From the NCBI RefSeq assembly GCF_002209355.2, contig NZ_CP106855.1:2976001-3040000 (forward strand): 64,000 nt of DNA. The letters are read 5' to 3'. A program made the translations under genes and the position numbers. Positions 1-64,000 of this stretch are shown in pieces. A model generated the notes under the pieces. That model ran no database searches, was not told the DNA's origin, and was given only the letters and a program-made list of their open reading frames with translations. This stretch comes from Bdellovibrio sp. SKB1291214 (GTDB lineage: Bacteria > Bdellovibrionota > Bdellovibrionia > Bdellovibrionales > Bdellovibrionaceae). Position 1 is the first letter of the stretch, and every line of letters begins with the position of its first letter.

Positions 1-131
1 TGCAAATCAGCGGCCGGTCTAAAATCTTTCGTGGCGGACAGGTCAACACTTACGCCTTGAATTTCAGAATGCTTACCATCCCAAAAATGTTTTCCTTTAG
101 CCGAAGATAGTTCCTTAAGAAATTCGTTCAC
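1..131 (-). CDS. Unrecognised protein, N-terminal fragment cut by window edge
   Basis: An open frame on the minus strand runs off the left edge. The proposed GTG start at 131 opens with VNEFLKELSSAKGKHFWDG and stays open to base 1. A purine-rich AAGGAG lies about 18 bases upstream, which is rather far, so the start is uncertain; a CTG at 170 in the same frame is an alternative. The frame is the same as that of the upstream glycosyltransferase and is separated from it only by that gene's stop codon at 177-179, so the two are probably co-transcribed. About 43 residues are visible and no family is recognised. Its position suggests a polysaccharide locus member. Confidence 0.45.
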   Translation of the reverse strand, partial: MNEFLKELSSAKGKHFWDGKHSEIQGVSVDLSATKDFRPAADL

Positions 132-176
132 AGAGACAGCCTCACAGTTCTCCTTACAAAAGCAAACCAGTTCTAT

Positions 177-1337
177 TTAAAATATTTGCCCGACATGTTC
201 GTAACGAGCTTGCAGCTGACTGACATACTCTTTATGGACACTGGAATTAATTCTATAGTTACCAGACTTAATTTTCTTTAGATTAGCAACAAAAGAATCA
301 ATATCTCGGTAGTCGCAAGTCAAATCGCCAAAATAATTGATCTCTTTGCATGATGATGAATTTGAGGTCACACATGGCTTACCGTAGTCTTGTGCTTCAA
401 GAATAGGCAGACCAAGCCCCTCGTAGATGCTCGGAAAGAACAAACAGTCACACTCTTGATATAACTTCCTTAAAGTAAGGTCTGATCCCGACAGCCACCA
501 TTTATACCTAATTCCATCACTATCAAGTAGCTTTAGACTGTTATAAATATCACGCGCATTCATTCGAGGACCACCGACCAAGTACAACTCGAAATCCATC
601 TCTTTTTTTAACTTTCTTAAAACCTGAATCCCGTTCTCGAAGTTCTTTCGCACATCGAAAAAGTTTACACACAAGATCTTAATAGGTTCTGTCCCTCGGA
701 CCTCGTTAGAGATATTCGAATTAATTTCGTACGGCAGCACAACATGCTCTACCGCAGTCGTTTTCAAATATTTCTTCATCAACGCAAAATCACTTTTCGT
801 ATTTTCGGATATATGCAGAATTTTTTTTGAATTTCTGATGAAATACTCAAAACCCTGCTTATGCTGATGCGTGAATTTAAACAAATTGGCATATCTGCCA
901 TTAAACCAAATTTCATTAAGCGAAACTAAATTTGGAATGACATCATAAACTATTCCCGAAGTATTTTTTAAAACAGGAAATTTATCATCAACCAACCAAG
1001 GTGCCGTAATCAAAATGTCATCAAAATCAGATAGGTTCTTGGCGATTTTTTCTTTTTTTAGAAAATCCCTTTGCCGTGCAACGCCCGACTTTCCAAAAAT
1101 TTTAGAAATACTTAAAACTTCATTTGTGAGCGGCGCAAAGTCTCTGATTGAGTATGAATTTTTATATTTCTCCGGGAACTCGCCCGCACAAACAAAATTG
1201 AACTCGCCATTATGGTAAGTGGTGAAATAGATTTCGCGACCGAGTTTTTTAAACTCGTTATAATAGTAGTTAATAACGCGCCTAACGCCGACATGATCAT
1301 TCAAGAAATTTGGTTCTACGACAAAAAGGATATTCAT
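177..1337 (-). CDS. Glycosyltransferase family 4 (GT-B fold)
   Basis: A 386-residue cytoplasmic or membrane-associated sugar transferase. The C-terminal half carries the GT4 (glycosyl transferases group 1) signature around residues 300-325: FFPSIYEGLGLPILEAQ followed by a small-residue turn, giving the E-x7-E pattern that binds the nucleotide-sugar donor. The segment near residues 220-240 (IKILCVNFFDVRKNFENGI) matches the usual start of the donor-binding domain. The N-terminal half is the acceptor domain. Its ATG overlaps the stop of the upstream gene by one base (TGATG), so translation is coupled. The donor and acceptor cannot be read from sequence; it probably builds an O-antigen or capsule repeat unit. 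Confidence 0.88.
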   Translation of the reverse strand: MNILFVVEPNFLNDHVGVRRVINYYYNEFKKLGREIYFTTYHNGEFNFVCAGEFPEKYKNSYSIRDFAPLTNEVLSISKIFGKSGVARQRDFLKKEKIAKNLSDFDDILITAPWLVDDKFPVLKNTSGIVYDVIPNLVSLNEIWFNGRYANLFKFTHQHKQGFEYFIRNSKKILHISENTKSDFALMKKYLKTTAVEHVVLPYEINSNISNEVRGTEPIKILCVNFFDVRKNFENGIQVLRKLKKEMDFELYLVGGPRMNARDIYNSLKLLDSDGIRYKWWLSGSDLTLRKLYQECDCLFFPSIYEGLGLPILEAQDYGKPCVTSNSSSCKEINYFGDLTCDYRDIDSFVANLKKIKSGNYRINSSVHKEYVSQLQARYEHVGQIF

Positions 1338-2656
1338 CAGAATTTCTTTCTTTCGCTAAAACGCATCTTTACGACAAAAACCTTCTCTAAAATTTTCGGA
1401 AAGTGTTTCATTAAAACTGGTCTCACTCTTGGCCACAGACTCAATTTAAAACGATCATACACTGGCTTAATCAACACATAGATTCTTCTATCAAGTCCCT
1501 TGCGGACACGGTCAAAAACACCTATCGGTCGAACACCAAACTTCTTATGAGATCGACCAACCATCAACTTACTTTGAAGAGAGTAATCGAGAGGCACAAC
1601 TTCTTGCCATTGGGAGTATTTCAGTGGAATTGTCACATAATCAGAGCGCGATTCGATAACTGAAACCGACGATTTGATATTGATTCTTGTAATAACGGAA
1701 TGCTCTTGCATGCGTCGTGAAATTTCGACGTCATCAGCTTGCCCAGAGAATAACAACTCATTCCACGGGAACTTTTTGAAAATCTTCCTCTTACCAATGG
1801 TAAGGCCGCCATTACAGAAGGCATACTGACTATAATCGCGGAAATCCATCACTCCCACTTGAGTCCAAGCCCAGTTAGATCCTAACGTCACCCAGTCCGG
1901 AAATCTTTTATCTGAATCCTTCATTTTTTGGCGAACGGATAGAATTGAAAAGTCGTAACCAAATTCTTCGAATCCCGAGAAAAAGTTATCATCGATCAAA
2001 TAACAGTTCGTCACAATACAGATATTTTCATTTGAAGCATTATCTACGACAGCATTCTTTTTCTTTGTATCCCAAGCTCTATCTGCAAACTTATGCCCGA
2101 TATCGACAAACTTAACGTTTGGTTTTCCGAGTAGTTCAGTAATTTCAGGACCACAGACAATGAACTCGAAATCTGAATCGCCCTTTGCTCGTCCAATGCT
2201 TTCGTAAAGTTGAATCGCATTGATCGTTTTACTTCCATCAGAAAGCAAACCAAAGCTCCAACGCTTATCAACACTTTCCACCGACAACTTCGATTGGAAT
2301 TTAATAACAAAACATCCATCGGTCGAAATATTCTCTGAGAGAATCTCGACCTTACTGTCGAACCAGCACAATACGAACTTTTTCAGATGAAAAACTGTGA
2401 GGAAGGGAGATTCGAAGAATCGAATCGTAATCGATGAACTAGAGTAATTTAAAAGACGCAAACATTCATCAAGTATAAGAGGCCATTGTTTGAAGGAACC
2501 TAAATCTTCTTCAAGAAAATAAACGTTATCAAAGGTACGGTGATACGAAGCAGAAGCTCGAAACAAATCGTCTGCACTATATACAGTTGTATCAAATTGC
2601 ATACCTGGAATAGGTGGGCGTTTGCCTATCCAAATGTCATTGGTAATCTTATCCAT
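1337..2656 (-). CDS. Glycosyltransferase-like protein (GT-A, GT7/GT2-type C-terminus)
   Basis: About 439 residues from the preferred ATG at 2656, which has GGAAG five bases upstream; a TTG at 2689 would add eleven residues but has no ribosome site. The N-terminal third is unrecognised. The region around residues 280-340 reads like the C-terminal half of a GT-A transferase: NGGLTIGKRKIFKKFPWNE followed shortly by GQADDVEISRRM, matching the galactosyltransferase-like pattern W-N-E-x-L-x-G-x-x-D-D-V-E-x-S-R-R. No signal peptide or membrane segment is evident. It is followed by the GT4 gene with a one-base overlap. The domain-level call is an inference from motif pattern, and the sugar is unknown. 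Confidence 0.65.
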   Translation of the reverse strand: MDKITNDIWIGKRPPIPGMQFDTTVYSADDLFRASASYHRTFDNVYFLEEDLGSFKQWPLILDECLRLLNYSSSSITIRFFESPFLTVFHLKKFVLCWFDSKVEILSENISTDGCFVIKFQSKLSVESVDKRWSFGLLSDGSKTINAIQLYESIGRAKGDSDFEFIVCGPEITELLGKPNVKFVDIGHKFADRAWDTKKKNAVVDNASNENICIVTNCYLIDDNFFSGFEEFGYDFSILSVRQKMKDSDKRFPDWVTLGSNWAWTQVGVMDFRDYSQYAFCNGGLTIGKRKIFKKFPWNELLFSGQADDVEISRRMQEHSVITRINIKSSVSVIESRSDYVTIPLKYSQWQEVVPLDYSLQSKLMVGRSHKKFGVRPIGVFDRVRKGLDRRIYVLIKPVYDRFKLSLWPRVRPVLMKHFPKILEKVFVVKMRFSERKKF

Positions 2657-2796
2657 GGGTACTTCCGCTGAAGATTCTAAATCACCCAAGTATATTTGCT
2701 CAGAAGGTTATTTCGCAAACAAAAGTAACGGTTATGCAGCGACGAATAAATTCAATTTAAATTGGTAAAATCACGCACTAACGAGCTTTTAAATCA

Positions 2797-3902
2797 TCAG
2801 ACTTTAAGCACCTTATCACCACGAACATCACCTCCGACGACGCTCCCCGTAGAGCTTTGACGCGGATCGCGTGCTTTCTTCATCAAATTGAGTATTGGTG
2901 TCTCAAAATATCTAAACGAAATATACGTTAAACCTGACAAAACAAGCATTCCGCACGCAAAAGCAAATATGTCTGGCATAAACAATTTGAGCTTCGCAGC
3001 CAAGGAGTTTGAAAAAACCTGTAGCAGATATAGAGAAAACGTATACTTGCCAAATCTGGCAAAACTCCACGTCCATCTGCCTTCCAATTTAACAGCATAG
3101 TAAACCAAAAAGAGAGATGGAACTCCCCAAGCCAAAGGCCTCAGTAGCGCAAATTTATCTCCATATACAATCCACATGCGTGGAACTACTGTATAGGAGT
3201 CACCTGATACATAGCCCGTATCTTTACCGATTGAAGCGAGCAATAGTAATATAATTGAGAATACAAAACCAACAACGTCACCTAGTCGAGAATCTCCTGA
3301 AGTTAATCGACGCAACATGAAAAATGCTAAGAGAAACCCACCAATGAACTCTAGAACAATCGGTGCGCCATAATAATAACCATTGTAAACCCAAATCAGA
3401 AAGGAAACGATGATACCCGCAATTGGAAAAAACAATCTACTTCCCACTGCGATACCAACACCAACTAATAGATAGAAATACAACTCAAACCTTAGCGTCC
3501 ACCCCAAATGCAATACGGGATCACTAAACTCTTGACCATATTTCGTAGGCAATAACAGCAATGAATCCACAACATACCGCCAGTCATACTGAGCTCCAGA
3601 AATAGATCTCAGAGAAAACCACGCGACAGTCACAACTAGATACAAAGGAAAAACTCTTAAAATACGTTTTAACAAAAACTCGATAGCGCCTTGATGCCCA
3701 ACTTGAACTCTACTTGCGCTCAAAAACATGACATATCCGCTAACTATAAAGAAAACGTCGACACCAATCGCACCGAGAAAAAAATCCGATCCTAGAAAGG
3801 TTGAAGAATAGGAATTGAAAATCCCACAGTATGCAAGAGCACTACAGCTAGAGCTGCAAATATTCGAAGGGTCTCTAACGAATTCAATGTATTTTTGTTC
3901 AA
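2797..3902 (-). pseudogene. Acyltransferase-3 (OatA/WecH type) broken by a frameshift
   Basis: From a TTG at 3902 (CAGGA about nine bases upstream) the frame reads NKNTLNSLETLRIFAALAVV and the conserved histidine in VVLLHTVGFSIP, then hits TAG at 3792-3794. The next frame continues without a gap as LGSDFFLGAIGVDVFFIVSGYVMFL and on through the rest of an integral membrane acyltransferase to 2797. Aligned with the intact neighbour (4049-5119), the two halves join perfectly if one base is restored: CCTTTCTAGG here would be CCTTTCCTAGG. The remaining frame from the internal ATG at 3729 has 310 residues but lacks the first membrane helix and its catalytic histidine. It is either a recent pseudogene, a phase-variable state or a sequencing error. 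Confidence 0.8.
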
Positions 3903-4048
3903 GTTCAGAATCCTGCTATTTAATAACCACAACAAACAGTGGTTTATTTTTCAGACCTGTAACCTAGCAGGTGGTTAGTTAGTCAGTCTACTTTTTATAG
4001 ATATTCTTACTGCGGAGACCTTAGTAATATCAAATACTTAACAGGTCT

Positions 4049-5119
4049 TTAACTTTTCGAACCAGCTTTTAATCGATACAGTGTTGTCTTTAAAATTGGC
4101 TTTTCGAAATACGTATACGATGCGTACGTGAGGACAAACAAAAGACCAAGTCCGCAGATAAAAGCCCACGTATCTGACATCGACGCCTGAAAACTTTCAG
4201 CCAAAGGGTTCGTGAACACCTGGAGCAAATAAAGAGAAAAAGTATACTTACCAAGCTTAGCGAAAGGCCAATTCCATTTATCTTCAAGTCTAATAGAAAA
4301 ATAAACCAACATGAGAGCTGGAACTCCCCACGCGACACACCTTACGACAGGGAGTTTGTCTTGATAGACAATCCACATTCGCGGAACATCTGTATAAATC
4401 CCCCCGGAATCATATCCAAAATCTTTACCCATTGAAGCAAGAATCAGCAGGCCAAGTGAAACAAAGAAACCCACAAAGTCTCTCCAGCTAGAAACGACAT
4501 AATCAGGTTTGCGCGACATGAAAAAGGCCAAAAGAAATCCACCGATAAATTCAAGCACGATAGGTGCGCCGAAATAATAACCGTTAAAAAGCCAAATCAC
4601 GAATGACACGACAATACCAGTGATTGGAAAAACGAGCCTACTTTTAAGCGCAATCCCCAACGATACTAACAAGTAAAAGTACAGCTCGAATCTCAAAGTC
4701 CAACCCAAATAAACAATTGGATCCTTTTGCTGTATGCCGACTTTACTCGGCAACAATAGTAAAGACTCAACAATGTATTGCATTTCAAAATGCACACCGG
4801 CGTTCAGCTCAATTACAAGCCACAAACCTGTCACAATCAAATATAGTGGAAAAATTCGCAAAACTCGATTGAGTAAAAACCTGGCGGCACCTTCGCAACC
4901 CACACTTGCAGAGCTCGCACTCAAATACATTACATATCCGCTAACAATGAAGAATACATCCACACCGATAGCACCAAGAAATCGATGTACGCCCAAAAAT
5001 GCATTGATAAAAGGTATAGAAAACATGCCCGCATGCGAGAAAACGACAGCAATAGCCGCGAATATTCTCAATGTTTCTAGCGATTTTAGCGTCTTTTTCT
5101 CTGAGCGCATGTCAACCAT
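4049..5119 (-). CDS. Acyltransferase family 3 membrane protein (sugar O-acyltransferase)
   Basis: A 356-residue multi-pass inner membrane protein of the acyltransferase-3 family, which moves acetyl or other acyl groups onto surface sugars. The N-terminus shows the family signature: SLETLRIFAAIAVVFSHAG with the conserved Arg and His, then GAIGVDVFFIVSGYVMYLS. About ten hydrophobic helices follow and there is no extra SGNH domain, so it is a stand-alone transmembrane enzyme. The start ATG overlaps the stop of the WavE-like gene (TAATG). It is closely similar along its whole length to the frameshifted copy just downstream, so the two arose by tandem duplication. It probably modifies the polysaccharide built by this cluster. 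Confidence 0.87.
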   Translation of the reverse strand: MVDMRSEKKTLKSLETLRIFAAIAVVFSHAGMFSIPFINAFLGVHRFLGAIGVDVFFIVSGYVMYLSASSASVGCEGAARFLLNRVLRIFPLYLIVTGLWLVIELNAGVHFEMQYIVESLLLLPSKVGIQQKDPIVYLGWTLRFELYFYLLVSLGIALKSRLVFPITGIVVSFVIWLFNGYYFGAPIVLEFIGGFLLAFFMSRKPDYVVSSWRDFVGFFVSLGLLILASMGKDFGYDSGGIYTDVPRMWIVYQDKLPVVRCVAWGVPALMLVYFSIRLEDKWNWPFAKLGKYTFSLYLLQVFTNPLAESFQASMSDTWAFICGLGLLFVLTYASYTYFEKPILKTTLYRLKAGSKS

Positions 5120-6138
5120 TAGCTTACCGGCTGATTAAGCATATCTTCGGCGACATGAAGTGTGTCTAAATCTTGAGAATAGATGGACAACCATTCTGCA
5201 TGAGACAATTTGACGTCCCACTTCTTGGTTGTGAACAACTCATTAACTGAGTCATCACGATCATACTTGGGCCAATAAAGATCGAAAGATTGCGAATCCA
5301 CGACAATCATACGTTCTTTCAATGCCTTATAATATGAACGCAAAGTGAACTCATAAGCTTGATTCTGACGCTGAAGGAAGCTTGTGAAGAGATAAATCTC
5401 AGGGAACATCGTCTTACAAAAATCTAAAAGACTACAGCCTTCAGTTTTTAACCTATTCAGATCGTCATGACTTAGATTGCGCTTATCGTGTGGCGCCCCC
5501 CAATACATCAACTGGTCATCGACATGGCCGAATTGAAACATGTCAGAAAAGCTAAACACGCGGTATTTGGATGTATTGAAATTAACTCCGACGATTCTCT
5601 TCTTCTGTGTTCCCGGCAAATTACTCGCGAGTGGGAATAAATCCAAAAGATTGCGACAGTAAGTCAAAGTCGAAGGGTCATAAAGTCTTTGGTCAACGCG
5701 TGTTTTTAAAACGAAATCACCAAGCTTATTTTCTTTAATAAATTTCAAACCACCCAAAGTTGAAACCAGCTGGCGATTCACATTCACCGCGCCGCCGTTT
5801 GCAGGATGATCGTTTTCTACAAAATATAGAGATTCAACACTCCCCAACTGCGATTTAAGTTCCGAGGAAGATCCTCTCCACGTGGAGACAACAATCGGAT
5901 TTTGAGGATGGATACGACGATAAAACTGAATAGTCTCAGCAAGAAACTTATCATCCTTTTGGATAGGTCCTTGGATCAGAATAACCGAATTTTCGCTCTT
6001 TTGAATTCGCTCTGGCTCAGAAGCATTTTCGGCAGGACGAACTTTAAAAGTAATGGAATACCCTAAAATCGCTTCGACCCTCTTTACCACTAAGCTTAAT
6101 AATTTTCTTGAAAGGCGGAGTTTAAAGTTTTCAGTCAT
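5119..6138 (-). CDS. WavE-like lipopolysaccharide synthesis protein
   Basis: A 339-residue protein whose central part resembles the WavE family, known from lipopolysaccharide core synthesis in Vibrio. Key features are SVILIQGPIQKDDKFLAETI near residue 50, then IVVSTWRGS, and the basic-acidic motif LKTRVDQRLY near residue 145, which resembles the K-x-R-x-D-x-R pattern of the family. The N-terminal 45 residues are basic without a clear signal peptide. It is the first gene of a leftward run (WavE-like, acyltransferase, broken acyltransferase, two glycosyltransferases) and lies divergent from the flippase, with about 115 bases between them that should hold both promoters. Its biochemical role is not established. 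Confidence 0.72.
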   Translation of the reverse strand: MTENFKLRLSRKLLSLVVKRVEAILGYSITFKVRPAENASEPERIQKSENSVILIQGPIQKDDKFLAETIQFYRRIHPQNPIVVSTWRGSSSELKSQLGSVESLYFVENDHPANGGAVNVNRQLVSTLGGLKFIKENKLGDFVLKTRVDQRLYDPSTLTYCRNLLDLFPLASNLPGTQKKRIVGVNFNTSKYRVFSFSDMFQFGHVDDQLMYWGAPHDKRNLSHDDLNRLKTEGCSLLDFCKTMFPEIYLFTSFLQRQNQAYEFTLRSYYKALKERMIVVDSQSFDLYWPKYDRDDSVNELFTTKKWDVKLSHAEWLSIYSQDLDTLHVAEDMLNQPVS

Positions 6139-6253
6139 TGCCGGCCATCATCAGATATTGACCGTAAGTTGAAAAGTAGTAGTTGGTAATAACGCATGGC
6201 AGAGTGGTGAATTTGATTTTCAAGTCTGTTTCTTACAACTAAAATTCTTTTAA

Positions 6254-7702
6254 ATGACGTCGATCAAAACACTTCCTGGCTCTCAAAATGCCTTCATCGT
6301 TTCAACAGCTTCCTTGGTGAATCTTGTTGTTCAGATGGCTTCGACGTTGATGATTTCGATGCTTGTGGTAAAGCTCTTGCCTACGCAAGATGCTTCTCGC
6401 TGGATCCTTTTCTCCGCATCCCTGCCATTCATCATGATTTTCGATCTTGGAGTCGGCAATTACTTGATGAAGGAACTACCGGTCCTTTCCTCCACACAAC
6501 GCTCGCGAAAGTTGATATCCACAGTTGTTCGTAGTCATCTTTCTTTACTTTTTCTAATCGCAACCATTCTACTTTTATCAATGTTTTTGATTCATTCTCT
6601 GGCGGGAGAAAGCCTTCCTTCTTTGGATCGTAGTTTTTTGATTTTCGCAACGGGAACATTCTCTAGAGTATTGATGAATGCGACACTTAGTTCTCTGTAC
6701 GGTTTTGGTGAAAGTTTGCTGGACCGTTGTGGTCGTGTTCTTGCGAATTTGGCATTTTTAGTTATCTCCGTAAGCCTGGTTCATTATTTTCCAACGATCG
6801 AAGCGATCTGCTGGGCTTGGCTTTTAGCGAATGTTTTGATTTTGACTCTAAGTGTATTTTTCCTACAATCAAAGCTGGGAAGTTCGGTCATTTCGGCAAA
6901 AATTAATAAAACCGTTTTAAAAAGAAGTGCGCATTACTTGCTTCAGTGGACGCTGACGTCGATCCCCGTTCTTTTCATCTATAACTTTACAATTTTTATC
7001 GTAACACGTTACCACGGCCCCCATGCTGTTATCGAACTTGGCATCATCAATCAGATCGCACAAGGGATCTTGGCAATCACCTTTATTCCAAACTTCTTAT
7101 TGAACCAAACTCTATCTAAGAACTTTTCGATTCGCCCCGAAGCCGTCGATCATGAGCTGGCTTTAGCCTCCCGTATAGCTGTTGTTTTGGGCGGATCCCT
7201 ATGTGGATTTTGGTTTGCCAACTCAGACATCATTTTTAACCTTTGGAATTTGAAAATTCCGCACCTAGTGCTAATCCCGTTCATCATCTTTCTGATTTTT
7301 GAAGTTCCTCAAGTATCATTAACATCTTCCACATACGCGACTGGATATGTGAACTTTTGGAAAATCGCTCTATCTGCGGGAGTCTTAATCACTGCTCTCG
7401 GATTTACATTGATTCCGCAGTATGGAGTTGTCGGTGCGGGAATAGCTTTACTTATTGGCCAAGTTTTAACCTGTGAGATATTCAACGTTAAAATTGCTTT
7501 AAAAATATTTAAAAAGAAATGGTCTTTTTACGCCAGCAGAGTCATGAGATTTATTGCAATAATGATCTTGTTCGGAGTGGCAAATATTGGAGTACACTTC
7601 GCCACGAGCAACTTAATAGTTCTGATTGTCTTAAATTCAATACTGGCTCTTGGAGTTCTGTGGGCTGATTTAAGAAGAGTCGATGCTCTGCTAAAGTTGT
7701 AG
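6254..7702 (+). CDS. Wzx-type polysaccharide flippase (MVF/MATE superfamily)
   Basis: A 482-residue, highly hydrophobic protein with about twelve to fourteen transmembrane helices over the whole length, the pattern of polysaccharide transport proteins that flip undecaprenyl-linked repeat units across the inner membrane. Typical details are the N-terminal helix followed by a long amphipathic stretch, the mid-protein ARG-poor loop near residue 300 and the C-terminal VGAGIALLIGQVLTCEIFN. It is the only rightward gene between two leftward polysaccharide operons and therefore has its own promoter in 6139-6253. With the O-antigen ligase at 12.8-14.0 kb it makes a Wzx/Wzy-type pathway likely. Confidence 0.82.
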   Translation: MTSIKTLPGSQNAFIVSTASLVNLVVQMASTLMISMLVVKLLPTQDASRWILFSASLPFIMIFDLGVGNYLMKELPVLSSTQRSRKLISTVVRSHLSLLFLIATILLLSMFLIHSLAGESLPSLDRSFLIFATGTFSRVLMNATLSSLYGFGESLLDRCGRVLANLAFLVISVSLVHYFPTIEAICWAWLLANVLILTLSVFFLQSKLGSSVISAKINKTVLKRSAHYLLQWTLTSIPVLFIYNFTIFIVTRYHGPHAVIELGIINQIAQGILAITFIPNFLLNQTLSKNFSIRPEAVDHELALASRIAVVLGGSLCGFWFANSDIIFNLWNLKIPHLVLIPFIIFLIFEVPQVSLTSSTYATGYVNFWKIALSAGVLITALGFTLIPQYGVVGAGIALLIGQVLTCEIFNVKIALKIFKKKWSFYASRVMRFIAIMILFGVANIGVHFATSNLIVLIVLNSILALGVLWADLRRVDALLKL

Positions 7703-7726
7703 CTCGGTGGCTTTTACCACCGAGCT
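7701..7726. terminator. Stem-loop between convergent genes
   Basis: A perfect ten-base inverted repeat, AGCTCGGTGG and CCACCGAGCT, with the six-base loop CTTTTA. It starts inside the stop codon of the flippase gene and lies just before the stop of the cupin gene read from the other strand. There is no long T-run on either side, so it may act as a weak bidirectional terminator or protect the 3' ends. Confidence 0.7.
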
Positions 7727-7737
7727 ATATCTAGAAC

Positions 7738-8058
7738 CTACAACACGTACTTATCGTTGGTTACAGAAGGATTTTTTACAACAACTGTGCATGTGTCCTC
7801 AAGAACACGGAAGTCAGTTGCCACCCCTGGATTAATTTTAACAATATCACCAGCCTTATATTCTGTATCGTTCATCAAAACACGACCATAAACGATGGCA
7901 GTTAGTTCAACTGCAACTTTATGAACATGTTTTGGTTCATAGTCGCCGGCTTTATAATATTTGATGCCGACTTCCCAATCAGGAGAATGAAGAACGTTTG
8001 GCTCAAAAGAGCCAACGAACCAACCTTTGACCATATCTGATAACTTAAATACTTCCAT
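7738..8058 (-). CDS. Small cupin-domain protein
   Basis: A 106-residue single-domain beta-barrel. The cupin pattern is visible: a first motif around residues 38-46 (DYEPKHVHKVAVE, metal-binding His pair and a Glu a few residues later), then GRVLMNDTEYKAGDIVKINPG as the second motif region. It is the last gene of the nucleotidyltransferase cassette and its start touches the stop of the preceding gene at 8058. Small cupins of this kind next to sugar-nucleotide genes often act as isomerases, epimerases or metal-dependent binding proteins. Which one applies here cannot be told. Confidence 0.75.
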   Translation of the reverse strand: MEVFKLSDMVKGWFVGSFEPNVLHSPDWEVGIKYYKAGDYEPKHVHKVAVELTAIVYGRVLMNDTEYKAGDIVKINPGVATDFRVLEDTCTVVVKNPSVTNDKYVL

Positions 8059-8771
8059 TATGTTTCCTTAAGATATGTTTGAACCTGAAGATCATTTTTC
8101 AGAGGGAAATATGATTCTTGAGAAATTTTATACGCAAGAACTTTACCGCCAGCCAAAATCAACTCATTGAATGCGGGACTAATAAAGAACTGTCCTTTGA
8201 CGAAGGCATCTTTTCTGATCGTGTTTTTCAAGCAGTTGATAAACTCAGAGCCTGACTTGAAATACCAAAGACCGACAAGTGCATTACGACTTACCGGATT
8301 TTTTTCGGTCACCATTTCAACTTCGTTTTTAGAGTCGATAATCGCGTACGAAAAACTTGGGTGAAGGGAGTCAAAGCTAGCAACACCGCCTGCTGCGTTG
8401 TTTGCTCTAAAATGCTTCACCATGTCGTTAAAAGAAATATCAACGAACTCATCTCCACTTAAAATCAATAACTCTTCATTTGAATCAATATAATCGTAAG
8501 CCATCAATGCTGAACAAGCAGCACCCTGTGTTTGCCCCGAGATCGAAATAACTTTTACTGCTGGGAATGCAAGCTTGAAAACATTGTCTAAGTGAAAGTT
8601 CTGAGAATCGGAATTTTTAATCACACCGATCACTTCGGAAACACCTTCCAACTCAGAGATCTTTTTACTTAAAAGCTCGATAATAGTTTTACCATGGTGT
8701 GAAACCAATGCAGCTGGTTCTTCCATTTCTTTCAGCCTTTGCGGGCCTGCCATCAAAATTAGGACTTTCAT
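8058..8771 (-). CDS. NTP-transferase family protein (sugar/polyol phosphate nucleotidyltransferase)
   Basis: A 237-residue Rossmann-type nucleotidyltransferase. It starts MKVLILMAGPQRLKEM, a degenerate form of the G-x-G-x-R nucleotide-binding loop, and continues with LLILSGDEFVDISFNDM around residue 100, where the acidic pair should bind the catalytic magnesium, and VTEKNPVSRNALVGLWYFKSG in the product-binding region. It is related to the nucleotidyltransferase at 10026-10754 in the same cassette (both have a QGAACSAL/EGAACTVL segment). The P-loop is less canonical than in that copy, since the usual GxGxR is replaced by GPQRL, so its activity or substrate may differ. The HAD gene upstream overlaps its start by four bases (ATGA). 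Confidence 0.75.
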   Translation of the reverse strand: MKVLILMAGPQRLKEMEEPAALVSHHGKTIIELLSKKISELEGVSEVIGVIKNSDSQNFHLDNVFKLAFPAVKVISISGQTQGAACSALMAYDYIDSNEELLILSGDEFVDISFNDMVKHFRANNAAGGVASFDSLHPSFSYAIIDSKNEVEMVTEKNPVSRNALVGLWYFKSGSEFINCLKNTIRKDAFVKGQFFISPAFNELILAGGKVLAYKISQESYFPLKNDLQVQTYLKET

Positions 8772-9400
8772 GCTTTTTCCTCGATGCTACGAATGAAAGA
8801 TTTCACGTTGGAGTATGTTACTTCCGCAACTTCTTTAACAACTAAGACATGGGCGCCAGCATCACGTGCCGCACGAATCCCATTTTCATTGTCCTCAACA
8901 ACAACACACTCATCAGGTCTCAGCCCGAATTTCTTCATGCACACTTGATAAATTTCTGGAGAAGGCTTTGCTTTGGCAACATCTTCATTTGATACCAAAT
9001 GGTCCAAATACTGCGTCAGACAGCTTTTTTGCATCATAAGTTCAACTGTGTAGCGAATCGAGTTAGATGCAACTGCCAGCTTGTAACCATCGGCTTTCAA
9101 ACGAGACAATGCATGCTCTGTATTAAAGCGAGGCTTACAAAGTACGTGTACAAGGTCGTACGTATACTGCTGCTTCATCTCATTGATGAAACCATGAAGA
9201 CCTTTTGGCAAATAGCCACGCTGAGAAAGCATTTCGAGCTTAACTTTCGTTGGTAAGCCATCGAAAGCACTCAAATGCTCTTCTTTAGAAATTTCAAAAC
9301 CAAATAATCGTAAAGACTTATTAAGAGCTTCGTAATGCCATTCTTTAGCATCAACTAAAACTCCGTCCATATCGAAGAAAACCGCTTTAATTTTACTCAC
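8768..9400 (-). CDS. HAD-superfamily phosphatase/phosphomutase (beta-PGM-like)
   Basis: A 210-residue haloacid dehalogenase hydrolase of subfamily IA. All four motifs are visible: VFFDMDGVLVDAKEWHYEAL (motif I with nucleophile Asp and acid/base Asp), LAVASNSIRYTVELMM (motif II Ser), KAKPSPEIYQVCMKKFG (motif III Lys) and CVVVEDNENGIRAARDAGA (motif IV acidic pair). The cap domain is the helical type. Its products are likely dephosphorylated or mutated sugar or polyol phosphates. It sits between the GDPD-like gene and the second nucleotidyltransferase with spacings of a few bases, so it very probably serves the same pathway. Confidence 0.85.
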   Translation of the reverse strand: MSKIKAVFFDMDGVLVDAKEWHYEALNKSLRLFGFEISKEEHLSAFDGLPTKVKLEMLSQRGYLPKGLHGFINEMKQQYTYDLVHVLCKPRFNTEHALSRLKADGYKLAVASNSIRYTVELMMQKSCLTQYLDHLVSNEDVAKAKPSPEIYQVCMKKFGLRPDECVVVEDNENGIRAARDAGAHVLVVKEVAEVTYSNVKSFIRSIEEKA

Positions 9401-9402
9401 AA

Positions 9403-10026
9403 CTAGGCCTCAAAGTATGTCTTCGCTTTTGCAGGAAGATCAGTGCACAAAATGATATCGTTTCTGTTTTTATATTGTTTCAGCATAGGCCAAAGCTCTT
9501 GAGGATCTCGCTTATGCAGTTCAGGTGATACAAAACAAAGTGGCTTTTTAAATTCCAAAAGATTCGCCAACGTACTGTCTGTAATCCACTTACCTTCAAA
9601 TGAGTCCACCCAGATCCCTAGCGATTTTTCCAACATCGAAGGTGTCGGCTCCAAATCGCTGATCCGGGTAAAACACTTCAAACCGCTATTAATGGAAACT
9701 CGAAGATCTGGAACAGACATATCGAAAAGAAAATAGTTTTCTATCCCCTTTTCCTTAAGAATGTCCTTCACCGGAGTTTGTAATCCATCCGCTTTAATAT
9801 TTAAAGCCAAAGAACCCTGGCATGAATACGAATTGTAGATGTCCAAACATTCTTCGAAGGTCATCACGCCAGATTTCGCCATATCATGGGATATAACTAT
9901 CTCCCCGTCCAGATCTCTGAGGTCCGTTTCTGTTCCGAACCCTAACTTAAAAGATCTATGAAAAGCCACTTCTAGGTTTTTCTCAGATGGTTCAAGCCAA
10001 TAGCCACGATGGCTGATGATTTCCAT
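9403..10026 (-). CDS. GDPD-like phosphodiesterase (glycerophosphodiester phosphodiesterase fold)
   Basis: A 207-residue cytoplasmic protein with the PLC-like phosphodiesterase fold. It begins MEIISHRGYWLEPSEKNLEV with the catalytic HRG near the N-terminus, followed by FGTETDLRDLDGEIVISHD near residues 30-48 supplying the metal-binding E-x-D and the second catalytic His. It has no signal peptide, unlike periplasmic GlpQ, and is shorter than GlpQ. Its start overlaps the stop of the upstream nucleotidyltransferase at 10026. In this cassette it may release or form a glycerol- or polyol-phosphate building block; this is inference. Confidence 0.78.
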   Translation of the reverse strand: MEIISHRGYWLEPSEKNLEVAFHRSFKLGFGTETDLRDLDGEIVISHDMAKSGVMTFEECLDIYNSYSCQGSLALNIKADGLQTPVKDILKEKGIENYFLFDMSVPDLRVSINSGLKCFTRISDLEPTPSMLEKSLGIWVDSFEGKWITDSTLANLLEFKKPLCFVSPELHKRDPQELWPMLKQYKNRNDIILCTDLPAKAKTYFEA

Positions 10027-10754
10027 TAAACCAAGCCTCTTTGCAGAAACTCTTTCAAATCATCTGGAACGCCAATGCCGTGCATGCCTTTACCCAAAGT
10101 TCCGATATTGTAAATACCTACTTTAGCGCCGTCTTTAATCATCAAATTATAAGTAGGTGCTACGTAAAACTCATTGTTAACACGTTCATTGGCAGCGATC
10201 ATTTTTCGAGCAGCTGTACAGAAGTCTTTACCATGCTTGAAGTTATAAATTCCTACAGTCGCTTCTGAAGAAATAACCTCTTTCTCGCGAACTTCTTTAA
10301 CCTCGTTTTGATCATTCAATCTTACGAAAGACCATTTGTTATCATGAGCCGTCATTGTCATGATGAACCCGTCTTTGCCAGATGCTTGCTTAAGGTATTC
10401 GTCCATATTTACTTCTACAAACTGGTCACAGTTCGCAATCATTAACGCGTCACCATTGTCGATGTACTTTTCAGCACACAATACCGTACAAGCTGCGCCC
10501 TCTGTAAGACCGTTGATCGCAACGATTTCACAGTTCGGAGCCACTGTTTTCAGAACTTGGTCTACGTGAAATTCAGTGATGTGTTTTTCTTGAACGATGA
10601 AAATAAATTTATGCGGAGTAGTGGGACGCAAGTTCTCAACGACAACTTTAATCATTGGTTTTCCAGCCACATCAATCAAAGGCTTAGGCAAAGCATAGCC
10701 TTCCTTTTGAAAACGACTACCCAATCCGGCCATAGGGATAACAATATTCAACAT
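10026..10754 (-). CDS. Sugar-phosphate nucleotidyltransferase
   Basis: A 242-residue nucleotidyltransferase with the classic start MLNIVIPMAGLGSRFQKEGY, a full G-x-G-x-R loop, then PKPLIDVAGKPMIKVVVENL, ALMIANCDQFVEVNMDEYL with the metal-binding acidic residue, and an EKEVISSEATVGIYNFKHG segment. The length suits a single-domain enzyme without an acyltransferase tail. It has GAGGAAG four bases before its ATG and is the first gene of the cassette after the rml genes. The nucleotide used and the phosphate substrate cannot be read from the sequence. Confidence 0.82.
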   Translation of the reverse strand: MLNIVIPMAGLGSRFQKEGYALPKPLIDVAGKPMIKVVVENLRPTTPHKFIFIVQEKHITEFHVDQVLKTVAPNCEIVAINGLTEGAACTVLCAEKYIDNGDALMIANCDQFVEVNMDEYLKQASGKDGFIMTMTAHDNKWSFVRLNDQNEVKEVREKEVISSEATVGIYNFKHGKDFCTAARKMIAANERVNNEFYVAPTYNLMIKDGAKVGIYNIGTLGKGMHGIGVPDDLKEFLQRGLV

Positions 10755-10820
10755 TCGACTTCCTCTATATGTAGAAAACAGTTCTATAAAACTTAATGTA
10801 CCTTAACAAAATTCAAAAAA

Positions 10821-11693
10821 TCAAACATCCTCATTGGCGATTTGGATAAGATACTGGCCATAAGCGTTCTTCCTAAGAGCATCACCCAATCGCAATAGTT
10901 GTTCTTTATTAATATAGCCCATTCGGAACGCGACTTCTTCAGGAGCGGCAATTTTCAAAGCTTGGCGCTTTTCCACCGTCTGAATAAACAAGCTCGCTTC
11001 CAACAAACTTTCGTGCGTTCCCGTATCAAGCCAAGCATAACCACGCCCCATGATGTGGACGTTCAGATTCCCCTGTTCAAGATAAATACGATTCAAGTCT
11101 GTGATTTCTAACTCACCACGAGCGGATGGTTTAATTGATTTGGCGTACTCAACCACGTTCTTATCGTAGAAATACAAACCTGTTACCGCGTAATGAGACT
11201 TAGGCAATTGAGGTTTCTCTTCGACAGAAATAGCCTTTCCCTTTTTATCGAACTCTACAATCCCATATCTTTCTGGATCATTAACCTTCGTCGCAAAAAC
11301 GCTGGCACCGGATTTTAGAGAGGCCGCTTCTTTCAGAAGTCTTACGAAGCCATCGCCGTGAAAAATATTATCACCCAAAACTAAGGCGCACTCAGAACCA
11401 TTAATAAACTTCTCGCCAATAATAAAGGCCTGAGCCAAACCATCTGGAGAAGGCTGCACTTCGTATGAAAGTTTAATTCCCCACTGAGAGCCATCCCCAA
11501 GAAGTTGTTCAAATCTTGGAGTATCCATTGGAGTAGAAATGATTAAAATATCTTTGATCCCAGCCAACATTAACGTTGTCAGTGGGTAGTAAATCATTGG
11601 CTTATCGTAAATTGGCAGAAGCTGCTTACTAACGACGGTTGTCGCAGGATACAAACGTGTGCCAGATCCACCGGCAAGAATAATCCCTTTCAT
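10821..11693 (-). CDS. rmlA: Glucose-1-phosphate thymidylyltransferase
   Basis: A 290-residue enzyme making dTDP-glucose from glucose-1-phosphate and dTTP. Near-perfect family motifs: [70 protein letters not shown] and [18 protein letters not shown]. The length is normal for RmlA. Its ATG overlaps the stop codon of rmlB (TAATG) with GGAGG upstream, so the two are coupled. Together they make dTDP-4-keto-6-deoxyglucose. No rmlC or rmlD lies in this window, so the final sugar may be rhamnose made with genes elsewhere, or another deoxysugar. Confidence 0.96.
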
Positions 11694-12757
11694 TATTGGC
11701 GTCCTCCGTAATTTTTATCTAACCAATCGCGATAGTTTCCCGAGACAATATTGCCAACCCAAGCATCATTTTCAAGATACCATTCGATGGTTTTCGCTAA
11801 GCCCGTCTCGAAGTTTTCTTTCGGCTTCCAGCCCAACTCTTTTTCAATCTTTGTAGCATCAATAGCATAACGCTTATCGTGCCCAGGACGATCCTTCACA
11901 AATACCTTTTGAGACGAATATGTTTTTCCGTCCGTACGCGGGCGCAACTTATCCAAAGTTGCACAGATTGTATCCACAACTTCAATATTCTTCTTTTCGT
12001 TCCAACCACCAACATTGTAAGTCTCGCCAAGGCGCCCCTTTTCCAATGCCAATTCGATCGCTTCACAATGGTCCACCACATACAACCAATCACGAATATT
12101 AGATCCATCGCCATAAATCGGCAGATCTTTCCCCTCAAGGGCATTGTGAATCACAAGTGGAATCAATTTCTCTGGGAACTGATATGGACCATAGTTATTG
12201 GAGCAATTTGTCGTCACAGTGGGAAGACCATACGTATGATGATAAGCTCTTACCAAATGATCACTTGCTGCTTTGGAAGCAGAATACGGGCTATTCGGTG
12301 CATAAGGCGTGGTTTCAGAAAAAGCAGGATCTTCGATATCAAGGCTGCCGTAAACCTCATCCGTGGACACGTGAAGAAATCTGAAAGCTCTCTTTTCTGA
12401 TTCTGGCAAAACACTCCAGTATTCACGAGCAACCTGTAAAAGATTAAAAGTACCAACGATATTGGTCTGAATGAATTCACCGGGACCATGAATAGAACGA
12501 TCAACGTGGCTTTCCGCTGCAAAGTTCAAAATCGCACGGGGCTTATGTTTCGCAACCAAATCGCTGAGTGCTTTTTGATCTAAAAGATCGACCTTCGCGA
12601 AAATGTAATTTGGATTTTTTTCCACCGATTTCAAATTTTCCAAATTACCGGCATAAGTCAGCTTGTCGATATTTAAAACAGGTTCGTGGCGCTTATTCAG
12701 CCAGTTCAAAATAAAGTTTGATCCAATAAATCCCGCGCCACCCGTAACAAAGATCAT
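11693..12757 (-). CDS. rmlB: dTDP-glucose 4,6-dehydratase
   Basis: A 354-residue extended short-chain dehydrogenase that converts dTDP-glucose to dTDP-4-keto-6-deoxyglucose. The start is set at the ATG at 12757, which gives [20 protein letters not shown] with the Rossmann G-x-x-G-x-x-G; a longer frame to 12847 overlaps the upstream gene and has no family match. Active-site features are [24 protein letters not shown] (Tyr and Lys), [17 protein letters not shown] and [15 protein letters not shown]. The order of genes is ligase, rmlB, rmlA, cassette, all leftward. Confidence 0.97.
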
Positions 12758-12768
12758 AGCCTTAACCT

Positions 12769-14043
12769 CTATTTCGCAATTTTCTTCGCTGCGTATCTGT
12801 CTTGCATAACGGAAGCCGACATCACCAGAAGCATCGGATAGAACCACAAAGCCTCATAGCTGGATACTGACGAGTAAAAGATAAATACGAAAAGTTGATT
12901 CAAAATCAAAGCAAACGCAATTTTCACAAGGATATCGTCACCCTTGAAAAAAGCTCGCACCGTTAAAAACATCAAGGCACCTACAAGGGACCAGATGAAC
13001 AGAAAATAAAATACACCCAACTGTACAAAGGTATGCAGATAAGCGTTGTGCTGATCTTTAAAGCTAAACTCATGATCAATATATTTCTCTCGGAACTCTT
13101 CACCTTGCTTTTCAATGAATGCACGCAAAGGCTTTTCGGCTGTCTCGAACCCAGTCCCAAAGAAAGGTTGTTCTTTAGCGAGCTGAACATTCACTTGCCA
13201 CATATGCAGGCGCCCTGCATTGGAAGCATTTTGTGACGTGATCACACCATTTTCTTTTTTTGCACTGAATGAGCTTTGGAAACGGTCCAACGTTCCAGGA
13301 ACAACGAGCAGAGATAGCACCGTGAACAAAACAAACCCACCCAGCATTTTGAGGGATCTCTTGTTCGAAATACCTAATAAACCGATACCCACGATGGCAG
13401 CCAAGAAAGGGCCACGTGTATTTGCCAAAACTAAGAATACCAGTGACAAAGCTAACAGGAAAGCCATACTAATTTTTTCTAAGCGTGTAGCTTTATCCCA
13501 AGTAGGTTTGTGTCCGATAAGCCCAAATAAAACAACTGCCGAACAAGACAGGAAATAACCCCAACGACTAATATCCCAGAAGCTTGTGACTCTTGTATCG
13601 GCGTTGAACGTCATATTTGCTTCAGTCACAAACAAAATTCCCGCATTCACACAAGAAACTAAAAGCCCTACTCCCAGCGCCCAAACAAATGCTTTGAATG
13701 CTTTCTTATCAGCAAAAAGCAGCGAAAATGGCATGACATAGAGAGGCCATGCAAATCCACGTATGACATTGATCGCAGCTTCTGTGCCACCAAGTGAAAT
13801 TAAACTTACTAAAATCGCTGCAGGGAAAAGTGCTAATAATGCTGGAAACCATGGATTGTATTGAACTGTTTTTTTCCAATCGATTTTGAAGGCAGACCAA
13901 ATAACCAAAACTGTTCCAAACAAAGTAATTCCGCTTTTGGAAACAAAAGTTGAAATTGCGAACAACACCCACAGAGAAATCCAAATCTGACGAGCCAATT
14001 TGGATTCAACTTCGATAGGACTTTTTGAATACGACAATACCAT
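12769..14043 (-). CDS. O-antigen ligase / polymerase (Wzy_C family)
   Basis: About 424 residues with ten to twelve transmembrane helices and one large periplasmic loop around residues 265-330 (containing [20 protein letters not shown], then [10 protein letters not shown] and [20 protein letters not shown]). That loop pattern, with Arg and the H-N-x-x-L-x-x-x-x-x-G motif, is the hallmark of the O-antigen ligase family, which includes WaaL and some Wzy polymerases. An ATG at 14043 is preferred over a GTG at 14055 because GGGAG is better placed for it. It is the promoter-proximal gene of the leftward rml operon. Ligase and polymerase cannot be separated by sequence alone. Confidence 0.83.
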
Positions 14044-14198
14044 TTGGAAACCCACTCCCGGAAAGGCATAACTATAGATGACCTTTCGGCAATTTCCAGT
14101 ATTACCACAGGGTGCCGCGGTGCAAACTTCATGGCGTCGGTATGCGTTGTAAAAGGTCGGACGTATGGTAGCATGTTATCTATACACACAGAGAGAAC

Positions 14199-14912
14199 AT
14201 GATCGCACTTATCGTACCTTGTTATAACGAAGAAAAACGTCTGCATATGGAGGCATTTACCGCCGCCAGAAATTTAGGCATCGATTTTTTCTTCGTGGAC
14301 GATGGTTCGAAAGATAAAACTGCAGAAATGGTCGCTCAAGCAGCCCAAAAACACCCATTTATTCACTTGGTCCGTCTTGAAAAAAACAACGGTAAGGCGG
14401 AAGCCGTGCGTAGGGGCATGGTCGAAGTTCAAAAGAAAACACATATCGATGAAAACTCTTGGATCGGCTTCTGGGACGCCGACCTAGCAACCCCCCTCAC
14501 CGAAATTCCAAAGATGCTTGAGTACGCAAAATTGTACGCAAAAGTAGACTCCATCTGGTGCAGCAGAGTTTACCGTTTAGGAGCGGATGTTAAACGCTCC
14601 GCCCTACGCCATTACCTGGGGCGCGGATTTGCCACCCTGGTGGGTGAACTACTCCATATCAAAAGCTACGACTCCCAATGCGGAGCCAAGCTCTTTAAAC
14701 CTGCGACGATCCAAAACGCCTTCGGAGAAAAATTCATCGGCAAATGGGTCTTTGACGTCGAAATTCTTTTACGTCTAAAAAACTTTGAAGTGATTGAGTA
14801 CCCAGTCACGGAGTGGCATGACGTTCCCGGATCAAAAGTAAAAATCCATCGCGAAATTTTCCGCGTCTTCTGGGAAATCCTAAAAATCCGAAAAAAATAT
14901 ATCAAGAATTAA
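14199..14912 (+). CDS. Family 2 glycosyltransferase (polyprenyl-phosphate type)
   Basis: A 237-residue GT-A enzyme without membrane helices. It starts MIALIVPCYNEEKRLHMEAF, then IDFFFVDDGSKDKTAEMV, a first acidic motif (VDDGS), IGFWDADLATPLTEIPKM with the D-x-D metal site, and a C-terminal region typical of dolichol-phosphate mannosyltransferase-like proteins (FIGKWVFDVEILLRL). Such enzymes put a sugar on undecaprenyl phosphate or start a glycan side branch. It is a lone rightward gene, divergent from the ligase operon, and converges with the SDR gene so that their stop codons share the palindrome TTAA. Confidence 0.85.
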   Translation: MIALIVPCYNEEKRLHMEAFTAARNLGIDFFFVDDGSKDKTAEMVAQAAQKHPFIHLVRLEKNNGKAEAVRRGMVEVQKKTHIDENSWIGFWDADLATPLTEIPKMLEYAKLYAKVDSIWCSRVYRLGADVKRSALRHYLGRGFATLVGELLHIKSYDSQCGAKLFKPATIQNAFGEKFIGKWVFDVEILLRLKNFEVIEYPVTEWHDVPGSKVKIHREIFRVFWEILKIRKKYIKN

Positions 14913-15913
14913 GCAAAATAGCCCTTATACCAAACAGCCGTTTTAGAAATAGCCTGCGCCAAAGAGTCCTTTAATGACCACCCAAGCTCTGTGCGAGCCT
15001 TCTCGCTATTCAATAATCCATGAACTGAACCCGAAGTTTGCAACTTGTACTCTGCCGCATTTCCACCGCGATACTCAGCCCTAAAAGCCTCAGCCATTTG
15101 CCCCACGGATAGTTGATGATCAACACCCACACCAAAATTCCAAGCTCCGGAGGCGCGAGGACCACGATCCAACAACGCTTGACCTAACGTCATTAAAGCG
15201 TTTACCGCATCATCAACATGCATCCAAGGACGAATAGACTCCGGATTTTTCAAAGGCAAATCAAGACCCGACTGAGTCGCTTGAGCCAACTGCCAAATCA
15301 AACTGTCAGTGGAAAAATCACCACCACCAACAACCGAACCCATACGAGCCGTCGCCAGTGCAATTTTGTGTTTATTGTATTTTTCAGGAGCAAAAACACC
15401 TTTAAGATAAGACTCAAGAATTAAATCGGCACAAGCTTTACCTGTCGCCGCTGGCGCGCTGCCCGTCAAAGGATCTTCTTCAACGGCAGCATGCCCTGGT
15501 AAAGGACGATACACCTTATCCGAAGACAACATCACCACCGAACGAACCGTCGCCGTCTCACGAAGACACTCCAGCAGATTTACAGTTCCCATGATTTGCG
15601 ACGAGTAAGTCTCTGCCACCTTATCCCAAGACTCACGCAATCCACCGCCGCCGGCCAAATGAAAAACAACTTCCGCGTGGGAGTACTCAAGAGCCGCTTT
15701 CAAAGCGGCAACATCACGAACATCCCCAAAAGTGGAGTTCATACCTTGCCCCACATTCGCCACTTCAAAGAAATTAGGATTTGTAGAAGGAGATAAGGAA
15801 AAACCAAAAACGTTCGCGCCCGCTGTTCTTAGAGAGAGCGCCAAGTGGCTGCCGCGAAATCCCGTGTGACCGGTGATGAAAACTCTGCGGCCCCGCCAGA
15901 AATCAGAACTCAT
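14909..15913 (-). CDS. SDR resembling CDP-glucose 4,6-dehydratase, catalytic Tyr missing
   Basis: A 334-residue extended SDR. The N-terminus (RRVFITGHTGFRGSHLALSL, then GFSLSPSTNPNFFEV) and MLSSDKVYRPL are strongly like CDP-glucose 4,6-dehydratase (RfbG/DdhB). The YxxxK site is altered: where relatives have DPYSxSKAxAE this protein has APAATGKACAD. The codons in the sequence are GCG GCG ACA GGT AAA, so the Tyr is Ala while the Lys remains. The Rossmann GxxGxxG and the later RPWMHVDDAVNALM segment are intact. Dehydratase activity is therefore doubtful; a binding, reductase-like or altered role is possible. Its ATG overlaps the stop of the upstream GNAT-like gene (ATGA). Confidence 0.8.
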   Translation of the reverse strand: MSSDFWRGRRVFITGHTGFRGSHLALSLRTAGANVFGFSLSPSTNPNFFEVANVGQGMNSTFGDVRDVAALKAALEYSHAEVVFHLAGGGGLRESWDKVAETYSSQIMGTVNLLECLRETATVRSVVMLSSDKVYRPLPGHAAVEEDPLTGSAPAATGKACADLILESYLKGVFAPEKYNKHKIALATARMGSVVGGGDFSTDSLIWQLAQATQSGLDLPLKNPESIRPWMHVDDAVNALMTLGQALLDRGPRASGAWNFGVGVDHQLSVGQMAEAFRAEYRGGNAAEYKLQTSGSVHGLLNSEKARTELGWSLKDSLAQAISKTAVWYKGYFA

Positions 15914-16212
15914 CCACGAAGCCCTTGCTCAACGCCTTCTCCGCGATGAGTTGGGTGAACCCACAAAGTCTCGTGACCTTCGTACTTCCACAAAAAGCCA
16001 ATGGGATCTGTATCGTGGATTGCAACTTTCAACTCGCCTTTGCCTTCTGTCGCTTTCATTTTTAAAAGCGTTTGTGATAAGGAGGCTTTGTTCACTTCCC
16101 CGCCAGAGGAAGGCAGACAGTTTTCCTCATACATTCGAGCAAGTAACGCAAGTTCAACCAAGTTGTAAACGGATTCACGAATAAAATATTTGTCAGAATG
16201 AAATGATGTCAT
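15910..16212 (-). CDS. Short GNAT-like acetyltransferase, apparently truncated
   Basis: A 100-residue protein whose C-terminus, GHETLWVHPTHRGEGVEQGL, looks like motif A of GNAT acetyltransferases (V-x-P-x-x-R-G-x-G-x-x-x-x-L, the acetyl-CoA pyrophosphate loop). The protein stops three residues later, so the motif B half that completes the fold is missing. The stop codon overlaps the ATG of the SDR gene in an ATGA junction. It may be a remnant or a minimal domain that works with a partner. The assignment rests on one motif. Confidence 0.55.
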   Translation of the reverse strand: MTSFHSDKYFIRESVYNLVELALLARMYEENCLPSSGGEVNKASLSQTLLKMKATEGKGELKVAIHDTDPIGFLWKYEGHETLWVHPTHRGEGVEQGLRG

Positions 16213-16253
16213 CCCTTTATTCTAAAAAACAACTGGACCAGGTCAAGGCCAGA

Positions 16254-16943
16254 TCATCGGGAGCCAGCCACTTGCTGCGATTTTAAGGGCTTTATTCGCA
16301 TGGGACTGCCGATAAACTCCGTAAGGAGGTCCCTAAAAACCTCTCCAAAGCTGACGTCAGCCATATAAAACAGATTGCCTGCGCGGACTATATAGGGAGC
16401 GAGCTCCCTTCCCCGGGCGCGGGACTCTGCCATAATCTGAATGCGCACTTCATTTGTCGGCACCAGGTCCGGTTGCATGGAAAGGCTGCTTTCTTCACAG
16501 CGAACCGCATGTCCCCGGTAAAGTAGCGCGCAGTTTTCATCGCGAACTTTAGAAATAGACCCCATATAGCGAAGACCCAATTTTTTGTTAAGCTGCTCTC
16601 CCAAATGCCAGATATTATATCCCATCCAGACGACGTTGCGCCTGGAAGAAAGGTAATCTTCAACAAGCTTACGAGAAACTTGGTTATCGAATTCGGTATT
16701 TATAACAAAATTCGCCTGACATTTCTCCAATGAGCCCGCTTCATACTGTCCAAGCGGAATGAAAAACTGCTGAAAGTCTGAAAAGTTTGACAGTAATTTT
16801 GTGAAAGACTCAATCACCTTCGAGTTATCATAATATACGGCAACACATTTTGTGCTGGATGATTTTGAAAAGCCAGGGCCTGCGACAATTATCAGCGCAA
16901 ACATCACCCCAAATACTGATGCGAAGGCGCAAAGTTTTTTCAT
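16254..16943 (-). CDS. Secreted DUF2334-N-terminal-like protein of exopolysaccharide module
   Basis: A 229-residue protein with a signal peptide (MKKLCAFASVFGVMFALIIV and a cleavage region near residue 26), so periplasmic. The core (VVWMGYNIWHLGEQLNKKLG near residue 105, then LLYRGHAVRCEE, and near the end GNLFYMADVSFGEVF) resembles the N-terminal domain that precedes polysaccharide-deacetylase-like domains in DUF2334 proteins, but the deacetylase domain itself is absent. Its start overlaps the stop of the glycosyltransferase gene (ATGA), so it is made together with it. Role inferred: a periplasmic accessory of glycan export. The domain call is from pattern memory and needs a profile search. 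Confidence 0.6.
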   Translation of the reverse strand: MKKLCAFASVFGVMFALIIVAGPGFSKSSSTKCVAVYYDNSKVIESFTKLLSNFSDFQQFFIPLGQYEAGSLEKCQANFVINTEFDNQVSRKLVEDYLSSRRNVVWMGYNIWHLGEQLNKKLGLRYMGSISKVRDENCALLYRGHAVRCEESSLSMQPDLVPTNEVRIQIMAESRARGRELAPYIVRAGNLFYMADVSFGEVFRDLLTEFIGSPMRIKPLKSQQVAGSR

Positions 16944-18340
16944 TTCAGTTGAACCTCGACCTCTGCAAGCTCGACTCCAAAATGGGCCGGCATTTGATGC
17001 TCTGTTTTGATCCAGACAGGTCTTTGACCCGTGCGCTGACTTTCACGGTATTGACGATGAGCCTTCAAGGCTGCAAGGACATTGACTGCATTGGCGACCA
17101 GCCAACGCACGGGAACCATCGTGGCTTGACTGAAATCATTCACGCGGTGAACAGCCAGCATTCTTTGAACGATTCGTAAAAACATGGCCGCGGCATTAAA
17201 AGTTAATAGCATTGAAAAAAACTGGGTCTGCAAAAGCGGTGGAAACTCTCCATTCGCGGCCTGAGTGATAATCATTCCAAGCAGAACCACCAAAGATAAA
17301 ACGGTTAAAACCCCGCATGCCGGCCCCTTGCGATCACGTAAAAGAAAATAGCGATCGACAATTCCTCCGGACCACTGAATATTTGCTAGTCCTTGATAAG
17401 CAATCCCCAAAGTCCAACGCGATTTTTGACGAACACTTGCCGCAAATTTATCAGGGAAGTATTCACGAGTGGCGATGAATTCTTGCTTGCCATCCTCATC
17501 AACGATCTGAGCACAGACAAAGCGCGATTTAAATCCCATGGGTTTTGCTGTGATCCCCAAGTGATAATCTTCGGTCAAGGTGTCTTCTTTCATCAGTTGA
17601 CCATCTTGGCGACTCATCACCGAGCGAACGAAGTCCCGAGACATACATGTACCCACCCCGGCCGATGGAATCGCCGCACCAAGAGCCTGACGCACCAAAA
17701 GATCCTTTGTATGAGATTCACTGAATTCGTCAATGTACACTCCACCGACCAAGGAAGTTTTGGGAACATCGAATGAGAACACGGGAATTTGAATAAAATC
17801 AGCCTCGCGGCTGAACTGGTTTAGTAAGGTAAATGCGTGGGGATGCAAAACATCTTCAGAATCCTGAAGCAGAAACAGATCCATTTTTTCGCCCGTCTCA
17901 TTTTCTGCTGCAATGATTTGCCGAGTGATTTCATTTAACATTTGTCCCTTTGAAGTGGGCCCAGGTTCTGAGTTCACAACGACCACAACTTTGTCGGGAT
18001 AAAGCTGCTCTAAACGGCGTGCTTCCTCCCATGTGGCTGTATCGTTCGGGTAAACCCCTAAAAAGAAAGTATAGTTGTCATAATCGATACCACGAATATT
18101 GCCGCGGATCATAGGACCGATAACTTCCGCTTCCTTCCAATTCGCGATCATGATCGCAATATGTTTTTGCGGAAGGCGTTTCATTTTTTGAAGCGCCTTT
18201 ATGGTTAACTGCAATGGACCTAAACGCTTCACGAAGGCAACAAAATCGATGAATAGATCATCAACGATAAAGATGCTGGTCGCAATCACTACAAGATAAG
18301 TCAACGTTGAAAAAAGATCGGCAAGTCCCAGAGGCTCCAT
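16940..18340 (-). CDS. NfrB-like membrane glycosyltransferase (GT2)
   Basis: A 466-residue inner membrane processive-type glycosyltransferase. An N-terminal membrane helix (residues 8-30) is followed by a cytoplasmic GT2 domain: IMIANWKEAEVIGPMIRGNI, then FFLGVYPNDTATW, SKGQMLNEI, LFLLQDSEDVLHPHAF with the metal-binding acidic cluster, TEDYHLGI and RQKSRWTLGIAYQGL (the Q/RxxRW acceptor motif). Helices follow near the C-terminus (residues 345-400). The NWKE and QDSED wording is typical of NfrB, the N4 phage receptor subunit of E. coli. The E. coli protein is longer and carries a C-terminal c-di-GMP-binding domain, which is absent here. It is flanked by a beta-barrel gene and a periplasmic gene with overlapping codons. 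Confidence 0.83.
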   Translation of the reverse strand: MEPLGLADLFSTLTYLVVIATSIFIVDDLFIDFVAFVKRLGPLQLTIKALQKMKRLPQKHIAIMIANWKEAEVIGPMIRGNIRGIDYDNYTFFLGVYPNDTATWEEARRLEQLYPDKVVVVVNSEPGPTSKGQMLNEITRQIIAAENETGEKMDLFLLQDSEDVLHPHAFTLLNQFSREADFIQIPVFSFDVPKTSLVGGVYIDEFSESHTKDLLVRQALGAAIPSAGVGTCMSRDFVRSVMSRQDGQLMKEDTLTEDYHLGITAKPMGFKSRFVCAQIVDEDGKQEFIATREYFPDKFAASVRQKSRWTLGIAYQGLANIQWSGGIVDRYFLLRDRKGPACGVLTVLSLVVLLGMIITQAANGEFPPLLQTQFFSMLLTFNAAAMFLRIVQRMLAVHRVNDFSQATMVPVRWLVANAVNVLAALKAHRQYRESQRTGQRPVWIKTEHQMPAHFGVELAEVEVQLK

Positions 18341-19161
18341 TAGAATTGTCCTCCGAGGGTCAGTAAGCCTTCAAGCTCGCCACTTTGAACATGCTTTTGA
18401 AAAGGATGGTATACCAGTGCACTGACGTTCCAGGATTTTTCAGTCCAAGTTGAACGCCCCCCTGCTCGCCATTCTGTCATCGTGGGACCCAGATCTTCAC
18501 TGTTACTGACTCTTTGATAAATCTCCCCGTAAGCATCTAAAGTAAGTTTTGGACGAGGAAACCACCGATACCCTTGCTTAATCCACACCAGCGATACAGG
18601 CGTTCGATCCAGACGCGGAACAAAGGCTGATTCAAAATAGCCTTCGCTAAAATTTTTAGTCATCCCCCACATCCAAAGATCACCGGCACTGAACACCATG
18701 CGAGGATCCCAAGTTGTTTTACGTTCCTCGTCGTTCATTCCCATAACGGAACGATACCCCACTTGCGTATTTAACTTTACACCTGGATAAAACTGGAATT
18801 GCAGTCCCACGTTAGGGTTAAAAGTATTGTCGTAATATTTTCCCTTAGCCCCGGGAGATTGATACTGAACGTTCGCACCTAAATAAGCGGATAATCCCAC
18901 GGTGCCTAGCTGAGATAACGGCTGGTAATACCGAAGACGTGAATCCGTTACAAAGTCATAGTCATAGTAATAACTGCTTTCAGAATAGAAATCGAAAAAG
19001 CCCTTGGGTAGCGTTGACGAAGACCCGATCGGCAGCACACTCGTTGAAGATGTTCCCACATCAGGAGCAGCCGCTTCAGCACTTCCCCCCTGGGATTGGG
19101 CATTTGCTATTTTTGCAAAACTCAGCAGAGTGAGCATGACAATGACAATCTTGAAGTTCAT
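18340..19161 (-). CDS. Outer membrane beta-barrel protein, NfrA C-terminal-like
   Basis: About 273 residues from the ATG at 19161, chosen because GGAG sits seven bases upstream; the TTG at 19173 overlaps that site. A signal peptide (MNFKIVIVMLTLLSFAKIAN, cleavage before QSQGG) leads into alternating aromatic beta strands such as FDFYSESSYYYDYDFVTDSR and FNPNVGLQFQFYPGVKLN, and the final residue is Phe, as is common for outer membrane barrels. The strands and length fit the C-terminal barrel of NfrA, the export pore, without its TPR part. Its stop overlaps the start of the glycosyltransferase (TAATG). It is the first gene of the three-gene module. Confidence 0.72.
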   Translation of the reverse strand: MNFKIVIVMLTLLSFAKIANAQSQGGSAEAAAPDVGTSSTSVLPIGSSSTLPKGFFDFYSESSYYYDYDFVTDSRLRYYQPLSQLGTVGLSAYLGANVQYQSPGAKGKYYDNTFNPNVGLQFQFYPGVKLNTQVGYRSVMGMNDEERKTTWDPRMVFSAGDLWMWGMTKNFSEGYFESAFVPRLDRTPVSLVWIKQGYRWFPRPKLTLDAYGEIYQRVSNSEDLGPTMTEWRAGGRSTWTEKSWNVSALVYHPFQKHVQSGELEGLLTLGGQF

Positions 19162-19376
19162 TTGGTTCTCCAATTCATTCTTCGTAAAGATTCGTTTTCA
19201 ATTTTTCTGGAAGATGAACAAAGAAATTAAATGAACTAAAATTTAAAGAGGAGTTACGAACAAGAAAGTCCAGATCGCGTGCTAGAATACAAAATCATCA
19301 AGCACCCTCAGCATGACGGTTTGCATCGAAACGGCGTGTCTTTCCTTTATCATTTGTTAGGCGTAAGGTTGATGGC

Positions 19377-19763
19377 ATGAGTGAAAGAATAGAGATCGAA
19401 TCAAATGTCATGGATGATCGCCGCACAAAGGGCTATTTAGAAATAAAAAGTTTCAACCCCGCAGACAAAACCCGCGCGGCTTTGAAAAAGCTCGCACTAT
19501 GGTGGGGCCTTTCTATTATTTCGATCTTAATTCCCGTATTCCATTTTGTTCTGGTTCCGTTATTTTTCTTCTTAGGTTTTTTCTTTGCCAGAAAAGGCTA
19601 CAAGTCCGAAGGACAAGTTTTAGGTGGCGCAACAACATGCCCCCACTGCGGTGCCGACATCAAAGTAGATAAAGGAGAACTGAACTGGCCGGTCACAGAA
19701 ATCTGCCAAGCCTGCGCCAGAGTCGTGCGCATGGAACTTCCCGAAAAAAACTCCACAAACTAG
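19377..19763 (+). CDS. Small membrane protein with zinc ribbon
   Basis: A 128-residue orphan. Residues 35-75 form one or two hydrophobic helices (LALWWGLSIISILIPVFHFV followed by a further hydrophobic stretch), so it sits in the inner membrane. The C-terminal domain has two Cys pairs, CPHCGADI and ICQACARVV, about 26 residues apart, a treble-clef or rubredoxin-like zinc ribbon that would face the cytoplasm. No known family is recognised. It reads towards pstB and is separated from it by the palindromic element. Confidence 0.75.
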   Translation: MSERIEIESNVMDDRRTKGYLEIKSFNPADKTRAALKKLALWWGLSIISILIPVFHFVLVPLFFFLGFFFARKGYKSEGQVLGGATTCPHCGADIKVDKGELNWPVTEICQACARVVRMELPEKNSTN

Positions 19764-19771
19764 AAGTGGTC

Positions 19772-19878
19772 AAAAAGGCGTCAGCGCAAGGCGGAGGCGA
19801 GCGACTGCCACGAAGGCGTACTCAAAGTACGCCGAAGAGCAAGGCGCTCGCCTCCAACGCAGTCGATGGCGCCTTTTT
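19772..19878. repeat. Long palindromic element between convergent genes, probable bidirectional terminator
   Basis: About 107 bases with three nested inverted pairs. The outer arms are AAAAAGGCG (19772-19780) and CGCCTTTTT (19870-19878); the middle arms are GGCGGAGGCGAGCG and CGCTCGCCTCC; the core is GGCGTACT-CAA-AGTACGCC around 19814. The outer arms give each strand a G+C-rich stem followed by a T-run, the pattern of a two-way rho-independent terminator. It is much longer and more G+C-rich than a normal terminator and looks like a member of an intergenic repeat family (REP/BIME-like). No second copy was noticed in this window. Confidence 0.75.
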
Positions 19879-19890
19879 CACCGCTTCGGG

Positions 19891-20664
19891 TTACCCGAAA
19901 CGGCCTGTGATGTAGTTTTCTGTCTTCTGATCCTTCGGATTCGTAAAGACCTGATCACTACCGCCAAATTCAATCAAATCACCTAAGTACATAAAGGCTG
20001 TGTAATCTGAAACACGCGCTGCTTGATGCAGACTGTGTGTGACGATCGCGATAGTCACATCTTTACGAAGCTCTTGAATAAGTTCTTCGATATGACGAGT
20101 GGAAATCGGATCAAGAGCAGAAGTTGGCTCATCTAAAAGCAAAATTTCAGGCTCCGTCGCCAACGCGCGAGCGATGCAAAGTCGCTGTTGTTGCCCGCCG
20201 GAAAGTGCGGTCGCTGAAGAATTCAAACGATCTTTAACTTCCGTCCAAAGACCTGCTTGTTGCAAAGATTTTTCGACACGTTCTTCGATGAAGGCTTTCT
20301 TTTTAACGCCGCGAACTTTTAGGCCGTACGCCACGTTTTCGTAAATACTCTTTGGGAATGGATTTGGTTTTTGGAAAACCATTCCGATACGCATGCGCAC
20401 TTCCATTGGATCGATGTCTTTACCCAAGATATTGATGCCGTCGGGATGCAATGTGATCTCACCTTGATAGTGAGCATTCGCATAAAGATCGTGCATACGA
20501 TTGAAACAACGAAGAAGTGTCGTCTTACCGCACCCCGAAGGTCCGATCAAAGCCGTCACGCGATTTTCATAAATCGGAAGAGTGATGCCATTAAGCACCT
20601 TTTTTTCTCCATAAGAGAAAACAAGATCTTTAACTTCCGCTCTTAGTACTAATTCGTTACTCAT
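19891..20664 (-). CDS. pstB: Phosphate ABC transporter ATPase PstB
   Basis: A 257-residue ABC ATPase on the cytoplasmic side of the high-affinity phosphate uptake system. Walker A is [20 protein letters not shown], the FNRMHDL tail being characteristic of PstB; the Q-loop is [14 protein letters not shown]; the signature is [15 protein letters not shown]; Walker B is [16 protein letters not shown]; the H-loop is [13 protein letters not shown]. The length is normal. It is the last gene of a leftward pstSCAB operon, 54 bases after pstA. The phoU gene that often follows is absent. Confidence 0.97.
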
Positions 20665-20718
20665 AAAATTTCCTAAACTTTCAAAAACTCAAAACTTGGG
20701 CAAAGTGTGTCCGTACCT

Positions 20719-21636
20719 TTACCACTTCATCTTTTTACGGAAGCGAGAACGAAGCCAGATGGCTCCGCCATTCATAATCAATGTCATCAAAAGCAACACG
20801 ATACCTGTTGCTGCAGCATTGGTATGGAAAGCTGCCTGAGGACGAGATAACCAGTTAAACATTTGGATCGGCATGACCGTGAATGGGTCCATTAGCCATT
20901 TAAAATTCAGATAAGGCAGATGCGCATCCACGGGAGACGTCGGAAGAAATGCAATAAACGTCAACGCTCCGATTGTGATCAAGGGAGCTGTCTCCCCGAT
21001 AGCACGGGACAAAGAGATAATCACTCCCGTCAAAATACCACCTGATGAGTACGGCAAGATGTGGTAACGAATTGTCTGCCATTTACTAGCACCCATCGCA
21101 TAGCTTGCTTCACGAATGATATTTGGAATAGAGCGGATGGCTTCTCGAGTGGTCACGATGATGATTGGCAGAACCAACAATCCTAGGGTCAAACCCGCAG
21201 TCAAAATACTTTGACCTAATTTTAGTTTATAAACGAAAAGCCCTAAGGCCATAAGACCATAAGTGATAGAAGGAATTCCCGCCAGGTTCACAATATTCAG
21301 CTCAATCAATGCAGAGATCCAGTTTTTCTTAGCGTATTCCTCGAGGTAAACACCTGCGGCAACGCCCAGTGGAATTGCACAAAACGCTGTCGTTAGCATA
21401 ATACAGAAAGAACCAACCCACGCTGATAAGATCCCGGCTTTTTCAGGGAATCGCGACGGAAAGTTTGCAAAAAACGCAAAATCAATACGAGGGACGCCCG
21501 TCATCGCAAGATCTACGATCAAAGCAAGCAACGTAATTAAAGCAAATAACAAAGCCATCAGACCCGCTAATGCAAAAAAGAAATCCCACATCTGGCGACG
21601 CTTAATATTGGAAAGAAGGTCTTGTCTTGATTCCAT
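20719..21636 (-). CDS. pstA: Phosphate ABC transporter permease PstA
   Basis: A 305-residue permease with six main transmembrane helices. The EAA-type cytoplasmic loop is visible around residues 175-215 (REAIRSIPNIIREASYAMGASKWQTIRYHI), matching the PstA pattern, followed by SRAIGETAPLITIGAL. The residues YGLMALGLFVYKLKLGQSIL precede it. Its start directly abuts the pstC stop. It forms the membrane channel with PstC. Confidence 0.95.
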   Translation of the reverse strand: MESRQDLLSNIKRRQMWDFFFALAGLMALLFALITLLALIVDLAMTGVPRIDFAFFANFPSRFPEKAGILSAWVGSFCIMLTTAFCAIPLGVAAGVYLEEYAKKNWISALIELNIVNLAGIPSITYGLMALGLFVYKLKLGQSILTAGLTLGLLVLPIIIVTTREAIRSIPNIIREASYAMGASKWQTIRYHILPYSSGGILTGVIISLSRAIGETAPLITIGALTFIAFLPTSPVDAHLPYLNFKWLMDPFTVMPIQMFNWLSRPQAAFHTNAAATGIVLLLMTLIMNGGAIWLRSRFRKKMKW

Positions 21637-22575
21637 CTATTCCTTCTCCTGAAATTTTTTACGAAGCCACAAACCGATCACATTGAAACACAAAGTTAAG
21701 CACAAAAGACTTAAACCCGCGACATAGATCGATTGATAACCGATGGAGCCATGTGGAAGATCTCCAAGGCTCACCTGGACGATAAAGGCTGTGATCGTGG
21801 CCGACGGCTCCAAAGGATTCAAAGTTAAATTGGGTTGCATGCCGGCTGCAATCGCCACAACCATCGTCTCACCCAGTGCGCGCGAAATTCCCAAAATATA
21901 GGCTGAAGTGATACCTGAAAATGCTGCCGGGATAACCACGCGGAAAGCAGTTTGCATACGAGAAGCACCCACCGCAAACGAAGCCTCGCGCAAGTGGCTT
22001 GGTACCGAGCGCATAGCATCTTCACTTAAAGAGCTGATGTATGGGATGATCATCACCCCCATCACCAGTCCCGCGCTCAAAACGTTAAAGCCTCCCATGG
22101 AAGGAAAAACTTTTTGCAAAAGCGGAGTCACAAATAACAGTGCAAAGTAACCGTAGACGACCGTTGGCACAGCTGCCAACAGCTCAAGGATCGGTTTCAT
22201 GACTTCGCGAACATTGGGGCGCACATATTCACTGAGGAAAGCTGCTGCCACAGTTCCCAGTGGAATCGCCACAAGCAAAGCAATGATCGTTGTTAAGAAC
22301 GTTCCACAAAGAAGGGGCAAGATACCATAGTGAGCATTCTCAAATAAGGGAGTCCACTCACGATCGGTGATAAAATCCCAAAAGCTCACATGTTCAAAGA
22401 ATGGAATACTTTCGGTAACAAGAATTCCGACGATACCTAAAGTTACAAATACCGAACTCGCAGCCGCCAAGAATAAAGCGCCTTCAATAAGACGTTCCTT
22501 CAAACGACGCATGCGGCGGACAGGATGGTCCGCAGATGTAAATTCAGAAAGTTTCTTTAATTGTTTTTTACTCAC
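21637..22575 (-). CDS. pstC: Phosphate ABC transporter permease PstC
   Basis: A 312-residue permease paired with PstA. It has the PstC loop SEDAMRSVPSHLREASFAVG, then SRALGETMVVAIAAGMQPNL, and about six helices. The start of the coding region carries a 35-residue basic cytoplasmic N-terminus. It lies eleven bases after pstS, so one transcript is likely. Confidence 0.95.
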   Translation of the reverse strand: MSKKQLKKLSEFTSADHPVRRMRRLKERLIEGALFLAAASSVFVTLGIVGILVTESIPFFEHVSFWDFITDREWTPLFENAHYGILPLLCGTFLTTIIALLVAIPLGTVAAAFLSEYVRPNVREVMKPILELLAAVPTVVYGYFALLFVTPLLQKVFPSMGGFNVLSAGLVMGVMIIPYISSLSEDAMRSVPSHLREASFAVGASRMQTAFRVVIPAAFSGITSAYILGISRALGETMVVAIAAGMQPNLTLNPLEPSATITAFIVQVSLGDLPHGSIGYQSIYVAGLSLLCLTLCFNVIGLWLRKKFQEKE

Positions 22576-22586
22576 GCTGTGACTTC

Positions 22587-23600
22587 TTACTGAGCGCTTT
22601 CGCGCTTCATCAGGTCATCAATCTTGATGCCGATTTCAGAATGGCCACCAAATACGGTGCCCACTTTTTTCATCTTGATGTGTTCCAATCCAGTTGTGTA
22701 AGCCGCCGCGGGAAGGGCTACGTACTTTACTTCAGGAACAATGCTTGGAGATTTTTGAAGAAAGAAATTCGCAAACTCTAAAACTTCAGCTTTTGCCAAA
22801 GATTTTTCGTTCAAATAAATAAACACCGGGCGCGACAAGGGAAAGTACTCCCCACTTTCAACAGTCGCTTTTGTTGGAGTTACCGCTTCGTTTTTCTTGG
22901 GAGCCTTTTCACCCCCAACCACCGGAACGATGCGAAGCTTGGTGTTATTTTCCTCTGCATAAGCCAATGGGATATATCCAATTGCATTTTGATCGTTCGC
23001 TACACCGGTTACCAATGTATTGTCGTCTTCGCTGGCTGTATAATCGCCACGGGAAGATTTTGCCTTACCCACGATGGCTTCCGTGAAGTAATCAAACGTC
23101 CCTGAATCGGAACCCGCTCCAAATAGTTTCATTTTCTCTTTGGGCCATGCGGGATTCACGTCAGACCAAAGCATAATCTTACCCTGGGCAGTGGGTTCCC
23201 ACATTTTTTTTAGTTCTTTAACAGTGATCGATTTTAACCACGTGTTTTTTGGACTTACGATAATAGCTGTTGCATCGTAAGCAATGGGAAGTTCAATGAA
23301 GCGAACATTTTTAGATTTACACTTTTCAAGTTCACCGGATTGAATCGGACGAGAAGCATTTTGGACATCTGTTTCGCCACGGCAGAACTTTTTAAAGCCT
23401 CCACCCGTTCCAGAAATGCCAACTGTCACACGAACTTTGCCGCGCTTGGAAGTTTGATATTCTTCGGCCATAGCCTCAGTGATTGGGAAAACTGTGCTGG
23501 ATCCATCAATACGAATCACAGGAACTTGAGCGTACACACGCTTCCCCACAAATGATGCTGCAAAAATAAGCATTGCTGATACTAACTGAAGGTATTTCAT
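22587..23600 (-). CDS. pstS: Phosphate-binding periplasmic protein PstS
   Basis: A 337-residue exported phosphate-binding protein. The ATG at 23600 is chosen because it opens a signal peptide ([20 protein letters not shown], cleavage near VYAQ) and has GGGAA at the right distance; upstream in-frame starts at 23630 and 23612 would add residues that do not look like a leader. The mature protein has [40 protein letters not shown] and [18 protein letters not shown], all phosphate-site segments of the family. It is the first gene of the operon, and a divergent PAS histidine kinase starts about 117 bases away. A clear Pho box was not found. Confidence 0.95.
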
Positions 23601-23716
23601 ACACTTTCCCATTCGAACGGAATCTAGCACGGGGTATTTTGGGAGTATTGTTAAGGTTTGATTATGATTTAGCCATTTTGCGTTATTGATCTCTTCGAGC
23701 TATCATTAATTTCAAT

Positions 23717-25225
23717 ATGGCTGAAGAAAAACTTAAAAACCAAAAAACTCTTGTTGAGCAGGTGTTTGAATTCTTGCCGAGCGCCGTTTATCTATTTGAT
23801 ATCGAAGCTGGCACCATGGCTTGGTTTAACGAAAATGTGGCCAGTCGCTTTGGATGGACTCAAGAACAACTTCGCGCTATGGGGCAAGATTATTGGGCGA
23901 CGGTGATGCACCCGGACGATTTAAGCACACTTGCGAAGTCACGGGACTATGTTGTTTCTAAAATGGCCGACGGCGAGGTTTTGCACTTCGAGTATCGCTT
24001 CAAAGATGCTTGGGGTCAGTATCACTGGATCGATGATCGTATCACTGTCTTTAAGCGAGACGAAAAGGGAAAACCTGTCAGTGTGGTCGGCATCGCGGCA
24101 GTCGTTGATGATCAGAAAGCCCATGAGACTCGCCTGTCACAAACTCTTGAAAAATTAAACCTCTCTTTATCCGCCGCAAAGATGGCAACTTTTGAATACG
24201 ATCCTGAAATTCCTGAGGGAGTTTGGGATAAGCGCATGTTTGAACTTCATGGCGAAGAGCCAAATGACGATCCCTTAGAAACTTTCCGTCGCCGGGTTTT
24301 ACCGGAGGACCGCGAACCTTCTTCGACACAATTCATGGAAGCTTATCGCAGTAATAATCCTGAAATTTATATTCGCTATCGCGTGCGCCATGACGACGGC
24401 TCGATTCATCACGTGAATTGTTACGGCCGAAGACAAGAAACCTCCACGGGCTCTCGTTTTTATGGTGTTGCCTGGGACTCGACACGGGAAATTCAAACAG
24501 AAGCACAAATCGAAGAAACAAAAGCTAAAATGGTATCTGCTGCCAAAATGGCAGCCCTCGGCGAAATGTCAGGCGGTATCGCGCATGAAATCAACAATCC
24601 TCTGACTGTTATTCAGGCCCGTTCCTTTCAGCTCACTCAGATGGTGGAGCAAGGAAAAATAGACCCGGAAAAAATCAAACAAGCCGCAGAAAGCATCAGC
24701 AAGACAGCAGATAAAATCGCTAAAATTATTAAATCTTTGCGCTCGTTTTCTCGCGAAGGCGAACAAGACCCATTCGAGTTTGTATCAGCCAAAACATTGG
24801 TGGAAGAAACTTTGGAGTTTTGCAAAACTCGTTTTTACAATTATGGCGTCGAACTTTTCTTATCAGATATCGATGAAGATTTAGAGATTGAGTGTCGCAT
24901 TATTCAAATTGAACAAGTTTTGTTAAATCTATTAAATAACTCATTCGATGCTACTCAAAAATCCGAGGAAAAATGGATTCGGGTCGAAGCCAAAGAGTAT
25001 GGGGATTATATAGATATTAAGGTCGTCGATTCGGGACCAAGAATCCCAGACGACGTTGCAGAAAAAATTATGCAGCCCTTCTTCACAACGAAGGAGCTCG
25101 GCAAAGGAACCGGCCTGGGTTTGAGTATTTCGTCAGGAATTATGAAAAACCACAAGGGTGGATTGTTCTTGGATAGAGCAGCAAGCAACACCACTTTCGT
25201 AATGCGCTTGCCTCGCCTTCAATAA
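23717..25225 (+). CDS. Two-PAS sensor histidine kinase
   Basis: A 502-residue cytoplasmic sensor kinase without membrane helices. Domain order: PAS/PAC at about residues 12-135 (AVYLFDIEAGTMAWFNENVA, then YWATVMHPDDL), a second PAS/PAC at about 145-262 (IYIRYRVRHDDGSIHHVNCY), HisKA around the phospho-accepting His at about residue 290 (GGIAHEINNPLTVIQ), and the ATPase domain with N box QVLLNLLNNSFDATQ and GKGTGLGLSISSGIM. The usual DxGxGI of the G1 box reads DSGPRI, a small deviation. No response regulator is adjacent. It starts divergently from pstS, so a role in phosphate sensing is possible but unproven. Confidence 0.9.
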   Translation: MAEEKLKNQKTLVEQVFEFLPSAVYLFDIEAGTMAWFNENVASRFGWTQEQLRAMGQDYWATVMHPDDLSTLAKSRDYVVSKMADGEVLHFEYRFKDAWGQYHWIDDRITVFKRDEKGKPVSVVGIAAVVDDQKAHETRLSQTLEKLNLSLSAAKMATFEYDPEIPEGVWDKRMFELHGEEPNDDPLETFRRRVLPEDREPSSTQFMEAYRSNNPEIYIRYRVRHDDGSIHHVNCYGRRQETSTGSRFYGVAWDSTREIQTEAQIEETKAKMVSAAKMAALGEMSGGIAHEINNPLTVIQARSFQLTQMVEQGKIDPEKIKQAAESISKTADKIAKIIKSLRSFSREGEQDPFEFVSAKTLVEETLEFCKTRFYNYGVELFLSDIDEDLEIECRIIQIEQVLLNLLNNSFDATQKSEEKWIRVEAKEYGDYIDIKVVDSGPRIPDDVAEKIMQPFFTTKELGKGTGLGLSISSGIMKNHKGGLFLDRAASNTTFVMRLPRLQ

Positions 25226-25226
25226 T

Positions 25227-25817
25227 TTATGGATTGAACTCAAAGCCCTTTTCAGGGCTCCAATGAATGCGGTAAACCACACAGTTTGGGATTGGCAATG
25301 GTTCTTGCAAATCAGGTCTTAATGAGTGCAAGAACCTTTTAAGCATGAGCCCATGAGTACAGAGTCCCGCCACTGTAAACTCATTACCTTCGCAGAATTC
25401 TTGCAAGCCTTTTTGAAAGCGGTCAATGGCATCAACCGCGCACTCGCCGTTTGCATAAGTAAAATTAAAATCCTTAAATTCATGAGAGGTCCATTTAATC
25501 CAGTTATCCTCACCATGTTTCTTGCAGATTTCATCTTGGGTCATACCCTCGATGTCACCTAAAAATACTTCGCGGAAATTTTCAGAATAAAAAGTGGGCG
25601 CATTTAAATTTTTATTAGCTATAGACGCTGTCTGCTGAGCACGGCAAAGATCACTGCTGGCCATGATCTCGACAGGGTTGTCCTTAAAGAAGTCTTGGAG
25701 TACTGTCGCCTGTTTTCGACCTTCATCATTGAGTGGAATATCGGAGTGCCCTTGCATACGGCGAAGAAGATTCCAATCAGTTTGTCCATGTCTGAAAAGA
25801 TAAATGGTTTTTCTCAT
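25227..25817 (-). CDS. Histidine phosphatase (phosphoglycerate mutase-like)
   Basis: A 196-residue protein from the ATG at 25817, which opens MRKTIYLFRHGQTDWNLLRR, the RHG catalytic motif of the histidine phosphatase superfamily with the phosphorylated His in the first ten residues. Further family residues are the Arg in SSDLCRAQQTA, an acidic acid/base residue in the region FREVFLGDIEGMT, and the second His in VAGLCTHGLMLKRF. It resembles cobalamin-type or GpmB-like phosphatases more than true mutases. It converges with the kinase gene; its upstream start region overlaps the divergent EI24 gene only at non-coding bases. Confidence 0.88.
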   Translation of the reverse strand: MRKTIYLFRHGQTDWNLLRRMQGHSDIPLNDEGRKQATVLQDFFKDNPVEIMASSDLCRAQQTASIANKNLNAPTFYSENFREVFLGDIEGMTQDEICKKHGEDNWIKWTSHEFKDFNFTYANGECAVDAIDRFQKGLQEFCEGNEFTVAGLCTHGLMLKRFLHSLRPDLQEPLPIPNCVVYRIHWSPEKGFEFNP

Positions 25818-25871
25818 GATCGCTTCATTGAAACACTTGCAAGACGAATTTAAAAGAGGAAAGATGTTTTC

Positions 25872-26597
25872 ATGCACAAGATAATCAAAACTTTCAGACA
25901 GTCTTTTGAATCTTTGTTTAGCTCTCGCCTTTTGCTTCTGACATTTCTCCCCCCGATCCTAGCGGTGGTCGCAGTCTTTGCGGTTTTCTTTTTCTTTTGG
26001 GGCAGCTGGACGATGGCGCTGGATGGCTTTCTGCAAGGGCTTTGGCCTTTTCAGTGGCTTCATGATTTTAAAGGAGCCGAGGGTTATTTTGATGCCATCG
26101 CAGCCGTTTTATTAGTTTTACTTTTTGTTCCGGCCTGCTTTCTTTTTGCACTTATTTTAGTTTCCATATTTGTTTTACCTCTGGCTTTAAAATGGATTGC
26201 CGAAAAAGACTTTCCTCATTTGGAAAAAAAACGCGGTGGCTCGTTAATTGGAAGTCTTTGGAATACTTTGTATGCCACGGCTTTATTTATATTCTGGTTC
26301 ACAGTGACTTTGCCTTTATGGTTGGTTCCCATGGGCCCGATGCTTGTGCCTTTGACCTTGACCTCGTGGTTGAATAAAAGAGTGTTTTTGTATGATGTCC
26401 TTCAAGATTATGCGAGCGAGGAAGAGCGCCAATTGATTGAAAAAAATGAGGCAAATCCTCTTTTCGGGATGGGTATGATCCTGGGATTTTTTTCCTACAT
26501 CCCCTTTGCGCTCTTCTTTATCCCCGTGTTTGCAGCCATCTGTTATACCTATTACGGCTTAAACTCGCTTACAGTCCTAAGATCCAAGAAATCGTAA
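25872..26597 (+). CDS. EI24/CysZ-like inner membrane protein
   Basis: A 241-residue protein with four to six hydrophobic helices (LLLLTFLPPILAVVAVFAVF, LLVLLFVPACFLFALILVSI, LFIFWFTVTLPLWLVPMGPM and a helix near 205-230). The pattern, with the SFESLFSSR N-terminus and a LPLALKWIAEKDFPHLEKKR loop, fits the EI24/CysZ family, which includes sulfate permease CysZ. Bacterial EI24 proteins outside CysZ have no assigned function. A purine-rich AGAGGAAAG precedes the ATG. The cargo cannot be predicted. Confidence 0.72.
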   Translation: MHKIIKTFRQSFESLFSSRLLLLTFLPPILAVVAVFAVFFFFWGSWTMALDGFLQGLWPFQWLHDFKGAEGYFDAIAAVLLVLLFVPACFLFALILVSIFVLPLALKWIAEKDFPHLEKKRGGSLIGSLWNTLYATALFIFWFTVTLPLWLVPMGPMLVPLTLTSWLNKRVFLYDVLQDYASEEERQLIEKNEANPLFGMGMILGFFSYIPFALFFIPVFAAICYTYYGLNSLTVLRSKKS

Positions 26598-26653
26598 TTG
26601 AGCACAGGCGGGAACGGAGAAAAACCTACCCTGAGACCCTCGAAGGCTAGATT

Positions 26654-27133
26654 TTGAGCACCAAATCGGCTATGCTTTTCGCCGTGAGCAAATGCAGTCA
26701 GGAACGTAAAAATATCGATATCGACACTCTTGAAGAAAGAGTTCGTAAAGCTGGGATGAAATTGACCCAGCAACGCAGTCAGATGCTAAAAATCCTTTTG
26801 CATCACCCAGAACCTATTTCTGCCGATGAAATTTTTAAAAAGCTGGGCGGTAAAGAAGCTGGTGTCGACCTGGTTACTATTTACCGCATCCTTAAGAAGT
26901 TTGAAGAAACTCTGCTAGTCAGTCGCCTTGAATTCGGCGACGGGATTGCCCGCTTTGAGCTCACGTTAGAGTCGGGCCACCATCACCATCACGTCATTTG
27001 CCGCAACTGCCAACGTGTTGAACCTTTGCATATCTGCGATTTAGATCAACACATTCATATGGTTGAAAAGATGGGCTATAAACAAGTTGCCCACCGTCTG
27101 GATTTCTTTGGCCTGTGCTCAAAGTGCCAGTAA
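26654..27133 (+). CDS. Fur-family metalloregulator
   Basis: About 159 residues from TTG at 26654; ATG at 26672 and GTG at 26684 are possible alternatives. The winged-helix region (LTQQRSQMLKILLHHPEPIS, then VDLVTIYRILKKFEETLLVS) is the Fur DNA-binding domain. The dimerisation domain begins FELTLESGHHHHHVICRNCQ and ends FFGLCSKCQ, giving two C-x-x-C pairs that form the structural zinc site, with the His cluster as regulatory site. The His-rich stretch is like that of Fur and Zur. Which metal is sensed cannot be decided; a His-rich CDF zinc exporter lies further right (40.8 kb) but not adjacent. Its stop codon abuts that of the isomerase gene. Confidence 0.92.
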   Translation: MSTKSAMLFAVSKCSQERKNIDIDTLEERVRKAGMKLTQQRSQMLKILLHHPEPISADEIFKKLGGKEAGVDLVTIYRILKKFEETLLVSRLEFGDGIARFELTLESGHHHHHVICRNCQRVEPLHICDLDQHIHMVEKMGYKQVAHRLDFFGLCSKCQ

Positions 27134-29467
27134 TCAAAGGTCATAACGGGTTAGGTCGAGATATCCTGCATTGATTCGGTCATACTGCAGATACGAGCTT
27201 TGAAGCTCGTCATAGTAAGACCAGAATTTAGGATTCTGACGACGTACTCCCCATTTATCAACCAAAGTATCATAGGATTTAGCGTCTTTGATGCGAGTCA
27301 CTTGATTCGCAAAAATCATCAGATCTTTTTCTTCCATTTGGAAAATCATATTGGGATAGGATGCCCAATATCCTTCGCGCACAGTGAGGGTGTCTTCTTG
27401 AGGTGCCATACGTAACGACTCCCCTGTGATCCAAGAGATATTTTCGTGTTCTTTGTTATGGATCAGAGTAAAGACGCGCGTCTTATCTTTACCCTTCACC
27501 ATCACATAAGCAATATCAGGGAAATAGCGTGCAAAGGGCGTGCTGCTACCTGCTGGCACTGCGGAAATTTTTCGAAGTTCCTTATGAAGTCCCGTGGCCT
27601 TCAGTTTGATATTTAAACTGTCTGGAGGAGCGACTTTGCGCCAGTTAATATCATCGATGATTCCGCGCACTTGATCATTCATGTGATAGAATAAAATCTT
27701 TTCAACCATTTGACGTTTCGTTTGCGTACCCTTGGTGAAGCGCACCCCTGTCGGCTCTGCAGAGCCGATTGGTGGGAATATATAGGCCATTTTGGCGCTG
27801 GCCAAAATTCCCTGGTACCAGTTGCGTCGGTATTGCAAACGCTCCTCTGGTGGCAGGAATCTTAAAAATAATTCTTCGGCTTCCATTCGGATCATATCCA
27901 TATAAACACGAGTTAAAAGCTGATGTCCCACATTTCCAAAGACGTCGAAATTCACCACCAAGTTATAAACAAGTCTTTCAAACAGGGGATAATCTAAAAC
28001 AAAGACGGTTTTTGAAAGATCACCCACCGCTCCCTTCATCACCACCGCATTTTGATCGTGGCGGAAAATAGTCAAAACAGCGTTGTCATTTTTCCCATCA
28101 CCATTCCAAATATCATTCAAGACATACCCGTCAGGGCGGTTCTTGATAAGCTCTTCACTGCGAAGTTTGCGATAGCCCTCTCGATGATCTGTGATGCGCT
28201 TTAAATCCAATGGTGCCGAGGTGAACTCAACGTCTGAGCCAAAGGAGCCTGGCAACGCCAATAAGGGAGCTGCTTTTTTCTCGTAGTCTTTGGATAAAAC
28301 CATATTGTCGGCATCGGGGTTTATAAAGAACGTATAGAATTGCTCTTGAATGGAGTTTACAGCCATAGAGCCATTGCACACCGGTCCTTTGATAAAGGTT
28401 GCGACGTGATATTGAGCATCGTCCAATAAAAACTGATAGCGAGACTTTACAGGGATATCCTGGAAAGTAATAAAGGGATTTTCAGCCACACCCGAAGCAT
28501 AAGTTGGAAGCTCTTTAATCTGCCAGATGGGCTCATTGAAAAGAGTTTTAAATCTTTCCAATTTTTGATTTGAGAACTCGTAAGGCAAATGAGTTTTTGC
28601 GACGATCGTGCCAGGAAATTTAATCAAGCAATAATAAAAGTTCTTAACTTCAGGATCATCATTTGGACGACGGGTCGCGATTTCATCTGGTTTATCGCAA
28701 CTCGTTTTAGAGCGAATCAGCCTAAAGAAATCTCTGGATTCCTCTGGGAAATAGATATGAGCCAAAAATAAATGTTCATAAATATAACGACTGATAAGCT
28801 TTTGCTTCAAATCCTGTTTATTCAAATATTTTTCCCACATTTCGACTTGAGATCGTAATTTTGCAGGAACGTGTTTTTGTTTTTCTTCCGAAGCGACACT
28901 TGGACCAGGAGCACCTTTAGAAATCCATGACTTGATGGTTTCCAGTTCGGATTCCTGCAAAGCTGGCAGACCATAAGGCATACCTAACTCGGGCTTAGAC
29001 TTTTTCATGGCGTTAAATTGGTCCATATTCGCCGCACATACCTGTGACTCGTGAGCTTGCACTTTAACAGGTGCGGAACTCTCCGCCCGTAAATTCAACA
29101 TCTGAAAGAACACATTTTTTTCAGGATCAATCGAAGTATGAACTGTAAAGAAGTTCTTAGTTCGCCACTCCTCGGTGGATTTGGCATCGATCCAAATTCG
29201 AGAAGGTGAGACACTTTTCGTGCGAGTGCCGTCATAAACATTAAGTTTATTGGCTCCACGGGCGAAACCCTCGAAGTTTTGCAAGTTCAACTGACAAGGA
29301 GCATTGAAGCAGCTGTGACAAGAAAGGCAGCGGTTGTCAAAAAGAGGCTGAATCTTATGAGTAAAAATGTCTTCTGCGCTTATTTCCGCAAAGGCCACTG
29401 CAGGAACAAAACAGAAGCTTAGCGTCGTAATAAGCATCATAGTAACTGTCTTAATGAATTGCATCAT
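27134..29467 (-). CDS. cti: Fatty acid cis/trans isomerase
   Basis: A 777-residue periplasmic haemoprotein that turns cis-unsaturated membrane fatty acids into trans forms, which lowers membrane fluidity under solvent or heat stress. The start is the ATG at 29467, six bases after AGGGGAG; the frame continues further upstream but that part overlaps the divergent gene. A signal peptide (IKTVTMMLITTLSFCFVPAV) precedes the cytochrome c-type haem motif RCLSCHSCFNAPCQLNLQNF, then the family signature RIWIDAKSTEEWRTKNFF. The family is about 770 residues long, in agreement. The haem motif region continues CSFN to CPC-like residues typical of Cti. Confidence 0.93.
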   Translation of the reverse strand: MMQFIKTVTMMLITTLSFCFVPAVAFAEISAEDIFTHKIQPLFDNRCLSCHSCFNAPCQLNLQNFEGFARGANKLNVYDGTRTKSVSPSRIWIDAKSTEEWRTKNFFTVHTSIDPEKNVFFQMLNLRAESSAPVKVQAHESQVCAANMDQFNAMKKSKPELGMPYGLPALQESELETIKSWISKGAPGPSVASEEKQKHVPAKLRSQVEMWEKYLNKQDLKQKLISRYIYEHLFLAHIYFPEESRDFFRLIRSKTSCDKPDEIATRRPNDDPEVKNFYYCLIKFPGTIVAKTHLPYEFSNQKLERFKTLFNEPIWQIKELPTYASGVAENPFITFQDIPVKSRYQFLLDDAQYHVATFIKGPVCNGSMAVNSIQEQFYTFFINPDADNMVLSKDYEKKAAPLLALPGSFGSDVEFTSAPLDLKRITDHREGYRKLRSEELIKNRPDGYVLNDIWNGDGKNDNAVLTIFRHDQNAVVMKGAVGDLSKTVFVLDYPLFERLVYNLVVNFDVFGNVGHQLLTRVYMDMIRMEAEELFLRFLPPEERLQYRRNWYQGILASAKMAYIFPPIGSAEPTGVRFTKGTQTKRQMVEKILFYHMNDQVRGIIDDINWRKVAPPDSLNIKLKATGLHKELRKISAVPAGSSTPFARYFPDIAYVMVKGKDKTRVFTLIHNKEHENISWITGESLRMAPQEDTLTVREGYWASYPNMIFQMEEKDLMIFANQVTRIKDAKSYDTLVDKWGVRRQNPKFWSYYDELQSSYLQYDRINAGYLDLTRYDL

Positions 29468-29519
29468 GCCCATCTCCCCTGTATCCTTTGCCATAGTAAA
29501 CATAAGTAAGAGGAATAGC

Positions 29520-30038
29520 ATGGAAAAAATCCCATTTGAAGTTGTACAAGATTCTATTGACGTGATCTGCGGAATGACGACTGAGGCCGATTTGGAAAAA
29601 GCGTCTGAGCACCTGTTTGAAGTGCAACCGGATTTGGGCGGTTTTTTCATGGAGTTTATCGAAGACATGTCTGAGAGTGCTCAAGACTTGGGCTTTATGA
29701 TGGCTTTGATCTTAAACCGTGCATTTGAGGAAAAATATAAGAACCTTCGCGCGATCACTGAAGACGAAGTCGTGGCCCGCTTTGAAAAAGCAGAGCCTGA
29801 AATGGAATCTTACTTACAAATGAACGACGAAATGCTTGCGCAAATCCAGGAGCGCGCTAAATCTGAAGGTCAACCGGAACTTGTAAACTATATGGTCGAA
29901 GAGCTTTTTATGTCTCCAGAGCTAGAACCGGCACTTCAAGCTGATGAACAAATCCACTTGTTCATGGTTTGCAAATTCTTTGTAGATTGTCTGAACGAAG
30001 TTGCTAAGGAAACATCTAAGGACATCGTTCGCCACTAG
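29520..30038 (+). CDS. Acidic conserved protein of unknown function, divergent from cti
   Basis: A 172-residue acidic soluble protein starting MEKIPFEVVQDSIDVICGMT with AGAGGA eight bases before the ATG. It is mostly helical (VQPDLGGFFMEFIEDMSES, then MMALILNRAFEEKYKNL and YMVEELFMSPELEPALQADE). No signal peptide or membrane segment is present. No named family is recognised. It is divergent from cti with about 50 bases between, so both promoters overlap and joint regulation is possible. A clear terminator follows. Confidence 0.8.
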   Translation: MEKIPFEVVQDSIDVICGMTTEADLEKASEHLFEVQPDLGGFFMEFIEDMSESAQDLGFMMALILNRAFEEKYKNLRAITEDEVVARFEKAEPEMESYLQMNDEMLAQIQERAKSEGQPELVNYMVEELFMSPELEPALQADEQIHLFMVCKFFVDCLNEVAKETSKDIVRH

Positions 30039-30071
30039 TTTTTTCGCGGAAACGTCAAGACACTAAAACTT

Positions 30072-30101
30072 AAAAAGCCACCCTCATCAGGTGGCTTTTT
30101 T
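30072..30101. terminator. Bidirectional rho-independent terminator
   Basis: AAAAAGCCACC (30072-30082), loop CTCATCA, GGTGGCTTTTTT (30090-30101). The stem is followed by a T-run on both strands, so it can end transcription of the acidic protein gene and of the TIGR01777 gene that converges on it. Confidence 0.9.
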
Positions 30102-30110
30102 ATTGTCTAG

Positions 30111-31475
30111 CTATGGTTTTTTCGGGGTATCCATTCGTGAGATGTAACTACGTCGAAACTTAAAGATCTCTTCAACATCCTTACGCACCCACTTACTCGC
30201 GGCAAGCCATCCGAGGTAACCCAAGGGCAAGCGATAGCGAACTCGGTCCACCATCAACGTCCCTCCCAAGAAGGGTTTAAATTCGTGAGTATGATGCCAC
30301 AATTTATAAGGTCCCGCCGTCTGGTTATCGACGAAACGAAATGGCGGTTTCCACTCGTCAATCTCTGTTTTCCAACTGGCAGGAATGCCGTGAATTTTTA
30401 ATTTATAGTTAATAATCGTCCCCTGTTCAATTTCTGGTGTCGAAACCGATTGAATATTAAAACTTAAGGTTGGTGGCGTAAGGCTTTCCAGATTATGGGG
30501 ATCTTTGAAAAAGTGAAACAGCTCCTCAGGTGCTTGAGGAATGAACTGTTCAGAGTAAAACACTTCCTCACCATTTTTATAGGGTGCACAGATATCATCT
30601 AGAGCTTCTTTTAAATTTGAATATTGAAACAGATATCCAAGTCCTATCGCTTTTTCGGCACTACCACGAATGCTAGAAAGCACGACTTCCGAGGCTTCAC
30701 CAAACATGGCTTTTATTGCCAAAGGAGGGATTGAGGGGCCGAGGGATTTTCCGAGGGACTCCGCGAGTGTTTGGGAAAATTCGCGATTGGTCACCGCATT
30801 TGGAGCACAGCCATTAATTGGCCCTATCCAATCATTATTAGTAAGAGCCTCTGCAAATAAACCTACGATATCATCAAGGTGTATCCAACTCATCCAATGC
30901 TTGCCGTCTCCGAGTGGACCACCAACCCCGGCGCGGAATGGGAAAAGCATTTCATCCAAAGCGCCACCTTGTTTTGCCAAAACAATTCCCGTACGAATAA
31001 AAACTTTGCGACCTGGAGCACGGCTTGAGGCGCGCTCCCATTCTTTACATATGTCAGCTAAGAAATCCATACCCACTGGATGGTCTTCTTTTAGAACTGT
31101 ATCGCCGCAGTTTCCGTAGTACCCAATAGCTGAACCACCGACAAAAACCCTAACATCTTGAGGGATGCTTTTGATCAGGTTTTCAGTTGCGATAATTCGT
31201 GATTGATAGATGGCTTTCTTTTTATCTTCAGACCATCGCTGACCCACCACGGGTTCGCCAACTAGATTCACGACGGCTTCAATATTTTCTAATTTTTTAT
31301 CTTCTATTTTTCCCTGAGCTAAATCACCGACGACGACTTCGCAAGGAAATGGTAAGATCTCGCGAGCTTTCGCAAGGCTGCGGCTGATTACGATGATCTG
31401 GTGGCCTTGTAAAGCAAGCGTTTTTCCCAGCTCTTTACCAATAAGTCCCGTCGCCCCTGTCATTAGAACTTTCAT
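30111..31475 (-). CDS. TIGR01777 NAD(P)-dependent epimerase fused to SRPBCC domain
   Basis: A 454-residue fusion. Residues 1-297 are a TIGR01777/YfcH-like SDR: MKVLMTGATGLIGKELGKTL (Rossmann GxxGxxG), VFVGGSAIGYYGNCGD, a SWIHLDDIVGLFAEAL segment. Residues about 303-450 are an SRPBCC (START-like) ligand-binding domain: FYSEQFIPQAPEELFHFFKD, then GTIINYKLKIHGIPASWKTE, VRYRLPLGYLGWLAASKWVR. The reaction is unknown. It follows photolyase by thirteen bases on the same strand and so forms an operon with it; TIGR01777 proteins frequently occur beside photolyases in other bacteria. Confidence 0.88.
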   Translation of the reverse strand: MKVLMTGATGLIGKELGKTLALQGHQIIVISRSLAKAREILPFPCEVVVGDLAQGKIEDKKLENIEAVVNLVGEPVVGQRWSEDKKKAIYQSRIIATENLIKSIPQDVRVFVGGSAIGYYGNCGDTVLKEDHPVGMDFLADICKEWERASSRAPGRKVFIRTGIVLAKQGGALDEMLFPFRAGVGGPLGDGKHWMSWIHLDDIVGLFAEALTNNDWIGPINGCAPNAVTNREFSQTLAESLGKSLGPSIPPLAIKAMFGEASEVVLSSIRGSAEKAIGLGYLFQYSNLKEALDDICAPYKNGEEVFYSEQFIPQAPEELFHFFKDPHNLESLTPPTLSFNIQSVSTPEIEQGTIINYKLKIHGIPASWKTEIDEWKPPFRFVDNQTAGPYKLWHHTHEFKPFLGGTLMVDRVRYRLPLGYLGWLAASKWVRKDVEEIFKFRRSYISRMDTPKKP

Positions 31476-31487
31476 AGCGCGTCCCTT

Positions 31488-32786
31488 CTATTTTTTAAGT
31501 GCCTTTGTGAAGGCTTGCAAACAACGACCGCGAGCTTCGTTGTGATCAATCATAGGTTCAGGATATTTGTCTGTTCCGTATTCTGGCACCCATTTTTTTA
31601 TATACTCTTCATTCGGATCAAATCTTTTCGCTTGGGCTTCAGGATTAAATATTCTAAAATATGGTGCAGCATCGCAGCCCGATCCGGCAGCCCATTGCCA
31701 GTTTCCGTTATTCGCTGCCAAATCATAATCCAAGAGTTTTTTTGCGAAGTATCTTTCACCCTCGTACCAATGAATCAACAAATGCTTACACAAAAAGCTC
31801 GCCACCACCATGCGCACTCGATTGTGCATAAACCCTGTTGCGTTAAGCTCCCTCATTCCGGCATCAACCAATGGGTATCCCGTTTTACCCTCGCTCCATT
31901 TGTTGAAATCTGCTTTAGAATTTCTCCAAGCAATCTTATCGTATTCGGGTCTAAAGCTGCGTTTTTCAACTTCTGGATAATGCCACAAAATCTGCATAAA
32001 AAAATCACGCCAAATAAGTTCACTTAACCAGACCGGGGAATACTTTAGTCCTTCTCGAGCCAGCTCCCGAACGCTAAGGGTACCAAAACGCAGATGCATG
32101 CCGAGGTGAGATGTGCCACCTTCTTGCGATGGGATGTCACGAGTATTTGCATAATTCTTCAAAAGCTTCGTTGAAACCTTCATGGGAGGAAACTCGATGG
32201 AGGTTCTTTCAAATCCTAGGGACTGGAGCGTTGGCATTGCCTCGACTTTTTTGATCTTCGAATAGGAATTTTTGTAAGTCTCGGTGGGATAGGATTTTAG
32301 GTAAAACTCGTTCAGAGTTTTTAAGACATTGTTTTTATATGGCGTGTAGACAGTATAGGGCTTGCCCTGCGATGTCAGGATTTCATCTTTTTCAAAAAGA
32401 GTTTGGTCTTTAAAGGTTTTAAATTCAACACCTTTGGATTTTGCCAGCTTTGACACTTCCTCATCGCGTTTGCGCGCATAGGGCTCATAATCATGATTCG
32501 TGTAAATGGCAGTAATCTGATGTTGACTTAAAAGGTCTTTAAAGATCTCTAGGGGTTTCCCGTGCCGAACCCATAAATCTGATTTCAACTCTTGGAGGTT
32601 CTTTTTTAGGGAGGCCACAGTGTCGTAAATAAACGTCACTCGGGCATCTTTGGTGTCCTCCAGCTTATCAAGGATGTCAGAATCGAAGATAAAGAGCGGT
32701 TGAATTTGATTGCCGTCTTTCAACGCATGAAAAAGACCGGCATTGTCATTCATTCGCAAATCACGACGGAACCAGAATATCACCAT
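31488..32786 (-). CDS. phrB: Deoxyribodipyrimidine photolyase (class I CPD)
   Basis: A 432-residue flavoprotein that repairs cyclobutane pyrimidine dimers with blue light. Start at ATG 32786 (AGAGGAT six bases upstream); the upstream frame adds ten residues without a site. The N-terminus MVIFWFRRDLRMNDNAGLFH is the antenna-binding alpha/beta domain. The FAD-binding domain shows EGKTGYPLVDAGMRELNATG, then FMHNRVRMVVASFLCKHLLI and the DYDLAANNGNWQWAAGSGCD stretch, each a photolyase signature. Its reaction is fully predictable. The ABC1 kinase gene is divergent with about 90 bases between. Confidence 0.95.
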   Translation of the reverse strand: MVIFWFRRDLRMNDNAGLFHALKDGNQIQPLFIFDSDILDKLEDTKDARVTFIYDTVASLKKNLQELKSDLWVRHGKPLEIFKDLLSQHQITAIYTNHDYEPYARKRDEEVSKLAKSKGVEFKTFKDQTLFEKDEILTSQGKPYTVYTPYKNNVLKTLNEFYLKSYPTETYKNSYSKIKKVEAMPTLQSLGFERTSIEFPPMKVSTKLLKNYANTRDIPSQEGGTSHLGMHLRFGTLSVRELAREGLKYSPVWLSELIWRDFFMQILWHYPEVEKRSFRPEYDKIAWRNSKADFNKWSEGKTGYPLVDAGMRELNATGFMHNRVRMVVASFLCKHLLIHWYEGERYFAKKLLDYDLAANNGNWQWAAGSGCDAAPYFRIFNPEAQAKRFDPNEEYIKKWVPEYGTDKYPEPMIDHNEARGRCLQAFTKALKK

Positions 32787-32874
32787 GAAATCCTCTTTGC
32801 TCAGCGACACACTCATGCGGTGCGTGGACTTTTAGGGTTTAACATTGATCAAGAATTGGGTAAAATTTTGAAGC

Positions 32875-34308
32875 ATGGATGATAAAAAGTCTGCTAAAAA
32901 ACAGAATAGCGATGCACCAGCTTCCAATAAAAAGGAAGAACAGGGACTTAATAAAATTAAATCCTCGGTTTTTTCGCGTGGCCTTTCGATCGCAAAGATC
33001 ACTTTGCAAACGGGCGCCTCCGTGGCCCAGCACGGTGTCACGACAGTTTTAAAATCTAAAGAATTCAAAGAAGCCAATTGGAAGAAGCTTTTAGAAACTC
33101 AAGCTTCCAATATCAGTGCAGAGCTGGGCCAGCTTAAAGGCAGCTTGATGAAAGCAGGGCAAATGCTTTCCATGTATGGTGAGCATTTTCTCCCACCTGA
33201 AGCCAATGAGTTTTTAAAATCTTTGCAATCAGATTCCCCGTCTTTGAATTGGAGTGCCATAGAAAAGCGCCTCAAAGAACTCTTGCCCGAAGAAAAACTC
33301 GCGCAACTGGAAATTGAAAAAGAGGCGCTGGCTTCCGCATCTATGGGACAGGTTCACCGCGCTAAAATTAAAGCGACAGGGGAATTAATCGTTTTAAAAA
33401 TTCAGTATCCAAATGTCGATAAAGCTATTGATAGCGACCTGCGGGCTATCAAAACGATGCTTTCCACATTGAAGTTGATTCCCAAAGATTTCAACACGGA
33501 CTCTTTGTTCGCGGAGATTCGTGAGATGTTGGTTCAAGAAACGGATTACATCCAAGAAGCCAACGCCACAGAAGACTACCATCGCCGTTTAGATGGGGAT
33601 CATCGTTTTATCGTTCCAAAAGTTTACCGCGAGTATTCAGGTTCGAAAATCTTAGCTACATCCTTTGAACGAGGACTTCGCGCTGATGATCCGGTTATTC
33701 AAAGCCTTCCACAAGAGCGCCGCAATCGCTTGGCGGTGAACTTCTTAGATCTTTACTTTAAAGAGATTTTTGAGTGGGGCGTGGTGCAAACCGATCCCCA
33801 TAGCGGAAACTATCGCATCCGCATTGATCCCCAAGGACACGACCAATTGATCCTTTTGGATTTTGGAGCGACTCGAACGTATGACGAAAACTTTCTAGGA
33901 CCTTATCGTCAAATGGTGAAAGGCTCGCTATACAATGATCGCAAGGTGTTTACAGATGCTGCGTTGAAATTGGGATTCGTGCGCGAAACTGATAGCGCGG
34001 AGTTACGTTCGGTGTTTGAAGCCTTCTGTTTTGAAACTGTTGAACCGTTCATCGAACACGGTGATCCCAGAAATTCTTTAGGCCGTATTGATGCTCAAGG
34101 AAATTACGATTGGAAGAATACGGATCTTCCGCAGCGTTTATCTAAAAAGGTATTCCAAATCGCTCGGCAGTTTTCTTTTAGAACTCCTCCACGAGAAATT
34201 ATTTTCCTGGATCGCAAGACCGGCGGGGTGTTTATCTTTCTTTCGATCTTAAAGGCGAAAATGCGGGGCCGAGATCTCCTACTCAAGTACCTTAATAAAG
34301 TGGATTAG
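32875..34308 (+). CDS. ABC1/UbiB-family atypical kinase
   Basis: A 477-residue protein of the ABC1 (AarF/UbiB/ADCK) atypical kinase family. The KxGQ motif is SLMKAGQMLS near residue 96, the alanine-rich nucleotide loop is ALASASMGQVHRAK, the invariant Lys is in IVLKIQYPNVDKAI, QETDYIQEA holds the usual acid segment, and VVQTDPHSGNYRI plus LLDFGATR form the catalytic and metal-binding loops. A charged N-terminal tail of about 25 residues precedes the family domain. UbiB members help ubiquinone synthesis; other members have unknown roles, so the pathway is left open. It lies divergent from photolyase and seven bases before the TlpA-like gene. Confidence 0.88.
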   Translation: MDDKKSAKKQNSDAPASNKKEEQGLNKIKSSVFSRGLSIAKITLQTGASVAQHGVTTVLKSKEFKEANWKKLLETQASNISAELGQLKGSLMKAGQMLSMYGEHFLPPEANEFLKSLQSDSPSLNWSAIEKRLKELLPEEKLAQLEIEKEALASASMGQVHRAKIKATGELIVLKIQYPNVDKAIDSDLRAIKTMLSTLKLIPKDFNTDSLFAEIREMLVQETDYIQEANATEDYHRRLDGDHRFIVPKVYREYSGSKILATSFERGLRADDPVIQSLPQERRNRLAVNFLDLYFKEIFEWGVVQTDPHSGNYRIRIDPQGHDQLILLDFGATRTYDENFLGPYRQMVKGSLYNDRKVFTDAALKLGFVRETDSAELRSVFEAFCFETVEPFIEHGDPRNSLGRIDAQGNYDWKNTDLPQRLSKKVFQIARQFSFRTPPREIIFLDRKTGGVFIFLSILKAKMRGRDLLLKYLNKVD

Positions 34309-34315
34309 ATGTTTT

Positions 34316-34810
34316 ATGTTACGTTCCTTTGCTGTGCTCGTATTTTCAGTACTCACGCCGTTCGCTTTGCTCGCCGCAGATGTTCCAAACGTAAAATTCA
34401 CAGCCCTGCCCGGCGAATCGCTGAACGAACATAAAATTCGCTTCCAAGACCTAAAAGGCAAAGTCGTATTGGTCGATTTCTGGGCCACGTGGTGCGAACC
34501 GTGTAAAGAAGCTCTGCCCCACTATGCGGCTCTTTATAAGAAGTATAAACAGCAAGGCTTGGTCGTTATCGCCATTAACGAGGATGAGAAAGCTGTTGAA
34601 CGTGATGCTTATCTTAAAAAGACTCCCTATCCATTCCCGGTCTTTGCTGACCCGGAGAAGAAACTCCTTGCGACTTTCGATGTCGCAGCAATCCCCACTG
34701 TTTTTGTTTTCGATAAAAACACAAAACCTGTGACTTTCATTCGCGGCTTCGACGCTAAGAAAGCACAGGTTCTAGAAAAGACTGTTCAGGATTTGCTGAA
34801 CGTTAGGTGA
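34316..34810 (+). CDS. TlpA/ResA-like periplasmic thioredoxin
   Basis: A 164-residue thioredoxin-fold protein with a signal peptide (MLRSFAVLVFSVLTPFALLA, cleavage near ADVPN). The active site is VDFWATWCEPCKEALPHYAA, a Trp-Cys-x-x-Cys of the TlpA/ResA type, and the cis-Pro is in VAAIPTVFVFDK. Such proteins reduce disulfides in periplasmic apocytochromes or envelope proteins. It starts seven bases after the ABC1 kinase and is probably co-transcribed. Its stop abuts the stop of the convergent calcium-binding protein gene. Confidence 0.9.
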   Translation: MLRSFAVLVFSVLTPFALLAADVPNVKFTALPGESLNEHKIRFQDLKGKVVLVDFWATWCEPCKEALPHYAALYKKYKQQGLVVIAINEDEKAVERDAYLKKTPYPFPVFADPEKKLLATFDVAAIPTVFVFDKNTKPVTFIRGFDAKKAQVLEKTVQDLLNVR

Positions 34811-36085
34811 CTATTTGGTTGCAGCCAAACTTGGCGCGATATAGGGAGAAATCCATACATCGTACACAATTCCAGTTTTTTTCTTTCCCTGGGCGTCCGT
34901 GTAATGGAATTTTGAGCGTTGGCGCAACTCTGCATTAGCTCCCACTGTCTGGTGAATGTTCTCATAATTAAGCTCGATCTTATCAAGCTTTAAACGAGCC
35001 CTCGTCATCTCCGTTTTTTGAGAAATACCATCACCATTCTTATCATTCCACAAGACAAGATTCTTAAAGTCTTTGTCCTTGGCATCGATAATACCGTCTT
35101 TGTTGGTATCAAGCTCCTTCAGAGCATCAAAACCGTTATCGAATTGAGCTGTGTTACCAAATAATTCGTCTTTCTTATCGATTTTTCCGTTCTTGTCACG
35201 ATCAAGACTTAGAAAGAATCCCGGACCGTTTTTATTTGGCCAGTATGTTTTCCCATCTGGATTTAATGGAAAGCTACTGACGTTATCAAATTTTGGAAGC
35301 TTATCATCGAAGAAGACCATCAATGGCGACCAGTAACCACCGCAAAAACCAGTCTCCCCAGGGAAGCTGATAAAGATCTCTGCTAACGAGCGATCTGGAG
35401 ATACGTTAAAGCCTGCAATGGTTGCGGAAATGTCGCCGTCCTTACCCATAAAATCCGCACAGCCGTAGGTTGGAATCTTGGAAGAGTAGCCGTACTCGCC
35501 CCAAACTGGACCCGTATTGCAATCCAAAATCTCTTGCTCAAACTTCATCGCCCCCAGAGCCACATTTTCCTTCGATACGGTAATAGTAGCAGAGTCATCA
35601 ACAGAAACCCCCGTAGGAATCAATGTTTTGAATTCTACCACATTGCCGTACATGGAAACTGTACCACCCTCAGGAGTCATCTTATATTTTGAAGACTTCA
35701 TGTTAGTTACAGTGCCAGTGAAAACCTGTAATGGATTTTGCGGTCTGTCACCCACGATATTGGCAGGATATTCAGCTTTTAAATTGTATGTGTGAGAGCC
35801 AATCAAAAGATTGATATCTGCTGTTACCAATGAACTTCGAGCCAATGGATTTGTTACAGCTCGTAGATTGGTTGGAAAGCAAGAGTTCACCAGACGCACA
35901 GTCATTGTTGATCGGCCCGATCTTGTAACGGTACCTGATGACGGCGCTCCGACAACCGATTCCCCCGAACTTACGGAGTTAACGGCCATCGGCACATCTC
36001 GACTTATGACGTTGCTCTGATCAACGGCAAATGCACTGCTGCTCAGCAATGCTACCGCTGTTCCGAAAACAAATGTCGATTTCAT
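34811..36085 (-). CDS. Secreted protein with EF-hand-like calcium sites
   Basis: A 424-residue exported protein (MKSTFVFGTAVALLSSSAFA, cleavage before VDQ), probably periplasmic or released. The middle part is beta-rich and unassigned, with several Cys. The C-terminal third has three calcium-loop motifs: DRDKNGKIDKKDE, LDTNKDGIIDAKDKDF and NDKNGDGISQKTE, in the spacing FDALKELDxNxDGxID seen in repeat modules of large RTX-type secreted proteins. It is the last gene of the pseudopilin operon, nine bases after the PilW-like gene, so a role in pilus-associated secretion or adhesion is inferred. Confidence 0.75.
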   Translation of the reverse strand: MKSTFVFGTAVALLSSSAFAVDQSNVISRDVPMAVNSVSSGESVVGAPSSGTVTRSGRSTMTVRLVNSCFPTNLRAVTNPLARSSLVTADINLLIGSHTYNLKAEYPANIVGDRPQNPLQVFTGTVTNMKSSKYKMTPEGGTVSMYGNVVEFKTLIPTGVSVDDSATITVSKENVALGAMKFEQEILDCNTGPVWGEYGYSSKIPTYGCADFMGKDGDISATIAGFNVSPDRSLAEIFISFPGETGFCGGYWSPLMVFFDDKLPKFDNVSSFPLNPDGKTYWPNKNGPGFFLSLDRDKNGKIDKKDELFGNTAQFDNGFDALKELDTNKDGIIDAKDKDFKNLVLWNDKNGDGISQKTEMTRARLKLDKIELNYENIHQTVGANAELRQRSKFHYTDAQGKKKTGIVYDVWISPYIAPSLAATK

Positions 36086-36094
36086 AACGTCCCC

Positions 36095-37117
36095 CTAAAA
36101 GTTCAAACCGTCTAAACGTTTAGCTTTAGTAATTTTATAATAAATCATTCGTTTAATTATCGAGTCACGGCGAAACACCATCTTGTCAATACCATCAGCT
36201 AACAAGCGCTTATTGGACCACTGTCCATTGCGATACTCTGACACCATCAAATTCGCTGGTACGACATTGTAATCTTTCGCGATCTTCTTCGTATCTTGTT
36301 CTAAAGAGTATTTGATGATTCTGACAGACCTTAATCTCACGATAGTCTGCCCTCCCCCCACAGATGGAAGCTTTCTTAAAAATGTATCTAAGTTTGGAAT
36401 AGACTCTCCGGTTGAAGGCTGAGTCATGTTGAGTTTTGATAGTATTTCGTTGCCAACAGGTTGCAAGTTATCGCCAGCATTGATTGATATTGAACCAATG
36501 TATATTGGACTTCTTGGTGGAGTCGACATATTGATAGTTCCATTGACTACCGGCCGAATACGACTTGGAGTATCGTACATCAGAACATTTCCATCCTTCC
36601 AAAAACCAGGGCGTCCACCATTTTTTTCATTGGTCATCCAGGTGCGATTCTTTTTTGCGCTAAAGGCAAGATCGGCAGGGATGTTTGGGTTTCCAGGATC
36701 TTTTCCCACATCATAGGCCCATACCGGATCGTAGTTTAACAAAGCCCCGTCTGCCGGATTTTGGGTCATCACGATAAATTCGGTGCTTTTCGTTGCCAAA
36801 GAAAGAGTAAATTCACGACTTAATGTCCCCGTCAGAGTGTTTTCAGTGACATCAGGTATGTAATCGTAAAAGTTGTTAGCGTTATCATCCAAAATTTTCA
36901 GATTGTTATAAGAAACTTCCACACCGGCTAAGTCTTTATAAACAATACGCTCGGCCTGATTCTGATCAATTGAATCATCTAATTGTTTAACAAGCTTATC
37001 CTGCTCTTTTGCCATTTGAACTTGGACAGCAACAACAACAGAAATCACGACCGCAGATAATCCTATCCCGATCACTAATTCTGGAATTGTAAGACCCTTT
37101 TGATTCTTAATCATCAT
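36095..37117 (-). CDS. PilW-like pseudopilin
   Basis: A 340-residue prepilin with the leader MMIKNQKG cleaved before LTIPELVIGIGLSAVVISVV; Glu lies at +5 of the mature protein, as required for assembly. The remaining protein is a large soluble domain with no recognised fold, typical of PilW, a minor pilin that helps initiate the filament. It overlaps the PilV-like gene by four bases (ATGA). The trio PilX-like, PilV-like, PilW-like is the usual set in type IV pilus minor-pilin operons. Confidence 0.78.
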   Translation of the reverse strand: MMIKNQKGLTIPELVIGIGLSAVVISVVVAVQVQMAKEQDKLVKQLDDSIDQNQAERIVYKDLAGVEVSYNNLKILDDNANNFYDYIPDVTENTLTGTLSREFTLSLATKSTEFIVMTQNPADGALLNYDPVWAYDVGKDPGNPNIPADLAFSAKKNRTWMTNEKNGGRPGFWKDGNVLMYDTPSRIRPVVNGTINMSTPPRSPIYIGSISINAGDNLQPVGNEILSKLNMTQPSTGESIPNLDTFLRKLPSVGGGQTIVRLRSVRIIKYSLEQDTKKIAKDYNVVPANLMVSEYRNGQWSNKRLLADGIDKMVFRRDSIIKRMIYYKITKAKRLDGLNF

Positions 37118-37572
37118 TTTGCGCTCACAACGAAATTGTAGTCTCTAAATTTTTCTGGCAGCCAACTTTTATGGGTCATTCGCAATGTCACCAGATAAAG
37201 ACCACGGTATTTTTCATAAGGCTGAATGATATAACCATATGTGCCCTCACATCGAGGGCATTCTCCTTTAGATGCAACCATCCCCACATCCCAAAGCATG
37301 GGCAGATTATTAATAGGAAGATAATCATCGATTTTCTGCTGATCATAATCAAAGTTGACCTGATAGTCCTGAACTCCCGCCTTGATATTCTCAGCAATAT
37401 CCGCAATCTGGCGATCGGTAGCCGATGCCATAACACTTTTCTTAGATGTATTTCTAAGAGAAATTAATCCCCCGGCAAATGTCATACCGATTACGGAAAT
37501 TAATCCGAGCGCGACAAGAGATTCGATGATACCTTGTCCTTTTTTATTTGCTATTAATAACTTTTTAATCAT
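37114..37572 (-). CDS. PilV-like pseudopilin
   Basis: A 152-residue prepilin. Leader MIKKLLIANKKG, cleavage before QGIIESLVALGLISVIGMTF; Glu at +5 is present. The short C-terminal globular domain has a CPRCEGTYG Cys pair that could bind metal or form a disulfide. The start overlaps the stop of the giant upstream gene (ATGA). Similarity to PilV/GspI-type minor pilins is by position and leader, not by the globular part. Confidence 0.78.
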   Translation of the reverse strand: MIKKLLIANKKGQGIIESLVALGLISVIGMTFAGGLISLRNTSKKSVMASATDRQIADIAENIKAGVQDYQVNFDYDQQKIDDYLPINNLPMLWDVGMVASKGECPRCEGTYGYIIQPYEKYRGLYLVTLRMTHKSWLPEKFRDYNFVVSAK

Positions 37573-40500
37573 ATGCCGGCCCCTTCCCTAGCTTGCTCAA
37601 CCACGTAGTAGTGGTAGATACGGCGCTTACATGTCGGAACTGTTTGTGTTGCACCAGGCGGGATACCACAATCAGGATCCACAGCCGTCCATTTAAATGG
37701 ATCGGCCTTAGCGCGTAAGCTGATTACGTTACAAGCCATGCGATCAGCGGTCTCTTGGATAGATGGCATTGGATGCCAAATCGGAGATGGTAATTTATCA
37801 CACTTAGCAACATTGGTTGGTTCTGTATATGGGGCAAGAATTAAGCGACTTCTTAGTTCTGGTGTCGCCTGTGGCCAATAGATACTACTCCAAACAATTC
37901 CGGCCTTAATAGCTTCAGGGGCTACTCTCATATTTTTACCTATGATAAAGGTACCAATAATTCGAAGTGGCTGAGTGCGCGTTTCGATTGTCAGATTGTC
38001 ACATGTATAAAAACCTGTGACGAAAGTTACATCTTTCGTGATGATACAATTTTTCACAATTGAAAAAACACCGAACTTAGTATCATTCGAAGTCCATTTT
38101 TTCTCTGCCAAAATTGGATCTGTTGTCACACTACCTGTCACACCAGCGAAATTCCAAGACTTCCTAGTGTTCGAAGAGAAGCTTACCCCCCAGTTTGCAG
38201 CACCGAATGATTGAGAGTTGATCATATTATAATACTCTTCACAGCGAGCCGCCATGTCCGCAGACTGATCATCTTCAGTACCTGCGGTACCCGAAGTTGC
38301 TGACAACATTGTTGGACGAGTAATACGACCCGACGAATCTACGGTAAAATTCAAGAAACCAGTTAAGTGATTTGCATCCGCCGTGGAACGGATTGGCTGA
38401 CTGTTATAGTAAGTTCCATCGTACATTTTAAAACGTACATAAAACTTACTGATGCGGTTGCCTTTACTATCAATTAGATTCTGAAAATCATCTGACGTGA
38501 TCTCCACGTCGATACGATCTTTATACTCTTTACCTGACCAGCTATAAACTTTATTTAAGTCTACTGCAATTTCGGGAGGAGCATTTTTTGCTTTTTCATA
38601 AGCACTTTGGTAAGTAGATAAAGATTCAATTACCTTCTGCGCATCCTTTATGCTTGCTGTATTAGTATTGTCTGCCTTTTCAAGGGCATCTCTTTGATCT
38701 TGCCATTTCTTCAATGTCGCTTTTGCAGTGGCCAATTCAGCTTTTAATTTATCCACTTCTGCTTGACTGTACCAACCGCCTGAAGGAGGTGTGACAGTTT
38801 CTGAAGGCGATGCTGTAGCCGTTGGTGTCGGTGCTACTGTTGCAGTTGGGGAAATTGTTGGAGAAACTGTTGCTGTAGGAGAAGCCGTCGCTGTGGCTGT
38901 GGCTGTTGCTGAAGCTGTTGCTGTAGCGGTCGGAGTCACCGTTGGTTTAACGACCACTTCCGGTTCTTTCTCTCTATTCAAAGCTATGTCCAATTTATCT
39001 TGGACCTTATCGACTTCCGTTTGGGCTGCTTGAATTTTGGAACTTAAAACAGCTAACTCAGCAGTATTTTCACGAGAAATAGTTGAGCTCTCCGAAATTA
39101 TCTTTTGCTGTTTAATTATTTCATTCTTATTGTTTGAATAAAGCTGGTCATTTAAAACCGGTGGTTTCAAAGAAAAGGAGCCGTTCTTTGTCATCTCCAT
39201 GCTGAAAGTTTTCTTTTCGTCTCCGTCACCATATCCAAATTCAACGCTTGCAATTGCACCCGTCAATTTACCATTGTTATTAACCGAATAATTAACAACT
39301 TCTTTCCATGCATTACCACTCTTTGAATAGGTCGTTGGCGCAGGCAACGCATTCTTTTGAGCATAAAATGTATTGTAGTTCGTCAGATTAATACGATAAC
39401 GTGAATACGCTTCGTTTCCATCAGACGAATCTTGCAACGCAGCTTTTACATTGGATGCTTCCATTGAATCAAGCTCTGTACTTTTTAAATTTAAGTTCGC
39501 ACAAATCTCATTTAGGTTATACTCGTTACCGTTTGAGCCAGAAGATGCACCCGACAATACGTCCAAACCTAAATCTCGAAGACCGTCATTTTCAATGCCT
39601 CGTAAAAATCCGCCAAATACACGAGAGTCTGCCCAAAAACGATCTGGCAAAGCCCCCTGCGATACTGGTGCGTAAGGTGAGTTGTCTGGGTTTAAAATCC
39701 ATCCATTTCCCATGTAAACTCTATCTGCAAATGTCGTTGCAGAATAGTTGGATGTGGAAGCATTTCCGGTATCTTTCGCCAGATAAATATTACCGTTCAC
39801 GAAGACAGGACTTTTGAACACCATACCGGCACTTGTACCGATAGTTTTTTTATCTGGATATTTGTGAAACATGACATCGCCCGCCTTCACTTGCGAGGCC
39901 ATCCAGTCCTTATCCATATGCAAATCGCCAGGTAAAACCAATGCAAATGAGCCTAATTCACGCGGATAAATTGCGAGCCGCGAAGTCACAGAAATCGGTT
40001 CACTACCGATTTGGATCACGACACCACCACTATCGATTAAGGACACCTTTGCAACGACGTAAACTTCACGACCTGCCTTGGGCAAGTAACCGGAATTTTC
40101 AGGTCTGCTAATGGTAACAGAGATCCCTTTGACTGGAATTTCTTTCCCAGTCATCTCATCCACAACTCGTTTTAAACTATTCACCACCGGAAATAGAGGA
40201 TGGGCCGACGAAACCGGAAACTTAAGAGTTCGCTGAATGGTATCAAGGCGAAGTGTGCTCAAACTGTCGTACGGACCAATACTGGTGCCAGCCGCGACCA
40301 TAGCTTGCAGAGATTGAAGCTGCTCATCCGACATTACCAATCGCTCCACATTACCAGCATGCTTCCAGTCACAACTTGTCGTATTCTGCAAAAGTGTATT
40401 ATCATCAAAGCAATACTTTTGACGGATCCCAAAAACCACATAGTCAAGAGCGCTGTTCACGGCAAACTTTAAATTGACGACGTTCTTGGTTTTAACGATT

Positions 40501-40619
40501 TGTTTTCTTTGGGCAATAACGTATGTCGACAAGAAGTAAAAGCTGATACTCATCACAGCGATGGCTGTAAGTACTTGAAGAATAGCATTACCCTTCGTAT
40601 TTCCTTTATACCTAAACAT
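37569..40619 (-). CDS. Giant PilX-like pilus-associated protein with coiled coils and Thr/Ala/Pro linker
   Basis: A 1016-residue protein from ATG 40619; upstream in-frame residues lack the leader. The leader MFRYKGNTKG precedes NAILQVLTAIAVMSISFYFL; the +5 residue is Gln, so the canonical Glu is missing, which is common for PilX/GspK-type proteins. The soluble domain contains YPRELGSFALVLPGDL near residue 230 and FKSPVFVNGNIYL near 285. Around 530-600 a coiled-coil stretch precedes a Thr/Ala/Pro/Ser-rich linker (ATASATATATATA), then a second coiled coil. The C-terminal domain has several Cys. At about 1000 residues it is much larger than normal PilX (under 200). A paralogue starts at 62386. 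Confidence 0.75.
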   Translation of the reverse strand: MFRYKGNTKGNAILQVLTAIAVMSISFYFLSTYVIAQRKQIVKTKNVVNLKFAVNSALDYVVFGIRQKYCFDDNTLLQNTTSCDWKHAGNVERLVMSDEQLQSLQAMVAAGTSIGPYDSLSTLRLDTIQRTLKFPVSSAHPLFPVVNSLKRVVDEMTGKEIPVKGISVTISRPENSGYLPKAGREVYVVAKVSLIDSGGVVIQIGSEPISVTSRLAIYPRELGSFALVLPGDLHMDKDWMASQVKAGDVMFHKYPDKKTIGTSAGMVFKSPVFVNGNIYLAKDTGNASTSNYSATTFADRVYMGNGWILNPDNSPYAPVSQGALPDRFWADSRVFGGFLRGIENDGLRDLGLDVLSGASSGSNGNEYNLNEICANLNLKSTELDSMEASNVKAALQDSSDGNEAYSRYRINLTNYNTFYAQKNALPAPTTYSKSGNAWKEVVNYSVNNNGKLTGAIASVEFGYGDGDEKKTFSMEMTKNGSFSLKPPVLNDQLYSNNKNEIIKQQKIISESSTISRENTAELAVLSSKIQAAQTEVDKVQDKLDIALNREKEPEVVVKPTVTPTATATASATATATATASPTATVSPTISPTATVAPTPTATASPSETVTPPSGGWYSQAEVDKLKAELATAKATLKKWQDQRDALEKADNTNTASIKDAQKVIESLSTYQSAYEKAKNAPPEIAVDLNKVYSWSGKEYKDRIDVEITSDDFQNLIDSKGNRISKFYVRFKMYDGTYYNSQPIRSTADANHLTGFLNFTVDSSGRITRPTMLSATSGTAGTEDDQSADMAARCEEYYNMINSQSFGAANWGVSFSSNTRKSWNFAGVTGSVTTDPILAEKKWTSNDTKFGVFSIVKNCIITKDVTFVTGFYTCDNLTIETRTQPLRIIGTFIIGKNMRVAPEAIKAGIVWSSIYWPQATPELRSRLILAPYTEPTNVAKCDKLPSPIWHPMPSIQETADRMACNVISLRAKADPFKWTAVDPDCGIPPGATQTVPTCKRRIYHYYVVEQAREGAGI
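38791..38950 (-). repeat. Low-complexity Thr/Ala/Pro-coding tract in the giant pilus protein
   Basis: On the coding strand this is a run of ACN/GCN and CCN codons (for example GCA ACA GCC ACA GCC ACA) that gives alternating Thr-Ala and Pro-Thr. It is imperfect in unit length and sequence and lies inside the coding frame. Such tracts can change length by slipped-strand pairing in steps of three bases or six bases, so the linker may vary between strains. Confidence 0.7.
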
Positions 40620-40729
40620 ACCGATGGTTTCCTTGTTATGAGTTCTTATCGGCAAAGAACTCACGAAACCTTACGGAGCAATTCGATTATTTCGAGGAAA
40701 TCTAGATAATTAGATAGGCTTCATGACTA

Positions 40730-40759
40730 TAAAAATGCCACAAAAGTGAACTTTGTGGC
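40730..40759 (-). terminator. Terminator of the zinc exporter gene
   Basis: An eight-base stem, GCCACAAA (40737-40744) and TTTGTGGC (40752-40759), with a seven-base loop, followed on the minus strand by ATTTTTAT. Reading leftward it lies about forty bases after the stop of the CDF gene and fits a rho-independent terminator. It also lies upstream of the giant pilus operon. Confidence 0.75.
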
Positions 40760-40799
40760 TCAACTTAGTACAGATCCAAGGTCGGGTCGTTTAATCTAT

Positions 40800-41738
40800 T
40801 TAAGAATGCTGAGGGTCTAAACATGAGACACCCGTTAGCTCTGTCTCAATAGTGGCCTCGACAATTCCAAAGTTTTTCACGCGTTTTTTTATTTCGTTCT
40901 TTACGTTTTGCATATCGGAAGTATTCGCTTCACTTTTCAAAACAACATGCGCGGTATAAACATGGTTTTCACCGTCAAGGGACCAAAGGTGCGAATGGTG
41001 AACATCGACGACCATCGGAATCTTTTTGATCTCTTCAGAAACAACCTCGGCGGAAGCCCCGGTTGGAGAAGCCATTAAGAACACCTTCATGGCTTCACGA
41101 AGATTTTTGAAAACATTGAATAAGATCCACAATGACAATGCCACGGCAAGGCCCGCATCGACTTGTGGGATGTCCCAAAACTTCATGACCAAGGCTCCGA
41201 ATAAAACCAAAACCCAACCTAGAACATCTTCAATCATGTGCCACATGAGCATCCGCTCATTCAACGAAGTCCCTTTAGAAACTCGGAGTGCCGCAAATCC
41301 ATTTATTGCCACACCCATAACCGCTAATACTAACATTCCGTTAGCATGAACGGGCTGCGGGTTTAACAGGCGCGGAACTGCTTCCACTAAAATAAAAACA
41401 GAACCGATGATCAGTACCATCCCCGTGATGACCGCACCCAAAACAGAAAAGCGACGATATCCATATGAAAACTTTTGATCACTCGATTTATGAGAAACTT
41501 TCTCCATCACGATAGCAATGATCATCGCTAATGCATCTCCGAAATCATGAAGAGCATCACTCATAATCGCTACAGAATTAGTCAAGTAACCACCCACCAA
41601 TTCAACTAATGCAAACCCCAGGTTGAGAACAAAGGCGAAGCGCATGCGACCGATAACGGCTCCATGGCTATGATGGTGATGATGCCCGCCGCTATGACTG
41701 TGATGATGATGGTGATGTTCATTACTCATGCGCTCCAT
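40800..41738 (-). CDS. Cation diffusion facilitator (zinc efflux, CzcD/ZitB-like)
   Basis: A 312-residue inner membrane exporter; a start at the fourth codon (41729) is equally possible. The N-terminus is a His-rich tail with about a dozen histidines, useful as a zinc buffer. The transport core follows: RMRFAFVLNLGFALVELVGG, then the metal site SVAIMSDALHDFGDALAMII (Asp/His of helix 2), helix 4-5 region, MLMWHMIEDVLGWVLVLFGA with the His/Asp site of helix 5, and a C-terminal cytoplasmic domain (VVDVHHSHLWSLDGENHVYT). Six helices are expected. The cargo is most likely Zn2+, possibly Co2+ or Cd2+. Confidence 0.9.
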   Translation of the reverse strand: MERMSNEHHHHHHSHSGGHHHHHSHGAVIGRMRFAFVLNLGFALVELVGGYLTNSVAIMSDALHDFGDALAMIIAIVMEKVSHKSSDQKFSYGYRRFSVLGAVITGMVLIIGSVFILVEAVPRLLNPQPVHANGMLVLAVMGVAINGFAALRVSKGTSLNERMLMWHMIEDVLGWVLVLFGALVMKFWDIPQVDAGLAVALSLWILFNVFKNLREAMKVFLMASPTGASAEVVSEEIKKIPMVVDVHHSHLWSLDGENHVYTAHVVLKSEANTSDMQNVKNEIKKRVKNFGIVEATIETELTGVSCLDPQHS

Positions 41739-41786
41739 TAGAGCCGTTTATTGACCGACTTTCAAGCTCATGATAGCCCTTTGCAC

Positions 41787-42716
41787 ATGATGACACGCAC
41801 TCAATACAAGAAACTTGCATTTGGCCTTTTAGTTTACACAATCCTCGTGATTTTATGGGGTGCTTGGGTGCGCATCTCTCACTCGGGAGACGGCTGTGGA
41901 GACACTTGGCCCTTGTGTCACGGGCAATTAATCCCCGAAGCTCAACGCGGAAAAACTTGGGTTGAGTACGGCCATCGCCTCATGTCTGGGATCTATGGTT
42001 TTGTTGTGATCTATTTCTTCTGGATGGCTCGCAAACTCTACCCTGTTGGTCACTTTGCTCGCAAAGCTGCTGTAGCTGCACTGATTTTCATGATCACCGA
42101 GGCTTTGCTAGGCGCCAAGCTTGTTCTTTTTAAACTGGTGACGACGAACGATACGCCTTACCGTGCTTTCGTCATGGCACTTCATCAGGTGAATTCATTT
42201 ATGTTAACAGGTGCAGTCGCTTTAGCTTACGCGGCAGCGGCTTTAAATGACACCACTCCGGCTCCCCTTGCGAACTACAAAAAGTATAAACTACTTCCAT
42301 GGGTCATCGTGATCTTGGGTACAACAGGTGCGTGGGCGGCACTTTCTAATTCCCTCTTTCCCACCGATAATATTTTAGAAGGACTACTGGCGGATCTTTC
42401 CTCCGAATCCCATTACCTAATTCGCTTGCGCGGTCTGCACCCTGTTCTGGCTGTTTTAGGTGCCGGCAGTATGGCTTTATTTTTCTGGTTAAAAGCACAA
42501 ACGACGGAAAACCCTTTGCTGCAAAAAAAATCAGTGCAAATGGCGGGTATTTTAATTGTGCAAATTCTGTTCGGGATGAGTACGTTATTTTTGCATGCGC
42601 CCACTTGGATGAAAATCACTCACCTGTGCCTGGCACAAGTGATCTGGGTCATTTTGCTTCAATGGCTCTTCTTTACGAGAAATCCGACATCGTCGCCCGC
42701 GCAGCAGGCAACTTAG
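41787..42716 (+). CDS. ctaA: Haem A synthase (COX15/CtaA)
   Basis: About 309 residues with eight transmembrane helices. The conserved histidines that carry the haem are visible: EYGHRLMSGIYGF, ALHQVNSFMLTGA, LRGLHPVLAVLGAG and ITHLCLAQVIW, two in each half. A GDTWPLCHGQLIP segment is typical of the family N-terminal half. It oxidises haem O to haem A for an aa3-type cytochrome oxidase. The true start could be TTG at 41751 or ATG at 41787 or 41790; the short form begins directly before helix 1 as in relatives. The final codons overlap the LON-domain gene by four bases. Confidence 0.88.
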   Translation: MMTRTQYKKLAFGLLVYTILVILWGAWVRISHSGDGCGDTWPLCHGQLIPEAQRGKTWVEYGHRLMSGIYGFVVIYFFWMARKLYPVGHFARKAAVAALIFMITEALLGAKLVLFKLVTTNDTPYRAFVMALHQVNSFMLTGAVALAYAAAALNDTTPAPLANYKKYKLLPWVIVILGTTGAWAALSNSLFPTDNILEGLLADLSSESHYLIRLRGLHPVLAVLGAGSMALFFWLKAQTTENPLLQKKSVQMAGILIVQILFGMSTLFLHAPTWMKITHLCLAQVIWVILLQWLFFTRNPTSSPAQQAT

Positions 42717-43330
42717 GTTGTCAGCTCATTTGACTCTGTAAGACGGTGGAGGAAATCCACCTTTTCGTTGATGTCGTTATATTCCAAAACCATCTGCTGC
42801 AAATCGTAGTCGCGCACCATGTAAGACGCAAAAGCTCCGACAACTTCTTCAGGCAGATTTAAATTTCGAACAAACATGTCTCTTTGCGCTGGATCTGGAA
42901 TATGAGTATGAATCCAGCGTAAAAGAACTTTATGAAGTGATTGCAAGCGGACCAAATGCTGCGGATCTACAATCGTCTGTTCTGGGATAATATCAGCCTC
43001 ACACACAATGTAAGGCGTCTTATAGTCGATTGTATGTTTTAAACGTAACTTGCCTTGTCCCTGCAAAAAGACCAGAAGAGTTCCATTAACTCGCTCCTCG
43101 ATGATTTGTACGTATCCATAGCCAGCAACTTCTCTGACAAACGGTACTGGTTCTCCGGGAGGAACTGGCGCCACTTTCGAAGGATCTTCGATATATCCCA
43201 TGGCGATGGGCTTATTGTGAGCTACGGCATTTTTCACCATAGTCAAATAGCGAGGTTCAAAGATATTTAGGGGTTTGGTCGTATGCGGAAACAGAGTCAC
43301 ATTGACCAAAGGAAACAAAAATACTTCCAT
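42713..43330 (-). CDS. LON substrate-binding domain protein
   Basis: A 205-residue stand-alone LON N-terminal domain protein: MEVFLFPLVNVTLFPHTTKP, then LNIFEPRYLTMVKNAVAH and GYVQIIEERVNGTLLVFLQG. It lacks the AAA and protease parts of Lon. Such proteins are widespread but poorly understood; some assist proteolysis. A downstream HLVRLQSLHKVLLRWIHTHI helix forms the helical bundle part. It starts about 57 bases from the divergent DCC gene. Confidence 0.87.
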   Translation of the reverse strand: MEVFLFPLVNVTLFPHTTKPLNIFEPRYLTMVKNAVAHNKPIAMGYIEDPSKVAPVPPGEPVPFVREVAGYGYVQIIEERVNGTLLVFLQGQGKLRLKHTIDYKTPYIVCEADIIPEQTIVDPQHLVRLQSLHKVLLRWIHTHIPDPAQRDMFVRNLNLPEEVVGAFASYMVRDYDLQQMVLEYNDINEKVDFLHRLTESNELTT

Positions 43331-43387
43331 GACTGAGGCCCCCCGCAGCTTGTTAATGTATTATAATGATTGTAGCCTAGGAATGCT

Positions 43388-43798
43388 ATGGAAAATGTAG
43401 ATGTTAAAATGAGAAAGGTCGTGTTTTTCGATGGTGTCTGCCATCTTTGTAATGGCTTTGTCGATGCTATCATTTCTCGCGACCCGCAACATCAGTTTCT
43501 CTTTGCACCACTCCAAGGAAGTACCGCGGAGGCACTTCTCTCTCCTAAGGACCGCGAAAACTTAGACACAGTGATCTACTATGAGGCAGGCAAGACCTAC
43601 TACCGCTCGTCAGCTGTTCTTAAAATTCTTTCGAGTTTAGGGGGAGGGTACAACTTGTCTCGTCTTGGATGGGTCATCCCTGGATTTTTACGAGACGTTC
43701 TTTACAAACAGATTGCGAACAATCGTTACACTTGGTTTGGTAAACGTGATTTCTGTCGTCTTCCACGTGCTGATGAACGTGCCTATCTTTTACCTTGA
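43388..43798 (+). CDS. DCC-family thiol oxidoreductase (DUF393)
   Basis: A 136-residue DUF393 protein. The family motif is VVFFDGVCHLCNGFVDAIIS: the D-G-x-C-x-x-C pattern that gives the family its name. The rest (SSAVLKILSSLGGGYNLSRL) is also typical. The ATG at 43388 adds ten or so residues before the start of the domain; an ATG at 43409 would give MRKVVFFDG. The family is linked to thiol redox chemistry, but its substrate is unknown. Its 3' end overlaps the convergent Nudix gene by about sixteen bases. Confidence 0.87.
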   Translation: MENVDVKMRKVVFFDGVCHLCNGFVDAIISRDPQHQFLFAPLQGSTAEALLSPKDRENLDTVIYYEAGKTYYRSSAVLKILSSLGGGYNLSRLGWVIPGFLRDVLYKQIANNRYTWFGKRDFCRLPRADERAYLLP

Positions 43799-44196
43799 AG
43801 CAGATCCACAAACGGCCTGTCGGCTGCTGACAACTCCTCTTTGACAATTTCTTCAGGCTTTAGCCACTTCATTGCATCATGCTCTGTTAAAGTGATGTGC
43901 ACATCACTGGTTATAGATTCATAAACACGCAAGCGGATTGTTTTCGTTGGATATGCAAAGTCTTGCTCGTCAATCAAGGCTCCGACGATGATCCTAATTC
44001 CTAGCTCCTCATCAATTTCACGGCGAAGAGCTTGTTCGGGAGACTCTGAAGGCTCGACCTTTCCGCCAGGAAACTCCCAAAATCCCGCTCCGCTTTGATC
44101 AGGGCCTCGACGCACTAGCAAAATGCGTTTTTCCGAGTCATTTTCTCTGCGAATGACCGCTGCCACTACCAAAACTGGCTTTTTTAGGTCCGACAT
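43783..44196 (-). CDS. Nudix hydrolase, MutT-like
   Basis: A 137-residue Nudix protein. The Nudix box around residues 42-64 has the full pattern G-x5-E-x7-R-E-x-x-E-E-L-G, starting at FPGGKVEPSESPE. KKPVLVVAAVIRRENDSEKR is the first strand. The FWEFPGGK segment and length suggest an 8-oxo-dGTP diphosphatase (MutT) type. It cleans the nucleotide pool of oxidised GTP or related nucleotides. Its 3' end overlaps that of the DCC gene. Confidence 0.85.
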   Translation of the reverse strand: MSDLKKPVLVVAAVIRRENDSEKRILLVRRGPDQSGAGFWEFPGGKVEPSESPEQALRREIDEELGIRIIVGALIDEQDFAYPTKTIRLRVYESITSDVHITLTEHDAMKWLKPEEIVKEELSAADRPFVDLLQGKR

Positions 44197-44279
44197 GAAA
44201 CTCTCCTTCGAGGAACCCTCAGCATAAATCAGATTTGCTGCTTCCTAAAACTAAAAAGATGCTGCTAATATAATTCTTT

Positions 44280-45887
44280 ATGATTGATACACAGAACTCA
44301 TTCTTCATCTTATTAATCAGCGGTGTCGCGATCTTCCTTTACGGGATGTCCATCACAAGTTCTTCCCTTGAAAAACTGATGGCAGGCAAAATCACAAGCC
44401 TCTTGAATCACCTTTCGCAAAGTAAATTGTTGGCGATCTTAACCGGTGTTGGGCTTACAACATTAATGCAGAGTTCTGGAGCAGCGACCTCTATGTTGGT
44501 GGGCTTAGGCTCTGCCAAAGTTATCAATCTTCGCCAAGTGATGGGCGTAATCATCGGAACCGCGATCGGTACCACATTGACCGTACAATTGATTTCCTTT
44601 GATTTAAGCCAATATGCCCTGCCTGTTTTCGCGATCGCATTTGCGTTTTACTTTAAAGCCAAAAAGACCGTATTTAAAAACTTAGCCCTGGTTTTCATGG
44701 GTTTTGGTTTGTTATTCTTAGGCTTAAAACTTGTATCCACAGCCTCCCATCACTTTGCTGAAAACCCGATGCTAACAGAGTTTTTTCAGAGTGTGCGCGA
44801 TAACCCAGGATACTCCCTTCTCATCTCGATAGCGTTTTGTGCTTTCGTACAAAGCTCCGCAATCACAATTGGTATCGCCATGAGTTTGGCGGCTGTTAAA
44901 GCCATCACTTTCTATGATGCGATGATTTGGGTCTATGGCGCCAATATCGGAACGACATCCGTCGCGTTGATTTCTGCAGCTGGCGGGAACTACATCGGTC
45001 GCCAAGTCGCATGGGCGCATTTCTTTTACAAAACCATCAGCGTGGTCATATTTTATCCGTTCACTCAGCTTTTTATCGACTTCCTGCTGCAGTTTGATAC
45101 CACGATTGCGCGCTCGATCGCGAATGCCCATCTGATCTTCAACATCATTTCGGCGATCCTTTTCTATCCATTCATCGACAAAGGTGCTCAATGGATTGAA
45201 AAGATGTTTCCTAAGTCTGCCTCCGAAGAATTTGGAACAGAGTTTGTTAACAAGGACAATTATCAAAGCTCTGCACTAGCTGTTTCTTATGCCAATCGCG
45301 AGATTATGCGTACAGCAGATATTGTTTTGGGGATGATTAAAGACTCCATTCAGTTGTTTGAGACGAACGATCCAAAAGTCTTTGATTCCATCAAGGATCG
45401 CGATAACAAGGTCGATTTCCTTTACCGTGAAACAAAAATGTTCTTGTTAGACCATGCAAACAAATCACCGACAGTCGTTCACCAAAACATCATGAATATG
45501 ATTATGTTCCTGAGTGATGCTGAACGGGCGGCCGATGCAATTGATATCAACATCCTGGCTTTAGCGATAAAAAAGAACGCGTTAAAACTTGAATTTTCCG
45601 GTGAGGGTTGGCAAGAAATTCGCGAAATGCACGAGCAAGTAGTCAAGGTCGCAGCCATGGCAGTGAATGCTTACCAAAACCGGGAACTTTGCGAAGAAGC
45701 GATTCAATTAAAAAGAGACTTGGCAAAATTGGAAATTTCTTTGCGTGAAAATCATATCAGCCGTTTGAATCGGGGCTTGAACACTTCCATCAACACGAGT
45801 TCCATCCACTTGGATTTATTGAGCGAATATCGCCGTATCGCAAGCTTGCTTTGCAATCACGCTTACAACCAAAGGACTCACAAGTAA
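44280..45887 (+). CDS. Na+/phosphate cotransporter with PhoU-like tail
   Basis: A 535-residue Na/Pi-cotransporter II-type protein. Two repeated membrane halves each carry the Q-S-S transport motif: LMQSSGAATSMLVGLG and AFVQSSAITIGIAMSLA. The second half includes YDAMIWVYGANIGTTSVALI. The C-terminal 200 residues form a soluble helical PhoU-like domain (MRTADIVLGMIKDSIQLFET, then MNMIMFLSDAERAADAIDIN). It resembles YjbB-type proteins that may export or balance phosphate. Its TAA overlaps the ATG of the DUF486 gene. Confidence 0.88.
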   Translation: MIDTQNSFFILLISGVAIFLYGMSITSSSLEKLMAGKITSLLNHLSQSKLLAILTGVGLTTLMQSSGAATSMLVGLGSAKVINLRQVMGVIIGTAIGTTLTVQLISFDLSQYALPVFAIAFAFYFKAKKTVFKNLALVFMGFGLLFLGLKLVSTASHHFAENPMLTEFFQSVRDNPGYSLLISIAFCAFVQSSAITIGIAMSLAAVKAITFYDAMIWVYGANIGTTSVALISAAGGNYIGRQVAWAHFFYKTISVVIFYPFTQLFIDFLLQFDTTIARSIANAHLIFNIISAILFYPFIDKGAQWIEKMFPKSASEEFGTEFVNKDNYQSSALAVSYANREIMRTADIVLGMIKDSIQLFETNDPKVFDSIKDRDNKVDFLYRETKMFLLDHANKSPTVVHQNIMNMIMFLSDAERAADAIDINILALAIKKNALKLEFSGEGWQEIREMHEQVVKVAAMAVNAYQNRELCEEAIQLKRDLAKLEISLRENHISRLNRGLNTSINTSSIHLDLLSEYRRIASLLCNHAYNQRTHK

Positions 45888-46225
45888 TGCTTCAGTATAT
45901 CAGCCCTATCGCTTTGCTTTTAGTTTCTAATATCTTTATGACCTTTGCATGGTACGGACACTTGAAAAGCCTGAAAAGCTCCGCCTTGTGGATCGCAATT
46001 GCTGTGAGTTGGGGCATTGCTTTGTTCGAGTACATCTTCCAAGTTCCCGCCAACCGCATGGGATCCGAAGTCTATACACTGCCACAACTCAAGGTCATTC
46101 AAGAGGTGATCACAATGGTTGTTTTTGCGGGGTTTTCGTACTGGTACATGGGTCAACCACTTAAGATAGATTACCTGTATGCGGGCCTTTGCTTAGTGGG
46201 CGCAGTTTACTTTTTATTCCGCTAA
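45887..46225 (+). CDS. DMT-superfamily small membrane protein (DUF486)
   Basis: A 112-residue membrane protein with four helices: ISPIALLLVSNIFMTFAWYG, ALWIAIAVSWGIALFEYIFQ, IQEVITMVVFAGFSYWYMG and LYAGLCLVGAVYFLFR. The VPANRMGSEVYTLPQLKVIQ loop is a DUF486 signature. The ATG overlaps the previous stop (TAATG), so it is coupled to the transporter. It resembles a half-size drug/metabolite transporter and probably works as a dimer; function unknown. Confidence 0.87.
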   Translation: MLQYISPIALLLVSNIFMTFAWYGHLKSLKSSALWIAIAVSWGIALFEYIFQVPANRMGSEVYTLPQLKVIQEVITMVVFAGFSYWYMGQPLKIDYLYAGLCLVGAVYFLFR

Positions 46226-46279
46226 GTGGGACGATCCATAAACACTCCAACGAGCTTGAAGCGGATAGCAGATCAATTC

Positions 46280-46313
46280 GGGACTAAAATCCAGTCATCT
46301 GGTTTTTAGTCCC
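46280..46313. promoter_or_regulatory. Strong inverted repeat upstream of the REC/PilZ-like gene
   Basis: Arms GGGACTAAAATCCAG (46280-46294) and CTGGTTTTTAGTCCC (46299-46313) pair over fifteen bases with one mismatch and a four-base loop TCAT. It ends 21 bases before the ATG of the next gene, so it may be an operator or attenuator for that gene, or a terminator of the transporter operon (only a short ATTT follows). Confidence 0.6.
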
Positions 46314-46334
46314 ATTTCAAGATACAATAGGTGT

Positions 46335-47930
46335 ATGAAGTTTATCCTGATTCTCGAAGATGATGAAAGAACGAGTCAGGATCTATATGAGATCATAAAA
46401 AGTATAGATCCTCAGCTTTCTATTCGATTTTTCAAGGATCTTGCAAGCTTCCACGAATTTTTGAAGATCGCAATTCAAGACGGCGCTAAAGCCCTAGCGA
46501 ATGCCGGCATCAAACACCCCTTAGATAATTCCGACCTTACCGAGCCATCCATCGCCGACGAATTACGTTTGGTCATTGCGAAAAACGAATTTTTGGGCAC
46601 CAAGAACATGGGACTTGTGAGGCGCGCCAGAGACTTTTTCGTTCGCAAGAAAATGTGTTCGGAGCAAGAGCCAACAGCTCTGATTCTAACTGCCTTTGAT
46701 AATCCTACATTCGATATCAAGCTTGCAGAGGAACGTATTATTAATAACGTTCTTTATAAGCCTTTTGATAAGTTAATCGTAAAAGAACATCTGCAATACG
46801 CTTTAACTGGCCATCACCCTGTCACAAGTTCGACTTTGACAGCCGCAAAGATGTCAGCACAGATTGAAATGTTAAAGGATATTCAATTTCAATCCGTTTC
46901 AGAGATCGGCTTCACCAGTCTAAATAATCATGAAATCAAAATCGGCGCGATCACGAAGTATTACAGCGAAGCCTTTTCTACAGACAGCAAGAAAAGTTTG
47001 CTTGCAGTCTGTGTGGCATGCAAAGAAATCTCAATTAAAGAGTTCCTTTGTACTTTTCAATTTGTGGCTGCAGACCCAGCTCAAATTGCAAAGCTTCGTA
47101 GGGAAATCATTCAGAACAAAGATCACAGAACTTTGGATTTACAGACTCCCAAAGGAAACCTAAAAACCCGCATTGTTTTACTCAATGATGATGAGCTTTT
47201 GGATATTGAATTCAAAGCGATGCTGACTCAAAAGTTTCAAAACATCGAAGTTTTCAGTTACAAAAGCCAAGGGCAGCTTCTATCAGATATTCAAGAGCTG
47301 GACAGTAAAGAGCGCCAAAATCCCCCTATTCAACCAGATCTTGTCATCATTAATTATCACATGCTCGATATTGAGAAAGAAAAAACATGGAATGCGCTGG
47401 TCGAGAAAATGAAGGACCGAGCGAAAAAGAACAGCGTCGAGTGGCAGGGATCGCCTCCGCTTATCATTTTATCGCGCAGTAAAATTGCACCACCAGAAGT
47501 CATAGATATGAGTCGCTGGTGCAAGGATATTTTCTTTACTCCCCTAGATAAGCTATACATTGCTAAAAAACTTATTACGAACTTTCCTATCACGACCGTT
47601 GAACCCACGGCTCTCCCCTATGTAAAACAGCCCACTGAGGCTAAGGTTGCAAACCCTGTCGAGATCACGCAAATATCAGAAGCTGGGCTGGTCATGAAGT
47701 ACCATCGCGCTATTAGCACGGGAGCATTCCGTGAATTCATCTTGTGGCGTATGGAAGAACACCAAAATCCCGAGATCATCGCAACGGTTAATTATTCCGA
47801 AGAAAATAAAAACGATAACGGATATCTAAACCACTTTGTCTTTTTTGGAATGAAAGATGCTTTTCTAAAGCACATCCGCTTGTGGCTCGTAGACGCCTAT
47901 ATCAAATCTAAAGAAAAAGACTCTGCTTAG
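46335..47930 (+). CDS. Four-domain regulator: receiver-like, PilZ-like, pseudo-receiver, PilZ-like
   Basis: A 531-residue cytoplasmic signalling protein. Residues 1-160 look like a receiver: FILILEDDERTSQDLYEIIK, TALILTAFDNP and the conserved Lys in VLYKPFDKL, but the expected Asp at the end of strand 3 is not visible. Residues about 175-275 form a PilZ-like domain (SVSEIGFTSL). Residues about 278-425 repeat a receiver (TRIVLLNDDELLDIEFKAML), where PDLVIINYHML has Asn in place of the phospho-acceptor Asp. Residues about 440-531 repeat a PilZ-like domain (TQISEAGLVM). The first Asp/Asn of the D-x-S-x-x-G motif is lost in both copies. It may sense something other than phosphate or c-di-GMP. Confidence 0.72.
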   Translation: MKFILILEDDERTSQDLYEIIKSIDPQLSIRFFKDLASFHEFLKIAIQDGAKALANAGIKHPLDNSDLTEPSIADELRLVIAKNEFLGTKNMGLVRRARDFFVRKKMCSEQEPTALILTAFDNPTFDIKLAEERIINNVLYKPFDKLIVKEHLQYALTGHHPVTSSTLTAAKMSAQIEMLKDIQFQSVSEIGFTSLNNHEIKIGAITKYYSEAFSTDSKKSLLAVCVACKEISIKEFLCTFQFVAADPAQIAKLRREIIQNKDHRTLDLQTPKGNLKTRIVLLNDDELLDIEFKAMLTQKFQNIEVFSYKSQGQLLSDIQELDSKERQNPPIQPDLVIINYHMLDIEKEKTWNALVEKMKDRAKKNSVEWQGSPPLIILSRSKIAPPEVIDMSRWCKDIFFTPLDKLYIAKKLITNFPITTVEPTALPYVKQPTEAKVANPVEITQISEAGLVMKYHRAISTGAFREFILWRMEEHQNPEIIATVNYSEENKNDNGYLNHFVFFGMKDAFLKHIRLWLVDAYIKSKEKDSA

Positions 47931-48020
47931 AATGCCGCGCTATTTGGTCTAGGATATTGACTCTTTCTTAGACAAAAAAATCAAATTTCCCCGAATAGCT
48001 CGTAAAACCCGCGATCTAGA

Positions 48021-48026
48021 TATAAT
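48021..48026 (+). promoter_or_regulatory. Possible -10 element
   Basis: TATAAT about fifty bases upstream of the ATG at 48077. No good -35 hexamer is found at the usual distance, so this is a weak call. Confidence 0.3.
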
Positions 48027-48076
48027 TCTAAACACAAATCAATTAAGTTCGGCGGTTAAAATCCGAAAAAGATCTT

Positions 48077-51000
48077 ATGAAAACACGCCTGATTTCACTG
48101 ACATCGATAGCTTTTTTGTTTACCTCATCTTTCGCCGCCGCGGAGTGGATGAAGGAAAATGAAGCCCCCGTCTCCATCGTTGATAGCAGTGACGACGTCA
48201 TCATCGACGCCGATGGCAACTTTGAATCCACGCGAACCTCGGAAATGAAAGTTCTGAATGAGCAAGGACGTAACGCTCTTGTCTTACAAACTATTCCTGT
48301 CATCCCAGACGCGATGACAGTTACGTTTGTGAGCGGTTCTTCAAAAACAGATGGCGTTGAGACGCCCGTCAATCCCAAGCAGGTGATTACTCGTAGCGCA
48401 CAAGGGCCTCAACAAGGCATCAGTCATCTGAAAGAAATGGTCATTCCATTTGATAATCTAAAGATTGGTTCTACGACAAAATACACGGTCAAGGTAAAAT
48501 CGAAAAAGATGATGGTAAAAGGCCTTTTTCAGCAAAGTTACGTCTTTGGTGTTCATGCTCCTGAATATGCCGGCAGAGCAAAAATCAAATCATTAATTCC
48601 CATCTATACACAGATCAATGATCCTTGGGGTGCCGTTTCAACAAAAGAAAGTAAAGAAGGGAACTATTACGTTTTTGAATTTACGCAAACGAAACCTATC
48701 TTTAAAGTTCCTGAAAAAGAACTCCTATCGATCATCACCCGCGGTCAGATGTCCCGTATCGACGTATCGACTATGAACAATTGGAATACTTTCGTTGCAC
48801 CTATCGCAACCAAGTACGAAGATATTCTCAATGTTAAAACATTGCCTGAGACCTTCAAACGCATTGTCAAAAAAGCAAATGCCGGAAAAACGACGAACGA
48901 AAAAATTGACATCGTGACCTCAGAACTTTCCTCCATCATGACCTACAAGGGAACATGGACGAGTTTCGAAAAAATGTACATCGCTCAACCTCTGGCTAAG
49001 ATTGCCAAAGTAAAAACGGGCGACTGCAAAGACTTTTCACTGGTGACAACAGCTATCCTGCGCTCAATGGGAATCGATGCTAAAATTGCTCTGGTTATGA
49101 GAACACCACGCTCCTCTGGAGTAACAATTATCGAGAACGACGGAAAGCCTTTGGTGAATCCCAATCTTTTCAACCACGCGATTGTTAAGGTTCAGACTGA
49201 TGGCAAGACATTATGGGTCGATCCCACGAACATCGTTTCCAACTCCAGTTATATAAACACAGACATCGCAGACTCTTTGGCCTTGGAGGTCAACACTGCA
49301 ACTCAAGGTCTTGAGAAGATCCCGTATTCAGACGCAGCTTCCTCTCTGTTGACGTTTGATAAGGAAATCCTCATCCGACAGGATACTACGAGTGATATAA
49401 GTGGATCATTTACCGCATCCGGTGAATATGCAAAATCGATCTTAGAAGCTTATTTTGCAAAGAGCGAAGACACGGCTAAAAAAGTTTTGAAGAACTACTT
49501 ACGAACTGAGGTTGATAACAACGTCACGTTCCCGGGTGTGGCATTTAGAAATCGCATCGCTAGCAAAATTCAGGGAAAGTTCTTGAGTGCTGGTGAGGAA
49601 ATCGTAAAATGGGACGATCAAAAACTTTATCTTGATGTAGGTTTCCCAACATCGATTGCGGTCTATTTAGCTTATCAAGGGTATAGATCCACAGACGCAT
49701 ATTTGCCCGCTACTTACTCAGAAAAAACCGTCACTCGCGTAAAGTCTTATAATGTTGTCGGTTACCCACCCGAATGTACTTTGATCACTCCGTGGTATCG
49801 ATTCACACGTGCGTATATTAAAGATACAAATGGTTTCCGCGTTGAGGATGATTTGCAAGTCACCAAATCAGCCATTTCCGCTAAGGAAATCAACTCCGAT
49901 ACTTTTAAAAATCATGTCGCGGCCATTCGCACTTGCGCGACGGACCGTTTCGTTCAGATTAAGCCAGCGACCAAAGATGTGACCAAGCAAGATGTCGTAT
50001 ACACGATGGAAAAGGCACAACTTGAATACGACCAAAGAACTACCAAAGGAATTAAAAACGCGTATCATATCGTCAACAACATTTTAAGCACGTCGCCAGC
50101 CAACAAAGAGGCAACAATTCTTAAAGCACGAATTCTTCGCAACTTAAATGGCACCAGCGAGGATGCAACTAAATACAATGCCTACTTAGATGAGGCTGAG
50201 TCGATTCTCAAACCTATTGCGCAACAAAATCCTAACGATCCAAAAGTTTTGCAACAGCTGACATGGAATGCCGTCATAAAAAAAGATACAACGAATTTAT
50301 CTAAGCTATTCAATGACGCTTATAAAGTTTCAACAAAAGACTTCGATCTCTATATCTTGGGCGGTACTGTTCTAGAAGAACTAAAACAGAATAATGCTGC
50401 GATGGGTTCTTACAGCAAAGCTCTCACCACAGCACAATCAAATGGCAATCGTCGATTTGCAGCCTCTTCCCTCGCAAATCTTTTGGTAACAATGAACGAC
50501 ATCCCTAAAGCAATCGCCTACTACAAATACGCTATTGATCTTGAACCGAGTCAGTCCTCCATCACTATTCAAAATGCAATTTGGACTTTACGAAAATCCG
50601 GACATACTGATGTGGCCATCTCCTTTGGAGAGGAAGTTTTAAGAAAAGTACAGAGTGATGCGGGTCATATAAATCTTGCGGAAGCTTATGCCGACAAAGG
50701 TATGAAGTCACTTTATCAGAAGGCAGACAATCCCCTAGATATCGCAAAAAATCAGGACTTGGCCGAGGCATCATTTTCAAAAGGACTCACTCACTCCACG
50801 AACAATGCTTCTTGCCTGGGCGGTATGTTTGAGGTTTACGCGAAACGTGCACTTAAAGACAGAAATCCTATGACAGCTCAAAGAGCTCTGAAGTATTTGG
50901 ATAAAGCGATGAATACAAATCGACTTGATCCGGACGCCTACGAAGACAAAAAGGCAATCATTTTCGCAATTATGGAAGGCAAAGACACAAGTCGTATGCC

Positions 51001-51433
51001 TGCGAATCTTTTTGAAGGACCAACAAAAACTGTCGTCGCAATTAAGCCAAACGTCGTCCCAAGCGTTTCACCAACCAAAGCTCCTGTCGCTGCAGCCACT
51101 CCAAATAAAACGGCAGAAGCCACACCCACTAAGACCCCGGCATCAGTCACGACTACAACTGCGCCTGTAGTGGCACCGACACCGGCAACCGCGACCGCGA
51201 CTGCGACATCTGTCCCAGCCTCTCCTCCGGCAGAAAAAACGCAAGATCAAACGACCGCAGCTGCTACAACGGCACCACAAGCTGCACCTGCGCAAGCATC
51301 ACCAACTGTTTCTGCTCCAATAGCACATGCTGTTGCAGGAGGAACGCCCGCTACAGTACCGCCGACCATAAAAAACGCGCCACCGGTTTCAACGGTGCCC
51401 GTGGCACCGGCAGATCCAGCGGCTGCAAAATAA
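48077..51433 (+). CDS. Exported DUF3857-transglutaminase-TPR protein with Thr/Ala/Pro tail
   Basis: An 1118-residue exported protein (MKTRLISLTSIAFLFTSSFA, cleavage near AAAEW). Residues about 30-260 are DUF3857-like. Residues about 285-430 are transglutaminase-like with a complete Cys-His-Asp triad: TGDCKDFSLVTTAILRSMGI, LFNHAIVKVQTDG and LWVDPTNIVSN. Residues 640-960 are helical repeats of TPR type (for example ILKARILRNLNGTS, AIAYYKYAIDLEPSQ). The last 120 residues are low complexity, rich in Thr, Ala and Pro, including ATATATAT. Function not known; transglutaminase-like proteins may cleave or link peptides in the envelope. Confidence 0.8.
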   Translation: MKTRLISLTSIAFLFTSSFAAAEWMKENEAPVSIVDSSDDVIIDADGNFESTRTSEMKVLNEQGRNALVLQTIPVIPDAMTVTFVSGSSKTDGVETPVNPKQVITRSAQGPQQGISHLKEMVIPFDNLKIGSTTKYTVKVKSKKMMVKGLFQQSYVFGVHAPEYAGRAKIKSLIPIYTQINDPWGAVSTKESKEGNYYVFEFTQTKPIFKVPEKELLSIITRGQMSRIDVSTMNNWNTFVAPIATKYEDILNVKTLPETFKRIVKKANAGKTTNEKIDIVTSELSSIMTYKGTWTSFEKMYIAQPLAKIAKVKTGDCKDFSLVTTAILRSMGIDAKIALVMRTPRSSGVTIIENDGKPLVNPNLFNHAIVKVQTDGKTLWVDPTNIVSNSSYINTDIADSLALEVNTATQGLEKIPYSDAASSLLTFDKEILIRQDTTSDISGSFTASGEYAKSILEAYFAKSEDTAKKVLKNYLRTEVDNNVTFPGVAFRNRIASKIQGKFLSAGEEIVKWDDQKLYLDVGFPTSIAVYLAYQGYRSTDAYLPATYSEKTVTRVKSYNVVGYPPECTLITPWYRFTRAYIKDTNGFRVEDDLQVTKSAISAKEINSDTFKNHVAAIRTCATDRFVQIKPATKDVTKQDVVYTMEKAQLEYDQRTTKGIKNAYHIVNNILSTSPANKEATILKARILRNLNGTSEDATKYNAYLDEAESILKPIAQQNPNDPKVLQQLTWNAVIKKDTTNLSKLFNDAYKVSTKDFDLYILGGTVLEELKQNNAAMGSYSKALTTAQSNGNRRFAASSLANLLVTMNDIPKAIAYYKYAIDLEPSQSSITIQNAIWTLRKSGHTDVAISFGEEVLRKVQSDAGHINLAEAYADKGMKSLYQKADNPLDIAKNQDLAEASFSKGLTHSTNNASCLGGMFEVYAKRALKDRNPMTAQRALKYLDKAMNTNRLDPDAYEDKKAIIFAIMEGKDTSRMPANLFEGPTKTVVAIKPNVVPSVSPTKAPVAAATPNKTAEATPTKTPASVTTTTAPVVAPTPATATATATSVPASPPAEKTQDQTTAAATTAPQAAPAQASPTVSAPIAHAVAGGTPATVPPTIKNAPPVSTVPVAPADPAAAK

Positions 51434-51438
51434 TAATA

Positions 51439-52008
51439 TTAAGGAACGGGACGAACTTTTTGGGTAGCAGTGACGATGGTCTGATACTCTTTTCTGAAAA
51501 GAGTCATCAGATCTTCGGCTGTTCTGCGAGGATCAACCTGCCAATCATTCAAACAGGCTGTTTTTACAGGTGTGCCTTCATTGGTGATGTTCATTGCGAA
51601 ATGAACCATTGTTGAAACCGGTGACCGAGTCGCGATACTGATTGAAAGTTTGCGATCGCCCCAGTAGATGTCATCCCCGTCGCGAATCAAAGTCTCTGTC
51701 TGAAGTGCTTTTCCTGCATGTGCTTGCATGTAATCACGGGCGATCGAGGCGAACAGTCGTTGCAAAGCGACCCCGCTAAAAAGATCACGATCAAATACTT
51801 CAATAATAAAGTGGAGCATTTCGTCGCCAGCGATGATGGCGTTGGCTAGCAAATCCTCACCGTCCACCATGTGAGATGTCGGGATATTGCAGCGGCCGAT
51901 CCAAGAAATAATAGAAGGCCCCAGAACTCCATGATCAAGGTAAGCAAACAACGAACGAAGTTGGCTGCCATCATAAGAAAATTTCTTTTCAATAAAATGC
52001 GTTTCCAT
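51439..52008 (-). CDS. DUF366 family protein
   Basis: A 189-residue protein. It begins FIEKKFSYDGSQLRSLFAYL, then IISWIGRCNIPTSHMVDGED and GDEMLHFIIEVFDRDLFSG, the strongest DUF366 segments, with YDGSQL and MLHF as landmarks. The family has no known function; an H-x-x-E and the IGRC Cys could bind metal. It follows queC by two bases, so it is likely made with it and may take part in queuosine metabolism (inference). Confidence 0.78.
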   Translation of the reverse strand: METHFIEKKFSYDGSQLRSLFAYLDHGVLGPSIISWIGRCNIPTSHMVDGEDLLANAIIAGDEMLHFIIEVFDRDLFSGVALQRLFASIARDYMQAHAGKALQTETLIRDGDDIYWGDRKLSISIATRSPVSTMVHFAMNITNEGTPVKTACLNDWQVDPRRTAEDLMTLFRKEYQTIVTATQKVRPVP

Positions 52009-52010
52009 TG

Positions 52011-52706
52011 TTACTCCTTAAATAGATTTTTCACATCAACATTTGCTGCCGCAAACGCACGCTTGGCACGTTGGCAGGATTCACACTGCCCACACCAGTC
52101 TTCGCCCGCAAAATAACAGGGCCAAGTCAGCTCCCAAGGAACGTCTAAGCCTTGCCCTAGCATCACAATCGCAGGTTTATTCAAATGAGCCGTATAACAA
52201 CCCACGGTCACCTTATTTGCAGTAGAATATGAAAACGCCGCCGTTGCAGCCTTTAGAAAATCAATGGAGTTATCCGGAAAAGTGGCCGCCTCTTCAGCGT
52301 TGAATCCAGGGATAACGGAGTCGGCACCCAACGCTTCCGCATAGGCTGCAGCGATATTTAAGAAAATACCATTGCGATTTGGAACCCACACCGACTTTGC
52401 CGTGTCTGCCGATTTTTGCAAATTGTCGATTTCGACATCTTTACCTGTCGGCACTTGCTGATCGTCGACTAACAAGGAGGACTTGTTGAATTCTTTAAAC
52501 CAAGTCACATCCAATACTTTGTGAGGCACACCGAGGTGTTTTGCAATTTTTGCGGATTGTTCGATTTCTTTTTTAGCAGCCTTTTGGCCGTAATTAAAAG
52601 TCAACGCTAAGACGACTTCATGGTTGTGCTTGATCGCTTCGAAAATATTAACAGTCGAGTCTAAGCCCGACGACAAAAGGACAACGACTTTTTTCTTATT
52701 CTTCAT
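52011..52706 (-). CDS. queC: 7-cyano-7-deazaguanine synthase
   Basis: A 231-residue ATP-dependent enzyme that makes preQ0 from carboxy-deazaguanine. The PP-loop is VVVLLSSGLDSTVNIFEAIK (S-x-G-x-D-S), and the zinc cluster near the C-terminus is DWCGQCESCQRAKRAF. The NYGQKAAKKE segment and WVPNRNGIFLNIAAAYAEAL are QueC hallmarks. It overlaps recJ by four bases. With queA and tgt at 57.5-59.7 kb it makes queuosine for tRNA position 34. Confidence 0.95.
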   Translation of the reverse strand: MKNKKKVVVLLSSGLDSTVNIFEAIKHNHEVVLALTFNYGQKAAKKEIEQSAKIAKHLGVPHKVLDVTWFKEFNKSSLLVDDQQVPTGKDVEIDNLQKSADTAKSVWVPNRNGIFLNIAAAYAEALGADSVIPGFNAEEAATFPDNSIDFLKAATAAFSYSTANKVTVGCYTAHLNKPAIVMLGQGLDVPWELTWPCYFAGEDWCGQCESCQRAKRAFAAANVDVKNLFKE

Positions 52707-54430
52707 GACATGGCCTTCAGATCACGAATTAGGATTTGGATTGTTTTTTGCCCAGCAAAGTAATTCCACTGCAGCTCCCCTAAGATATCATAAAAACCAG
52801 GCACATTGTGCAAAGTTTCTAACTGACGAGGTGTCGGGGTAAATAACAAGGCTTCCATCGTCGCATTGCTATCTGGATCAAAGAGCTTCAGGCGAAGATG
52901 ACCACCCTTAAGTTCTCTTTTTGATAAAACTTGAATACTTGTAAAATGAATCAATGGAATCGCGAAGCCTGCACCAAAGGGGCCGACAAAATCGTACCAT
53001 TTCATCAGATTTGTACTGACCTCTGGAAGACGGGCTTGAACATCGTAAAAAATCTCAAGCGGCTTTGGCTTTTCACGCAGATCGGAAAAATGAGAGTTCA
53101 GACGATCCACAAATTGAGCCACTTTCGTTTCAGCAATTTCAAAGCCAGCGGCCGCAGAGTGGCCCCCGAAACGACTCATCAATTCAGAAGCGGTTGTCAT
53201 CGCCTCGACTAGACATGCCTCCTGACCTTGAGGAAGACGAGCAGATCCTACGATCATTCCATCTTCACCCACAGACCCCACGAAGGCTGGCTTGTTGTAT
53301 ACTTGAGTGAGCTTCGTCGCGATCAATCCCAGAACCCCACGATGGAAACTGGGAGAAGCTACGAATACAAAGTCTTTATGTGGCCACTGTTTAAGAAGTT
53401 CTTGAGCTTCTGACTCCGCATCGCTCTGCAATTGCACGCGTGTCGAATTGTTCTTCATAACTTGACGAACCATATCACGAGCTTTGGAAACGTCGTCTAA
53501 AAGAAATATATCAATTGGTAAAACCCCAGACTCCATACGCGACAATGCATTCAGTTTTGGAGCGAAACGAATCGCAACATCCTGGCTCGTTAAAGCGCGG
53601 TCTTGAAGATCTAACTCTTCAAGTAATGCTCGAAGTCCTGCTCTTTTAGTCTCGGCAAGCTTCACCAAACCATGCTTCACTAATACACGGTTGTCATCAA
53701 CAAGGGGAACCATGTCGGTCAAAGTGCCGATCGTAAAATAATCTAAGACTTCTTTTAAATCCCAGTTGTTTTTAGGTAGTTGCGGATGATCATGAAAGTA
53801 TCTTTTTAGGCCACGAAGAAGATAAAAGGCAACTCCAGCCCCGCACAAATAACCTAAACCACTTTCGCAAGTTCCTTGGTTAGGGTTAATAATGACGTAA
53901 GCTTCAGGCAAAGACTCTGCGGGCAAGTGGTGATCTGTTAGGATTACATCCACTCCCAATTCACGAGCTTTGTCGATTGCCGCGTGAGCAGTGATACCCA
54001 CGTCAACGGTGATAATTAAAGATACACCTTGCGATTTAAGGTCTTCAACGGCTGCCGCATGAAAACCGTAACCTTCAGAAAGACGCTTCGGTTGATAGTG
54101 CAAAACCTCGGTAAAACCTAAAGCCTGCATCCCCGTTTTCAACAGCGCGAGCCCAGAAGTTCCGTCCAAATCAAAGTCGGCATAGATGCAGATCTTTTCT
54201 TTGTTCAGATAAGCTTGACCAAGACGCTCGAGCGCTTGAGACATCCCCTTTAGCAAAAGAGGATCTTTCAAATCCACGAGTTTTGGAAAAAGCAACTTGT
54301 CGACCTCTTGAGGGCTGGTAAATCCGCGGGCCGCCAAAAGCTTACCGATCAAGGATGGCCATTGCCCCTCGACTCTTTCAGGTGTCGCCACCTCGGCTGC
54401 TGCTTCTCTTAACTTCCACAAAGGATTCAC
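52703..54430 (-). CDS. recJ: Single-strand DNA exonuclease RecJ
   Basis: A 575-residue 5'-3' ssDNA exonuclease of the DHH phosphoesterase family. Motifs: ICIYADFDLDGTSGLALLK (the DxDxDG region; the middle reads DFDLDG), LIITVDVGITAHAAIDKA, VILTDHHLPAESLPEA with the eponymous DHH, NPNQGTCESGLGYLCGAGVA, and the DHHA1 GGHSAAAGFEI. Length and order are normal for RecJ. It works in mismatch repair and recombination. It lies downstream of secF on the same strand after a terminator-like hairpin. Confidence 0.95.
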   Translation of the reverse strand: MNPLWKLREAAAEVATPERVEGQWPSLIGKLLAARGFTSPQEVDKLLFPKLVDLKDPLLLKGMSQALERLGQAYLNKEKICIYADFDLDGTSGLALLKTGMQALGFTEVLHYQPKRLSEGYGFHAAAVEDLKSQGVSLIITVDVGITAHAAIDKARELGVDVILTDHHLPAESLPEAYVIINPNQGTCESGLGYLCGAGVAFYLLRGLKRYFHDHPQLPKNNWDLKEVLDYFTIGTLTDMVPLVDDNRVLVKHGLVKLAETKRAGLRALLEELDLQDRALTSQDVAIRFAPKLNALSRMESGVLPIDIFLLDDVSKARDMVRQVMKNNSTRVQLQSDAESEAQELLKQWPHKDFVFVASPSFHRGVLGLIATKLTQVYNKPAFVGSVGEDGMIVGSARLPQGQEACLVEAMTTASELMSRFGGHSAAAGFEIAETKVAQFVDRLNSHFSDLREKPKPLEIFYDVQARLPEVSTNLMKWYDFVGPFGAGFAIPLIHFTSIQVLSKRELKGGHLRLKLFDPDSNATMEALLFTPTPRQLETLHNVPGFYDILGELQWNYFAGQKTIQILIRDLKAMS

Positions 54431-54447
54431 AAACTCTCCAAGAACAC

Positions 54448-54469
54448 AAAGGCCCCATCTGGGGCCTTT
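54448..54469. terminator. Hairpin between secF and recJ
   Basis: A perfect ten-base palindromic stem, AAAGGCCCCA and TGGGGCCTTT, with a two-base loop. Read leftward it lies about 13 bases after the secF stop; the downstream T-run is poor (TTTGTGTTC). It may partly end the sec operon or process the transcript before recJ. Confidence 0.7.
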
Positions 54470-54481
54470 GAAGTTTTAAGC

Positions 54482-55432
54482 TTAAGCTGCTGTTTTCTTA
54501 CCCATAATTTTATCCATCATCAAGACAACCGGAGCTGCCACGTAAATGGAAGAGTAAGTACCAAACACGATACCCACGCAGATCGCAAAGGCGATATCAC
54601 CCACTGTGCCACCCGAGAACAACCACAAGCACAATGCTGAAGTGAATACTGTTCCGGAAGTCATCAATGTACGGTGAAGCATGTCGTTGATCGCTTTATT
54701 GATGATGAAGCCATAGCCTTTATCATGGTAGTGCGCATCGGTTTCACGAATACGGTCGAACACCACGATCGTGTCATTCAGCGAGTAACCGATCAAAGTC
54801 AGAATCGCCGCAAGGATTGGTACGTTCACCTCTTTACCCACAGCTACGAAGATCGCCAAAGTGATCACCGCATCATGGAATAAGCAGAACACCGCACCCG
54901 GTGCATATTTATAATCGAAGCGAAGCGCAACGTAGATCAGGATCACAAGCAAGCAATAGAATACTGCAAGTAATCCGTTACGTTTCAATTCAGCACCCAC
55001 TTGAGGACCAACAGTATCAACACGACGGATATCCGGATTGTGATCTTTGAAAGTCGTCAAAATGATATCTTTAATTTTCGAGATGTCTTGATTCAAGATT
55101 TCATTCGTTTCTTTATCAGTAGCACCCTGCTTACCTTGGAAACGGATGATGAATTCATTGTTATCACCGAATGATTGAACGCCCACTTCGCCCAGTTTTA
55201 GTTCATCTACTGAATGACGAACTTGGTCGATGGAAACGCCTTTGTCGAATTTCACTTGAAACTCAGTACCACCTTTAAAGTCGATACCGTAGTTAATACC
55301 TTTAACACCAAGGTAAATCAAAGAAGCCACGACCAACAAAACCGAGATACCGGTAAAAATATTCACTTTACCGATAAAATCGTATTTGCCAGAAGATTCA
55401 GTTGCCGTATTTTTTGTATTATTGTTAGCCAT
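54482..55432 (-). CDS. secF: Protein export membrane protein SecF
   Basis: A 316-residue inner membrane protein with six helices and one periplasmic domain. The first helix (KVNIFTGISVLLVVASLIYL) leads to the family motif YGIDFKGGTEFQVKFDKG. Other SecF signatures are DTVGPQVGAEL, GYSLNDTIVVFDRIRE (helix 4) and MTSGTVFTSALCLW. It is part of the SecDF complex that uses the proton gradient to pull substrates through SecYEG. A normal spacing of 13 bases separates it from secD. Confidence 0.96.
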   Translation of the reverse strand: MANNNTKNTATESSGKYDFIGKVNIFTGISVLLVVASLIYLGVKGINYGIDFKGGTEFQVKFDKGVSIDQVRHSVDELKLGEVGVQSFGDNNEFIIRFQGKQGATDKETNEILNQDISKIKDIILTTFKDHNPDIRRVDTVGPQVGAELKRNGLLAVFYCLLVILIYVALRFDYKYAPGAVFCLFHDAVITLAIFVAVGKEVNVPILAAILTLIGYSLNDTIVVFDRIRETDAHYHDKGYGFIINKAINDMLHRTLMTSGTVFTSALCLWLFSGGTVGDIAFAICVGIVFGTYSSIYVAAPVVLMMDKIMGKKTAA

Positions 55433-55445
55433 TTTTATACCGATC

Positions 55446-57131
55446 CTAGATTGACAACTTTTTCACGTTAAATTTGTAAACCAATTGATCCACGATCACT
55501 TTCGAGAAGAAAACGTTCGCAAACAGAGTTGTTACGATACCGATCAATAAGTTCACCGCAAAACCACGCACTGGACCAGTTCCGAAGTACAAAAGTACAA
55601 CTGCTGTCGCACCTGTTGTGACGTTCGAGTCGATGATCGCAGACATCGCGCGGTTGTAACCTTCTTTGATCGCCACTTTCAAACTGTGACCCGCAAAGAG
55701 CTCTTCTTTAATACGTTCGTTAATCAAAACGTTCGCATCCACCGCAAAGCCGACCGTCAAGGCGATCGCCGCGATACCTGGCAATGTCAAAGTTGCGCCA
55801 AATGAAGTTAGCAATGCAAGCACCGCCAAAACGTTTACGCCCAAAGCCACAGTCACCACGACGCCCATGCCTTTGTAGTACATAAGCATAAATAGGATGA
55901 TCAAAGCAGCACCGATATAGGCGCCCAATTTAGCTTTTGCGATAGCATCTTGACCAAGAGTTGCGCCCACACGACGCTCTTCCAATTGCTCTAAAGTCGC
56001 TGGCAAAGAACCCGCGCGAAGAGCTGTAGAGATCATTTTTGCTTCGTCCATCATTTGGTTACGGTCACGACCGCCGCCCAATGTGATAGTCGCAGAACCA
56101 CCACCAATACGTTCACGAATGCTTGGAGCCGATTTGATGATTTTATCCAAAACGATCGCCATTTGTTTGCCAGAATTATTACCTGTCAAATCAGCGAACT
56201 TAGCTGCACCTGCAGAGTTGAAACGAAGAGAAACCATAGGAGCGCCGTATTGATCATAACCAACAGTAGCATCATCCAAAGCAGAGCCCGTCAGGTCTGT
56301 ATCTGTTTTAAGAAGATACGGAACTGCGCCAGCTTCCATCGTTGCTGCATTTCCAGATTTTTCAAAGTACACAGCCGTCTTTTCAGGCAATTTACCTTTA
56401 AGATCGTTGTTGATACGAGTCACATAGTCCGAGTACTTCATACCTTCTAGTTTATAACCACCGGCTTTTTCAACCTCAGCGATCATCGCCATTAATTCAG
56501 TGGGCGTTTTTTCGTTAGAGACGATCATGAAATCAAGCTTCGCAGTTGTATTAATCAACTGTTTCGCTTTTTCAGCATCGGCCATACCTGGCAATTGAAC
56601 CAAGATACGATTTGTACCTTGTTGAGAGATAGACGGCTCTGCCACCCCGAACTCGTCGATACGGTTACGGATTGTTTCAATCGCTTGTTGAATGACTTTG
56701 TTTTTGTATTCATTCATGTAAGCATCGAAATAACGATATGTTAACGAAGAATCTGTGGATCCAACTTCTTGAAGGTCCGCAGGATGCTTTTCTGACATAT
56801 ATTTTTGAACTTTAGCTTTATCGCCAGCTGCAAAGTGCAGAGTCAACTCGCCTGATTCAGGTTTTTCAGACTTGATGTCAGTCACGCCTACGTTTTCTTT
56901 AGCAGTATCCGCTTTGATGGAAGCCATCAAACGTGTTGTGGATTCTTTCACCACACCATCAACGTCAACTCCCATTACAAGGTGCAAGCCACCCTGAATG
57001 TCCAAACCGTAGTTCATTTTTTGCTTAGATGGCCACCAGCTCCCAACATTGATCATGTTTGGGGCAAACCATACGATAGCCAATACGATACCAGCGGCGG
57101 CGCCGATGGTTCTCCAACGAAGTCCTTCCAT
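55446..57131 (-). CDS. secD: Protein export membrane protein SecD
   Basis: A 561-residue protein. The N-terminal helix (RTIGAAAGIVLAIVWFAPNM) is followed by NYGLDIQGGLHLVMGVD, the P1 head region (residues about 60-330), DRNQMMDEAKMISTALRAGS and six helices; IAALTVGFAVDANVLINERI-type sequence (GFAVDANVLINERIKEEL) is the helix 4 proton-path motif. The start overlaps the yajC stop (TAATG). The region is normal in length. Confidence 0.96.
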   Translation of the reverse strand: MEGLRWRTIGAAAGIVLAIVWFAPNMINVGSWWPSKQKMNYGLDIQGGLHLVMGVDVDGVVKESTTRLMASIKADTAKENVGVTDIKSEKPESGELTLHFAAGDKAKVQKYMSEKHPADLQEVGSTDSSLTYRYFDAYMNEYKNKVIQQAIETIRNRIDEFGVAEPSISQQGTNRILVQLPGMADAEKAKQLINTTAKLDFMIVSNEKTPTELMAMIAEVEKAGGYKLEGMKYSDYVTRINNDLKGKLPEKTAVYFEKSGNAATMEAGAVPYLLKTDTDLTGSALDDATVGYDQYGAPMVSLRFNSAGAAKFADLTGNNSGKQMAIVLDKIIKSAPSIRERIGGGSATITLGGGRDRNQMMDEAKMISTALRAGSLPATLEQLEERRVGATLGQDAIAKAKLGAYIGAALIILFMLMYYKGMGVVVTVALGVNVLAVLALLTSFGATLTLPGIAAIALTVGFAVDANVLINERIKEELFAGHSLKVAIKEGYNRAMSAIIDSNVTTGATAVVLLYFGTGPVRGFAVNLLIGIVTTLFANVFFSKVIVDQLVYKFNVKKLSI

Positions 57132-57475
57132 TATTTCTTTTCCTCTGTTGCTGCTTTCTGAGTTGTCGCAATTTGTGTACGAAGCATTTTAACTTTCACA
57201 CCGTCCGCGATCTCTACAGTCACGAATTGGTCAGTGATGCCCTCAAGACGACCAAGGATACCAGAAGACGTGATGACTTCGTCACCGCGTTTAAGTTCCG
57301 TCAAAAACTTCTGATGTTCTTTTTGGCGTTTAGACTGAGGACGAATGATAAGGAAATAGAAAATAACAAAGATAAAGATAAATGGCACAAACATCTCAAG
57401 AGTAGATGGTTGACCACCCGCTGCTGGGGCTGCGGATTGAGCAAATGCTGCATTAACTAGTAGATTGAATAACAT
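57131..57475 (-). CDS. yajC: Preprotein translocase auxiliary subunit YajC
   Basis: About 114 residues from the ATG at 57475, which has GGAGGA three bases upstream; the 57508 alternative adds eleven hydrophobic residues without a site. The membrane helix (MFVPFIFIFVIFYFLIIRPQ) is followed by the YajC signature SKRQKEHQKFLTELKRGDEV and a C-terminal SH3-like strand region (VTSSGILGRLEGI). It binds SecDF. The gene lies between tgt and secD, as in E. coli. Confidence 0.94.
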   Translation of the reverse strand: MLFNLLVNAAFAQSAAPAAGGQPSTLEMFVPFIFIFVIFYFLIIRPQSKRQKEHQKFLTELKRGDEVITSSGILGRLEGITDQFVTVEIADGVKVKMLRTQIATTQKAATEEKK

Positions 57476-57539
57476 GATTCCTCCAATGATGACGCTAAAA
57501 TTCAGCATTATTCCATGGAAGAATCAATAGTTATGTCAG

Positions 57540-59733
<2,194 letters not shown>

Positions 59734-59878
59734 AGGGCGCAGTCATACCATAGGTCCCTTCCCGTTTGAAGCACCGAAGGTAACTTTTACCTGTAAAAAT
59801 CTTGAGAAATTCACTACTTATTTCCATTTGAGGCCTCCTCGCTTGCGAAACGGGCCATAATTTGCGAGATTCCTGAGC

Positions 59879-60343
59879 ATGCTTAAAGTCTGGATCACAT
59901 TCCTTATTTCGACCGCCTTCCCATTGATAACCAACGCCAGCGCCTTGGACTGCCCAGTTTCCGATAAACACTGCGATTTTTATCGCTGCATGGAAGAGCA
60001 ACAACCTTGCGGCAAGCGCGGTTATTGGAAAGATTTCGGATCTCCTTATTGTGAATTATTCGTACGTGACGAAAAGAAATTCAGCCCTGATAGCCAAATC
60101 TGGCTTCAGGATGTTCGACTTTGTTTACAGACACGGTTGAGAGAGTCTGTCGAAGGACTTCAGTGTGGTGACATTAAAGAAAAAGCTATTGATGATCACG
60201 TGAGCTGCTATGTGGACACAGGCTTCTGCCAGCTTACGTTTCGTGAGCAATTTAAAATTATGTGGTATTTAAAAGGCGCCCTTCGCGATTATAGAACTTG
60301 GCGTGAAGCGGAGCTTCTGCGCCGCGCTTGCCAAAGACCATAG
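59879..60343 (+). CDS. Small secreted Cys-rich protein
   Basis: A 154-residue exported protein (MLKVWITFLISTAFPLITNA, then mature SALDCPVSDKHCDFYRC). The mature part has ten cysteines, an even number that suits five disulfides, in a pattern C-x6-C-x4-C-x5-C near the N-terminus (HCDFYRCMEEQQPCGKRGYW) followed by GSPYCELFVR and four more Cys. The family is seen in other proteobacteria as a hypothetical protein of unknown function. It lies in its own small rightward cluster. Confidence 0.75.
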   Translation: MLKVWITFLISTAFPLITNASALDCPVSDKHCDFYRCMEEQQPCGKRGYWKDFGSPYCELFVRDEKKFSPDSQIWLQDVRLCLQTRLRESVEGLQCGDIKEKAIDDHVSCYVDTGFCQLTFREQFKIMWYLKGALRDYRTWREAELLRRACQRP

Positions 60344-60401
60344 CTTCCATCGTAGCTTCCTAAATCGAGTCTCGTTAACATGAGCCTTTTAGGAGCTCAC
60401 G

Positions 60402-61541
60402 ATGACGAGATGGATCTCACTTCTGTTACTCTTTTTATTTTCTTCAATCAGTTTTGCGCAAAATCCCATCAGAGGGTTGCGAGTTGATCCCTCTTATTTC
60501 TATGAACTTTATCCGACACTAACTGCTGCAGAGATTGCTCAAAAAGTGATCTCCCGGGCGGAGGATGCTCACGTCAATACCCTCTTCGTATATGCATATG
60601 CTTCGAATCACGGAGCTTTTTATCCAACAGATTATCCCCTGACCGAAGTCGAAACCCATTTTGGTGAAAAGAATATTTTTAACGAACTTTACCAGTTGGC
60701 ACTTTCTAAAAACTTTAACGTCATCGCCGTGATTTCTTTGACCGATTATAAATCTGTATGGACCGCTCGTCCCGATTGGCGTTCGAAAAAGATTTCCGGA
60801 GAAGATTATAAACCGATGGATAAAACATATCTTTTATCCGCTTGGCACCCCGAATACCGTCAATGGTTAAATGGCTTTTTAAAAGATATCGTTCAACGCT
60901 TTCCAAATCTGTATGCAATTGAAGCTGTGGAACCCACCGTGGACTGCTATTGGCGCGGAGAGGCTGATTATAACCCGGCCGCGAACAGTGCTTTTTTCTC
61001 TCGTTTTCCGAATGGCAGTCTGGGTGATGATGACTGGAAGAAAATTCGCGCCCAAGGCATCACCGAACTTCTAGGTATGATGTCTGAGATCAGTCATGCC
61101 GGAAATATCAAATCCGGTGTCGTCCAAACGTGGCCCGCCCAAGAAGACGGCGGACTTTTTACCTCAGAAAAAATGCGCGACGTTGTGGGATTTGATTTGA
61201 ACGAAATCTTAAGTCTTAAAGATCTGCAAAAAATAGATTTCGTTGTTGGAGAATTTCTATGGCAACAGTGGCGCGCTGAATATGGGACTGATGTCTTCAC
61301 TCCAGCTTGGACTCTCCCCGCATCACAGGACTTTGATAAACTCGTCGCTCGACGAAGTGACGTCATTATTCACATCGAGATCTCAACGTGGCACGGTCAA
61401 CACAGCTCTGTCACTCCAAACTTAAATGAATTTCAAGAGAGCCTGCAGGTGATCTCAAAAACTGTTCCACATATTGATGTGTATGATTATAGCCAAATTG
61501 AAAATCGCAGCGCATGGGAGGAATTAGCTGTTTGGAAATAG
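60402..61541 (+). CDS. Secreted TIM-barrel-like (glycoside hydrolase-type) protein
   Basis: A 379-residue exported protein (MTRWISLLLLFLFSSISFAQ). The mature part alternates strands and helices in a barrel-like way: PIRGLRVDPSYFYELYPTLT, VNTLFVYAYASNHGAFYPT, FNVIAVISLTDYKSVWTARP, then YLLSAWHPEYRQWLNGFLKD and LYAIEAVEPTVDCYW. This resembles the GH10-like/GHL families and the C-terminal hydrolase domain of PgaB. Candidate acid residues are in EAVEPTVD. Substrate unknown. Confidence 0.62.
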   Translation: MTRWISLLLLFLFSSISFAQNPIRGLRVDPSYFYELYPTLTAAEIAQKVISRAEDAHVNTLFVYAYASNHGAFYPTDYPLTEVETHFGEKNIFNELYQLALSKNFNVIAVISLTDYKSVWTARPDWRSKKISGEDYKPMDKTYLLSAWHPEYRQWLNGFLKDIVQRFPNLYAIEAVEPTVDCYWRGEADYNPAANSAFFSRFPNGSLGDDDWKKIRAQGITELLGMMSEISHAGNIKSGVVQTWPAQEDGGLFTSEKMRDVVGFDLNEILSLKDLQKIDFVVGEFLWQQWRAEYGTDVFTPAWTLPASQDFDKLVARRSDVIIHIEISTWHGQHSSVTPNLNEFQESLQVISKTVPHIDVYDYSQIENRSAWEELAVWK

Positions 61542-61576
61542 TTGAGCTTAGGGCATTTTCGCGATAGTCTGTGTTC

Positions 61577-61951
61577 ATGAACATAAAACAACACGTGACG
61601 ATCAGCTTGATTATTTCGATGACGAGTCTTTTTTCAAGCACCGGCTTTGCTGAGGAACAAGCACCAATCACCCTTCCAACAGAAACTATTTCAGCTCCTG
61701 CTGCCCCTGAAAAACCTGCTGAGCCAGTCACGGGTTATCAGGGGATGCTGCCCTACATTCAGGAAAATGCAGCGATTCGCAAAGAGGCTAAAAAGAAGTA
61801 TGGACCGGAACGATCCGCTAAAAAGTCAAAGAAGTCTAAGGTGAAATCAGCTTCAAAAAAGAAAAGTCGAACGAGTGCGAGTGTAAAAAAATCTGGCAAA
61901 TCTTCTAAAAAAGTATCTACCAAGAATAAAAAAAGCCCTAGCAAACGCTAA
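61577..61951 (+). CDS. Small exported protein with Lys/Ser-rich tail
   Basis: A 124-residue protein starting at ATG 61577 (an upstream GTG at 61571 is less likely). A signal peptide (MNIKQHVTISLIISMTSLFS, cleavage near AEEQ) leads to a Pro/Ala-rich segment, then YQGMLPYIQENAAIRKEAKK and a tail of about 50 residues made almost only of Lys, Ser, Ala and Thr. The tail looks like a histone H1-like basic tail. Such tails bind polyanions such as DNA, LPS or peptidoglycan. Its stop codon is inside the terminator hairpin. Unknown function. Confidence 0.7.
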   Translation: MNIKQHVTISLIISMTSLFSSTGFAEEQAPITLPTETISAPAAPEKPAEPVTGYQGMLPYIQENAAIRKEAKKKYGPERSAKKSKKSKVKSASKKKSRTSASVKKSGKSSKKVSTKNKKSPSKR

Positions 61952-61962
61952 GGCTTTTTTTT
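61928..61962 (+). terminator. Rho-independent terminator overlapping the stop codon
   Basis: AAAAAAAGCCCTAGC (61928-61942), loop AAAC, GCTAAGGC plus eight T (61947-61962). The stop codon TAA is in the right arm, so coding region and terminator overlap. It ends the 61577 gene; because both sides carry A/T runs it may serve the convergent small gene as well. Confidence 0.88.
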
Positions 61963-61976
61963 ATTACCGCCGCTCC

Positions 61977-62159
61977 CTATTTGTTCAGGCTGCGGTTTTT
62001 CTCTGAAGAACTATTTTCGCTATTCAAAGATTCTTCCCCATGGATATCCGATGAATGGTCCATTTGCTTGTTATGGGAAGCTCGTCTTTGCTCCTTGAGA
62101 TTTCCGTCATAGCGCTTACTCGTTTGGCTGAATCCTTTACCCTTATTATGGCGAGACAT
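61977..62159 (-). CDS. Small hydrophilic basic protein
   Basis: A 60-residue protein, MSRHNKGKGFSQTSKRYDGN and a Ser/Asn/Glu-rich tail. It is very hydrophilic, without signal or helix. A perfect AAAGGAGG lies about six bases before the ATG, which makes this a real gene despite its size. The RHNKGKGFSQTSKRYDGN segment looks like a short DNA- or RNA-binding tail. No family known. Confidence 0.65.
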   Translation of the reverse strand: MSRHNKGKGFSQTSKRYDGNLKEQRRASHNKQMDHSSDIHGEESLNSENSSSEKNRSLNK

Positions 62160-62319
62160 AACAACCTCCTTTAGTTGGATTCCCTTTAGCTTACCGGAAA
62201 TTTATGTTCCACGAACCGACCTCAGGGCGAGTAAGTGTATACGATTTAGCAATGCTCAACTGCCATATATCAGCTTTCGCGATATTATGTCTCATACCGG
62301 GACTTTGTGAGTAATTTTT

Positions 62320-62325
62320 TATAAT
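62320..62325 (+). promoter_or_regulatory. Possible -10 element of the right-edge gene
   Basis: TATAAT about sixty bases before the TTG start at 62386, in the about 210-base divergent gap 62160-62367. No matching -35 element is clear. Otherwise nothing is recognised in the gap. Confidence 0.3.
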
Positions 62326-62385
62326 CCACTTCCCTCACATAATGGAACATTTCTGCCGATATTAAGAATGAACAAAGGGGATTGT

Positions 62386-64000
62386 TTGAACCATCAAAGA
62401 ACGTTTCATCAGCGATTGTTAAAGTCGCAACGAGGCTCCGTGCTGCTCTTGTCTGTTTTGGCAGGCATAGTGATCAGTATTATGTTCTTTGCTTCGATCG
62501 GCTATATTGAAACGCAAGCCAAGGTTATGGAAAAAGCCGCGGTCAAGTCAGACCGTCGCGTGGTGATGGACGGTCTTTATGCTTACACGGTAAACGCTAT
62601 TAAACAGAGCTGGTGTTTAACCGAGACTTGGGTTGAGGATCAAAACTGTTCGTTAACTCACGACAGAAACACTGTCCGCTTGAGTTTATCTGATGAGGCT
62701 CTATTATTTATCCGCAACTCTGGCACCCCAGCTGCAACTCCGATTACAGCAACACGCCTCTCTTCTATGGGAACAACTATTATTTTGAGTTCGTTGCCGC
62801 CATCTCATCCGCTGTATTCTATCGTGTCTCCTTTGGCTGGAGATTACTCAACGCTGAAATTTACAATTGAACGCGACTCTTCGGCGATCTCCGCGGTTAG
62901 GGGTCGCGAAGTTCCCATAAAGATTACAATCTTTCTACAACATAAATCCAATACAGAATTTGATCAGACTTTGGTTTCTCGAAACATCATATATCCACGC
63001 GAACTCAGTTATTTCGGACTGATCCTTCCAAACAATCTGAGTCTCGCTTCCGGAAGCGATAATCCGCAAAAAGGCGATGTTAATTTCCCAAATATTGATG
63101 TACCAGCTGGAAGCGGTCTGCGTTTTGAAAGTCCGGTCTTTATCAATGGGGATCTTCGTCTCCCAAATAGCTCTTTCACAACTCCGATGAACAACGTTAC
63201 ATTCGTCGATAAAATCTTTTTAGCTGGCGTCGTCAGAATGGATGGCATGCAAGACGAAAATAAGTACATGGTGAAAACCGCGGGCGGTAAAGGCTACATG
63301 TACAATTACGAAATGCCGAACTTTGCAGGGCTGATGAATGGCTTTGAGATCGATCCCGCTCCAGATAAAGGTTTAAAGTATTTATTTAATCTTGGAGTTA
63401 CAGGTGATTCAGGCTACGACGCTCTTGCGCAGTGCCGCGATCGTTTGATGGCATCCTATCAACTATCTATCACGGACGACGCTCAGCTCTGGATCAGACC
63501 TGTTAAAAAAGAATCAAATAAAGTATCCGTGCAACTGAACTTGGGAAATACCGACAATTTTGTCGAGCAAGATATCGATGGTTATAAGACCACGACCACG
63601 GTTCCAAATATAACTGGTCCCGCTGCGGTCCCATCGAATGTCGCGGGTCAACCTGTGATGAAAGTTCAGGCCTATTACAATGGCCTGCAGGCGCCGGGTA
63701 CGCCGACCCGTGGTTCTTATTCTTCAGAATTTTACGTTTACAGAACCGGAACGACGACCGTCTATCCGACCGGAAACTCCGGCGGTGGCTCCATTGTTTT
63801 CCAAGCGACACCAAATGAAATCGGCAGTCGCGTGCAATACAACCAAGTTAATTTGGATATAACTTTTAATTCTCTGAACCTTGGACCTTACATCGCAGAA
63901 AATGGAAACGTCCTGACCTATCCTTCAGTTAAGTTTGTGTTTGAAGCCTATGACTACGGCTACAATGCCGGTGTGAACTTACGTAAATCGACGGCAAAAT
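62386..64000 (+). CDS. Giant pilus-associated protein, paralogue of the 37.6-40.6 kb gene, cut by window edge
   Basis: The frame stays open from TTG 62386 (AGGGGA six bases upstream; an in-frame ATG at 62368 is an alternative) to the edge, at least 538 residues. N-terminus NHQRTFHQRLLKSQRG then SVLLLSVLAGIVISIMFFAS, a prepilin-like leader and helix without Glu at +5. The protein shares with the giant PilX-like protein the segments YPRELSYFGLILPNNL (there YPRELGSFALVLPGDL) and FESPVFINGDLRL (there FKSPVFVNGNIYL), at comparable places. It is therefore a diverged paralogue, probably the first gene of a second pseudopilin-type set beyond the edge. Confidence 0.78.
   Translation, partial: MNHQRTFHQRLLKSQRGSVLLLSVLAGIVISIMFFASIGYIETQAKVMEKAAVKSDRRVVMDGLYAYTVNAIKQSWCLTETWVEDQNCSLTHDRNTVRLSLSDEALLFIRNSGTPAATPITATRLSSMGTTIILSSLPPSHPLYSIVSPLAGDYSTLKFTIERDSSAISAVRGREVPIKITIFLQHKSNTEFDQTLVSRNIIYPRELSYFGLILPNNLSLASGSDNPQKGDVNFPNIDVPAGSGLRFESPVFINGDLRLPNSSFTTPMNNVTFVDKIFLAGVVRMDGMQDENKYMVKTAGGKGYMYNYEMPNFAGLMNGFEIDPAPDKGLKYLFNLGVTGDSGYDALAQCRDRLMASYQLSITDDAQLWIRPVKKESNKVSVQLNLGNTDNFVEQDIDGYKTTTTVPNITGPAAVPSNVAGQPVMKVQAYYNGLQAPGTPTRGSYSSEFYVYRTGTTTVYPTGNSGGGSIVFQATPNEIGSRVQYNQVNLDITFNSLNLGPYIAENGNVLTYPSVKFVFEAYDYGYNAGVNLRKSTAK

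Follow-up and report, generated by a model that had tools for sequence, protein, structure and literature searches.

Nfr glycans first became known as a phage receptor, and work on them covers few organisms; in E. coli the glycan is an N-acetylmannosamine polymer of the cell surface. In the E. coli NfrB-NfrA-YbcH system, the N4 glycan receptor (NGR) is made by WecB, NfrA and NfrB, WecB being the sole ECA gene that is required (PMC8669469, PMC8669472). The importance of residues D169, D267 and W330 of NfrB was demonstrated by mutation (PMC8669469). Since the MshEN (c-di-GMP) domain was present in 1,705 of about 1,842 NfrB homologues surveyed (PMC8669469), homologues without a conserved MshEN were already on record before the synthase described here. 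In E. coli PgaABCD, which makes poly-GlcNAc, the labour is split between a GT2 synthase, a periplasmic deacetylase/glycosidase and an outer-membrane barrel. In B. cereus PelADA (CBM114 + CE26 deacetylase), an alpha/beta/alpha N-terminal domain binds the polymer (PMC13254593), and Listeria Pss provides a chemical precedent for ManNAc polymers (PMC11439720).

We analysed a 64,000-nucleotide stretch (the window) of a Bdellovibrio genome that consists of a single 3.68 Mb contig (C1). It contains three overlapping genes on the minus strand (19161-16254), in the order barrel, synthase and 229-aa protein:

18340..19161, minus strand: outer-membrane beta-barrel protein, ATG start, 273 aa
18340-19173, minus strand: the same barrel from an alternative TTG start at 19173, 277 aa
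16940..18340, minus strand: NfrB-like processive GT2 synthase, 466 aa, without MshEN
16254..16943, minus strand: 229-aa periplasmic protein, corresponding to the N-terminal domain of DUF2334 deacetylases, without the deacetylase half

An earlier note on this DNA had described three genes overlapping by one to four bases, and both junctions agree with it (TAATG, a 1-base overlap, and ATGA, a 4-base overlap). With the E. coli Nfr system the operon shares a homologous synthase whose catalytic residues are identical and a barrel that is a candidate remote relative of the NfrA C-terminus, and the WecB dependence is matched by gene content. Unlike it, the operon lacks MshEN, TPR repeats in the barrel protein and a DUF4434 protein (YbcH); a DUF2334 N-domain protein is found instead, and deacetylase and glycosidase genes lie in a paralogous locus or in relatives. 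The division of labour resembles that of PgaABCD, but the window system lacks both a PgaD-like gene and TPR repeats in the barrel protein, and shows a linkage to wecB. We consider it probable that this operon encodes an exopolysaccharide system of Nfr type, reduced and without MshEN, made of a ManNAc synthase, a periplasmic chain-handling protein and an export barrel. It suggests that an Nfr system may work without a c-di-GMP domain and without TPR repeats.

The synthase and the barrel

The synthase was matched by Pfam Glyco_tranf_2_3 (8e-43) and by the NfrB-type NCBIfam family NF011305 at 388 bits, slightly below the cut-off of 409; the NCBIfam model of NfrB itself was matched at 12-474 of 723 only, which is its GT part. 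Over this part the protein is 35% identical to E. coli NfrB (hhalign probability 100%), and its D160, D258 and W309 (QxxRW) correspond to NfrB D169, D267 and W330. Two hydrophobic segments were detected, one N-terminal and one C-terminal. MshEN was absent from the synthase in a Pfam scan in which E. coli NfrB was positive: the chain stops after the GT/TM part and the MshEN residues have no counterpart. These results uphold the earlier description of an NfrB-like processive glycosyltransferase lacking the c-di-GMP domain. No credible PDB sequence relatives were found for the synthase profile. In the close pair G017-G015, dN/dS of the synthase was 0.02.

The barrel protein comprises a signal peptide ending in ...AKIANA, a short linker and the barrel, with a C-terminal F, and its orthologues in two relatives are likewise 273 aa long. 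No TPR was found by Pfam scan. Moreover, the barrel had no Pfam or NCBIfam match above threshold, its 20 homologues had no convincing Pfam match, and NfrA_C was not found above cut-off in any of the 369 phylum genomes, while E. coli does match. A single-sequence hhalign of the barrel to NfrA failed. When a profile of 21 barrel homologues was compared with 10 NfrA C-termini, the probability was 85% (P 6e-6, 152 columns), and another profile, built from 13 barrels of greater diversity, gave 75% (P 2.5e-5), with reversed-partner controls at 0.1-0.2%. OmpF, OmpG, NanC, PgaA and BcsC, used as control barrels, gave P > 0.06, but these were single sequences, and single NfrA sequences scored little better, so that we take the comparison as moderate evidence. 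The barrel is thus a candidate remote relative of the NfrA C-terminus: the relationship proposed in the earlier note is retained at the level of profiles, but not as a match to a described Pfam or NCBIfam family. The AlphaFold model has about 12 strands at low confidence, the structure-prediction alignments being shallow (3 and 4 sequences); on this weak model Foldseek and VIA-align gave generic barrel matches only, and no credible PDB sequence relatives were found. The G017-G015 barrel dN/dS was 0.05.

The 229-aa protein and the second operon

A single membrane segment lies at the N-terminus of the 229-aa protein (residues 4-22), and two of its cysteines, Cys 33 and Cys 75, are invariant in its family. 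To place it, the second operon of the same genome is needed. This paralogous operon, at 3.24 Mb, reads wecB (386 aa), barrel (245), synthase (460), a 587-aa DUF2334 protein and X (467 aa), a protein whose family was not recognised; the two synthases are 61% identical. The 229-aa protein aligns to residues 1-245 of the 587-aa paralogue (BLASTP E 5e-28), outside the Pfam DUF2334 match at residues 251-553. The DUF2334 domain, with its metal and catalytic residues (acidic pair, HxxxH and late His, invariant in 17/17 full-length relatives), is absent from the 229-aa protein and from the flanking DNA. The earlier note was therefore right that only the first domain of DUF2334 proteins is present, but the periplasmic partner is hardly novel: it rather appears as a truncated descendant of the deacetylase protein that accompanies the synthase across the phylum. 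Most likely, loss of the deacetylase half has made the window operon a reduced paralogue of the second one. Its flanks hold no remnants of deacetylase, X or wecB genes. A further DUF2334 protein (an open frame of 304 aa; C1 1888732-1889040, L121) is encoded away from both operons.

The second operon has itself changed. In relatives, X is about 570 aa long and is followed by a GH113 protein, which is missing from the window genome, and the last ~105 residues of X, kept by two close relatives, are lost (L003 6011-7414 and downstream; C1 ~3.236 Mb). An ORF that looks by eye like an HNH endonuclease (L003 4657-5715) adjoins the break at X/GH113.

No credible PDB sequence relatives were found for the N-domain or for the full DUF2334 protein, and no sequence link of the N-domain to PelADA or Agd3. 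The N-domain model is alpha/beta (mean pLDDT 53.5) with generic flavodoxin-like matches; with Foldseek and VIA-align this weak model gave generic alpha/beta folds, and PelADA and Agd3 were not among the matches listed. The full-length paralogues share with PelADA a membrane helix, an alpha/beta domain and a metal-dependent deacetylase-type domain with a paired acidic motif, HxxxH and a late His. The binding domain of PelADA occupies the same place as the N-domain, whose weak model is alpha/beta too. They differ in that no sequence similarity was found, that PelADA belongs to a Pel (GalNAc) operon, and that the window protein is the first domain only. By analogy with the PelADA binding domain, we read the 229-aa protein as a putative free-standing glycan-binding or scaffold module. 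YbcH was rejected as an N-domain relative, YbcH being DUF4434, and the GH113 proteins were rejected on comparison as DUF4434 relatives.

In close pairs, N-domain dN/dS was 0.06-0.07 (G017-G015 0.07; G003-G009 0.063, although G003 is without synthase). The N-domain is under purifying selection, also where no synthase adjoins, and on these values the short protein is not decaying.

The counterparts of the window genes in relatives are flanked on one side by the pst genes and on the other by a conserved pair of 100-aa and 334-aa genes. At this pst locus, G003, G006, G009 and G010 have the N-domain gene only, without barrel or synthase; G003 and G010 have no synthase anywhere in their genomes. G013 and G021 have the short N-domain followed by X; in G019, the genes for wecB, barrel, synthase, the full DUF2334 protein and X accompany the same zinc-ribbon gene. 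In the unrooted tree, a 100/97 branch has all complete short N-domains on one side, the closest full-length form being that of G019, and the short forms have longer branches than the full-length ones. The simplest history would be that the deacetylase half was lost once and that X, and in certain lineages wecB or the synthase, disappeared afterwards. Two loci can be mentioned here: the synthase-free G003 encodes a conserved N-domain protein behind its pst operon (L119 7513-8253), and G021 has a 252-aa synthase fragment (L098 6774-7532) that looks like a broken gene and is followed by an intact N-domain and X.

Gene distribution and the predicted polymer

Among 369 phylum genomes, the N-domain profile (A4) matched 55 and the synthase profile 54, with both in 51 (Fisher 6e-54, a p-value that overstates independence because the genomes are related). 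In 40 of these 51 genomes the two share a contig and are no more than ~6 kb apart, as counted by hand from the listed coordinates. The A4 matches are mostly long frames, and those that were mapped are fused to DUF2334. In distant members, barrel, synthase, N-domain-DUF2334, X, GH113 and wecB recur in varied order, and a GH26 protein lies inside the cluster in some. Both GH26 and GH113 are known above all for mannanases. One distant relative encodes a 1002-aa protein (L111 6768-9776) in which the N-domain and DUF2334 follow a GH113-like N-terminal stretch, a weak match below cut-off (E 9e-4); this arrangement recalls the glycosidase-deacetylase fusions PgaB and PelA. The conserved wecB-synthase-DUF2334-barrel locus, in many cases with a mannanase-family glycosidase, predicts that DUF2334 would be a deacetylase of a ManNAc-type polymer.

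A scan of a contig collection with a single protein as query returned three loci. Separately from that scan, two plasmid loci outside the phylum came to light. The Comamonadaceae plasmid CP099603 has in a row wecB, an NfrB-like GT, a small hypothetical gene, N-domain-DUF2334, TPR-NfrA and DUF4434; a Streptomyces plasmid has wecB, a GT2 synthase and N-domain-DUF2334. With the window operon, the Comamonadaceae locus shares an MshEN-free NfrB-like GT and the N-domain, there within a full N-domain-DUF2334 protein, but it differs by its true TPR-NfrA, its DUF4434 and its intact deacetylase half. These plasmid loci indicate that Nfr-type loci outside the genus, too, include the deacetylase-type protein. 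In the open-access literature, no description of a deacetylase branch of Nfr systems was found, nor anything on Bdellovibrio and NfrB or on NfrB with a deacetylase and a glycoside hydrolase; DUF2334 is mentioned there by a single paper. The window operon apparently sits within a wider Nfr-deacetylase family that is new to this literature.

The distribution of wecB bears on the sugar. A WecB orthologue (at least 70% identity) is present in exactly 12 of the 24 genus genomes, the same 12 that have the synthase (p 4e-7), so that presence of the two agrees in 24/24 at this identity; a thirteenth genome has a WecB homologue at 48% only. wecB adjoins the barrel gene in the window-type operons of G006, G009, G014, G018, G019, G020 and G025, and no adjacent wecB is found in those of the window genome, G015, G017 and G022. 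G022 has the window-type synthase only, yet keeps a solitary wecB elsewhere. In the window genome one WecB was found, at the paralogous operon, and both synthases would therefore share it. The earlier note had proposed a minimal secretion system: the assignment of synthase, barrel and periplasmic protein holds well, but the operon would not stand alone, WecB coming from the paralogous operon. Given the wecB distribution, and given that E. coli requires WecB for NGR, the substrate with the best support is UDP-ManNAc. To judge from the genes, the product is most likely a ManNAc polymer, and the wecB link thereby narrows what the earlier note had left fully open.

Proposed mechanism and alternatives

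In the mechanism that we propose, UDP-ManNAc made by the single WecB of the genome would be polymerised by the synthase, which would extrude the chain across the inner membrane. In the periplasm, the 229-aa protein would bind or guide the nascent chain with no deacetylation, its N-terminal helix serving as inner-membrane anchor, and the small NfrA-type barrel would export the chain. Export of the polymer by the barrel and binding of glycan by the N-domain are both inferred, and chain handling by the N-domain is the step of lowest certainty. Several points count against the mechanism: the barrel lacks a TPR region for meeting the synthase, the N-domain of the synthase-free G003 and G010 may serve another purpose, the N-domain model is weak and showed no sequence link to PelADA or Agd3, and window-type operons in four genomes, that of the window among them, have no wecB beside them. 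More tentatively, one UDP-ManNAc pool may feed two ManNAc polymers, the fuller operon making a cationic, deacetylated one and the window operon one that would stay acetylated, the N-domain working with the synthase as a glycan-binding module; this possible extension includes an Nfr deacetylase branch over several phyla. With two paralogous operons in one strain, modified and unmodified polymer are directly testable, and a surface polymer in predatory bacteria may affect attachment, self-protection or phage sensitivity.

That the N-domain outlives the synthase in some species makes another envelope function a real rival. The 229-aa protein could be a passenger with a role unrelated to the synthase, the working module then being synthase and barrel. 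The lone N-domain genes at the pst locus of four genomes, the N-domain with X in G013, the low G003-G009 dN/dS and the longer branches of the short forms speak for this. However, the stop-start overlap couples the 229-aa gene to the synthase in the window genome, and co-occurrence of N-domain and synthase is near-perfect across the phylum; we regard a passenger as unlikely, though not negligible.

It is improbable that the synthase makes another polymer, such as poly-GlcNAc or a glucan, and that the wecB link is due to the paralogous operon or another pathway. The sugar of GT2 processive synthases is not assignable from sequence alone and no wecB adjoins the window operon, but wecB does lie beside the barrel gene in seven window-type operons, is kept in G022, and is linked again at the phylum and plasmid loci. 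We give least credence to the window operon being a copy of the fuller one that is decaying and no longer functional. The missing deacetylase domain, X and wecB, and the truncated G021 synthase at this place, would fit decay; against this, the three frames are open, the synthase catalytic residues are intact, and G017-G015 dN/dS is low for all three genes. The reduced Nfr-type system remains our preferred reading.

Promoter and terminator scans of the operon gave values inside the shuffle range or barely higher. The 100-aa ORF at 15910-16212 overlaps the sugar-dehydratase-like gene that comes next and has a GNAT-like match below threshold (E 0.021); it trails the N-domain gene in most relatives, even those without barrel and synthase. 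Directly downstream of the operon, a glycan biosynthesis cluster (8058-15913) contains three nucleotidyltransferases, a HAD hydrolase, GDP-mannose-dehydratase-like genes, a GT2 and an O-antigen-ligase-like Wzy_C. Finally, a WavE-like LPS gene is adjoined by two acyltransferase-3 genes at 2797-6138.
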